Part shown: positions 1 to 36,052 of the stretch, in pieces
How the letters are laid out: the number at the start of each line of letters is the position of its first letter
Numbering within the stretch: position 1 is the first letter of the stretch
NCBI GenBank assembly: GCA_004299085.1
Contig: SCQV01000341.1
Location: forward strand, 1 to 36,052
Direction: 5' to 3'
Source of the DNA: Chitinophagaceae bacterium
GTDB taxonomy: Bacteria > Bacteroidota > Bacteroidia > Chitinophagales > Chitinophagaceae
DNA length: 36,052 nucleotides
Translations under genes and position numbers: made by a program
Notes under the pieces: model-generated
The model's input: the letters and a program-made list of their open reading frames with translations, nothing else
The model's database searches: none
Told to the model about the DNA's origin: nothing

Positions 1-2
1 GG

Positions 3-2927
3 ATGGTATGCGCCCTGCTTTCCGTACAGGCGCAGCAATCTTCTCTCTATACTATCAACGGTATGGTAGTGTCTGCCAAAGACGGGATAGCCCTGCCGGC
101 TGCTACCGTAAAGATCAAAGATACCAACAGGGGTATTACCACGGATAATTATGGTCGCTTTACCCTGCAAAACGTACAGGACACCGCGGTATTGATCGTT
201 TCATCCATTGGCTATGCTTCCCAGGAAATAACCGCTGATATCAAAAATCCGATGATCATTCGTTTGATCCCTTCGGTAAATAAGCTGGATGAGACGGTGA
301 TAATGGGCTACGGCACTACAACCCAAAGATTGAACACCGGTGATATCAGCACCATTACCGCCAAAGAAATTTCCGAGCAACCTGTCACCAATGTCTTAGC
401 AGCTTTATCTGGCCGAGCCCCCGGCGTATATGTGCAAACACAAAACGGACTTCCCGGAGGCAATATTACAGTTCAAATCAGAGGTATCAATTCTATTGGT
501 GCAGGAAATGATCCGCTGTATATTATTGATGGAGTACCTTATCCTTCAACTCCATTGAATAACGGTCTTGCTTTTAATGGCGCAGCGGGCAACATTAGTC
601 CCCTGAATAGTATTAATCCGGATGATATCCAGAGCATTGAAATATTAAAAGATGCAGACGCTACGGCGATCTACGGGTCGAGAGGATCTAACGGGGTTAT
701 TCTGATTACTACCAAAAAGGGGCAATCAGGAAAAACGCGTTTTCAAGTGAATATATCCCAAGGATTTAGCCGTTTAAATCAACAGACAAACTATCTGAAC
801 CTAAAGCAATATCTCCAGTTAAGAAGGGAAGCATTTAAAAATGATGGCGTGGAACCTACCACTTCAACAGCGCCTGACTTGCTGGTTTGGGATACCACAA
901 AATCCACAGACTGGCAAAAGTATCTTTTCGGGAGGACAGATCCGGTAACAGAGGCGCAAGCCAGCATATCTGGTGGCAATACCAGTACCCACTTCCTGCT
1001 AAGCGGTAATTTCCACCGGGAAGGCTCCATATACCGGGGTAATTTCCATTACAGTCGAGCAGGATCATATTTCAATATGGAACACACGTCTCCTAATCAA
1101 AAATTTCATACTACATTTACGACAAGCTACGAGGCAGATAATAATGACTTGCCACAACTAAATTTACTGTCCAGCCTTTCTCTCCCACCGGACTTCCCTT
1201 TGTATGACAGTATGGGAAATCTCAATTGGAATGGTGCGAGTAATCCTTTAGGAGTCTTAAAGCAAACCACTCAGGCAAAAACCAATAATTTAGTTTCCAA
1301 TCTCATACTGCGATACTCTATTTTGAAGGGACTGGATATCAAGGTAAGTTTAGGATTTAATAAGCTATCCCTTACCGAGTTATCTATAACACCTAAAACT
1401 GCTCAAGCACCCTCTTCCTATGCAACTAACTCTGCGGATTGGGCTGATATGTCCACACAATCATATATTATAGAGCCGCAAATAAACTATGTCAGAAAAA
1501 TAGGTAATGGCAGCTTAACAATGCTTGCCGGAGGTACCTGGCAGTACACAGGTAATCAAAATTTATATATTCAGACTTCGAATTATAGTAATGAATCATT
1601 GCTTGGGTCATTGGGAGCAGCAGGTACAATCAACTCTGTAAATAATACCAATTCAGTTTATAAATATGCATCCATATTTGGCCGTGTTAATTATAATTGG
1701 CAAGATAAGTACATTATCAATGGAAGCTTTCGTCGTGATGGCTCTTCCCGTTTTGGACCAGGTAAACAATTTGGTAATTTTGGTGCTGCAGGTGCAGCAT
1801 GGTTGTTTTCCAATGAACACTTCATTAAGGAGAGTATTCCTTTTCTAAGTTATGGGAAATTAAGAGCCAGCTACGGGCTTACAGGAAATGATCGGATAGC
1901 TGATTATGGATTTCTTTCCACATATAGTTCAGGTTCAATATATAACAATATAGCTACCTTACGGCCCACCCGTGCAGCAAATCCTGACTATAGCTGGGAA
2001 ACTAATAAAAAGATGGAAGCAGCCATTGAATTGGGTTTTCTGAAAGATAGGATCATGCTTTCTACTGCCTGGTATCGAAACAGGAGTTCCAATGAATTGG
2101 TATCTTATCCTTTACCAACACAAACCGGCTTTTCGAGTTATCAGGCCAACCTGCCTGCCTTGGTAGGAAACAAGGGATGGGAATTTGACTTTAATTCGAC
2201 CAATATTACTACGCATAATTTTAATTGGCAAACATCCTTCAACATTACTTTTTCCAATAATAAGCTTATTTCTTTTCCGGGCATAGAAAGTTCCAGTTAC
2301 GCATATCAGTATCAGGTGGGGCAAGACTTAAGTGTCCATAAAGGCTATCTTTTTACCGGAGTGAATCCTAAAACGGGTATTGCTCAATTTAAAGATGTCA
2401 ATAATGACGGGGTACTCAATAATAAGGATCGTGTGGTTATTGGCAAAAGTAGCCCTGACTTTTACGGCGGGTTTAACAATACGCTGAGTTATAAAGGGAT
2501 TACCTTATCAGTGTTTTTTCAGTTTGCCAAACAACAAAATAATACGCTGACTCCAGCTATGATTGGCATGAGCAACTATATGGATGCAGTACTCAAGAGA
2601 TGGCAAAAACCGGGAGATATAACGTCCATTCAAAAACCCACAGCCACATTTGGAAGCCCCGCTTCAGCTACGATTTTTAATATGCTTTTTTCCAGTGCCA
2701 CTTTTTCAGATGCTTCTTATATCCGTTTCAAGAACATTTCTTTGGACTATCAATTAAAGTCACATTGGATTCAATCTATCAGAGCTGAAGATTGCAAAAT
2801 TTATTTGCAGTTCGAAAACTTAATCACTTGGGCCGCCAATAATAATTATCGCCTTGATCCTGAAACAACCGCCCAATCCATTCCTCCCCTTAAAACTTTT
2901 GTACTGGGCTTACAACTATCTTTTTAA
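3..2927 (+). CDS. SusC/RagA-type TonB-dependent outer-membrane transporter (5' partial)
   Basis: This is an outer-membrane beta-barrel that imports an oligomeric or chelated nutrient using TonB energy, together with the SusD-type lipoprotein 20 bp downstream. The first residues (VCALLSVQAQ) look like the end of a signal peptide, so the true start probably lies left of the window. A carboxypeptidase-regulatory-like domain spans about residues 17-95. The plug follows at about 100-245, with the SusC hallmarks PLYIIDGVPY, IEILKDADATAIYGSRG and NGVILITTKKG. The rest is barrel and ends in the hydrophobic LQLSF typical of barrels. The 974 visible residues fit the family size. The substrate cannot be told from sequence: no glycoside hydrolase, peptidase or FecI/FecR regulator is adjacent. 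Confidence 0.95.
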   Translation: MVCALLSVQAQQSSLYTINGMVVSAKDGIALPAATVKIKDTNRGITTDNYGRFTLQNVQDTAVLIVSSIGYASQEITADIKNPMIIRLIPSVNKLDETVIMGYGTTTQRLNTGDISTITAKEISEQPVTNVLAALSGRAPGVYVQTQNGLPGGNITVQIRGINSIGAGNDPLYIIDGVPYPSTPLNNGLAFNGAAGNISPLNSINPDDIQSIEILKDADATAIYGSRGSNGVILITTKKGQSGKTRFQVNISQGFSRLNQQTNYLNLKQYLQLRREAFKNDGVEPTTSTAPDLLVWDTTKSTDWQKYLFGRTDPVTEAQASISGGNTSTHFLLSGNFHREGSIYRGNFHYSRAGSYFNMEHTSPNQKFHTTFTTSYEADNNDLPQLNLLSSLSLPPDFPLYDSMGNLNWNGASNPLGVLKQTTQAKTNNLVSNLILRYSILKGLDIKVSLGFNKLSLTELSITPKTAQAPSSYATNSADWADMSTQSYIIEPQINYVRKIGNGSLTMLAGGTWQYTGNQNLYIQTSNYSNESLLGSLGAAGTINSVNNTNSVYKYASIFGRVNYNWQDKYIINGSFRRDGSSRFGPGKQFGNFGAAGAAWLFSNEHFIKESIPFLSYGKLRASYGLTGNDRIADYGFLSTYSSGSIYNNIATLRPTRAANPDYSWETNKKMEAAIELGFLKDRIMLSTAWYRNRSSNELVSYPLPTQTGFSSYQANLPALVGNKGWEFDFNSTNITTHNFNWQTSFNITFSNNKLISFPGIESSSYAYQYQVGQDLSVHKGYLFTGVNPKTGIAQFKDVNNDGVLNNKDRVVIGKSSPDFYGGFNNTLSYKGITLSVFFQFAKQQNNTLTPAMIGMSNYMDAVLKRWQKPGDITSIQKPTATFGSPASATIFNMLFSSATFSDASYIRFKNISLDYQLKSHWIQSIRAEDCKIYLQFENLITWAANNNYRLDPETTAQSIPPLKTFVLGLQLSF

Positions 2928-2947
2928 TATGCCAAAACAATTCTGAA

Positions 2948-4321
2948 ATGAAAAAGAAAACAATTGCTTTATACCTGTTGATGGCCTCTGGCGTCCTGTC
3001 TATGATGACTATGCCATCCTGCAAAAAATTGATCCAAATTGATCCACCTGCATCACAACTGACGGGTGATAAGGTATATGCAGATGATAACAGCGCGATT
3101 GGCGCTGTATCCAACATCTATACCTGGTTTGAGAATTACGACCTGGAGGGCAATCTAATGCCCTATGTAAGCCTGTATGTGGATGAAATATATCCTACCA
3201 CTGCCGATGAAGAAAGCATGATGTACTACAATAATGCCATCAGCGTAGATGACTATAGTATCTCCAATGTATGGAAGTATGCCTACTTCATCATCTATGA
3301 AAGCAATGCTATGCTGGAAAACCTTCCCGCTTCGACCGGAATAACACCTGCTGTTAAAATGCAACTCGAAGGAGAAGCCAAGTTCCTGCGTGCTTATGCT
3401 TATTATTTTCTGATCAATTTATATGGCAATGTTCCCCTGGTGCTATCTACTAATGTCAAAGAAACAGCCAGCCTGCCAGGGGATTCGACATCGGATATCT
3501 ATAAACAAATTGTACAAGACCTGTCAGATGCAGAAACTGATTTGCCAGAAGCATATCCTACCCAAGGGAAAACCCGTGCAAATAAATGGTGCGCTGCCTC
3601 ACTGCTGGCGAGGATTTATCTGTACACAGGAGACTGGAAAGATGCGGAAGCACAGAGTACCGAAGTCATCAATTCTGGCCAATATAAATTGGATTCTTTG
3701 GATGAGGTCTTTGCAAGCAATAGTAAGGAAACTATTCTGGAATGCTGGAATCAGAATGGCTATACCATTACAGGAAGCACTTATCTCCCAGGCTCAGCCG
3801 GTGAAGCCCCACTTTATGCCATAGACACCTCATTATTAAATGCCTTTGAACCGGGTGATCGCCGGAAAACAGAATGGCTTGATTCCGTTGTCATCTCTGG
3901 AAGTGTATATTATTATCCATATAAATATCAGCTAAATAGTAACACCGGGGGTGGCAGAACGGAATATACCGTGCTGCTTCGACTGGGAGAGCAATACCTC
4001 ATTCGTGCAGAAGCCAGGGCACAGCAGAATAATCTGACAGAAGCTGTCGCTGACCTGAATACCATACGTACCCGTGCAGGACTGAAAGAGCTTCCTACGG
4101 GGCTGTCGCAAAAAGAAATCTTAGCAGCAATAGCCCAGGAGAGAAGAGTGGAACTGTTTACTGAATGGGGACACCGTTTCTTTGATCTGAAAAGAACCGG
4201 ACAAATTGATGCCGTACTGGGTACTTCAAAACCATTCTGGAAGACTACGGATCAATTATACCCCATCCCGCAAAATGAGCTGAACAAGAATCCGAACTTG
4301 AAGCAAAACGAAGGTTATTAA
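2948..4321 (+). CDS. SusD/RagB-type nutrient-binding lipoprotein
   Basis: This is the surface lipoprotein that caps the SusC barrel and captures substrate. It has a lipoprotein signal peptide ending near MPSC (lipid-attachment Cys about residue 25), then a SusD N-terminal TPR-like region containing EAKFLRAYAYYFLINLYGNVPLV, a very typical SusD motif region (about 140-165). The C-terminal RagB region contains YLIRAEARAQ, LNTIRTRAGL, ERRVELFTEWGHRFFDLKR and the closing LYPIPQNELNKNP. The length of 457 residues is normal to slightly short. It starts 20 bp after the SusC stop, so the two are co-transcribed. Confidence 0.95.
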   Translation: MKKKTIALYLLMASGVLSMMTMPSCKKLIQIDPPASQLTGDKVYADDNSAIGAVSNIYTWFENYDLEGNLMPYVSLYVDEIYPTTADEESMMYYNNAISVDDYSISNVWKYAYFIIYESNAMLENLPASTGITPAVKMQLEGEAKFLRAYAYYFLINLYGNVPLVLSTNVKETASLPGDSTSDIYKQIVQDLSDAETDLPEAYPTQGKTRANKWCAASLLARIYLYTGDWKDAEAQSTEVINSGQYKLDSLDEVFASNSKETILECWNQNGYTITGSTYLPGSAGEAPLYAIDTSLLNAFEPGDRRKTEWLDSVVISGSVYYYPYKYQLNSNTGGGRTEYTVLLRLGEQYLIRAEARAQQNNLTEAVADLNTIRTRAGLKELPTGLSQKEILAAIAQERRVELFTEWGHRFFDLKRTGQIDAVLGTSKPFWKTTDQLYPIPQNELNKNPNLKQNEGY

Positions 4322-4346
4322 TTTTTATTCATCAAACTATAGGAAA

Positions 4347-5747
4347 ATGAAAACATGTTGTCTAATCACATTTATCTGTTTAATGGGAATAAGATCTTTT
4401 GCACAAGAAAATGCATCATCCCCTTCTTTGAACCGCCCCCCTCTTCAATCTGATAAAATCCAACCTATAAAAATAGGCCAAAAAGTACCGGAAACATTTT
4501 TACGTGGAATTCTAAATTATAAGGATTCCACTGCCCAATTATCAGATTTTTACAAAGGAAAACTATTAATTATTGATTTCTGGGCTACCTGGTGTTCGCC
4601 ATGCATAACATCATTACCAATCCTCGATTCAATTCATAAGGTAATGTCAAATAAAGTGAATATTATTGCCGTAACCTACCAAACAAAGGATGAGGTAAAA
4701 GCCTTTTTCAAAAAACATAAAAATATGGAGAACTCCACCTTACCTTTTGTGGTCGGAGATGAAATCCTTAGCCGATTTTTCCCATATAAATATGTCCCTC
4801 AGGAAATATGGATTGATAGTAATGGTTACTTAAGGGGAATCACTACCAATGATAATGTGACAGTAAGAAATATTGATTCTTTATTGAATAATAATAAATT
4901 AAATTTTCTTACTAAAAAGGATAGCCTTACTTATGATTCAAGAAAGTATTCAAATTTTCAGGATAAAGATATTCTCTTTAGATCTGTATTAGCTAAAACT
5001 CCTTTAGGTATTGGTGGTGGTTGGGTTGATTTTAAATATGTGCAAAATTATAGCAAGTATTATAAAAGGATATTTTTGACTCACAGGACGCCTCTTCAGC
5101 TTTTTTATACTGCATATACACATGGAGAGGGTTACGTAAATTATAAAAGGATATTTTTTGATTTAACAGATTCAACTAAATATATCTTTCCGACCCACGG
5201 CGAGTTTAATGCAAACGACAGTCTGAGAAATCTCTATACTAATTATGATCAATGGTTAAATGATTGGGAGAAAGCTAATGATTATTGTTATGAGCTTATT
5301 ATGCCTCATTACGTTAAAGACACTATTTTTTATAAATATATGCTCCAGGATCTGAACCGATGTTTTGATATACAGGCAAATATAGAGAAGAGGCTTCTGC
5401 CTTGCATAGTTATTAAATTATCTGATCCAGGAAACACCACTAAATTAAGGACAACAGGCTTACCTCCCCAGACTTATTGGAATCCAAACCATGATACGCT
5501 GAAAAGGATCCAAAATGAACCTTTATCCGTTTTAGTTTCTACCTTAAATAGTTTTAAAAAGAACGATCCTGTAATAGACCTTACCCATTACACCAAACCG
5601 GTGGATATGAACTTTAATAATATGGGAAATTTCTTTCAAAGGGAAAAATATGATGTGGATGAGCTAAGGAAAGATTTGGCAAAGTATGGATTAGAAGTTA
5701 TCAGAGAAAAAAGGCTTTTTGAAGTTTTGATAATTAAGCAAAGATGA
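4347..5747 (+). CDS. TlpA-like secreted thioredoxin with long C-terminal extension
   Basis: This is a periplasmic thiol-disulfide oxidoreductase. A signal peptide covers about residues 1-20 (ending SFAQ). A TlpA/AhpC-TSA thioredoxin fold covers about 43-190, with the active site WATWCSPC (Cys83 and Cys86). The remaining roughly 270 residues are AT-rich in codon use and match no family I recognise. The gene follows the SusD gene by 25 bp. Redoxins of this kind commonly end SusC/SusD clusters in Chitinophaga-like and Pedobacter-like genomes, where they presumably keep exported proteins reduced or process a redox-active ligand. The partner is unknown. Confidence 0.85.
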   Translation: MKTCCLITFICLMGIRSFAQENASSPSLNRPPLQSDKIQPIKIGQKVPETFLRGILNYKDSTAQLSDFYKGKLLIIDFWATWCSPCITSLPILDSIHKVMSNKVNIIAVTYQTKDEVKAFFKKHKNMENSTLPFVVGDEILSRFFPYKYVPQEIWIDSNGYLRGITTNDNVTVRNIDSLLNNNKLNFLTKKDSLTYDSRKYSNFQDKDILFRSVLAKTPLGIGGGWVDFKYVQNYSKYYKRIFLTHRTPLQLFYTAYTHGEGYVNYKRIFFDLTDSTKYIFPTHGEFNANDSLRNLYTNYDQWLNDWEKANDYCYELIMPHYVKDTIFYKYMLQDLNRCFDIQANIEKRLLPCIVIKLSDPGNTTKLRTTGLPPQTYWNPNHDTLKRIQNEPLSVLVSTLNSFKKNDPVIDLTHYTKPVDMNFNNMGNFFQREKYDVDELRKDLAKYGLEVIREKRLFEVLIIKQR

Positions 5748-5783
5748 AAAAAAAGGTGGCAGTATTCACATACGATGCCACCT
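5746..5783 (-). terminator. Intrinsic terminator of the DUF6520/MauE operon
   Basis: AGGTGGCA (5754-5761) pairs perfectly with TGCCACCT (5776-5783). Read on the minus strand the hairpin is followed by a run of eight T. This ends the leftward operon that begins at the MauE-like gene. It lies at the convergent junction with the TlpA-like gene and abuts its stop codon. Confidence 0.8.
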
Positions 5784-5808
5784 CCTTAACACCTCAAGAC
5801 GCTACAGA

Positions 5809-6084
5809 TTACTGGTAATGCAGGTCTTCACTGGGGACACTGTTACCCTGGGAATCAAAAGCTGCTGCACAAGTTTCGGTCACTTTTGGCTGACAGCCGG
5901 TAATTGACTCCATTTGTGCTTGGGTCTTATTCGAATAAGTACCCGTTTGATTGCCATTCTGATCATAAGTAATCCAATTGTACGTCAAGTCATCAGAATG
6001 AGCTGACGCGACATTCGAAGCCATCACACTTCCGGCAGCAATGGCAACGGCAAGGACTGTTAGTCCTATTCTTAATTTTTTCAT
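5809..6084 (-). CDS. Small exported DUF6520-like protein with two cysteines
   Basis: This is a 91-residue secreted peptide of the DUF6520 type that is frequent in Bacteroidota. The start is set at the ATG at 6084 (MKKLRIGLTVL), since the longer reading upstream encodes no signal-peptide-like sequence. A signal peptide runs to about residue 28 (AxA at 26-28). The mature part is about 63 residues with two cysteines (Cys64 in ITGCQPK, Cys72 in TETCAAAF), plausibly forming a disulfide. Its function is unknown. It lies 89 bp downstream of a MauE-like membrane gene on the same strand, a recurrent pairing, so the membrane protein may help fold or oxidise it (inference). Confidence 0.75.
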   Translation of the reverse strand: MKKLRIGLTVLAVAIAAGSVMASNVASAHSDDLTYNWITYDQNGNQTGTYSNKTQAQMESITGCQPKVTETCAAAFDSQGNSVPSEDLHYQ

Positions 6085-6173
6085 GACGATAAGTTTAATA
6101 GTAAATAAATATTGCCTACTCTGTTCTACAGGTTTTCGGTTACTCCTGTTTTTGTGCGCACAAAATATTTTTA

Positions 6174-6632
6174 TCATCCCGTTGAATAAGATTGGGCATG
6201 CAAATCATTGATTTCAGCTTTATTTTTTCTTTCCAGGAATATTCCGCCAATGGAGAGTCCCAGGAAGAAAATATTGAACACTAAATGGCCCGGCCAATGA
6301 AGCGCTGAAATAATACCCCCGCAGGCACACGGAAGTGGCAGTCCTGATAACAGCATTGCTGCTATGTATATAGTAAATACCAGCATTAAGCCCGTAGCCC
6401 CGTAAAAGGCCCATAATCTTGTTTTGGTAAAAGGCAGCATGGCTGCAACCAATAATTCCAGGGTGGGAATAAGCCATGCTATCCAATGAGCCGATTTAGC
6501 CAATAATTTGAAAGGAGATTCACTTACCTGGAATACAAACACACTATACTCACTCAGTTTAGTCAGGGCTGCGTAGCAAAAAAGAAGCAATAACAACGCT
6601 GAAATGATTTCTATCAAGATGGTCTTTTTCAT
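6174..6632 (-). CDS. MauE/DoxX-like four-helix membrane protein
   Basis: This is a 152-residue integral membrane protein with four hydrophobic segments (about residues 5-25, 47-67, 75-97 and 115-135). It belongs to the MauE/DoxX-like group, whose MauE members are needed for maturation of disulfide-rich periplasmic proteins. A CAC motif (Cys102 and Cys104, in LPCACGG) just after the third helix would fit a redox role. The start at 6632 is chosen because the TAnnTTTG promoter box lies just upstream, at 6660-6667, inside the longer open frame. It is the first gene of a leftward operon with the DUF6520-like peptide. Confidence 0.75.
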   Translation of the reverse strand: MKKTILIEIISALLLLLFCYAALTKLSEYSVFVFQVSESPFKLLAKSAHWIAWLIPTLELLVAAMLPFTKTRLWAFYGATGLMLVFTIYIAAMLLSGLPLPCACGGIISALHWPGHLVFNIFFLGLSIGGIFLERKNKAEINDLHAQSYSTG

Positions 6633-6659
6633 AGATAATGAATACTGTCTTCTCACATA

Positions 6660-6667
6660 CAAAGTTA
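6660..6667 (-). promoter_or_regulatory. Bacteroidetes -7 box for the MauE/DUF6520 operon
   Basis: The minus strand reads TAACTTTG, an exact match to the Bacteroidetes TAnnTTTG box, 27 bp before the MauE-like start. No clear TTG -33 element is seen. Three 20-bp repeats lie upstream at 6701-6760, so this promoter is probably activator-dependent. Confidence 0.65.
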
Positions 6668-6700
6668 CACTCCTCCCATACCCTCCTCCAAGCACTTTCT

Positions 6701-6760
6701 TTTGTCCAAAAGGAGCATTTTTTGTCCAAAAGGAGCAATCTTTGTCCGAAAGGAGCAATT
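6701..6760. repeat. Three tandem 20-bp boxes upstream of the MauE-like gene
   Basis: TTTGTCCAAAAGGAGCA recurs at 6701, 6721 and 6741 with an exact 20-bp period. The third copy reads GTCCGAAAGGAG. Each copy is a short palindrome, TCC-(A/G)AAA-GGA. The array ends just downstream of the AraC-type gene and upstream of the TAACTTTG box at 6660-6667. The likely role is an operator or activator-site array for the leftward operon. Confidence 0.75.
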
Positions 6761-6761
6761 G

Positions 6762-7103
6762 TTAATGGTTTCTTAACTCTGCCGGTGTGATATGGAATCT
6801 TTTGTGGAATTTCCGGGTAAAAGAGGAAAGGGATTTAAAACCCACTTCAGCCGTAATTTCTTTCACGGGCTTATTAGTTTCACTAAGCAGGCTATGGGCT
6901 TTTAAAAGTCTTTTTTCAAGCGCGTACTGATGAATGGTTTGATGAAATCTCTTTTTAAATTTCCGTTGCAGGGTAAACCGGCTTACCTGGTACTCGTCAG
7001 ACAATATTTTTACATCAAGCGGTTTATCTAAATTTTCCGTGATATAGGAGGCAATCCGGTCGGTTATTTTATCACTGGTAGTCATTTCATAGGGGTCAAT
7101 CAT
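6762..7103 (-). CDS. Short AraC-type transcriptional regulator
   Basis: This is an AraC-family DNA-binding domain of about 113 residues with almost no effector domain. The first helix-turn-helix lies around residues 28-50 (VKILSDEYQVSRFTLQRKFK). The second, around 76-98, carries the conserved VKEITAEVGFKSLSSFTRKF and ends ITPAELR. The ATG at 7103 is preferred because the longer reading needs a TTG start; an ATG at 7085 is also possible. It lies between two different triplicated palindromic arrays and reads into the MauE/DUF6520 unit, so it is a natural candidate regulator of one or both. Confidence 0.85.
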   Translation of the reverse strand: MIDPYEMTTSDKITDRIASYITENLDKPLDVKILSDEYQVSRFTLQRKFKKRFHQTIHQYALEKRLLKAHSLLSETNKPVKEITAEVGFKSLSSFTRKFHKRFHITPAELRNH

Positions 7104-7165
7104 TAAACACAGAAGCGATAGACGCCATTCATTTTGCAAATTCGCTCTTTACTTTTTAAAATGAA

Positions 7166-7227
7166 CCCGTCGAAAGACCCATTTTTTTACCGTCGAAAGA
7201 CGGTGAAAAATACCGTCGAAAGACGGT
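7166..7227. repeat. Three 23-bp-spaced CGTC-GAAA-GACG palindromes
   Basis: The core CGTCGAAAGAC starts at 7168, 7191 and 7214, an exact 23-bp period. Copies two and three are perfect palindromes with arms ACCGTC and GACGGT around GAAA (7189-7204 and 7212-7227); copy one is less complete. The array ends 22 bp before a TAtcTTTG box at 7250-7257 and lies about 70 bp upstream of the lipoprotein gene. It resembles the array at 6701-6760: both are short inverted repeats around an A-rich centre. Confidence 0.8.
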
Positions 7228-7249
7228 ACGTCAGAATAAAAAAGCCTTT

Positions 7250-7257
7250 TATCTTTG
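7250..7257 (+). promoter_or_regulatory. -7 box for the lipoprotein/two-component operon
   Basis: TATCTTTG matches TAnnTTTG, 40 bp upstream of the ATG at 7298. No TTG is found at the -33 position. Instead the last palindromic box ends at 7227, where an activator would contact RNA polymerase. Confidence 0.6.
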
Positions 7258-7297
7258 CCTGTGTAAATAATATTTATCACCCTTAAACAATTACATC

Positions 7298-7822
7298 ATG
7301 AAAAATTACTTTCTTGCAATGGCAGCCATTGCCCTGTTTTTTGCCTGCTCCGCATGCAAACAATTTAATGCTCTCAGCGACCTGTTACCCGGCACTAAAG
7401 TGCAGGCGCAAGGCGCAGTTTCTCTACCTGGCCCGGAAGAGATGCAATATTCTCAGCCTATTCCGGTGGACACTTCTAATAAGATGATCATGAGCTACCT
7501 GCGAAGCATCGAATACGAAACGAATACAAAAGCGATTCGTTCCTGGGCATTTAATGCAGATACGCTCAGACGTTATCTGAATGAAGGCAAAGGGAAAAAG
7601 ATCATTACGATGAAATTTATGTTAGCCCATACGTTGACTTATATCAACTCCGGACATTACGGAGAGAGGCCTTCTCCTTTAGATAATAACCACGCTATCA
7701 CTATCGTACTCGTGGGCGCGGACTCTTCTGGGAATTATGTACTGAATGAAGAAAATATGGACTATGACCAGTGCATGCCCTGCCCCGAAAACTGTATTGG
7801 TTCACCTACGATTGCCGAATAA
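7298..7822 (+). CDS. Lipoprotein of unknown function
   Basis: I do not recognise this 174-residue protein. The N-terminus is a lipoprotein-type signal (FFACSAC, lipid Cys about 17 or 20). The middle has MKFMLAHTLTYI and a segment GADSSGNYVLNEENMDYD. The C-terminus carries three cysteines in a tight cluster (CMPCPENC), which could form a disulfide or bind metal. It is the first gene after the palindrome-controlled promoter and is followed after 18 bp by a multi-pass membrane protein and a two-component pair. It could be the extracytoplasmic sensing partner of that system or a regulated output (inference). Confidence 0.7.
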   Translation: MKNYFLAMAAIALFFACSACKQFNALSDLLPGTKVQAQGAVSLPGPEEMQYSQPIPVDTSNKMIMSYLRSIEYETNTKAIRSWAFNADTLRRYLNEGKGKKIITMKFMLAHTLTYINSGHYGERPSPLDNNHAITIVLVGADSSGNYVLNEENMDYDQCMPCPENCIGSPTIAE

Positions 7823-7840
7823 AAGAAAGCATTACATACA

Positions 7841-8500
7841 ATGACTGCAAAAATTCAGTTTATTATCTATATATCTGTCCTTGTATTTACATTCGGCGTC
7901 AGCCTAAAGAAATTAAAGGGAACGGAACTGTCCCTGAAATTCATTTGTATGCTTTTAGGCTACACAATAATTACCGAAATACTGGCGGCTTACATGGCAA
8001 TAAGGTTCAGGCAAAATCTGATGATATATCATATCTATCCTTCTGTCAGCCTGGCCTTCATTGCCCTGTATTATAATTATTCAATCAAAGAGTTTCGTCA
8101 ATATAAGATAGGATATTTTGTAGCCGGCTTTGGCTTTCTTGCAGCCATCCTCAATACGCTGTACTTACAGCCACTGAAGGTAATGGATTCTAATGTTACG
8201 TTACTGGCTGGAGTCTTAATCGTGATGATGGCTATCCTATCCTTTTATAAAATATACATGGATGAAAGTAACCTGAGATTTGCACGAACGCCGCATTTTT
8301 GGTTATCCGTCCTGTTCTTATTTTACTATTGTACCACATTCTTTTTGTTCGGACTCATGCAATACTGCCTGATGAAAAAGATGCATACCATCCTTCAGGG
8401 AATGTACTGGTTCTTGTGGAGCGTGAATCTTATTTTTTATACCGGTATCGGTGTTATTTTCCTCCTCACCGTTCCACGAAAAAAGTACTATGGAAGATAA
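7841..8500 (+). CDS. Multi-pass (about 7 TM) membrane protein upstream of a histidine kinase
   Basis: This 219-residue protein has roughly seven hydrophobic helices and a short basic C-terminal tail (VPRKKYYGR). I recognise no named family. Its stop overlaps the histidine kinase start by 11 bp, so the two are translationally coupled. The kinase itself has only one membrane helix and no periplasmic sensor domain, so this protein may serve as its sensory or membrane module. Similar unnamed membrane proteins often accompany DesK/NarX-type kinases in Bacteroidota (family knowledge). The coupling is seen directly; the sensory role is inference. Confidence 0.7.
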   Translation: MTAKIQFIIYISVLVFTFGVSLKKLKGTELSLKFICMLLGYTIITEILAAYMAIRFRQNLMIYHIYPSVSLAFIALYYNYSIKEFRQYKIGYFVAGFGFLAAILNTLYLQPLKVMDSNVTLLAGVLIVMMAILSFYKIYMDESNLRFARTPHFWLSVLFLFYYCTTFFLFGLMQYCLMKKMHTILQGMYWFLWSVNLIFYTGIGVIFLLTVPRKKYYGR

Positions 8501-9257
8501 GTATTTGATAGCCTTAATCATTTATGGTACGTTATTACTGCTAACGCTTGTGGGCATTATCATCATTTTTATGGTCCTCCATAAGAGGCGCACCCGGCGT
8601 TATCAGGAGGAGCTTTTGCGTACCCGGGTAGAAGTGCAGGAACAGGCGCTTGATTGGGTATCCAGGGAAATACATGACAACATAGGACAGGTACTGAGCA
8701 TTATCCGCATGCAGCTTAACTATGAAGCACCGGGCAAAACAAAGCAAGAACTGGTGGATGAAATGATACAGGCATCCGGGTTAATTGAACAGTGCATCAA
8801 TGACCTTCGAAACATGAGCCACACGCTGAATGGTGAGATGATAGAAAAAAGAGGGTTAACGGCTGCTATCAAACAGGAATTGTCTTATGTACATTCGTTA
8901 TATAAGCTGGAATGTGATTTTATAGAGAGCGGTGAAGTTGTTTTGGATAGCGAGGGGTGCCTGTTGCTCTTTCGTATTATCCAGGAATGCTTAAATAATA
9001 TTGTAAGGCATGCAGAAGCTACTGCTATTTCAGTTACCCTTACCGGAGGTGATCATGGGTTGGAATTAAGCATAGAGGATAATGGTAAAGGGATGGACAT
9101 GGGTAAATTAGCGGAAAGCAAAGGGATGGGCCTCGTCAATATCAGAGAACGTACCCATCTGCTGGGAGGTAAGCTGCATATACTTTCCGGTAAAGAAAAA
9201 GGATCTAAAATAACGGTTACCTTAAAACTCTCACAAGATGAAAAAACGCGATATTAA
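8490..9257 (+). CDS. Sensor histidine kinase, HisKA_3 (DesK/NarX-like)
   Basis: This is an ATP-dependent autokinase that phosphorylates the response regulator encoded next. The start is the ATG at 8490 (MEDKYLIALII), overlapping the previous gene by 11 bp. One membrane helix spans about residues 5-30. A short linker leads to the HisKA_3 dimerisation region with the phospho-acceptor His62 in REIHDNIGQ. The HATPase_c domain (about 150-250) has an N-box (FRIIQECLNNIVRHAEA), a G1 box (IEDNGKGM) and a G2 box (GMGLVNIRERTHLLGG). There is no HAMP or periplasmic sensor domain. It overlaps the regulator gene by 20 bp. Confidence 0.95.
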   Translation: MEDKYLIALIIYGTLLLLTLVGIIIIFMVLHKRRTRRYQEELLRTRVEVQEQALDWVSREIHDNIGQVLSIIRMQLNYEAPGKTKQELVDEMIQASGLIEQCINDLRNMSHTLNGEMIEKRGLTAAIKQELSYVHSLYKLECDFIESGEVVLDSEGCLLLFRIIQECLNNIVRHAEATAISVTLTGGDHGLELSIEDNGKGMDMGKLAESKGMGLVNIRERTHLLGGKLHILSGKEKGSKITVTLKLSQDEKTRY

Positions 9258-9891
9258 AATTGCTATTGCCGATGATCACGCGCTGGTTCGCTCCGGGCTG
9301 GCCAACATGATTTCTTCCACCACAGGTTTTGAGGTAGTGCTGGAAGCAAAGGATGGGAAAGAATTAATGGATAAGCTGGACAAAGCGGAGAGATTGCCGG
9401 ATGTCATTCTGCTTGACATTAGTATGCCCGTAATGAATGGCTATGATACGATGACGGCCATCCGGGAAAAATACCCATCTCAAAAAGTGATCGGGCTTTC
9501 GATGTACGATAATGAACTCAGCATCATCCGCATGTTCCGGTTAGGTGTCAGAGGATATGTAGAAAAAGGAAGTAGTTATAAGGAGCTGGAACGCGCGCTT
9601 ATAGCGGTGTATAACGGCAGCTTTTATCATGGAGAGGAGCTGTCTGCCAGGATATTGGAAAGAATGCAACAGGGGTTACCTCCAATGGATATTAATGATA
9701 AGGAAAAAGAATTTCTTACTCTATGTTGCAGCGAGCTTAACTATAAAGAGATTGCTGAGCGTATGAACCTCAGCGAACGTACCATTCACGGCTACAGGGA
9801 TGCTTTATTTGAAAAGCTTGGTTTGAAATCCCGGTCGGGATTGGTGGTCTTTGCCCTGCAAACTGGAGTCGTAACAGAGAAAGTATTGTAA
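9238..9891 (+). CDS. NarL/FixJ-type response regulator
   Basis: This is the DNA-binding partner of the kinase. The receiver domain (about residues 6-122) has the acidic pair Asp12-Asp13 (IADDHALVRSG), the phospho-acceptor Asp60 (DVILLDISMPVMNG) and the switch region VIGLSMYDNE, with Met in the usual Ser/Thr-proximal position. The LuxR-type helix-turn-helix (about 150-212) contains LNYKEIAERMNLSERTIHGYRDALFEKLGL with the expected spacing. NarL-type regulators bind as dimers to short inverted repeats. The palindromes at 7166-7227, and perhaps at 6701-6760, are therefore plausible targets (inference). RteC follows 182 bp downstream. Confidence 0.95.
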   Translation: MKKRDIKIAIADDHALVRSGLANMISSTTGFEVVLEAKDGKELMDKLDKAERLPDVILLDISMPVMNGYDTMTAIREKYPSQKVIGLSMYDNELSIIRMFRLGVRGYVEKGSSYKELERALIAVYNGSFYHGEELSARILERMQQGLPPMDINDKEKEFLTLCCSELNYKEIAERMNLSERTIHGYRDALFEKLGLKSRSGLVVFALQTGVVTEKVL

Positions 9892-10073
9892 GGAATCACA
9901 ATAATCCGCGTTCTTTTACCATTGCTCCACATAAACAGAGTCATTAACTTTTCTTATCCACTTTGAAAGAATCTGATACCGTCATTCAGCCCTTTAAAAT
10001 TGGGTTGAACGACGGTTTTTTATTTGGAGGTTGTTCTTTAGATTTGTTTCAGGTTGTCAAAAACTATTTTGTT

Positions 10074-10919
10074 ATGACAGATTTCACTGACAGGTTACAA
10101 GAACAACTGGATATAGAGTTGCAGACAATTGAGGGCAACGGAGAGGCTCCCTTGCAGACTGCCCTCCAGTCAATTCCGGTAGTAGAAAAAGTACTAGCGG
10201 AATTAAGGAATTATATTCATCATTATTCCTTTGAAAACACTTCTGAGGAAATCAGGTTTTATAAAGAAGTGGAGCCGGGCTTTCACGCCCGCTTAATTTA
10301 TTATGTCCGGCTGTATCAAATTGAAACCTGCAAACCGGAGGGAGGAAATGATGAACTTGTAAACTATTATAAGAATGAACTAAAACGTATCTATCAGTTT
10401 TTTACAGATAATAAAGAACTTTACCGCTATTACAGAACAGGCGCTGTATTTCTCGATGAAACCTACTTCCTGCCTCATGGGGCTACATCGCAGTTAACGG
10501 TAGAAGAATATACCTGCATCCTGGATACACAGTTTTGTACCACGCAGGGTTATAAGATGGCTAAGATATTAGCGTATGAGAAGCTGCAAAAATATCTTTC
10601 AAATGCACTGGAACAGCTTACCTCTACACCACAGTATGCTTTTCCCTTCAAAGGCAGGTTTAAATGGACAGGCCCTAAGGTAGCGCTTACAGAATATCTG
10701 TATGGCCTGGTATATAGCGGGATGATTAATAACGGCCAGGTACAGGTCAAAGAGCTCGCTGAATTACTGCAATTTATTTTTGATATTGACCTCGGCAACT
10801 ATTACCGTTCGAGACAGGAGATGTACACCCGGAAAAAAACAGCCCAATATCTTGAGCTCATGCTTAAACGCTACCAGGAAGGAATGAATGAAGCAGATGA
10901 AAAATACCGCCATTCCTGA
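10074..10919 (+). CDS. rteC: RteC family regulator of element excision/transfer
   Basis: RteC in CTnDOT-type elements binds DNA upstream of excision genes and activates excision and transfer. The diagnostic features are all present: a helical N-terminus, FFTDNKELYRYYRTG followed by LDETYF, the TTQGYKMAKILAYEKLQKYL segment, FKWTGPKVALTEYLYGLVYSG, and a C-terminal FIFDIDLGNYYRSRQEM...KRYQEGMNEADEKY. The ATG at 10074 gives 281 residues, matching the usual family length; the upstream extension to a TTG at 9963 looks non-coding. In CTnDOT the partner regulators are RteA/RteB of the NtrC class. Here a NarL-type pair occupies that upstream position. Confidence 0.9.
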   Translation: MTDFTDRLQEQLDIELQTIEGNGEAPLQTALQSIPVVEKVLAELRNYIHHYSFENTSEEIRFYKEVEPGFHARLIYYVRLYQIETCKPEGGNDELVNYYKNELKRIYQFFTDNKELYRYYRTGAVFLDETYFLPHGATSQLTVEEYTCILDTQFCTTQGYKMAKILAYEKLQKYLSNALEQLTSTPQYAFPFKGRFKWTGPKVALTEYLYGLVYSGMINNGQVQVKELAELLQFIFDIDLGNYYRSRQEMYTRKKTAQYLELMLKRYQEGMNEADEKYRHS

Positions 10920-11101
10920 TTATTCCTGTAAGCACTTTATTCTATTTTTTCTTCTCAAACCATTCGCCATATTGCATTTAACTATATCCTTCCATTTTAG
11001 TTTTCAAAAAAAGTTTTACCGAACTCGGTTCAGGTTGTGATTTACCCCCCAGCCGTAAGGGCATTTTTGCGCTGAATTATTCACCATAAAAAAATGTTCT
11101 T
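10920..11101. promoter_or_regulatory. Intergenic region, probable tra operon promoter
   Basis: This 182-bp gap separates rteC from the first gene of the tra operon. A TTG at 11035-11037 and CATTTTTG at 11062-11069 (one mismatch to TAnnTTTG, spacing 24) are a weak promoter candidate about 33 bp upstream of the ATG at 11102. I see no strong hairpin here. Confidence 0.3.
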
Positions 11102-11662
11102 ATGTTATCACACGTTACCTGGCAACAGTATCTTACCGGCTGCGGCGGACTTATGGTTGCCTATTACCTCGTCATACTGCTGCTGTTTTATCATAAGCAG
11201 ATAATCCAAATTCTTTCTGGGAAGAAAAGCAGTCCCTCTAATCTTTATGCATCCACCGGTTTACAAACTAATTTGATGGGCGCGGTTAAGGAGACTTCCA
11301 CCGATGTTAATGATGAAGCGCCTGATAAGCCGGAAAATATATCCTCCCAATCCCTTGAATTTTCCGAAAATAATCCTCTGGATGCTTATGAAAACGAAGC
11401 AGCCATCAGCAATACTTTTGATGAACTGGAGCAACTTTCTATACGCCTAAGAGCTATCATGGAACGCTATGGCAAGAAAGCCAACCGGACAGAACTTACC
11501 GAAAAGATACGAAGGGAGCTTGCCGGATTTTCATTCAAGGTAAATCCCGAAAGTTTTAAAGAAGCCGTTAATCAGTTCATCAAAGACCAGTGCCATCTGG
11601 TATGTGGCATCCGCATAGAGCCTGCAGACTTAAAACTAATCTGGGGCAAAGAAATGATATGA
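11102..11662 (+). CDS. Single-pass membrane protein at the head of the tra operon
   Basis: I do not recognise this 186-residue protein. One transmembrane helix lies near the N-terminus (about residues 14-32, GGLMVAYYLVILLLFYH). A polar, acidic linker follows (about 45-105), then a C-terminal helical region rich in charged residues (ELEQLSIRLRAIMERYGKKANRTELTEKIRREL). It starts 182 bp after rteC and ends 46 bp before the TraE gene, so it is probably the first gene of the conjugation operon. Unnamed membrane proteins commonly sit in this place in Bacteroidota elements, and a TraD-like role is possible but unproven. Confidence 0.7.
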   Translation: MLSHVTWQQYLTGCGGLMVAYYLVILLLFYHKQIIQILSGKKSSPSNLYASTGLQTNLMGAVKETSTDVNDEAPDKPENISSQSLEFSENNPLDAYENEAAISNTFDELEQLSIRLRAIMERYGKKANRTELTEKIRRELAGFSFKVNPESFKEAVNQFIKDQCHLVCGIRIEPADLKLIWGKEMI

Positions 11663-11708
11663 CCCTTTTGTTCAATCCATTTTTCATCACCCAAAAACAT
11701 CTATTACC

Positions 11709-12038
11709 ATGCACTCATTTATTAAAAAACATTATGCGAGCATCCGAAGGTATGCGCTGCTGACAGCAATTTCCTGCCTGACTTATTTTATCACCCATGC
11801 CCAGGATGGCAATGCGGGCATACAGGAAGCTACCAGTAAAGTAAAAAGTTATTTCTCCACCGGATGCAACTTAATGTACGCCATCGGCGCAGTGGTCGGG
11901 TTAGTCGGCGCAGTAAAAGTTTTTAATAAATGGAACTCCGGCGACCATGATACCGGTAAAGTGGCAGCAGCCTGGTTTGGCAGTTGCATCTTCCTCGTGG
12001 TAGTAGCCACGGTGTTAAAATCATTCTTTGGTGTATAA
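11709..12038 (+). CDS. traE: Conjugal transfer protein TraE (DUF4134)
   Basis: This small membrane protein belongs to the mating-pair formation apparatus and is thought to be the VirB2-like pilin-type subunit by size and topology. A cleavable signal runs to about residue 31 (YFITHAQ). Two transmembrane helices follow, about 54-70 (LMYAIGAVVGLVGAVKVF) and about 88-106. Between them is the family segment NKWNSGDHDTGKVAAAWFG, characteristic of DUF4134. The length of 109 residues is normal. In most Bacteroidetes elements TraF follows directly, but here two other genes (12051-18033) come between. Confidence 0.9.
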   Translation: MHSFIKKHYASIRRYALLTAISCLTYFITHAQDGNAGIQEATSKVKSYFSTGCNLMYAIGAVVGLVGAVKVFNKWNSGDHDTGKVAAAWFGSCIFLVVVATVLKSFFGV

Positions 12039-12050
12039 ACCTGAAAAATC

Positions 12051-12506
12051 ATGGAACATTTATTAGCACGGAAATTATACGACTATCTCTGTCGTAACAG
12101 TCCAGATATAATCCTTCGGCTGGATGATAAAGGAATGAACGAGTTTATCCGTTCAAAGATAGAAAATGCCCTTCCGCTGTTAGAAAATCTGCTCGTACAA
12201 AATTGTCCGGCTTTTATTATAGAAGAACTCTGCATGGATCAGATGACGGAAGATTTAAAGCCCTCCAAATATCATTATATCGTAAAAATCCTTGAAGAAG
12301 AATTTGAGGAGAAATATAACGGATTCAAAGAAACGGGACTGCTGACTTATGAGATAACAAACATGATAGACCGTTGCAAGGAAGTTTTTGAAAAATTCCG
12401 GTTTTCTGTTTTAACAGAAGAAGACAGGCAGCTTTACTATGCAGTTACCGGTATTATAGGAGCATATTTTGAAGAACCTTTAAACACCGGAGTACATGGC
12501 TTATAA
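12051..12506 (+). CDS. DUF1896-like cytoplasmic protein
   Basis: This is a 151-residue acidic helical protein with no signal or membrane segment. Its pattern ([32 protein letters not shown], a central [13 protein letters not shown]) fits the DUF1896 family. That family is found almost only in Bacteroidetes conjugative elements, usually just upstream of a large methylase-helicase. Its last 11 bases overlap the start of that methylase-helicase gene here, so the two are translationally coupled and probably act together. The biochemical function is unknown. Confidence 0.6.
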
Positions 12507-15500
12507 TCCCCTTCAAAAACTCCGGGATAATACCACCGCTATCCGAATTGCCCTCCTGCACAGGGATGGGAAACAGATGGAGGAGGATGATATAGCCCTG
12601 CTCAAACGTTATAGCGGCTTTGGTGGAATTAAAGCCATTCTCTATCCAGACGGTGACCTCTCGACTTGGAAGGAAGACAATGCATCAGAGAGTGACCTGA
12701 AACTATATGAGCCGGTAATGGAACTCCATGAGTTACTCAAAGATAATTTTAATCCGGAAGACTACAAGCGTATTATTCATTCCCTCAAAAACAGTACGCT
12801 CACTGCTTTTTATACACCTGCTATTATACCCCGAACGATTTACGAAACTTTAAAAGACAATGGTATTCACCCTCGGAGTCTGTACGAGCCATCCGCAGGA
12901 GCGGGTGTTTTTATCTCGGAAGCGGTCAAGGCATTTCCCGAAATTAAAAACATTACTGCTGTTGAAAAGGATGAGCTTACCGGACTGGTGCTTACTGCTA
13001 TAGGTAGCGTAAATCCTCAACAAACACAAACTTATATTTCTGCTTTTGAAGATGCTCCAACAAAGGATAACGCTGGGTATGATTTGATTGTAAGTAATAT
13101 TCCTTTTGGTAATTTTCTGGTATATGACGAAGCCTTTAGTGATAAATCGCTTACAGGAAAAATACATAATTACTTTTTTGCCAAAGGGTTGAATAAACTT
13201 AGTGGTGGAGGACTGCTAGCTTATATTACCACCGATGCATTTTTGAACAGCCCTTCCAATAAAACGGCCAGGGAATATCTTTTCCAAAAAGCTCATTTTG
13301 TGAGTGTGACGGTATTACCCGATAATCTCATGAAAGACACCGGTAATACGGAAGCGCCCAGCCACCTTTTAATCGTACAAAAAAATGAAGAAAAAAAGGC
13401 TCTTTTAGGAGAAGAAAGACTACTCATAAATACTTCCCTGAAGGAAAATGAATTTGGCCCCTTTTACGAAAACACCTTTCTCACTCATCATCCGGAATTA
13501 ACCGCCGGTGATGAAGTGCGGCCAGGGAAGAATCAATACGGGCAGTCACATACTACGGTATGGCAATCGGGTTCACCAGATGATATGGCCCGAAGGCTTT
13601 CACAAATTCTAAACTATGACTTTAGCCGTCGTCTGGATAAAGAAAAATTTCAAAAAATAGCTATCGCGCCTGCAAAGGGAATTTCTACTCCATTAAAGCA
13701 ACTGACTTTTTTACCGGTTCCTGAAAATAAAACCGGTGGCGCCGTCATTCAATTAGACTTATTCGACGCCGGTTTCTTGGAAAATATCAATCGTGGCAGA
13801 GCTTATATCAATAGCTTAGATACATCAGTTGTTTACAGCGATACCGCCCGTATCATCAGCACCATTAGCACCAAAGAAAATCCTTCTCACGAAAGCATCG
13901 TGCTGGTTACTGCCAAAGCAAAAACCGGTAACCGGTTTCTTTATAAGCTGTGTTCCAATGTGGCTGAGATAAAGCCTTCTTCTAACTGGATGAATGCACT
14001 CTTACTACAAGAAGAACTAAAGGCGCTTTCTGTAAAGCTAAGAGACTATGACCATAGTTACCGGTATGAAGGAGAGGGTGACCTGGAGCCTTTATTCTCG
14101 TTGGTAAGGAAAGAAGATGCAGACAAAATAAAAATCACTCAGCCGCATTATAAACCCGGAACGCTTGTCATAAAAGACGGCCAGGCAGGTATTATCAGTG
14201 ACATAGATGAGCTCAAACAGCAGGCTACCTTCAAACTTCTTTCCATACCTGTAAACGACCTTGCTTTTTACAAACAGTATATAACGCTGAGAGATACCTA
14301 TTTTAAACTCTTTGAAGCAGAGAAGACTGGAGAGATGACTAAGGATTTAAGGCAGAAGCTCAATCTAGAATATGACGCTTTTACCGGTAAGTATGGTCAA
14401 TTAAACGGGCGTGTAAACAAACTAAAAATCTACAATGACAGTGCACATGGTGCAACTATCCTTTACTCCTTAGAGCGAAGGGATGGTAATAGTTTCCAAA
14501 AATCAGACATCTTCAAAAAACCTTTATTAAATGAGGTGCAAAGTTTTTCAACGGATGATCCGGTGGAAGCACTGGCTATGAGCCTGAACAGGACAGGAAA
14601 GGTTGACATGGCTTTCATAGGGAAGATAACCGGAAAAGAAGAAAAAGAAATTATGCAGGCGCTCAGGGGAAAGATACTCTTAAATCCCTTAAATGATGAA
14701 TGGGAAACGGCGGATAAATTTTTGGCAGGCAACGTGGTAACCATGCTTTCGGTTTCAACTGAAAAAGCAGCAGCTAACCAGGACAACGCCTTCTACAAGC
14801 AAAGTGTGGAAGCACTGCGACAGGTGCAACCGGAAAAAATACCTTTTGAATTATTGGATTTTAACTTGGGAGAACGCTGGATACCGGTTAACTATTATAG
14901 CCGCTTTGCTGCTGCACTATTTGAACAGGAGGTGGAAGTAAGCTATTTCCGTTCATTAGATACGTTTAAAGTTTCTCTCAATTATAGAAATGCAAAAGTT
15001 ACTGAAGAATATGCCGTCAGGACAAAAAACGGCAGCACGACTTATGGAAATATTTTGTTAGAGCATGCACTGGAAAATACCAGTCCCTTTTTTACTTATG
15101 AAGTGGAAGGCCTGGACGGTAAAACCATCCGTGTTCCTGATAATGAAGCCATTCAACTGGCCCATCAAAAGATTGAAGGTATCCGAAGCTACTTCTTGGA
15201 ATGGTTACGTGAGCTTGGACAGGAAGATAAACAGGAATTAGAAAAACTTTATAATTATACGTACAACTGCTATGTGCTTCGGGAATACGATGGCAGCCAT
15301 CTCACCTTTCCTGACTTGGATAGAAAAGCCCTGGGTATCGAAGACTTATACGATTCTCAAAAAAATGCCGCCTGGCGTATCATTCAAAACAGGGGTGCTA
15401 TCATTGACCACGAAGTGGGCCTTGGAAAAACGCTCACCATGATAGTGGCTGCCCACGAGACGAAACGGTTAGGCGCCATCCACAAGCCTGCTATCCTGGC

Positions 15501-18033
15501 GCTGAAAGCCAATGTCACTGAAGTAGCAGCCACTTACCGGAAGGCCTATCCTAGAGCACGTGTTCTCGCTCCGGGAGAAAATGATTTTAGTCCTGCCAAA
15601 AGACTGCGGCTCTTCCATGAGATTAAAAATAATCATTGGGATTGCGTCATCATGACCCATGACCAGTTTGGAAAAATCCCACAGGATCCGGAAATAGAGC
15701 GGCAAATTTTTGAGGTAGAATTAGACAATCTTGAAAAAGACCTGCACACCCTGGAAGAAATGGGCGGCACTGTTTCCAGAAGCATGAGGAAAGGGCTTGA
15801 AATAAGAAAAAATAACCTCAAAGTAAAGCTACTCTCAGTACTTAACCGTATTGAAAACCGTAAGGATAGTGACATCTGTTTTACTGACCTGGGAATAGAT
15901 CATCTCTTTATTGATGAAGCGCACAAATTTAAAAATCTCGGCTTTACCACCCGCCATGACCGGGTTGCAGGGCTGGGTAATATGCAGGGCAGCCAGAAAG
16001 CGCTCAATATGCTTTTTGCTATCCGTACCCTGCAACAAAAATTTGATTCGGATCTCTGTGTTACTTTTCTTTCAGGTACCCCTATTTCCAACAGCCTGAC
16101 AGAGATGTATTTGCTGTTTAAATATTTGCGTCCGAAAGAATTAGAACGCCAAAATATTGAAAACTTCGATGCCTGGGCAGCCGTATTCGCCCGGAAGACC
16201 ACGGATTTTGAATTTTCCGTTACTGGGGAAATTATGGCAAAAGAAAGATTCCGTCATTTTATCAAAGTACCTGAACTGGCGCTGTTCTATAATGAGATAG
16301 CAGACTATAAAACAGCTAAACATATTCGGCTGGACAAGCCCAAACTCCAGGAAATTTTAGTAAACCTTAAGCCAACGCCAGAGCAAAGCGACTTTATAGA
16401 GAGGCTGATGCAATTTGCTAAAACAGGCGATGGGGGGCTCATTGGCAGAGCGCAGCTAAGCAGGGAAGAAGATAAAGGACGCATGCTCATCGCGACTAAC
16501 TATGCTAAAAAGATGGCTACTGATATGCGGCTGATTAATCCTTTGATGTATGGAGACCACCCAGATAACAAAGTTAGCGCCTGTGCCCGCAAAGTAGCAG
16601 AACTCTATCAGGAAAGTCTTGAACATAAAGGAACACAAATCATCTTTAGCGACATCGGTACGCCCAAACCCGGTTCCTTTAATCTTTATGATGCACTAAA
16701 AAATAAGTTAATACAGGATTTTAAAATACCTGCAGGAGAGATTACGTTCATCCATGACTGGACGCAGAAGAAAAAACCGGAACTATTCCGTAAGATGAAT
16801 ACCGGTGAAATCCGGATTCTTATAGGCAGTACTGATAAAGCCGGGACCGGACTAAATGTACAGGAGAGAGTGATTGCCATGCATCATCTGGATATTCCCT
16901 GGAAACCGACCGAATTAGAGCAGCGTAATGGCCGCGGCGCAAGGCAAGGTAATGTGGTAGCCAAAAAATTCTATCACAACCAGGTGCTCAATTTTATCTA
17001 CGCTACAGAACAATCACTGGATAATTACAAGTTTAATCTCTTAAAGAACAAACAAACTTTTATCAGCCAGATGAAAAACTGTGAGCTGAATGTCAGGACG
17101 ATTGATGAAGGTGCATTAGATGAAAAGAGCGGCATGAGCTTTTCAGAATATATCGCTATCCTCTCAGGCGACACCACGCTGCTGGAAAAGGCAAAGCTGG
17201 AAAAGAAAATAGCCGTACTGGAAGGACTTAAACGAAGCCACCTCAAAGAAACGGCTCGCTCCCGTTCACACTTAGAAAGCCTGCAAATAGAACTTGAAAA
17301 ATCTCTATTGGTTTTAGACAGGCTTTTGGCAGATACCAAAGATTATGAAGGGAACCTAAAGTATGAACCGGACGGTACAAAAGCAAATCCTATTCGTTTA
17401 TCAGGCCTTCAAAGTTTAGACACAGAAGCTATCGGGCTGTACCTGATTCAACTATTTAAAAATTGGAAGCCATCAGGAAATAAAGAGGAAGAAAAGATAG
17501 GAAACCTGTATGGGTTTGACCTTTTTATAAGGCGCAAACAGGAAACACTTTTGGTGGAAGGACAATTCAGGTACCATGAGTATAACAGCTTCTATGCCAG
17601 CAAAGGTTTAGACGGTATCAAATATACCTGGAACCAGGGTTATCCAAACATAGATAATCCCAAAGTAACCGCCCGCCATTTTTTAAACGCCATTGACCGC
17701 TCCGGTAAAATGAAAGTGCAATATGAAGAGCGTATAGCCGGGATGAAAAAAGATATTTTGGTTATTGAAAAATCGTTGCAAAAACCCTTCACGGAAGCAG
17801 ATACTTTAAGTAATCTGAGAGCAGAGGTAACCAGGTTGGAAAGAGAGATCACCCTGAAAATAAAGGAGAACCAAATGGAACAAGCGGATAGTCCTAAAGA
17901 AAATGTAGGAATGGAAATAGAAGCAGCGGTAAAAAAAGCGGCTATGATGGAAGAAAGGCTGACACCGGTATATCACCGGGCTCCCCGGATTCGCTTGGCG
18001 CCGGCAATAGCAGGTAACAAACTAAAAAGATAG
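12496..18033 (+). CDS. Giant fused N6-adenine-type methylase and SNF2-type helicase
   Basis: This 1845-residue protein combines a DNA-methylase-like domain with a superfamily 2 helicase. The methylase part (about residues 60-320) has SAM-binding motif I at EPSAGAGVF (from Glu131) and a motif IV-like VSNIPFG (about 199-205), a variant of NPPF. The helicase part has Walker A GLGKT (975-979), DEAH (1140-1143), motif [12 protein letters not shown], and motif [11 protein letters not shown] (1478-1486). A coiled-coil region rich in Lys and Glu follows at about 1545-1640. Relatives are found in Bacteroidetes conjugative elements and recall DarB-type antirestriction proteins, so it may protect incoming DNA or remodel it (inference). 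It sits between traE and traF, which is not the usual place. Confidence 0.9.
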
Positions 18034-18036
18034 AAC

Positions 18037-18345
18037 ATGGAAAAGTATATCATCAATAAAGGCGTAGGCAGGCCCGTTGAATTTAAAGGCATCAAAGCAC
18101 AGTATATCGCGTACCTGGCTGCTGGCCTGCTGGGATTGTTATTGCTTTTTGCCATCCTGTATGTCGCAGGAGTTCCTGCTTTGGTTTGCATTGTGTTTGT
18201 CGCCGTAGCCGGTACCGCCCTGTTTACCACTGTCATCCGCTATAGCCACCGGTACGGTGAGCATGGCCTAATGAAAGAAGCTGCCTGGCGTAAAACACTC
18301 CCCTGCATTCGCAGCCGCAAAAGACCCTTTTTATTAAACCAATAA
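18037..18345 (+). CDS. traF: Conjugal transfer protein TraF (DUF4133)
   Basis: This is a 102-residue inner-membrane protein, VirB3-like by size and position. It opens with the family pattern INKGVGRPVEFKGIKAQYI, then has two adjacent transmembrane helices (about residues 26-46 and 48-67), and ends in a basic cytoplasmic tail (RSRKRPFLLNQ). It begins 3 bp after the methylase-helicase stop and 13 bp before traG. VirB3-like proteins work with the VirB4-like ATPase, here TraG, and the gene order fits. Confidence 0.9.
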   Translation: MEKYIINKGVGRPVEFKGIKAQYIAYLAAGLLGLLLLFAILYVAGVPALVCIVFVAVAGTALFTTVIRYSHRYGEHGLMKEAAWRKTLPCIRSRKRPFLLNQ

Positions 18346-18358
18346 ATCAACCATCCTC

Positions 18359-20905
18359 ATGGAAATAATCATCCTCATAGTCATACTCCTTTTAGCGGGA
18401 GCCTGGTTCCTTCAGCTCAGAGAAGAAAAAGAAGACGGACGGGAACTTCGGGATATACTGCCTATTTATAAAGTGGAAGAGGACTGTATCTTATCCAAAA
18501 ACGGGGACATCACCGTGGCTTTTGAACTTACACTCCCTGAAATATTTTCCCTCTCCCGGGATGATTACGAAACCATGCATCAGAACTGGGTAAAAGCCAT
18601 CCGCCTGCTACCCAAACATTCAGTACTGCATAAACAGGATTGGTTTTGCAGAGCAACATATGAAGATGAAGATAATAATTACAAGCCTTCATTTCTTTCT
18701 TCCAAAGCAGCCGGTTATTTTAAAGGAAGGCCTTACCTCGAGCACCACTCTTATCTGATGCTCACAAAAAAGCCTCAGGGCAGAAAACTTTCCACTTCCG
18801 TCATGAATAACCTGATGAAGCATTCGATTATCCCGGAAGAAGTTACGGATAAAAACAAATTCCATTCTTTTTTGGATACGGTTGGTCAATTTGAAAAAAT
18901 ATTGTCCGAAGGTGGATTTATAAAACTTAAACGATTGCACAGTGAGGACATCATTGGGTCAAAAAACAAGCCCGGCATTCTCGAACAGTATCTCTATTTA
19001 CTGTCTCCTAATGATAAACCTGTCCTAAAAGATATTGAACTAAAACCCGAGTGGAAGATAGGCGAAAACTTTTTACAGCTATATACGCTTGCTGACATGG
19101 AAAATCTCCCTGCCGGATGCAGTCCCTGGGTAACCTTTGATAAATACAGTACGGATAAAACTAAGTTTCCCCTGGGTTTTTCCGCTTCCGTCGGCCATCT
19201 GCTTTCCTGTAATCATGTTTTTAACCAGTACATTTTTGTGAATGATGTTAGTCAAACTTTAAAAAAGATGGAGAGCAAACGCCGCCGGCTGGAATCACTT
19301 TCTACTTACAGCAGAGAAAATGCCATCAGCAGTGAAGCGGTCAATAGCTTTTTAAACGAATCTATTAGTCAGGGGAGATTACCGGTGAAGGCAAGCTTTA
19401 ATCTGATGGTATGGACAGAAAACCGGGAAGAAATAAAAGACTTGCGTGGTATGACTTCCGCTGCCCTCGCTCAAATGGACGCGCTGCCCAAAGAAGAAAC
19501 AAGAGCCTCTGCGCCCCTATGGTGGGCAGGCCTTCCGGGCAATGAAGCAGACTTCCCTATGAATGATACCTTCGACACGTTTGCCGAACAGGCTGTCTGC
19601 TTTTTGAATATGGAGGGTATGTCAAAGAGTACCTCTCCTGATAAAGGCATTCGCTTCTCAGATCGGTTAACCGGAAGGCCTTTATACTTAGACTTATATG
19701 ATGCACCCCGTACAGAAGGCATTTCTGCCAACATGGGAACGTTAGTATGCGGTACCTCCGGCGGCGGAAAAAGTATGACGGTAAACCATATCCTGCGTTC
19801 GCTCTATGACCAGGGAGCGCACTGCGTGACGGTGGACATCGGCGGCAGCTATAAAGGCTTATGTGAACTCGTGGGTGGCTATTATTTTACTTATGAAGAA
19901 AAGAATCCCATCCGTTTTAATCCCTTTTATTTACCGGAAGGTGAGATACTTGACACTGAAAAAAAAGAAAGCCTGAAATCCTTACTCGTATCCCTTTGGA
20001 AACAGGAACATGAAAGCTTCAACCGTTCGGAATATGTAGCGCTGTCTAATGCACTAACAGGGTATTATAAAACCCTTCCCTCAATATCCCTATCCCCTTT
20101 AGGGGAAAGAGGTATTTTTCCCTGCTTCAATAGCTTTTATGAATACCTGCAAGATGATTATAAAAAAACGCTCAGAGAACATCATGTAAAGGATAAAGAT
20201 TTTGATGTGGACAACTTTCTATATGTACTCAGGCCTTACTATAAAAATGGTGAGTTTGATTACCTGTTAAACGCTACCGAAAATTTGGATTTGTTGAACC
20301 AGCCTTTCATCGTTTTTGAATTAGATAACATCAAAGACCATCCCATCCTGTTTCCGGTGGTAACGCTGGTCATTATGGAACTTTTTATCAGCAAGATGCG
20401 CAGGCTGCAGGGAGCGCGTAAAGTGCTCACCATTGATGAAGCCTGGAAAGCTATTGCCAAATCAGGTATGGCTGAATTTTTAAAATACGCTTTTAAAACC
20501 ATCCGCAAATTCAACGGCATTCCCATTGTCATCACCCAGGAATTAGACGACCTGGTTTCCTCCCCGGTGATTAAAGACGCTATCATCAATAATGCAGATG
20601 TGAAAATACTGATGGACATGAGAAAATTCCTGAATAAGTTCGGCAAGCTGCAGGAAACGCTGGGCCTATCGGACAAAGGAAAAACACAGGTCCTTTCGGT
20701 GAATAAAGATAACAGGGAAATATACATCAGCATCGGCGGGCAGAAAGATATCGTCGTAAAAAACGAGCTATGTCCTGAAGAATATTTTGCCTTTACTACG
20801 GAAGGGAAAGAAAGAGTAAAAGTACGCACCTACGCTGAAAAATATGGTGGCATGGAAAAAGGCATCGAACAGTTAATTAAAGCAATCCATCAACAAAAGT
20901 CATAA
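18359..20905 (+). CDS. traG: Conjugation ATPase TraG (VirB4-like)
   Basis: This is the main energising ATPase of the type IV secretion apparatus. An N-terminal hydrophobic stretch (about residues 2-20) is followed by the TraG N-terminal region (about 25-130). The P-loop domain holds Walker A GTSGGGKS (465-472) and Walker B VLTIDEAWK (Asp693-Glu694). GIPIVITQELDDL after Walker B is also typical of VirB4 proteins, and ETLGLSDKGKTQVLS is at the C-terminal end. The length of 848 residues fits the family. It lies between traF and the traI-like genes as expected. Confidence 0.95.
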   Translation: MEIIILIVILLLAGAWFLQLREEKEDGRELRDILPIYKVEEDCILSKNGDITVAFELTLPEIFSLSRDDYETMHQNWVKAIRLLPKHSVLHKQDWFCRATYEDEDNNYKPSFLSSKAAGYFKGRPYLEHHSYLMLTKKPQGRKLSTSVMNNLMKHSIIPEEVTDKNKFHSFLDTVGQFEKILSEGGFIKLKRLHSEDIIGSKNKPGILEQYLYLLSPNDKPVLKDIELKPEWKIGENFLQLYTLADMENLPAGCSPWVTFDKYSTDKTKFPLGFSASVGHLLSCNHVFNQYIFVNDVSQTLKKMESKRRRLESLSTYSRENAISSEAVNSFLNESISQGRLPVKASFNLMVWTENREEIKDLRGMTSAALAQMDALPKEETRASAPLWWAGLPGNEADFPMNDTFDTFAEQAVCFLNMEGMSKSTSPDKGIRFSDRLTGRPLYLDLYDAPRTEGISANMGTLVCGTSGGGKSMTVNHILRSLYDQGAHCVTVDIGGSYKGLCELVGGYYFTYEEKNPIRFNPFYLPEGEILDTEKKESLKSLLVSLWKQEHESFNRSEYVALSNALTGYYKTLPSISLSPLGERGIFPCFNSFYEYLQDDYKKTLREHHVKDKDFDVDNFLYVLRPYYKNGEFDYLLNATENLDLLNQPFIVFELDNIKDHPILFPVVTLVIMELFISKMRRLQGARKVLTIDEAWKAIAKSGMAEFLKYAFKTIRKFNGIPIVITQELDDLVSSPVIKDAIINNADVKILMDMRKFLNKFGKLQETLGLSDKGKTQVLSVNKDNREIYISIGGQKDIVVKNELCPEEYFAFTTEGKERVKVRTYAEKYGGMEKGIEQLIKAIHQQKS

Positions 20906-20923
20906 GCATTATTATTTCATAAC

Positions 20924-21616
20924 ATGAAAAAACATTTTGTCATTGGCCTATTGGTATTCACTACCTTCTTCAGCGTACTGCCTACGAAGAAAAGTGATGC
21001 CTTTGCCTGGGTAGTCGTCAAAGAGGCGCTAAAAAAAATCATTAAGGCGATAGACCTCCAGGTGCAAAAGCTTCAAAACAAAACCATTGCGCTGCAAAAC
21101 GCAGAGAAACAAATCGAAAACTCCCTATCCAAAACCAAGCTGAAAGAAATCTCTGATTGGGCTAATAAGCAAAAAGAACTTTACAAAAAGTATTATGATG
21201 AACTGGTCAGGGTAAAAAATACCATTGCGCTGTTTCAAAAGGTAAAACATATCATAGAAAGACAGCAGGGGTTAGTGGAAGAATATAACCATGCCTTTAG
21301 TCTGTTTAAGCAGGACCGTCATTTTACTCCGAAAGAAATCAATTATATGTCCGGCGTTTACACCGGTATCCTGAATGAAAGCGTCCGTAATATGAAAGAG
21401 CTGGCGCTTGTGATCAACAGCTTTTCTACCCGGATGAGTGACGGTAAACGCCTCGAACTGATAGATAATATCGCGGATAAGATTGAAAAAAACCTCAGTG
21501 TACTTCGCCAGTTCAACAGCCAAAACATCGGTATCAGCTTACAGAGAAGTGGGAGTGAACGAGACAGAGAGCATATCAAAAACCTTTATGGTATTATCAG
21601 CTTATCTAACAATTAA
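20924..21616 (+). CDS. traI: Conjugal transfer protein TraI-like (DUF4141), first of three paralogues
   Basis: This exported 230-residue protein has a signal peptide to about residue 27 (SDAFA) and then is almost wholly alpha-helical, with a coiled-coil stretch (about 38-115). The C-terminal half has the segment MSGVYTGILNESVRNMKEL, RMSDGKRLELIDNIADKIEK and LRQFNSQ, shared with the next two genes. Position between TraG (VirB4) and TraJ (VirB6) and an exported helical fold suggest a VirB5/TrbJ-like pilus-tip or channel role (inference). A longer alternative frame at its 3' end belongs to the next gene's upstream region. Confidence 0.8.
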   Translation: MKKHFVIGLLVFTTFFSVLPTKKSDAFAWVVVKEALKKIIKAIDLQVQKLQNKTIALQNAEKQIENSLSKTKLKEISDWANKQKELYKKYYDELVRVKNTIALFQKVKHIIERQQGLVEEYNHAFSLFKQDRHFTPKEINYMSGVYTGILNESVRNMKELALVINSFSTRMSDGKRLELIDNIADKIEKNLSVLRQFNSQNIGISLQRSGSERDREHIKNLYGIISLSNN

Positions 21617-21626
21617 ACAATTCGTT

Positions 21627-22268
21627 ATGAAGAAACTATTTCTTTTTATGATGGCTTTTTCACTCGTGCAAAGCACGAGAGCACAGGGCATATTTAATCA
21701 AGATGGGGAGATGATTAAAAAAAGTGTTTGGCAGATAGTTCTCCTGACTACTTATGGGCAGTATGTAAAGAAAGGTTACGGGATCATGGAAAGTCGGCTG
21801 CATACTATTCATGAGATAAAAAATGGAGAGTTCAGCCTGCATGTTAGCTATATCAATTCCCTGAAAAATGTCAATCCAAAAATTAAAGGATATGATGAAG
21901 TGCAAGCTATTCAAACTACGGCAACAGCACTCATAGAGGGCTGTAAACGGCTTCAAACGGACGTGGGAGGGTCTGATGTCTTGAACAGTAATGAAGTGGC
22001 CTATATCCAAAATACTACGGCTGGTATTCTCAAAGAAACTTCAGAAGATCTGAATGAATTAAATCTCATGGTTTCTGATGATAAGCTCTCTATGACCGAT
22101 GAGGAAAGGCTGAAACAAATAGACAGGCTGTATAGCCGTGTGGTTAAAAGTTATCAAAATTTTAAAAGCTTAAACAGTAGCTTTTACCAAGTAACAGCCG
22201 GAAGGAAACAGGCTTTGAGGCACGATAGTGAACTAAAACAATGGTATGGTATATCAGGGGAAAAGTGA
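21627..22268 (+). CDS. TraI-like exported helical protein, second paralogue
   Basis: The start at 21627 (MKKLFLFMMAFSL) is chosen because it opens a clear signal peptide ending near TRAQG; the longer reading from 21483 overlaps traI in another frame. The mature part is 190-plus residues and helical. It shares with its neighbours an IQNTTAGILKETSEDLNEL segment, then MTDEERLKQIDRLYSRV and a final KQWYGI. It lacks the long N-terminal coiled coil of the first paralogue. Proteins of this group are sometimes labelled TerB-like in databases, but nothing here points to tellurite resistance. Confidence 0.75.
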   Translation: MKKLFLFMMAFSLVQSTRAQGIFNQDGEMIKKSVWQIVLLTTYGQYVKKGYGIMESRLHTIHEIKNGEFSLHVSYINSLKNVNPKIKGYDEVQAIQTTATALIEGCKRLQTDVGGSDVLNSNEVAYIQNTTAGILKETSEDLNELNLMVSDDKLSMTDEERLKQIDRLYSRVVKSYQNFKSLNSSFYQVTAGRKQALRHDSELKQWYGISGEK

Positions 22269-22294
22269 GATTCCTGTAACTAAACAAACAGAAG

Positions 22295-22942
22295 ATGAAA
22301 AAGCTATTTATCAGAAGCGGCGTATGTATCCTCTTGTTAATGGGAACTACAGGAATGACTTCCCGTTGCTTTGGCCAGGAGCAGGAGGTGGAGCAGCTTG
22401 CCCTCGATATCCAAAAGCTGATGCAGCTAAAAAAGATTTTAAAAAATATGATACAGGGAGTTCAAATACTCACAAATGGATATAACAAAGTGAAGGAAGT
22501 CACCAGTGGCAACTATTCCCTGCATGAAGCTTTCTTAGATGGACTTTTGGAAGTAAGCCCTTCAGTCAGAAAATACCAGAGAGTCGCCGATATCATACGG
22601 GATGAAGGCTATATTATTGCTGAATATAAAAACACCTATCAGAGGTTCAAAAATAATCCTGTATTCACTTTAAAGGAACTGGATTATATGGGAAGCATTT
22701 ACAGCAGCCTGGTAAAACAAACTGCTCAAAATATCAGTGAGCTGACGATGGTTATTACTTCCGGTGAGCTGCGCATGAATGACGACGAAAGACTGAGTGC
22801 GATAGACCGAATCTATGATGACACCAGAGAAAAATTATCTTTCCTCAGAAATTTTAATCAGAAGGCTGCACAGATAGCGAGTGCTCGTAACCAGGCATTA
22901 CAAAATACCAAAGAACTACAAAAAAATTATGGGATTCAATAA
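22295..22942 (+). CDS. TraI-like exported helical protein, third paralogue
   Basis: This 215-residue protein has a signal peptide (LLLMGTTGMTSRCFGQ; cleavage about residue 27), a helical region, and then the shared block: ELDYMGSIYSSLVKQ, ITSGELRMNDDERLSAIDR, LSFLRNFNQKA and a final KNYGIQ. It also resembles the second paralogue through SGNYSLHEAFLDGLLEVSP, which corresponds to NGEFSLHVSYINSLKNVNP there. It starts 26 bp after the second paralogue and ends 8 bp before traJ, so it is in the same operon. The function is not established; a role in the secretion channel or pilus tip is likely from context. Confidence 0.75.
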   Translation: MKKLFIRSGVCILLLMGTTGMTSRCFGQEQEVEQLALDIQKLMQLKKILKNMIQGVQILTNGYNKVKEVTSGNYSLHEAFLDGLLEVSPSVRKYQRVADIIRDEGYIIAEYKNTYQRFKNNPVFTLKELDYMGSIYSSLVKQTAQNISELTMVITSGELRMNDDERLSAIDRIYDDTREKLSFLRNFNQKAAQIASARNQALQNTKELQKNYGIQ

Positions 22943-22950
22943 AACACGCC

Positions 22951-23973
22951 ATGAAAAATGTAACGTATAAATTAGTATTGATTATCTTTTTTCTTTTTTT
23001 AGCGGCCATGCCCTTTGCCGCCAGCGCGCAAGGTAATGGTACCAGCATTTATAGCCTGCATCATGTACTCGAAAATCTTTACGGACAGATGCTGCCTTTA
23101 TGCAGCAAGCTGATTGGCGTAGGTAGAGCTATCGCAGGCTTCGGAGCCTTATGGTATATCGCGTACCGGGTGTGGGGACATATCGCCCGTGCCGAACCAA
23201 TTGATTTTTATCCGCTTCTGCGTCCTTTTGCCATTGGGCTTGCGCTGATACTCTTCCCTGCACTCCTTGGATTAATGAACAGCGTATTAAAACCCATTAG
23301 CGATGCCACGGCAGCAATGGGACAGGATTCACAAAAAGCGATCGCCTATTATATTGAGCACGGGAAAGAGCAGGCATATCAAACGCCTGATTATAGCAGC
23401 CTCTCAGGTGGTAACCAGGGGAATTACAGCCAGTATGAAGGGCATGACCAGTCAGAAAACTCTGGACTATTAAATCGTGCTGCTTCCATGTTCAGCGTTA
23501 AGGTTTGGGCAGAAGATTTCATAAGAATTGTTTTTCAGTTCCTCTATGAAGCAGCCGGGCTGTGTATTGATGTCATTCGCACTTTTTATTTGATTGTGCT
23601 TTCTATCATTGGGCCATTAGTGCTTGGATTAAGTGTGTTTGACGGCTTTCAACATACGCTGACTAACTGGCTGACCAGATACATTCATGTCTATATGTGG
23701 CTTCCGGTAGCTAACATCTTTGGTGCCATCACATCCACCATCCTGCAAAATATGTTCATCCATGACCAGTCCGTCATGAGCTATGCAGGCTATATCATCT
23801 TTATGATTATCGCCATCGTGGGCTATACTACGGTGCCCAGCGTAACTTCTTATATCGTTCATCCTTCCGGCAGAGATTCCTTGCTTCATAAGTCAACGAA
23901 AACTTTTGCGAAAAGCGGCTCCCAAGTGACAGGCGCTGCCAAAGCAGGAGCTATACTCATAACCGGCGTATAA
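22951..23973 (+). CDS. traJ: Conjugal transfer protein TraJ (VirB6-like)
   Basis: This is a polytopic inner-membrane channel protein. It has a signal peptide to about residue 27 (FAASAQG). Hydrophobic helices follow at about 47-70 (GRAIAGFGALWYIAYRVW), 88-112 and in a C-terminal block (about 190-300) that includes AAGLCIDVIRTFYLIVLSIIGP and GYIIFMIIAIVGYTTVPS. A long polar loop (about 125-180) lies between. Length 340 and these motifs match the Bacteroidetes TraJ family. It lies between the third TraI paralogue and traK in standard order. Confidence 0.9.
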   Translation: MKNVTYKLVLIIFFLFLAAMPFAASAQGNGTSIYSLHHVLENLYGQMLPLCSKLIGVGRAIAGFGALWYIAYRVWGHIARAEPIDFYPLLRPFAIGLALILFPALLGLMNSVLKPISDATAAMGQDSQKAIAYYIEHGKEQAYQTPDYSSLSGGNQGNYSQYEGHDQSENSGLLNRAASMFSVKVWAEDFIRIVFQFLYEAAGLCIDVIRTFYLIVLSIIGPLVLGLSVFDGFQHTLTNWLTRYIHVYMWLPVANIFGAITSTILQNMFIHDQSVMSYAGYIIFMIIAIVGYTTVPSVTSYIVHPSGRDSLLHKSTKTFAKSGSQVTGAAKAGAILITGV

Positions 23974-23984
23974 AAAAATATATC

Positions 23985-24608
23985 ATGCTAAAACATCTTA
24001 AAAATATTGATTCAGCCTTTAAACATATCCGCCTCTTTTCTTTCGTGTTGATTCTGGCTAACCTGCTGTTAAGCGCTTATGTGATTTATTCCTGCCTCTC
24101 TACTCTCGAGCGGGAACGTCAGAGAATATATGTGCTTGCCAACAGTAAATTACTGGAAGCGGAAGGCGTGAATAGAAAAGATAACATGGAAGTAGAGCTG
24201 CGCGACCATATCCGGATGTTTCATCATGATTTCTTTACCCTCGATCCGGATGGGGAGGTGATTCAGGAGAACATCACCCGCGCCTTATACCTGGCGGACG
24301 GTTCGGCACGCGGTCAATATGACAACCTGAAAGAAAGCGGCTATTATGCCGGCGTCATCAGTGGCAACATGACCCAGCGCATGACTACTGATAGCATTTT
24401 CCTGAATCTGGATAGCCGGCCTTATTATTTCCGGTACTACGGGAAATTGAAAATAACAAGGCCTACCACCGAGGTCACGAGAAGCCTTATCACAGAAGGC
24501 TATATCCGGCAAATATCCAGGAGTGACCATAATCCGCATGGCTTTTTAATCGAACGCTGGAAGATTTTTGAAAACAAAGACCTGACGGTAAAACAAAGAG
24601 GTAATTAA
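23985..24608 (+). CDS. traK: Conjugal transfer protein TraK (VirB8-like)
   Basis: This is a bitopic inner-membrane assembly protein. An N-terminal helix (about residues 17-38, LFSFVLILANLLLSAYVIYS) is followed by a periplasmic domain carrying the family pattern ELRDHIRMFHHDFFTLDPD (about 70-88) and a C-terminal RPYYFRYYGKLKITRPTT followed by GFLIERWKIFENKDL. Length 207 is typical. It begins 11 bp after traJ. Confidence 0.92.
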   Translation: MLKHLKNIDSAFKHIRLFSFVLILANLLLSAYVIYSCLSTLERERQRIYVLANSKLLEAEGVNRKDNMEVELRDHIRMFHHDFFTLDPDGEVIQENITRALYLADGSARGQYDNLKESGYYAGVISGNMTQRMTTDSIFLNLDSRPYYFRYYGKLKITRPTTEVTRSLITEGYIRQISRSDHNPHGFLIERWKIFENKDLTVKQRGN

Positions 24609-24633
24609 ACTATTCATTAAAACGTACAATAGA

Positions 24634-24954
24634 ATGAAACGAACAAAGAAAAGTAACTATTTGCCTTTCTTAGCTGCATGGCGGAGTACCTGCCATAAAA
24701 AAGAACAGGAGTTGTGTAACCGGCTGCAGGAGAAAACACGTTATTGGAGCAGGCGTACAAAGATTGCAACGCTCACTTTTATCATTGTTTTTTTGGGTGG
24801 ATTTTATACTGCCATTCTTATAAAAACAATCAGGGGTGAAGATGAAAAAGGAAGGTATCTTATACATCAGCCATCCTCATTCAAGGATAGCGCTTTCATC
24901 CATCCTCCTGAAAAGTTTATTCCTGAAAACAATCAACGAAAAAATCCGCCATAA
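24634..24954 (+). CDS. traL: TraL-like small membrane protein (DUF3989-like)
   Basis: This is a 106-residue basic protein with one transmembrane helix at about residues 44-65 (IATLTFIIVFLGGFYTAILI), preceded by a positively charged segment (RLQEKTRYWSRRTK) and followed by a polar proline-rich tail. Size, topology and location between traK and traM fit TraL of Bacteroidetes elements. Primary-sequence similarity is weak, so the name rests mostly on context. Confidence 0.65.
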   Translation: MKRTKKSNYLPFLAAWRSTCHKKEQELCNRLQEKTRYWSRRTKIATLTFIIVFLGGFYTAILIKTIRGEDEKGRYLIHQPSSFKDSAFIHPPEKFIPENNQRKNPP

Positions 24955-25036
24955 AAAAATACATCGGTTTATTAAACTAATCCCCTAATTAAGAAAATTA
25001 AACAATTAAACAATTGAGCAATCAAATAATTAATCT

Positions 25037-26317
25037 ATGAACACATCATCACAGAAATCCCTTCGCCAGCGAAAACTTTTACTGGTATTACCCCTGCTGG
25101 TATTACCCTTCATGACCTTTATGTTCTGGGCATTGGGTGGCGGAAAGGCTAATGCAGACAAAAAAACTGTTACTAGCGGGCTGGACCTTTCGCTGCCAAC
25201 GCCCCACTTAAAAAACAACCTGGAGGATAAGCTTAGCCTCTATGAACAAGCAGCACAAAAAGCCAGACAATTACAGGCAGCACAAAAAGCAGATCCTTAT
25301 ACTGATAAAGAAGTGATGGATAGACAAATAACTTCCTGGTCTGGTGATACCAATGATTTACAGGATGATACCATGCAGGTTAATAGCATGATCACTCCAA
25401 ATGAAACGGCGGTCACGGAAGCAAAGCTTCGCAGGCAGCTTGCCGCTTTAAATGCAGCGCTTCATTCAAAGGCAGAGACCGGGTCAAATTGGGAGCTCTC
25501 ACAGACTAATCAACATGAGCTACCGGAGGTAAATGACCAGCAGCCAGACCATGAAAATATAGTTCCGGCGACTTCTCCAGTCACTCCTGACCCGGAACTG
25601 CAGCAATTAGATAATATGCTCAATAAGATACTGGATATTGAGCATCCGGAACGGGTCAAAACCCGGTTACAACTGGAGTCCCAAAATAGTCGCGGATTGG
25701 TCTATCCGGTAGAGATGAAGCCTGATGTTCCGCGAGCAGATTTGTTACAACCTGCAGTGGTAAGTGACAGTGGTCAGGACACTTCTTATTTTGAAGCTCA
25801 TACATCAGGGAACACCTTTTACGAATCAGGATCAAGCTCTGTCTCACAAAACGAAACAGCCATTCCCGCAGTGGTGAACGAAACACAAACCCTGGTATCA
25901 GGTTCAACTATAAAACTAAGATTTTTGCAATCTGTTTTTATAAATGGTATCGAAGTACCCGCCGGAAATTTTATCTATGGAACCTGCTCATTAGATGGGG
26001 AACGCCTTACTGTGGTGATTAAACACATCCGTTACAAGGATGCACTGCTGCCCGTAAACCTGTCCGTTTACGATATGGATGGGATGGAAGGGATACATAT
26101 TCCCGGAGCTATTACCCGTGATGCTGCCAAACAAGGTATTGGTCAGGGTGTTCAAAGCCTGGATTTCTATGGCATGGATCCATCCATAGGCGCTCAAGCG
26201 GCTTCTGCAGGTATCCAGACCGTAAAATCCCTGCTTGGAGGGAAAGCAAAGCTTATCAAAGCGACTGTCCCCGCCGGTTATCCGGTGCTGCTTTTGGATA
26301 ATAATAAACACAATTAA
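25037..26317 (+). CDS. traM: Conjugal transfer protein TraM (VirB10-like)
   Basis: This envelope-spanning scaffold protein opens with a basic stretch and a transmembrane helix (about residues 13-33, LLLVLPLLVLPFMTFMFWAL, followed by GGGK, the TraM hallmark). A long polar and coiled linker follows (about 50-280). The C-terminal VirB10-like domain (about 285-426) contains GSTIKLRFLQSVFINGIEVP, GNFIYGTCSLDGERL and the ending GYPVLLLDN. Length 426 is usual. The 82-bp gap upstream contains short AT-rich direct repeats of AATTAAAC. Confidence 0.92.
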   Translation: MNTSSQKSLRQRKLLLVLPLLVLPFMTFMFWALGGGKANADKKTVTSGLDLSLPTPHLKNNLEDKLSLYEQAAQKARQLQAAQKADPYTDKEVMDRQITSWSGDTNDLQDDTMQVNSMITPNETAVTEAKLRRQLAALNAALHSKAETGSNWELSQTNQHELPEVNDQQPDHENIVPATSPVTPDPELQQLDNMLNKILDIEHPERVKTRLQLESQNSRGLVYPVEMKPDVPRADLLQPAVVSDSGQDTSYFEAHTSGNTFYESGSSSVSQNETAIPAVVNETQTLVSGSTIKLRFLQSVFINGIEVPAGNFIYGTCSLDGERLTVVIKHIRYKDALLPVNLSVYDMDGMEGIHIPGAITRDAAKQGIGQGVQSLDFYGMDPSIGAQAASAGIQTVKSLLGGKAKLIKATVPAGYPVLLLDNNKHN

Positions 26318-26342
26318 TCATTACTCAAATAATCTTTTAATC

Positions 26343-27200
26343 ATGAAAAAGCTAATCATATTATCACTGATGTTGATATTTGCCTTGAGCAATGCTTATG
26401 GACAATCTTCCCTTAAGACTTTTCTGCCCGATTCAAAAATCACACCTTATGCCTTACAAGTAGGTTACGACAAAACAACCATACTCATCTTTCCTGCTGC
26501 CATTAGCCAAGGCGGCATTGACCGGGGAAGCAGTGGCATTATTGCTAAGACAGTCCCCGGCGTGGATAATATTCTTAAAGTAAAGGCCAATAAAAAAGGC
26601 TTTACTGAAACTAATCTGACTGTTATTACTGAGGATGGTAAGGTATATCCTTTTACCATAAATTATTCCGACAACCCACCGGATGCTCCCATTGATATAG
26701 GTAAACAAGGTCAACACGAAAAACAATTAGCATCCTTTAGTGGCAGAGAACTAAATACGGAGCAGATAAATGATTTATGCAAGGAAGTAGCTAACAAAGA
26801 AAAGTTCCTGCATCAGAAAACAAAGTCATTTAAAATAAAGTTGCAACTCGAAGGCATTTACATTATTGAAGATGTTATGTTCTATCAGTTTAGTTTGCAA
26901 AATAAATCCGCGATTGATTATGACATTGATTTTTCCCGTTTTTATGTCAGGGACAAAAAACGTATCAAACGTACCGCAGAGCAGGAGCAAGAAATAAAAC
27001 CCTTGCAAATTTACTTCGGAAAGGACACAAAACTTACAGCAGGAAAAACCAGCCAAAGTCTTGTTATTGCTTTTTCAAAGTTTACCATTGCTGATCATAA
27101 GAACTTTGTAGCGCAGCTCTTTGAAAAGCAGGGTGACCGCAACCTAACGCTTACTATAAACGGAGATGACATCGTCAGGGCACGTCCATTACCCCAATAA
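26343..27200 (+). CDS. traN: Conjugal transfer protein TraN (VirB9-like)
   Basis: This is a periplasmic or outer-membrane-associated protein of the T4SS core. The start at 26343 (MKKLIILSLMLIFALSNAYGQ) gives a clean signal peptide of about 20 residues. The mature region shows the family order: VGYDKTTILIFPAAI, DRGSSGIIAKTVPGVDNILKVK, a short polar linker, then a beta-rich C-terminal domain (YIIEDVMFYQFSLQNKSAIDYDID, FYVRDKKRIKRTA). Length 285 is typical. It starts 25 bp after traM. Confidence 0.92.
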   Translation: MKKLIILSLMLIFALSNAYGQSSLKTFLPDSKITPYALQVGYDKTTILIFPAAISQGGIDRGSSGIIAKTVPGVDNILKVKANKKGFTETNLTVITEDGKVYPFTINYSDNPPDAPIDIGKQGQHEKQLASFSGRELNTEQINDLCKEVANKEKFLHQKTKSFKIKLQLEGIYIIEDVMFYQFSLQNKSAIDYDIDFSRFYVRDKKRIKRTAEQEQEIKPLQIYFGKDTKLTAGKTSQSLVIAFSKFTIADHKNFVAQLFEKQGDRNLTLTINGDDIVRARPLPQ

Positions 27201-27259
27201 CTATTCGAATATTTACGGGTAATCTTAATCAGTATTATTCACTCTAAAAACTATCAATC

Positions 27260-28150
27260 ATGAACGAACAAAATGTAAAATTCCTGGAAGAAACCTTGTT
27301 TTATCTGGGATTTGGAGAAAAACTCCCTGACCAACTGGAAGCTGCTATGAAAGAGGGGAAACCTGAGTTTAAGTTGCAGTATAATATGGAACACCCTGTA
27401 CCCGGCAAGGGACAAGGTGATTCCGTGTTAAAGGATTCCATACAATATGAGCTGAATTTTAAAAAGGGAAAAGATTCGGATATGTATTTCTTCAACAGCT
27501 ACAAAGCCGAGCTCAATAGCCATCAAAATGGAAACCGGGAACAACTGTTTTATGTCAATAAAAACAAAGGGGTAACCACCAAAGAAGCCTATAACCTTTT
27601 GTCAGGAAGAGCTGTTCATAAAAACCTTGTCAATAAGGAAGGTGAACGCTACAATGCCTGGCTGCAGCTTGATTTTTCTAATAAAGATGATAAGGGCAAT
27701 TACCTTACTAGTGTCTATCATGAGAATTATGGCTTTAAACTGGAAGAAGCCCTATCTCATTTACCACTAAAAGGGCAAAAGGATGGGCTGTCTGAACAGC
27801 TTGTAAAATCCCTGAATAAGGGCAACCTGACATCAGTAACTTTCAGTGAAGATGGTAAAGACGTCAAAAGATACCTTACTGCTAATCCCAAATACAAAAG
27901 CATAGATGTATTTGATGAAAATGGTAAGCCGGTTATTTATAAAAAAAACGAGCAGCAGGAAGTGAAAGTAGAAAACGTGATGAATACTTCAGATAAGAAA
28001 GAAAATGGCAAGGAGAAAACCTCCTCCGAAAACAATCAATCTCAAGCTATCAAAGGGGCAAAAGACGGTAAAAAAAATAGTACGAAAAGATTCAAGGTTC
28101 CACGTACCCGGATGGCAGTAGGTGAAGCAGGAAAAAGTATGAGGAAATAG
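27260..28150 (+). CDS. DUF3945-like element protein with basic C-terminus
   Basis: This is a 296-residue cytoplasmic protein. Residues 1-200 are mixed alpha/beta and include KGVTTKEAYNLLSGRAVHK. A segment VKRYLTANPKYKSIDVFDENG (about 214-234) resembles repeats in DUF3945-type proteins of Bacteroidota mobile elements. The tail (about 245-296) is lysine- and serine-rich and low complexity, likely nucleic-acid binding or disordered. It lies in line with the tra operon, 59 bp after traN. The role is unknown; the family assignment is moderate. Confidence 0.55.
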   Translation: MNEQNVKFLEETLFYLGFGEKLPDQLEAAMKEGKPEFKLQYNMEHPVPGKGQGDSVLKDSIQYELNFKKGKDSDMYFFNSYKAELNSHQNGNREQLFYVNKNKGVTTKEAYNLLSGRAVHKNLVNKEGERYNAWLQLDFSNKDDKGNYLTSVYHENYGFKLEEALSHLPLKGQKDGLSEQLVKSLNKGNLTSVTFSEDGKDVKRYLTANPKYKSIDVFDENGKPVIYKKNEQQEVKVENVMNTSDKKENGKEKTSSENNQSQAIKGAKDGKKNSTKRFKVPRTRMAVGEAGKSMRK

Positions 28151-28176
28151 CCCTTTCATTTAAAAATGAACACATC

Positions 28177-28869
28177 ATGACAACTGAAAAAGATATTGGA
28201 AAGCTCTTGGTGGAGATAAGCAGGAATAAAGCAGGCGGGTACATCGTTACCCGCCCTTTATCCGATACAGTGGACTATGCCAAAGTATGGCCGGCTAAGG
28301 GGTCATTAGACAGTAAAGCTATCCCGGATAATGTACATGCTCCGGATACGTTTTATTTCACCAGCGAAAAAAATAAAAAATATATGGCTGCCGTTTTGGT
28401 CACAGAAAACGATTTAAAATGGTACTTGCTGCCTGAATACCGGAAAGGTAATTTATTCAGCACGGCTTTAAAGGAAACCATCCTGCCTCATATTCTGCAA
28501 CATAAGCCTGTTCAGCGCATGACGCTGAACAGGACGGTAATGGGAGAAAAGGCTTTTCTATCTGCACGAAAAATAGCAGTAGCAGCCGGATTTAAACTTA
28601 TCCGGGAGGAGGAAGTGCTGTCTCTATATGCTATAGAAGCGGCATCGCTGGAAGGGAAGCAATATATCCCAGGGATAAACACCGGAATTACAGAGGCCCG
28701 TTTACAATTGATGGCCAGCGAACTGAAAACGATGTTACAGATTCTGAACATCATTAAAACAGAAATAGAAATGAAAACCGGTTCCTGGGAATACAGCATG
28801 GATTATGAAGAAATAATAAAAAATTTACGCATCAGGAAAAGTGATCTGATACAGTTTAAGGGTTCCTGA
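28177..28869 (+). CDS. Hypothetical protein with GNAT-like core
   Basis: This is a 230-residue soluble protein. The centre (about residues 66-150: AAVLVTENDLKWYLLPEYRKGNLFSTALKETILPHIL, then AFLSARKIAVAAGFKLIREEE) has the order of a GNAT acetyltransferase: a strand, the helix after a pseudo-acceptor loop, then the A-x-x-x-GF element. The canonical acetyl-CoA pyrophosphate loop (RxxGxG/A) is reduced to YRKGNL, so activity is uncertain. It is probably the last gene in the tra operon, 26 bp after the DUF3945-like gene, and is convergent with the FRG gene 18 bp on. Confidence 0.5.
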   Translation: MTTEKDIGKLLVEISRNKAGGYIVTRPLSDTVDYAKVWPAKGSLDSKAIPDNVHAPDTFYFTSEKNKKYMAAVLVTENDLKWYLLPEYRKGNLFSTALKETILPHILQHKPVQRMTLNRTVMGEKAFLSARKIAVAAGFKLIREEEVLSLYAIEAASLEGKQYIPGINTGITEARLQLMASELKTMLQILNIIKTEIEMKTGSWEYSMDYEEIIKNLRIRKSDLIQFKGS

Positions 28870-28887
28870 ATGTCACCGTATCTTCAA

Positions 28888-29646
28888 TTATTTACAACAT
28901 AAATTCAGGTTGAGATGCTTGCAATGGTCATCTAATGGAGATGCTTCTTTTAATAAATCTCTATTCATCAGGATATTATCTTTCATTTCAATTTCTTTTT
29001 TGATCTTATCAAAATGATGATAATGAATTTCAAATATTTTCCAGAAGTGATCAGGGATTTGATTAGTTATAGGCTCACTTATTGTGCTGAGGGGCTGGTA
29101 CAAAAAATTGCCCATCTGAATTAGAATGCGCGAAATACCCAATTTCTTTATCACGTTTTCTTTATAAGTAGGACCAGGGTGAATAAGACATAACCTGTGA
29201 TAGTTAAATGGATCAATTTGTTTCTTGATTAAATCTTCCTGCTGAATAAATTTGATTCCTGAGTAATCAAGACAATATATTCTTGCTAAACCATTAGGAG
29301 AATGATCCATTGCGAATTGAATGGCTATCCTATCATCCTTGGTAAAATCCATCATACGTGATTTCAATCCAAAATGCCTCGCTATAAACCATGTTTCCCA
29401 ATCATTAAATTTATATTGGGCAAGATTATAATTATTTGCTAATTCCTTTGCAATGCCTCTCATCAGGCATTCTTCATAATCTTGAAAAGATTTTATTCTC
29501 CCAACCATATTATCATAACAAATGGACGGAATAAGTGAATATTCTGCATTTATGCCTCTATAATAATATGGACAGAACGAAGAACGGGGATAGCCACCAA
29601 AATGTTCAATGAACTCATAATAACTTGATATCTTAATTACTTTCAT
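28888..29646 (-). CDS. FRG-domain protein (cargo)
   Basis: This is a 252-residue soluble protein with the FRG domain named for a conserved F/Y-R-G motif, here YRG (29-31), followed by the companion motifs WETWFIARHFGLKSRMMDF (83-101) and AIQFA (108-112). The start is set at the ATG at 29646. FRG-domain proteins occur in mobile elements and have been linked to toxin or defence roles, but their biochemical activity is not settled. The gene is on the opposite strand from its neighbours, has its own promoter at 29687-29718, and looks like an inserted cargo gene. Confidence in the domain is good; confidence in a function is low. Confidence 0.8.
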   Translation of the reverse strand: MKVIKISSYYEFIEHFGGYPRSSFCPYYYRGINAEYSLIPSICYDNMVGRIKSFQDYEECLMRGIAKELANNYNLAQYKFNDWETWFIARHFGLKSRMMDFTKDDRIAIQFAMDHSPNGLARIYCLDYSGIKFIQQEDLIKKQIDPFNYHRLCLIHPGPTYKENVIKKLGISRILIQMGNFLYQPLSTISEPITNQIPDHFWKIFEIHYHHFDKIKKEIEMKDNILMNRDLLKEASPLDDHCKHLNLNLCCK

Positions 29647-29686
29647 CGAAGGCAAGAATACAAAATTTACTCCATTAATTCCTGCA

Positions 29687-29718
29687 CAAAGTTAATCCTC
29701 CGGCTTCAGGGCGTCCAA
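29687..29718 (-). promoter_or_regulatory. Promoter of the FRG gene
   Basis: The minus strand has TTG at 29718-29716 and TAACTTTG at 29694-29687, an exact TAnnTTTG box with 21-bp spacing. The start codon at 29646 lies about 40 bp downstream. The -33 element and spacer lie inside the left arm of an inverted repeat. Confidence 0.65.
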
Positions 29719-29799
29719 GAGCTTCCCGCATAAACGCATGGCAGCCACACAAGGCCATCTTTTATTCGTTTGCCTCTTGGACTTGCTTGCCGCAGGATT
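29694..29799. repeat. Inverted repeat between divergent FRG and RadC genes
   Basis: Left arm 29694-29721 and right arm 29774-29799 share, in inverted orientation, AATCCTsCGGC (11 bp, one mismatch) and GTCCAAGAG (9 bp, perfect), separated by 8 and 6 unpaired bases. Inside are further short stems: AAACG/CGTTT and ATGGC/GCCAT. The left arm carries the FRG -33 region; the right arm is its mirror facing RadC. Confidence 0.8.
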
Positions 29800-29846
29800 G
29801 AGATAGTTCCATAATTAATTTTTTAATCATTTAAATCAATTTAGTT

Positions 29847-30311
29847 ATGGAAACGTCAAAAAACATCTTTTGGGAAGTATCCGAAGTGGAATTAGTTTAC
29901 AAATCCCGGATCAAAGCGGCAGATCGCCCGAAAGTAAACACTTCAGCAAAAGCTTATGAAATATTCCTGCATACCTGGAATAAGGATAAAATTGAATTAT
30001 TGGAACAATTTAAAATCTTATTACTGGATAGAGCCGGTAAAGTTTTAGGTATTTGTGAAATATCAACCGGCGGAATAAGCAGCACTATCGTGGATCCTAA
30101 ACTGATATTTGTCACGGCCCTCAAAGCGCACGCCAGTTCCCTGATCCTTTGTCATAATCATCCGAGCGGAAATTTAAAGCCCAGTGAGGAGGATATTTCA
30201 TTAACAAAAAAGCTGGAACAGGCGGGAACATTTTTAGATATACCTGTCCTTGAGCATCTGATTATCTCACTCGAAGGATACTATTCTTTCACTGATGAAG
30301 GGCTGCTTTAG
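29847..30311 (+). CDS. RadC-like JAB-domain protein
   Basis: This is a 154-residue single-domain member of the RadC/JAB family common on mobile elements. The metal site is complete: His103 and His105 in CHNHPSG, then Ser113 and Asp116 with the exact JAMM spacing H-x-H-x7-S-x2-D. It lacks the N-terminal helix-hairpin-helix region of chromosomal RadC. The reaction is unknown; some members are suspected hydrolases or nucleases. It starts about 48 bp after the right arm of the inverted repeat and is followed by the first hairpin element (30330-30434). Confidence 0.9.
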   Translation: METSKNIFWEVSEVELVYKSRIKAADRPKVNTSAKAYEIFLHTWNKDKIELLEQFKILLLDRAGKVLGICEISTGGISSTIVDPKLIFVTALKAHASSLILCHNHPSGNLKPSEEDISLTKKLEQAGTFLDIPVLEHLIISLEGYYSFTDEGLL

Positions 30312-30329
30312 CCTTTCATTAATCTGTAA

Positions 30330-30434
30330 AGCAGGCAATCATTTTCCTTCGTCAATCATTGCCTGCTCTCCCAAACATTTTTAAATACCACTCCGCCACC
30401 CGAAAATCTCCGTTCCTCCGATTTACCGATGGCA
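30330..30434. repeat. Two-hairpin element, copy A
   Basis: Hairpin 1 is GCAGGCAAT (30331-30339) with ATTGCCTGC (30358-30366), closed by an extra A-T pair, with an 18-nt loop. Hairpin 2 is AAATC (30404-30408) with GATTT (30420-30424) and the loop TCCGTTCCTCC. The 37-nt linker between them differs from copy B, whereas the loops and spacing do not. It may also serve as the RadC terminator, but it lacks a T-run directly after hairpin 1. It lies between the RadC-like gene and the broken DUF1016 gene. Confidence 0.85.
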
Positions 30435-30456
30435 AACACTAAAAATCTTAGAGGTA

Positions 30457-31594
30457 TTATCCTTTCTTTAATTTTTGCTGTTCTTCAGAAATTATTTTCT
30501 TTAATTCCTGCTCACTAGGTAAGCTCACCATATACTTGGAAACAAAGACCTTTTGTGGCAATCCGGATGTGGCATATTTAACCAAAGCATTATTCTTTCC
30601 GGCACATAAAATAATACCCACCGGAGGGTTATCATTACCTTGCATTTCATTATCCATATAGTAATTCAGATACACATTCATTTGTCCTGCATCGGCATGA
30701 GAAAACTCACCAATCTTTATCCACCAGTACATGACATTTTAATATCCTGTGATAAAATACAAGGTCAATACGATAATGCTTATTATCGAATGTTATTCGC
30801 CTCTGCCTTGCTTCAAAACAAAAGCCACGTCCCGGTTCCAATAGGAAGAACTGAAGATGATTAATAATTGCTTCTTCCAGATCACTTTCAGAATAATAGG
30901 GTTTTTCCTCCAAGCCTAAAAATTCCAACATATAAGGGTTACGGAAGATATCTTCAGCTTCTATGGATACATCACCTTTATTTTCATCCATCACCTTATT
31001 TTTATCCTTGCTTAACCCGGTTCTTTCAAAAAGCATGGTATTCATGGCACGTTGCAAATCTCGCACAGACCAGTTGTTTTTAAGCGTTTGCACTTCATAA
31101 AAGGAACGTTTTAATGCCGTATCTGCTTTAAGCAGTTCAATAAAATGCGAAAAGCTTAAATTATTCAGTAATTGCTCATAATCAACACCGTTGGTATCGG
31201 GCGGTATGGAATCGGGTTTGGAGGCAGAAGATTTTGCGGACGCTGTTGGCAATCTTATAATTGGCCTAAATTCGGATAAATATGATTTTGCGGACAGTGT
31301 CCGCAAAATGTCCGGGTAAGTATTGTAAAGGTCCTTACAGATATATAAATACCGTTCTCTTATAGACTTTATTCCTTTTGCCTTGAGCCGCAACGTGATT
31401 TCTTTATAAAGTCTTTCTCCGTAATTGGCACGATCCGTCCCATTTTGTTCATATTCAACTATATAATAACCAATCATCCAGTTTCTTAATGTAAGTGCAA
31501 TGTTGACCTGCCGCTTCACCTGGTGTAGAAAGAAGTGGTTTGTTTCTGCAATAGTAGTTGCTAACAACGCTATACTGTTTAATCCCTCTGGCAT
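30457..31594 (-). pseudogene. DUF1016 (YhcG-like) PDDEXK nuclease, frameshifted
   Basis: Two overlapping minus-strand frames form one family member. The N-terminal part begins at the ATG at 31594 (MPEGLNSIALL) and includes the DUF1016 N-terminal helical domain and then the nuclease core up to RIDLVFYH. The C-terminal part continues IKIGEFSHADAGQMNVYLNYY and ends near 30457. At about 30718 the frame breaks inside what should be VDLKIGEF: only one base lies between the GAT and AAG codons, so two bases seem lost. The break hits the catalytic D/E-x-K motif. It could be a true inactivation or a sequencing error; no classic slippery heptamer is seen. Confidence 0.75.
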
Positions 31595-31716
31595 ATACAA
31601 AAAATAATTAAAACGCAATTAAATTGAGAAGATGCAAGATAGCAAAAAACTTACCCCTGATTAAGGATTATAAGATACTCGTATATAAAAACTTTAACTT
31701 TTTTTACCCTTCTATG

Positions 31717-31821
31717 AGCGGGCAATCATTTTCCTTCGTCCATCATTGCCCGCTTCTCTTTAATGATTGAAAATCTTTTCTGCCATCAGAAAAGCTCCGT
31801 TCCTCCGCTTTACAGATGGCA
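31717..31821. repeat. Two-hairpin element, copy B
   Basis: This copy is offset from copy A by exactly 1387 bp with no gap across 94 nt. Hairpin 1 is GCGGGCAAT (31718-31726) with ATTGCCCGC (31745-31753). Hairpin 2 is AAAGC (31791-31795) with GCTTT (31807-31811) and the identical 11-nt loop. Below hairpin 2 is a 7-bp stem, TGCCATC (31781-31787) with GATGGCA (31815-31821). It lies between the DUF1016 gene and the palindrome upstream of ssb. Confidence 0.85.
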
Positions 31822-31873
31822 TCCTGCTGTTAAGCCTACTTTAGACTCCAAAGATTTTCTCAGAAGACTTTCT

Positions 31874-32063
31874 TTCGGCTCGCCGGGTCGGCAAAGGTAT
31901 TTCCCTCACAAGGCAAACCCAAATTGTGACAGAGTTTGCTTCAAAAAAAATCTCCACCCCGCCGTATTCCGTGTCATAAAATAGGGTGGCGGGGTCGTAT
32001 TTTTTTTGGCAAAATTTGGGTTTGCCCCCACGCTGCATTTTTGTTGCCTATCGGCGAGCCGAA
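31874..32063. repeat. 190-bp nested palindrome upstream of ssb
   Basis: Five perfect pairs of arms nest in order: TTCGGCTCGCCG (31874-31885) with 32052-32063; GGCAA (31890-31894) with TTGCC (32044-32048); GGCAAACCCAAATT (31912-31925) with 32013-32026; CAAAAAAAAT (31942-31951) with 31999-32008; and ACCCCGCC (31956-31963) with 31988-31995. The apex is 31964-31987. It fills most of the 31822-32087 gap and ends 52 bp before the ssb start. No protein is convincing here. Confidence 0.9.
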
Positions 32064-32087
32064 TGAGGCGTTAGCCGAATGACTTTT

Positions 32088-32104
32088 ATTTTTTCACTTC
32101 TAAA
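32088..32104 (+). promoter_or_regulatory. 17-bp leader upstream of ssb, copy 1
   Basis: ATTTTTTCACTTCTAAA ends 11 nt before the ssb ATG at 32116. The identical sequence lies at the same distance before the DUF932 gene. Confidence 0.7.
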
Positions 32105-32115
32105 ACTTTAATGTG

Positions 32116-32493
32116 ATGGAAATTACCGGAAGACTGACCGCAAATGCACAGGTCACAGAAATCAAAGACGGGCGTAAGGTCGTCAATTTTGATGTAGCCG
32201 TCAATGACTACTACAAAACCAAAACAGGGGAAGCAAAAACGGTTACAGCATTTTATCGTTGTGCTTATTGGATTAGCCCTCATGTAGCCAGGCTGCTTAC
32301 CAAAGGAACGCTTGTAAGCCTGTACGGAAGAACAGGAGTAGAGGCTTACATGGGTAAGGATGGAGAGCCAAGAGCCTCGCTTAAATTTCATACCTCCCAA
32401 ATCAAAATCCTGTCCTCAGCACACAATCAGGAGAATAGTAATATTCCTGAACCTGAGAGGCAAGAAAACAACACAGTCAACCTGCCATTTTAA
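32116..32493 (+). CDS. ssb: Single-stranded DNA-binding protein
   Basis: This 125-residue SSB coats single-stranded DNA during conjugative transfer and replication of the element. The OB-fold covers about residues 1-100 (MEITGRLTANAQVTEIKDGRKVVNFDVAVND, FYRCAYWISPHVARLLTKGTLVSLYGR). A short linker leads to the C-terminal tip NLPF, a weaker version of the DDLPF-type protein-interaction tail. The ATG at 32116 is used; a GTG one codon earlier is less likely. It is preceded by the large palindrome and the 17-bp leader. Confidence 0.95.
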   Translation: MEITGRLTANAQVTEIKDGRKVVNFDVAVNDYYKTKTGEAKTVTAFYRCAYWISPHVARLLTKGTLVSLYGRTGVEAYMGKDGEPRASLKFHTSQIKILSSAHNQENSNIPEPERQENNTVNLPF

Positions 32494-32504
32494 TGCAATC
32501 ATTC

Positions 32505-32521
32505 ATTTTTTCACTTCTAAA
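32505..32521 (+). promoter_or_regulatory. 17-bp leader upstream of the DUF932 gene, copy 2
   Basis: ATTTTTTCACTTCTAAA is identical to 32088-32104 and also ends 11 nt before the ATG, at 32533. It lies in the 39-bp gap after ssb. Confidence 0.7.
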
Positions 32522-32532
32522 TTTTATTTATC

Positions 32533-33585
32533 ATGTCACACAACATTTTTTTTAACGAGCAAACAGGCAAATACAGCTTCTTTTCCGTGAAAGAAAAAGC
32601 CTGGCACGGTTTAGGTCAAATCGTGGAAGATTACCCCACCAGTGCAGAAGCAATTAAACATGCGGGACTGGATTACCAGGTAGAAAAACGTAACCTTATA
32701 ACCGACAGTGTAAATGAGAAAGAGGACGGCATTATTTTACCTGAATTAAAAGTCCCTGATTATTTCGCTACCGTCCGTAGCGATACCCAAGCTGTATTAG
32801 GTGTAGTGGGTAAAGATTATCAAATTGTACAAAACAAGGATGCGTTTTCTTTCTTTGATGCTATTGTAGGCGGTGAGGAAGGTATTTTGTATGAAACCGC
32901 AGGAGCTTTGGGCAAAGGAGAACGTATTTTTATAACCGCTAAGCTCCCCGGCTACATCAACGTGGGCAGTAGCGACCTGATAGAAAAATACCTTTTCCTG
33001 ACCACCTCGCACGATGGTAGCGGCAGTATTATGGCTGCCTTTACACCTATACGCATAGTATGCAATAATACGCTTACGGCTGCCTTGCGCCATTGTTCCA
33101 ATGCAATCAAAATACGCCATACCTCTAATGCCAAAGAAAGGCTGGAGCAGGCGCATAAGGTGATGGGTATTTCAAACAGGCTATCTACAGAACTTGAGGG
33201 CATTTTCAATCAATGGGCAAAGGTTTCTATACAGGATAATGAAGTAAGGAAACTCATACAGTCAGCCATGACACCAAGCAAGGAAGTATGGAAGAAAATA
33301 CAGGAGGGAAACGAAGAAAATCTTTCCGCTGCTTTTAAAAACACCTGTGAAGAGGTATTTGCTTATGGCATGCTGAATGAAACCCAACAGATGGCTACCA
33401 CTAAAGGTACTTTATTCGGTGCTTTTAATGCCATAACCGGCTATTTTCAAAACGTCAGGAATTATAAAGATGATGAAGCCAAAGTGAAATCCCTCCTATT
33501 GGGTGGCACAGGAGCGTTACGTACTCAAAAGGCTTTTAACCTCTGCCTCGATTTTTCAACGCATGGTGCAGGAGCCTTGAATTAA
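32533..33585 (+). CDS. DUF932 (phage/plasmid-like) protein
   Basis: This is a 350-residue soluble protein of the phage/plasmid-like family often described as DUF932. The family hallmark KAWHGLGQIV lies near the start (about residues 22-31). It continues with YFATVRSDTQAVLGVVGKDYQIVQN, FTPIRIVCNNTLTAALR and a C-terminal YGMLNETQQMATTKGTLFGAFNAITGYFQN. The function is not established; it is recurrent in leading regions of plasmids and elements next to ssb. It is followed by a GC-rich terminator. Confidence 0.9.
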   Translation: MSHNIFFNEQTGKYSFFSVKEKAWHGLGQIVEDYPTSAEAIKHAGLDYQVEKRNLITDSVNEKEDGIILPELKVPDYFATVRSDTQAVLGVVGKDYQIVQNKDAFSFFDAIVGGEEGILYETAGALGKGERIFITAKLPGYINVGSSDLIEKYLFLTTSHDGSGSIMAAFTPIRIVCNNTLTAALRHCSNAIKIRHTSNAKERLEQAHKVMGISNRLSTELEGIFNQWAKVSIQDNEVRKLIQSAMTPSKEVWKKIQEGNEENLSAAFKNTCEEVFAYGMLNETQQMATTKGTLFGAFNAITGYFQNVRNYKDDEAKVKSLLLGGTGALRTQKAFNLCLDFSTHGAGALN

Positions 33586-33602
33586 TCACCATTCATTAAT
33601 CC

Positions 33603-33630
33603 GGCGGCCGCCGAATGGTAGCCGCCTTTT
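33603..33630 (+). terminator. Terminator after the DUF932 gene
   Basis: GGCGGC (33603-33608) pairs with GCCGCC (33621-33626) and is followed by TTTT. The left side is also a self-palindrome, GGCGGCCGCC. It falls between the DUF932 stop and the next small gene. Confidence 0.6.
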
Positions 33631-33644
33631 AAAAAACGACAAAC

Positions 33645-33857
33645 ATGAAAATAACAGATTTGAATGGACAGGAAATAAATGTAACAGACCTTATAGCAGC
33701 CATAAGACAGGCAGAAACCTTTAAGGATTACCACCATGAGCCACCCAAACCAGATATGGATAAAAGCCAGCAGGCTTATTGGACGGATATATATAACAAA
33801 CTAATGAATTTGAAAACGCAATTAAACCAAAAACACCATGAGCAATCTATCAGATAA
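33645..33857 (+). CDS. Small hypothetical protein (70 aa)
   Basis: This is a 70-residue soluble, charged protein beginning MKITDLNGQEINVTDL. No family is recognised. The C-terminal half is predicted helical (QQAYWTDIYNKLMNLKTQL). It follows the DUF932 gene after a terminator and overlaps the next small gene by 20 bp. Small proteins of this kind often accompany DUF932 genes in Bacteroidota elements. Confidence 0.6.
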   Translation: MKITDLNGQEINVTDLIAAIRQAETFKDYHHEPPKPDMDKSQQAYWTDIYNKLMNLKTQLNQKHHEQSIR

Positions 33858-34056
33858 AACCTCGTACATCGCCTTAAAAGTAATGGCACAAATGGTTCAT
33901 CAATTTGAAAAGTTGAAAGATATGGATATGACCAAAGAAGATGATTGGGATACAACATCAGCCCGCAATTTATTGGAGGGTATTATTCAGTCCAATGGAT
34001 ATAGAATTGATTACAGCAGGGGATCAAAAAGGCTACTGAAAAAAGTAGCCAAGTAA
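33838..34056 (+). CDS. Small hypothetical protein (72 aa)
   Basis: This is a 72-residue protein beginning MSNLSDKTSYIALKVMAQM. It is helical and charged, with a basic C-terminus (YSRGSKRLLKKVAK) that could contact nucleic acid. No family is recognised. It overlaps the previous gene by 20 bp in another frame, so the two form a coupled pair. Confidence 0.6.
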   Translation: MSNLSDKTSYIALKVMAQMVHQFEKLKDMDMTKEDDWDTTSARNLLEGIIQSNGYRIDYSRGSKRLLKKVAK

Positions 34057-34104
34057 AGTAAAACGGATATATCAACTGCTTAGAATATTTTATACGCAAA
34101 AAAA

Positions 34105-34254
34105 TTGCACCGGACACTCAATCCTCCTCTGTCGGAATCAGTGTCCAGCGTTTAAGGGGTGCAACCCTTTATCCAAAATTTGCCTCATCGCACGATTAGC
34201 CGGATGAATTTTAGATAAAAGGTTGTGGAGTTGTTTGGTGTTTAAAACCAAACA
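34105..34254. repeat. Multi-hairpin intergenic region before the integrase
   Basis: This is the main content of the 34057-34375 gap. A first hairpin has TTGCACC/GGTGCAA (34105-34111 with 34158-34164) enclosing GGACACT/AGTGTCC (34112-34118 with 34140-34146). A second has 18-bp arms at 34163-34180 and 34207-34224 with two mismatches. A third is TGTTTGGT/ACCAAACA (34232-34239 with 34247-34254). The rest of the gap, to 34375, is AT-rich with nothing obvious. Candidates are an origin of transfer, a structured RNA, or a recombination accessory region. Confidence 0.75.
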
Positions 34255-34375
34255 CAGACAAAAATTATAATTTGGATTTTTAAAGAGTCATTGTCCAATA
34301 AACTTTTTATTAAAGCATGATTTACCTTTCTCCTTTATCTTTCAAATACCCCATTCCATTAAATAACCTTGATTA

Positions 34376-35626
34376 TTAATAATTAAAATCGGAATGCTCT
34401 TTCTTTTGTCTTTGCTTTTCAGCCAAAACAACCTTCAGTTTATTCATATCCCTGCTGACTTTTTTTGCCAGTACTTTAGCGTAAATTTGAGTGGTCGTGA
34501 TTTTTGTATGCCCAAGCATTTTACTTAATGTTTCTATAGGCACATCATTTGCCAGTGTGATAGAAGTCGAAAATGTATGCCTTGCAATGGAGAAGGAGAG
34601 GGGAATTTTTATATCACAGAACTCTGCTATCAATTTCAGCTTATCATTGATTGTTTTGTTGGAAATATAAGGGAAAAGTGTGCCGGTTGCTATTGCTTGT
34701 GGATTATCTTTATATTTTTCAACCAATTCCAATGCTTGTGGCAATAAAGGCACTAAGACCGGATTCGTGTTTTTTTCGCGGCTCGTTTTTAACCATAATT
34801 CCCTATCAAACCCTGTTACAATTTCTTCTCTTTTCAATTTAATCGCATCTCCATAATGTGGGCCTGTATAACAACTAAATACAAATAAATCCCTGGCTAG
34901 CTGTAATGAAGGATTATTAAAGTGTGCATTTTCTATCCTTAATAATTCTTCTTCTGACAAGAAAGCTCTTTCCACCTTGTCAAATTTTAGTTTAAATAGT
35001 TCGAATGGATTTTTCTTGCACCATTCCATTGTAACAGCTAGCCTTCCTACTTTTCGGAGGCGCTCCATGTGCTTCATTACGCCGTTATTGTTGCAGGGCT
35101 TTTTGGCGTCAATGGGATGTGATAGGATAAACTGTTTTAACTCTAATAGAAATTCATAGCTCAATTCAGAAAGAAACATGTCCTTTCTTTTTTTAAAGCT
35201 AAGGAAGTTCTTAACATACGTTTCCGTAGTGAAATAATTTTTTAAAGTTCCCTTCTTTAATCCGCTGTTTTTATTATGATAAGTCATGAGTTGACAAATA
35301 GTATTGTTCTCATGGTCTATACCAAGAAATTTGTTCTTGAGTATTTCAGGGCTAACTGGTATATTTTGTAACCTCATTTCATCATAATATGACAAAATCT
35401 TACTTTTTACCCGATCAAGATATAATTGGAACGATTGTACTTGCGGGTTTTTAATTCGTTTGTCGAACGTTTCTGTCCACAATTCTGTATTAACCCGGCG
35501 CTTAAGTGAAAAATCTGAACTTTCTGCATTCACAGTAATACGACAATACAAGGGCACTTTGCCTTGTTGTTCTCTTCCACTTTTTACAAAAAATGATACT
35601 CCGAAGGTTGGGATAGTTGATTCCAT
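34376..35626 (-). CDS. int: Tyrosine recombinase (integrase), IntDOT-like
   Basis: This enzyme integrates and excises the element. The N-terminal arm-binding region is FFVKSGREQQGKVPLYCRIT, followed by a SAM-like core-binding domain. The catalytic domain holds ARHTFS and LGHTKITTTQIYAK with the nucleophile Tyr. The first catalytic arginine, usually TGLRY, is His257 here (TGPHYGD). CTnDOT integrase also lacks that Arg. The start at 35626 gives 416 residues; an earlier ATG at 35680 lies inside an 11-bp palindrome and adds residues unlike the family. Confidence 0.9.
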   Translation of the reverse strand: MESTIPTFGVSFFVKSGREQQGKVPLYCRITVNAESSDFSLKRRVNTELWTETFDKRIKNPQVQSFQLYLDRVKSKILSYYDEMRLQNIPVSPEILKNKFLGIDHENNTICQLMTYHNKNSGLKKGTLKNYFTTETYVKNFLSFKKRKDMFLSELSYEFLLELKQFILSHPIDAKKPCNNNGVMKHMERLRKVGRLAVTMEWCKKNPFELFKLKFDKVERAFLSEEELLRIENAHFNNPSLQLARDLFVFSCYTGPHYGDAIKLKREEIVTGFDRELWLKTSREKNTNPVLVPLLPQALELVEKYKDNPQAIATGTLFPYISNKTINDKLKLIAEFCDIKIPLSFSIARHTFSTSITLANDVPIETLSKMLGHTKITTTQIYAKVLAKKVSRDMNKLKVVLAEKQRQKKEHSDFNY

Positions 35627-35669
35627 ACTATTATTTTTTTGAATATTAAATTGGGTTCCTCTGATCGGT

Positions 35670-35820
35670 CCGTAGTCCATTGTTAAAATGGACTACGGAG
35701 GTACGCTAAAAACAACTCAAAAAAGCCCAAATTCAATCAAAATTTATCAACACAACTAATTGATAAACAATTAGATGAATGTTGACCGTAGTCCACAAAG
35801 AAAGGACATTTTAGTGTACC
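35670..35820. repeat. Inverted-repeat cluster upstream of the integrase
   Basis: CCGTAGTCCAT (35670-35680) and ATGGACTACGG (35688-35698) form a perfect 11-bp palindrome. CCGTAGTCCA recurs at 35786-35795. GGTACGCTAAAA (35700-35711) recurs inverted with one change at 35809-35820. Between them TTTATCAA/TTGATAAA and CTAATTG/CAATTAG give alternative hairpins. Likely roles are integrase or excisionase arm sites, or the int operator. Confidence 0.7.
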
Positions 35821-35877
35821 ACGGATTGGACACATAAAAACTGAAATAGTATGGTAAATATTGATGTGTAAAAAAAA

Positions 35878-35913
35878 CAAAAGCCCCTAAAACATAGGTT
35901 TTAAGGGCTTTTG
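35878..35913. terminator. Strong bidirectional terminator
   Basis: CAAAAGCCCCTAAAAC (35878-35893) pairs with GTTTTAAGGGCTTTTG (35898-35913), 16-bp arms with one mismatch and a 4-nt loop, with A- and T-rich flanks. It probably insulates the int region from the flank at 35914-36052, where I see no convincing gene. Confidence 0.8.
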
Positions 35914-36052
35914 AGTCTCTTTGGACAGGTAGTCAGTCGTCCTGAGTGGACAATTTTCGAACCACTTTGAGGAAGACTTAAAGTTGCTTGTAAAACTTCA
36001 GGAACTTTCATGTTACTAATTGTCTATTGACTTTCAATAAAGTTTGAGCATT

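Follow-up and report, generated by a model that had tools for sequence, protein, structure and literature searches.

The closest described counterparts of the element reported here come from F-like plasmids and from a Bacillus ICE. Frpo promoters, one of which lies immediately upstream of ssb, have been sought elsewhere by the letters TTGACA and TATAAT (PMC11541004), while sso1 of ICEBs1 comprises three predicted stem-loops and functions in one orientation only (PMC4595007). Our element resembles the Frpo/ssi sites of F-like plasmids (PMC11541004) in being hairpin DNA of a conjugative element, close to ssb, repeated and expected on the entering single strand. However, it has two hairpins where Frpo/ssi has one, shows no recognised −35/−10 letters, belongs to an ICE of the Bacteroidota and has an activity that is predicted only. 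With sso1 of ICEBs1 (PMC4595007) it shares the presence of several stem-loops in an ICE, and its strand bias suggests an orientation-specific action on single-stranded DNA, whereas ICEBs1 is a Bacillus element, sso1 has three stem-loops and no relation in sequence is claimed. The open-access literature yielded no description of such single-strand sites in Bacteroidota, which does not disprove that one exists.

The window, as we call the whole stretch of 36,052 nt that was analysed, holds a CTnDOT-type ICE with RteC, DUF4134, DUF4133, the TraG ATPase, TraJ and TraM. The tra genes are followed by RadC, DUF1016, SSB, DUF932 and a tyrosine integrase, and no relaxase was found in the window. Two side observations concern the remainder of the ICE: the tra operon has, at 12496-18033 between the genes for DUF1896 and DUF4133, a gene for a protein of 1845 aa that combines an Eco57I-type methylase with an SNF2 helicase domain, and positions 6113-6149 (minus strand) match the Rfam DUF805b cis-regulatory RNA. 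The features relevant to the element are:

29713-29782, no strand assigned: hairpin before radC, the window's slightly divergent example of a phylum-wide hairpin with the tip CGGCATAAA..TTTATTCCG
29847-30311, plus strand: radC-like gene (RadC JAB domain)
30330-30434, minus strand: copy 1 of the two-hairpin element (hairpin 1 30330-30367, linker 30368-30393, hairpin 2 30394-30434)
30457-31618, minus strand: DUF1016/YhcG PDDEXK nuclease gene between the copies, frameshifted into ORFs of 303 and 91 aa
31717-31821, minus strand: copy 2 of the element (hairpin 1 31717-31754, linker 31755-31780, hairpin 2 31781-31821)
31874-32063, no strand assigned: long nested hairpin between copy 2 and ssb (DNA z −7.0)
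32113-32493, plus strand: ssb gene
32533-33585, plus strand: DUF932 gene, used as query for related ICEs
34109-34225, minus strand: probable divergent third member in the same ICE (10-pair hairpin 34109-34149 with a related loop, 19-pair hairpin 34162-34225)
34376-35680, minus strand: tyrosine integrase gene

The two copies stand where the original prediction had placed them, in direct orientation at an offset of 1387. Their alignment is gapless as claimed but extends over 105 nt instead of 94, with 25 differences (24%), and weak homology continues for about 17-20 nt beyond the right end. Hairpin 1 has 10 pairs. In hairpin 2, two 1x1 mismatches with one pair between them set the inner stem (AAAGC/GCTTT) apart from an outer helix (GCCATC/GATGGC); the outer helix had been overlooked earlier and counted into a linker of 37 nt, which is in fact 26 nt long and, as predicted, strongly diverged (16 of 26 positions). 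The other differences fall in the stem of hairpin 1 (2), its 18-nt loop (1) and hairpin 2 (6). The 11-nt loop of hairpin 2, TCCGTTCCTCC, is identical in both copies, and the predicted retention of the loops amounts to a single change over 29 positions. Copy 1 begins 19 nt past the radC stop. In its own genome the element has these 2 copies by blast and by covariance model, both within the present ICE, unlike a REP- or MITE-type dispersed repeat with many scattered copies.

On either strand, copies 1 and 2 outfold each of 200 dinucleotide shuffles (RNA z −3.3 to −4.5; DNA z −4.0 to −4.7). The two compensatory pairs of the original prediction are correct, an A-T to G-C change in hairpin 1 and a T-A to G-C change in hairpin 2. 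When the six stem changes were placed at random in a simulation, 0.17 double changes from one Watson–Crick pair to another were expected, against 2 observed (P = 0.006). The element matches no Rfam family and could not be assigned to a known structured RNA. A terminator was rejected as well, no T run following either hairpin and the one terminator-like match (31794-31775) not being kept in copy 1, and reading the element as protein gave weak, chance-level matches only.

Outside the window, a third, partly decayed copy lies in G030, the only other genome of the same genus searched. A covariance model built from copies 1 and 2 gave no other convincing match in overlapping samples of 396 order, 394 family and 198 phylum genomes. 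Among the hits of 16-35 bits in the order, those at L015, L017 and L019 lie inside protein-coding genes and the other weak ones were discarded on score. Neither a blast search of plasmids and phages nor exact-pattern scans of viral contigs returned the element, and an exact-pattern scan of GTDB genomes gave only the G030 contig and one Oscillospiraceae match. The element thus appears confined to one genus, as far as searched, and is old enough for its copies to have diverged by 24%. The G030 copy is 81% identical over the matched part and stands without an adjoining ICE gene or DUF1016 gene. Since only the element and 38 nt of right flank, that of copy 2, match the window, it looks like a partly decayed relic; the left arm of the long hairpin at 31874-32063 is still linked to the element there. 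Its stems carry three G·U changes and two that break pairs, so that non-compensatory changes in a homologue, which would speak against selection on structure, do occur, but in a copy that is relic-like.

Within the ICE, the covariance model run with filters off over the last 8 kb of the window gave a full-length minus-strand match at 34109-34220 with no broken pair (13.3 bits, E 0.038), higher-scoring opposite-strand self-hits of the palindromic copies being excluded. The 10-pair and 19-pair hairpins of this locus contain two G·T pairs each, pair fully on the minus strand only and fold better on that strand (DNA z −4.1 versus −1.9 on the plus strand). The loop GATTCCGACAGAGGAGGATTG aligns with GATTGACGAAGGAAAATG at P = 0.004 in composition shuffles, but only at 0.2 with fixed ends. 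When the loop comparison was applied to the 1296 ten-pair hairpins of 2.3 Mb (both strands), only two apart from the known copies scored 19, one of them at this locus. A single background case in 2.3 Mb would translate into roughly 0.01 such hairpins in the 8 kb. We consider 34109-34225 a probable further member of the element.

The stems differ in how they pair on the two strands. At element pairs 65-105 and 70-100, the one-sided changes between the copies leave C·A on the plus strand and G·U on the minus strand. Copy 1 shows two C·A mismatches on its plus strand and the G030 copy three A·C, and all five are G·U on the minus strand. Together with the probable third member, pairing-neutral one-sided stem changes run 9:0 for minus-strand G·U, or 7:0 if the two end wobbles of the 10-pair hairpin are left out, a tally of nine events of which four come from that member, over three certain copies and one probable. 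The folding of one strand that is looked for in sso/ssi sites is thus seen in 9/9 wobbles, albeit in a small sample. Because every one-sided change that keeps pairing is a minus-strand G·U, the minus strand is the one that folds, and the copies were assigned to it from this tally. The certain copies and the probable member all have the same orientation even though the adjacent genes point both ways. The structural selection proposed originally is supported by the covariation, by loops conserved beside a diverged linker and by minus-strand pairing maintained in the further copies.

We thus observe a covarying structure with a minus-strand pairing bias, repeated on the same strand of an ICE. Our preferred reading, which we advance tentatively and at somewhat less than even confidence, is that the element is an initiation or promoter-type site (Frpo/ssi/sso-like) which works strand-specifically on single-stranded DNA. 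It is favoured by the pairing on one strand, the single orientation, the clustering near ssb in an ICE and the lack of an Rfam match, and also by the large hairpins that precede ssb and radC in related ICEs. Such an element would act on the single-stranded DNA of conjugative transfer or rolling-circle replication. Once the minus strand, presumably the transferred one, is single, the two hairpins would fold and expose the purine-rich loops GGAGGAACGGA and GATnGACGAAGGAAAATG. These could be bound by a polymerase, a primase or a protein encoded by the ICE, in any case a priming or transcription protein, which would start RNA at the element, as a primer or as an early transcript. The Frpo-like setting is present in that the DNA hairpins lie in a conjugative element near ssb, in what relatives suggest to be its leading region. 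On the other hand, copy 1 now faces DUF1016 antisense and as a promoter would serve no gene. No sigma-70-like site overlaps the copies or lies just upstream of them on the minus strand, although Bacteroidota promoters differ from that consensus.

The same promoter search bears on the main rival, which we consider unlikely, namely that each copy gives rise to a structured minus-strand RNA of about 110 nt whose two purine-rich loops bind a protein or C/U-rich targets. The original prediction had named RNA and single-strand DNA side by side, and they are not fully separable, the strand bias and the leading-region-like setting favouring either of them. Indeed, RNA would account for the minus-strand G·U bias no less well than DNA. 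Both copies lie on the sense strand of DUF1016, copy 2 ending 99 nt ahead of its start and copy 1 beginning 23 nt past its stop, so that the mRNA of this gene could have copy 2 as its 5′ leader and copy 1 as its 3′ end. However, neither the G030 copy nor the probable third member is linked to a DUF1016 gene, and the element is missing at DUF1016 genes elsewhere; neither the missing sigma-70-like promoter upstream nor the missing Rfam match speaks for a transcript.

Rather improbable is an old duplicated palindrome of no present function, the stems of which would seem compensated since palindromes tend to be corrected. The restriction to one genus and the two broken pairs of the G030 copy are in agreement with it, and with DUF1016 frameshifted and no mob genes in the window the ICE may be decaying. 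Against this, the loops are kept far better than the linker (1/29 versus 16/26 changed), and correction of palindromes does not predict wobbles on one strand only.

The element could also be a recognition site for a relaxase or MobC, an oriT or oriT-like site, with two sites flanking DUF1016 and a third near the integrase; this we find improbable. A good candidate for the oriT of such ICEs is a hairpin with TCCRRAGTCG, which stands shortly before mobC in most of the mob regions checked (L174-L192), two of the own genome included. The element resembles these hairpins in loop length and in its place after radC, copy 1 following the radC stop by 19 nt and several relatives having their candidate oriT between radC and mobC. 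Moreover, the oriT candidates (TCCRRAGTC) share TCCnnnGTC with two loops, that of hairpin 1 (TCCTTCGTC on the plus strand) and that at 34115 (TCCTCTGTC). However, the element differs from them in core letters, in its reversed hairpin order and in gene neighbourhood. The oriT core CACTCCGnAGTCGT is not above chance level in the window, nowhere does a copy adjoin mobC, and in the own genome both mob regions carry oriT candidates of the ordinary kind; the element was accordingly rejected as the oriT of related ICEs.

Slightly less probable still is a recombination or cassette boundary, at which DUF1016 was inserted and between whose copies it can be lost or exchanged. The unit between copies would be the gene plus one copy (1387 nt), and long direct repeats sometimes flank DUF1016 genes elsewhere; however, a divergence of 24% is too high for a recent exchange, and the element has no relation to the repeats of L092, L093, L096 and L098, those at L092, L093 and L098 being at least partly duplicated coding sequence. 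The swap of genes between copies that had been suggested originally is not supported either, since neither the own genome nor the family and phylum samples gave a second locus whose copies enclose another gene, DUF1016 homologues elsewhere share no flanking sequence with the window and lack the element, and the G030 copy has no DUF1016. The latter two points indicate that DUF1016 probably arrived later, separating copies 1 and 2. An integron array was dismissed, as only DUF1016 lies between the copies, no other array was found and no attC-type site was recognised. At L096, three 124-nt palindromic repeats (27-149, 1253-1377, 2255-2379) surround DUF1016 and a second gene, a layout like that of an integron array. 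The frameshift of DUF1016 (30707-30732) falls in the nuclease domain, while homologues mostly have 335-406 aa in one frame, and may be an assembly error or real decay. The gene also contains the palindrome TTTTGCGGACACTGTCCGCAAAAT (31283-31309), and most of the DUF1016 homologues examined have a similar short self-palindrome.

Returning to the single-strand site that we favour, related ICEs give an idea of where it would lie during transfer. A close DUF932 gene was found in 50/195 family genomes. One related ICE (L071) has, on one strand, ssb, DUF932, radC, about 314 nt, MobC, relaxase and T4CP, with an integrase at the end, and its candidate oriT lies between the radC-ssb-DUF932 block and the mob genes. 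In F-like plasmids the relaxase genes usually enter last. If transfer starts at the candidate oriT and the relaxase genes enter last here as well, the ssb-DUF932-radC block would be the leading region and its template strand, the minus strand in the window, would enter first.

This block is also the site of the phylum-wide hairpins, which are nested, with variable stems around the fixed tip CGGCATAAA..TTTATTCCG. They precede ssb and radC in related ICEs (L025-L075; L106-L172), at about 100-140 nt from the ssb start in most cases and farther away in a few, and at about 60-80 nt from the radC start. The tip pattern occurs in 59/395 genomes of the phylum, whereas a reversed control gave roughly one third of that number; it is also present in IMG/VR contigs. 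Half of eight sequences have A-T in place of C-G at one stem pair. In a stricter count of internal wobbles, 14 favour the template strand and 4 the other, but a looser count shows no strand bias, so that the support for such a bias is weak. These hairpins are possibly single-strand promoters or priming sites. The long hairpin before ssb in the window (about 190 nt) has TATTCCG and CATAAA in its loop, the tip letters in reversed order. In two IMG/VR contigs (L139:6005-7159 and L164:2591-3355) near-identical phylum-wide hairpins stand in tandem, and those of L164 each precede their own gene, giving a hairpin-gene-hairpin layout as in the two-copy element.

The element and the phylum-wide hairpins occupy the same block of the same kind of ICE and have variable stems and conserved inner letters. 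However, the element has two consecutive hairpins, and the fixed tip is absent from both copies, which places it outside the family. With some of the phylum-wide arms it shares only TCCGTTCCTCC, a match that 6.5% of shuffles reach. It may nevertheless do similar work. It is conceivable, though we hold it to be somewhat unlikely, that Bacteroidota ICEs carry beside oriT a class of DNA hairpins of their own that are active as single strands, be it as promoters or as priming sites, with a phylum-wide form and lineage-specific forms such as the two-hairpin element. The published Frpo search would miss such sites since it used E. coli promoter letters (PMC11541004).

In the literature searched we found no description of how incoming single-stranded DNA is primed, or how first genes are expressed, in Bacteroidota ICEs. 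In this context, a strand-biased structured site near ssb offers a small and concrete target for the study of single-stranded DNA priming in these elements, and its setting draws attention to a hairpin that is far commoner and precedes ssb and radC in ICEs across the phylum.

Follow-up and report, generated by a model that had tools for sequence, protein, structure and literature searches.

The 190-bp nested palindrome ahead of ssb very probably serves as a single-strand DNA promoter in the leading region of a conjugative element, Frpo-like in its working and built on Bacteroidota sigma signals. Its transcription is untested. The whole case is computational, and no transcription data were used.

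The palindrome and its surroundings

The window, that is, the whole stretch of 36,052 nucleotides that was analysed, carries the following features around the palindrome.

31874–32063, no strand assigned: whole nested palindrome, proposed single-strand promoter when the minus strand folds (from sequence and fold)
31934–32021, plus strand: conserved family core (match to model R1, 53.9 bits), with an A-tract/T-tract stem, an internal loop CTCC versus CGT and an inner stem
31942–31951, no strand assigned: A-tract arm, pairing with 31999–32008, at the position where an UP-like element would be expected (inference)
32067–32076, plus strand: small hairpin GGCGTTAGCC between palindrome and ssb
32113–32493, plus strand: ssb (SSB family), first gene of the proposed unit (ORF list, Pfam)
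32533–33585, plus strand: DUF932 gene, the usual partner of ssb in these elements (ORF list, Pfam)

An earlier sequence-only reading had described five perfect nested arm pairs of 12, 5, 14, 10 and 8 bp within these 190 bp, and all five were found. They are TTCGGCTCGCCG (31874–31885 with 32052–32063, 12 bp), GGCAA at 31890–31894 with TTGCC at 32044–32048 (5 bp), GGCAAACCCAAATT (31912–31925 with 32013–32026, 14 bp), CAAAAAAAAT (31942–31951 with 31999–32008, 10 bp), and the innermost pair ACCCCGCC/GGCGGGGT (8 bp). The distance to ssb was also given correctly: the last base of the palindrome, 32063, is followed by 52 bp and then by the ATG at 32116; a GTG in frame with ssb lies ahead of this ATG at 32113. 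Folding of both strands, proposed as a check, bore out the structure: DNA folding gave −50.1 kcal/mol (z = −6.9) for the plus strand and −52.0 kcal/mol (z = −7.7) for the minus strand, and 0 of 200 shuffles folded as well on either strand. All folds are minimum-energy DNA folds in which proteins were left out.

The window's own genome has one copy of the palindrome at this sequence level, and a second, diverged copy lies ahead of the ssb of another element (C34:2254–2342). The Rfam search of the palindrome gave no match at the gathering score and only chance matches at relaxed thresholds. A DUF805b RNA match (41 bits) near the left-hand genes (6113–6149, minus strand) was discarded as having no relation to the palindrome. 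A block similar to the small hairpin recurs in relatives. Between the palindrome and the YhcG gene, at 31717–31754, a second inverted repeat was observed; it is G+C-rich (AGCGGGCAATCAT ... ATCATTGCCCGCT), and a T-rich stretch comes after it.

Pfam confirmed SSB, DUF932, a tyrosine integrase (34376–35680), RadC, a DUF1016/YhcG nuclease and an FRG protein in the window. The DUF1016/YhcG gene (30707–31618) is the left neighbour of the palindrome and is divergent. The FRG-domain, RadC and DUF1016/YhcG nuclease genes (28888–31618) adjoin the ssb unit and are possibly defence cargo of the element. From the ORF list, we take the left-hand ORFs of the window to resemble Bacteroidota conjugative transfer genes. 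A family search found no relaxase on the window's contig.

A structured family ahead of ssb

The palindrome is a member of a structured family with compensatory changes, which is absent from Rfam. The palindrome DNA itself was matched in 16 of 394 genomes of the host family (E ≤ 0.001), mostly over short stretches, and DUF932 in 97 of the 394 (E ≤ 1e-60). Among the 110 DUF932 loci retrieved for study, 94 had ssb upstream. A conserved position before ssb in related elements had been named as a check; the structure is kept there, and also before ardA.

Two kinds of imperfect palindrome recur ahead of ssb in relatives. Type A, the window's kind, has a stem ending in AAAAT/ATTTT, an internal loop of CTCC or CTTC versus NGT, and an inner stem whose sequence is free. 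Type B differs in sequence (ACGGCATAA ... TTATTCCG), and its outer arms carry a terminal T/C-rich tract. A crude pattern count ahead of ssb assigned 35 loci to type A and 21 to type B; 7 loci showed both patterns and 31 showed neither. The loop CTCC (or CTTC) versus NGT is unpaired and kept in both arms, and it sits between the A/T stem and the free-sequence stem (31952–31955 with 31996–31998 in the window).

The fold z-score of the 300 nt before ssb had a median of −2.3 over 86 distinct loci, with 24 of the 86 below −4. Control windows 600–900 nt upstream had a median of −0.5, and 2 of 86 fell below −4 (Wilcoxon p = 1e-8 versus the pre-ssb windows). Covariation was examined in 29 type A cores. 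Paired cells made up 85% versus 77% in shuffled sets, cells changed on both sides numbered 32 versus 9.7, and the covariation score was 0.231 versus 0.091; for each of the three measures, 0 of 500 shuffles equalled the true value. All five pairs of the inner stem showed two-sided changes, and slid versions of the structure scored below the true register. The shuffle controls do not take out relatedness.

At the gathering score, Rfam matched nothing in twelve related loci except one Flavo-1 RNA in locus L125 (1554–1619, minus strand). This match is just at the gathering score and lies upstream of ssb and of the hairpin element.

Distribution and downstream genes

A covariance model, R1, was built from the type A core. 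Its matches fell in 79 of 394 genomes of the host family and in 22 of 395 sampled across the phylum (E ≤ 0.01 in both; the E-values are rough). The two match listings had 114 and 66 rows, and 140 matches were kept for the gene-context count; those left out were weaker opposite-strand echoes of the same palindrome, duplicate listings of one place, and a few weak rows. The mismatch, promoter and pairing analyses used 136 copies, namely the 140 minus four identical to another. The genomes are partly fragmentary, and many copies are related to one another.

Downstream of the 140 matches, ssb was found in 66 cases, DUF932 directly in 7 and neither in 67. The genes behind these 67 copies included DUF6943 (a single cluster of 17 ORFs), a small family without Pfam assignment whose members have about 65–93 aa (11), a weakly DnaJ-like family (4), RadC (3) and PcfK (2), as well as ArdA, whose representative matched at E = 1e-34. 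A search of the 394 genomes for ArdA returned three genes, and all three had the hairpin upstream (61.8, 60.0 and 23.9 bits); in the 23.9-bit copy, the core is degraded and the arms are kept.

The DUF6943 protein, about 140 aa long, stands behind the same kind of hairpin in L003, L004, L009, L163, L166, L168, L169, L172, L173, L175, L183, L185, L188, L199, L234 and L235. Its gene is a candidate for an early-expressed establishment or anti-defence gene. The 65–93 aa family lies right behind the hairpin (L233, L195, L196, L240), and in many loci it lies between the hairpin and ssb.

A blastn search with two copies led to Bacteroidales plasmid records from gut and oral bacteria. The element (32.7–51.2 bits) lies upstream of pcfK and pcfJ in Bacteroides finegoldii, Bacteroides fragilis, Phocaeicola vulgatus and Prevotella nigrescens, with other genes intervening in P. 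vulgatus. Searching genome contigs with the ssb protein gave one locus, and searching viral contigs with DUF932 gave two. The search of plasmids with DUF932 gave only distant proteins from other phyla.

The relaxase survey covered 16 chosen genomes with 32 elements and is thus a selected set. Of the 32 elements, 17 had a relaxase on the contig at a distance of no more than 45 kb; the 15 without one include the window's element. Of these 17 relaxases, 12 were downstream and 4 upstream, in both cases on the same strand, and 1 was downstream on the opposite strand. On contig C34, from the window's own genome, the order is element, ssb, DUF932, ParB-like, primase-like, NikA/MobC-like protein, relaxase and coupling protein. 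Genome G015 has UmuC-like, UmuD-like and SRAP proteins in between. In known leading regions, according to the part of PMC11541004 available to us, the lagging region typically contains the relaxase, while anti-defence genes, SSBs and others are oriented for transcription from the entering strand. By analogy, the gene order in C34 and G015 matches the layout of these known regions, and the oriT is inferred to lie just ahead of the NikA-like gene.

Promoter boxes in the palindrome arm

The consensus of the primary Bacteroidota promoter is TTTG at −33 and TAnnTTTG at −7 (PMC7366714, as far as its text was available), and in Flavobacterium the −7 box is placed at −12 to −5 (PMC9723704, likewise available in part). 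Both strands were scanned for this promoter, that is, for −33 TTTG with −7 TAnnTTTG. The boxes in the window, both on the minus strand and 20 nt apart, and the start predicted from them are as follows.

31920–31923 (reads 31923 to 31920), minus strand: −33 box TTTG, fully paired in the fold
31892–31899 (reads 31899 to 31892), minus strand: −7 box TACCTTTG, with TA unpaired and TTTG paired
32050–32052, plus strand: where the ssb transcript is predicted to begin, located by counting from the −7 box to the opposite side of the fold (inference, ±2 nt)

The first idea, a forward-reading promoter in the 3′ arm, was scanned for and found absent. The ssb strand showed no enrichment of the promoter within the core or on either side of it. 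The reverse strand of the 5′ arm reached a promoter score of at least 9 of 10 in 59% of the copies versus 7% of the shuffled ones. On this strand of the 5′ arm, the exact TAnnTTTG was present in 91 of the 136 copies and, by cluster, in 29 of 48; 16.4 copies were expected. Elsewhere it was seen on the other strand in 3 copies of 136, and downstream in 3 and 4. A TTG or TTTG stood 18–21 nt ahead of the −7 box, mostly 20–21 nt, in 50 of 95 boxes versus 12% expected. The exact −7 box is missing in 45 of the 136 copies, and under lenient clustering of the arms, which left only 16 groups, 7 of the 16 representatives had it. In most copies, about 30–60 nt separate the −7 box from the modelled core, which makes the R1 model and the box finding independent of each other. 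The four Bacteroides, Phocaeicola and Prevotella copies named above all carry the inverted −7 box.

In the matching arm of type B, 30 of the 40 copies carried a looser TAnnTTnG (6.35 expected), compared with 4 on the other strand; the exact TAnnTTTG was seen in only 2 of 40 (3.25 expected). The enrichment indicates that type B shares the idea with a less canonical box.

The hairpin of the incoming strand could instead be a single-strand priming site, at which primer RNA is started or primase is loaded for synthesis of the second strand and which lies near ssb only through the shared leading region. It predicts the same structure and the same strand, and a primase-like gene is present in the C34 leading region. 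However, the boxes are of the host sigma factor type rather than the primase type, and the copies lie a short way ahead of the start codon in genes as different as ssb, ardA, DUF6943 and those of pcfK units. We therefore consider a site for priming alone improbable.

Orientation and the strand likely to fold

In duplex DNA, the boxes point away from ssb. In the folded minus strand, the box arm is the non-template strand, and the arm paired with it is the template, which runs 5′-ward into the complement of ssb. It is therefore only when the single strand is folded that the boxes face ssb.

In the fold of the window, the pairing probability was 0.99–1.0 for the −33 box, 0.02–0.03 for the TA of the −7 box and 0.79–0.98 for its TTTG. 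The pairing profile used 90 of 91 box-bearing copies, and the box could be placed across the fold in 63. Over the 90 copies, pairing with the opposite arm was about 70–80% around −33, 30–45% in the first part of the −7 box and 60–70% from its end on. All four types of base pair occur among the pairs flanking the boxes. On this model, the ssb transcript is predicted to start about 65 nt ahead of the ATG, which is an inference. The A/T-rich stem of the core is located where an UP element would be; such a role is a guess. An UP element is present in Frpo candidates, according to the available portion of PMC11541004.

An ordinary duplex promoter for the left-hand gene, placed in the palindrome for an unrelated reason, would also account for boxes that face away from ssb. 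The divergent DUF1016/YhcG neighbour in the window is a gene that they could serve. Boxes with this function should track divergence, which is not so in the relatives: of the 39 copies whose upstream ORF is co-directional, 28 have the box, as do 19 of the 26 whose upstream ORF is divergent. A duplex promoter also leaves unexplained why the promoter arm pairs with the other arm by varying base pairs, and we regard it as very unlikely.

The lone mismatches within helices bear on which strand folds. Read on the ssb strand, there were 39 A.C and 12 G.T mismatches, or 21 versus 4 by cluster (p = 0.0009), and the separately folded reverse complement agreed. One stem zone is a conserved mismatch, so reading every A.C mismatch as strand evidence was cut back; without that zone, the clusters were 13 versus 4 (p = 0.049). 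The outer stems alone gave 12 versus 2 (p = 0.013) and the inner stem 3 versus 2. Type B gave 4 versus 0 in the same direction. As an A.C on the ssb strand is a milder G.T on the other, the strand complementary to the ssb mRNA appears to be the one kept foldable; the evidence is moderate.

These mismatches also count against an mRNA leader of the ssb transcript, either an attenuator or a regulator-binding RNA. A stable structure ahead of an operon and a conserved internal loop would suit such a leader, but RNA of the ssb strand should favour G.U over A.C, and the opposite was seen. Forward promoter boxes upstream are not enriched (3 of 136), and no Rfam family was found, which leaves little room for this explanation.

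A lone copy of the palindrome was noted in L002 (1501–1678, 75% identity), far from ssb, amid other repeats and beside a nucleotidyltransferase-like gene; it may be either a remnant or a sign of mobility. A mobile palindromic repeat or recombination site, to which this copy and the up to six copies per genome (G079) could point, is hardly credible, since the copies are mostly oriented and ahead of leading-type genes, the stems have diverged with pairing kept, and the window's own genome has a single copy at the exact level.

Proposed mechanism

The single-strand promoter would act as follows. During conjugation, the strand complementary to the ssb mRNA would enter the recipient; the identity of the transferred strand is inferred. 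The entering strand would fold, and its 3′ arm would provide the non-template boxes, with the −33 TTTG in perfect duplex and the first bases of the −7 box TACCTTTG open. The 5′ arm would be the template, continuous with the template of ssb. The host's RNA polymerase, carrying the Bacteroidota primary sigma factor, would start near 32050–32052; its use is likewise inferred. The inferred timing would have ssb and DUF932 transcribed ahead of second-strand synthesis, which RNA from the hairpin may also prime. Once the DNA is double-stranded, the boxes would face away from ssb, and the unit is inferred to fall silent.

Comparison with known single-strand promoters

Single-strand promoters are established for Enterobacteriaceae plasmids. 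In Frpo of plasmid F, single-stranded DNA folds into a stem-loop that rebuilds the −10 and −35 boxes, and deletion of Frpo1 or Frpo2 abolished the early expression of the genes behind (PMC9849209, from the sections available). Frpo1 and Frpo2 of plasmid F, ssi of ColIb-P9 and the hairpin family have in common that they are non-coding and stand before ssb and other leading genes; in each, a long stem-loop of one strand, which in the plasmids is the transferred one, rebuilds promoter boxes, and ssb and ardA are among the genes (for the plasmids, from those parts of PMC9849209 and PMC11541004 that were accessible).

The sequence-only reading had offered an Frpo/ssi-type promoter by analogy. This proposal gained support from the conservation, the strand and arm of the boxes, the pairing pattern, and the usual leading-region layout where a relaxase is on the contig. 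Taken by feature, the long stable stem-loop of one strand is met by the window's palindrome. Host boxes aimed downstream only in the folded strand are met with boxes of the Bacteroidota type. The genes behind include ssb (in the window and in 66 of 140 matches) and the anti-restriction gene ardA (3 of 3, one copy degraded). For a leading region with transcription towards oriT, the relaxase is downstream on the same strand in 12 of 17 relatives, and none is on the window's contig. By all testable criteria, the hairpin family works like Frpo and uses another sigma code, with transcription inferred.

The boxes differ, being TTTG/TAnnTTTG in the hairpin and TTGACA/TATAAT in Frpo/ssi. Unlike Frpo/ssi, the hairpin occurs in integrative elements and plasmids of Bacteroidota and has its own conserved core (AATCTCCACC ... 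GGTAGTATT). A distant blastn search of the window copy against 72,556 plasmid records gave no match, and the hairpin is classed as a variant working like Frpo rather than as a sequence homologue. The boxes resemble promoters of the Bacteroidota primary sigma factor (sigma-ABfr), with −7 TAnnTTTG and −33 TTTG (PMC7366714 and PMC9723704, each available in part). Unlike ordinary sigma-ABfr promoters, the hairpin's promoter is inverted relative to the gene served and usable only in the folded single strand. As in Rfam families, the element is structured and non-coding.

A large survey of leading regions used enterobacterial boxes, and the word stem "bacteroid" is absent from the portion of its text available (PMC11541004). 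Our literature search on Bacteroidota leading regions and single-strand promoters found no report linking such promoters to Bacteroidota. We think it likely that conjugative elements of Bacteroidota, from the host family to gut Bacteroides plasmids, use a class of single-strand promoters peculiar to them, which is based on the sigma signals of the phylum, arose independently of the enterobacterial Frpo and comprises at least two sequence families (A and B).

If this is true, the hairpin lets an element make protective proteins right after entry into a new cell, and it would be a sequence signal by which to find the genes expressed earliest in elements spreading among gut bacteria. The model predicts which strand is transferred, and the prediction is base-exact. 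The hairpins would mark the leading-region genes of the phylum and so point to unstudied establishment or anti-defence genes, for example DUF932, DUF6943, PcfK/PcfJ and the 65–93 aa family without Pfam assignment. A Bacteroidota version with a different sigma code would show that gene expression from single-stranded DNA on its entry is a general strategy that has evolved repeatedly.
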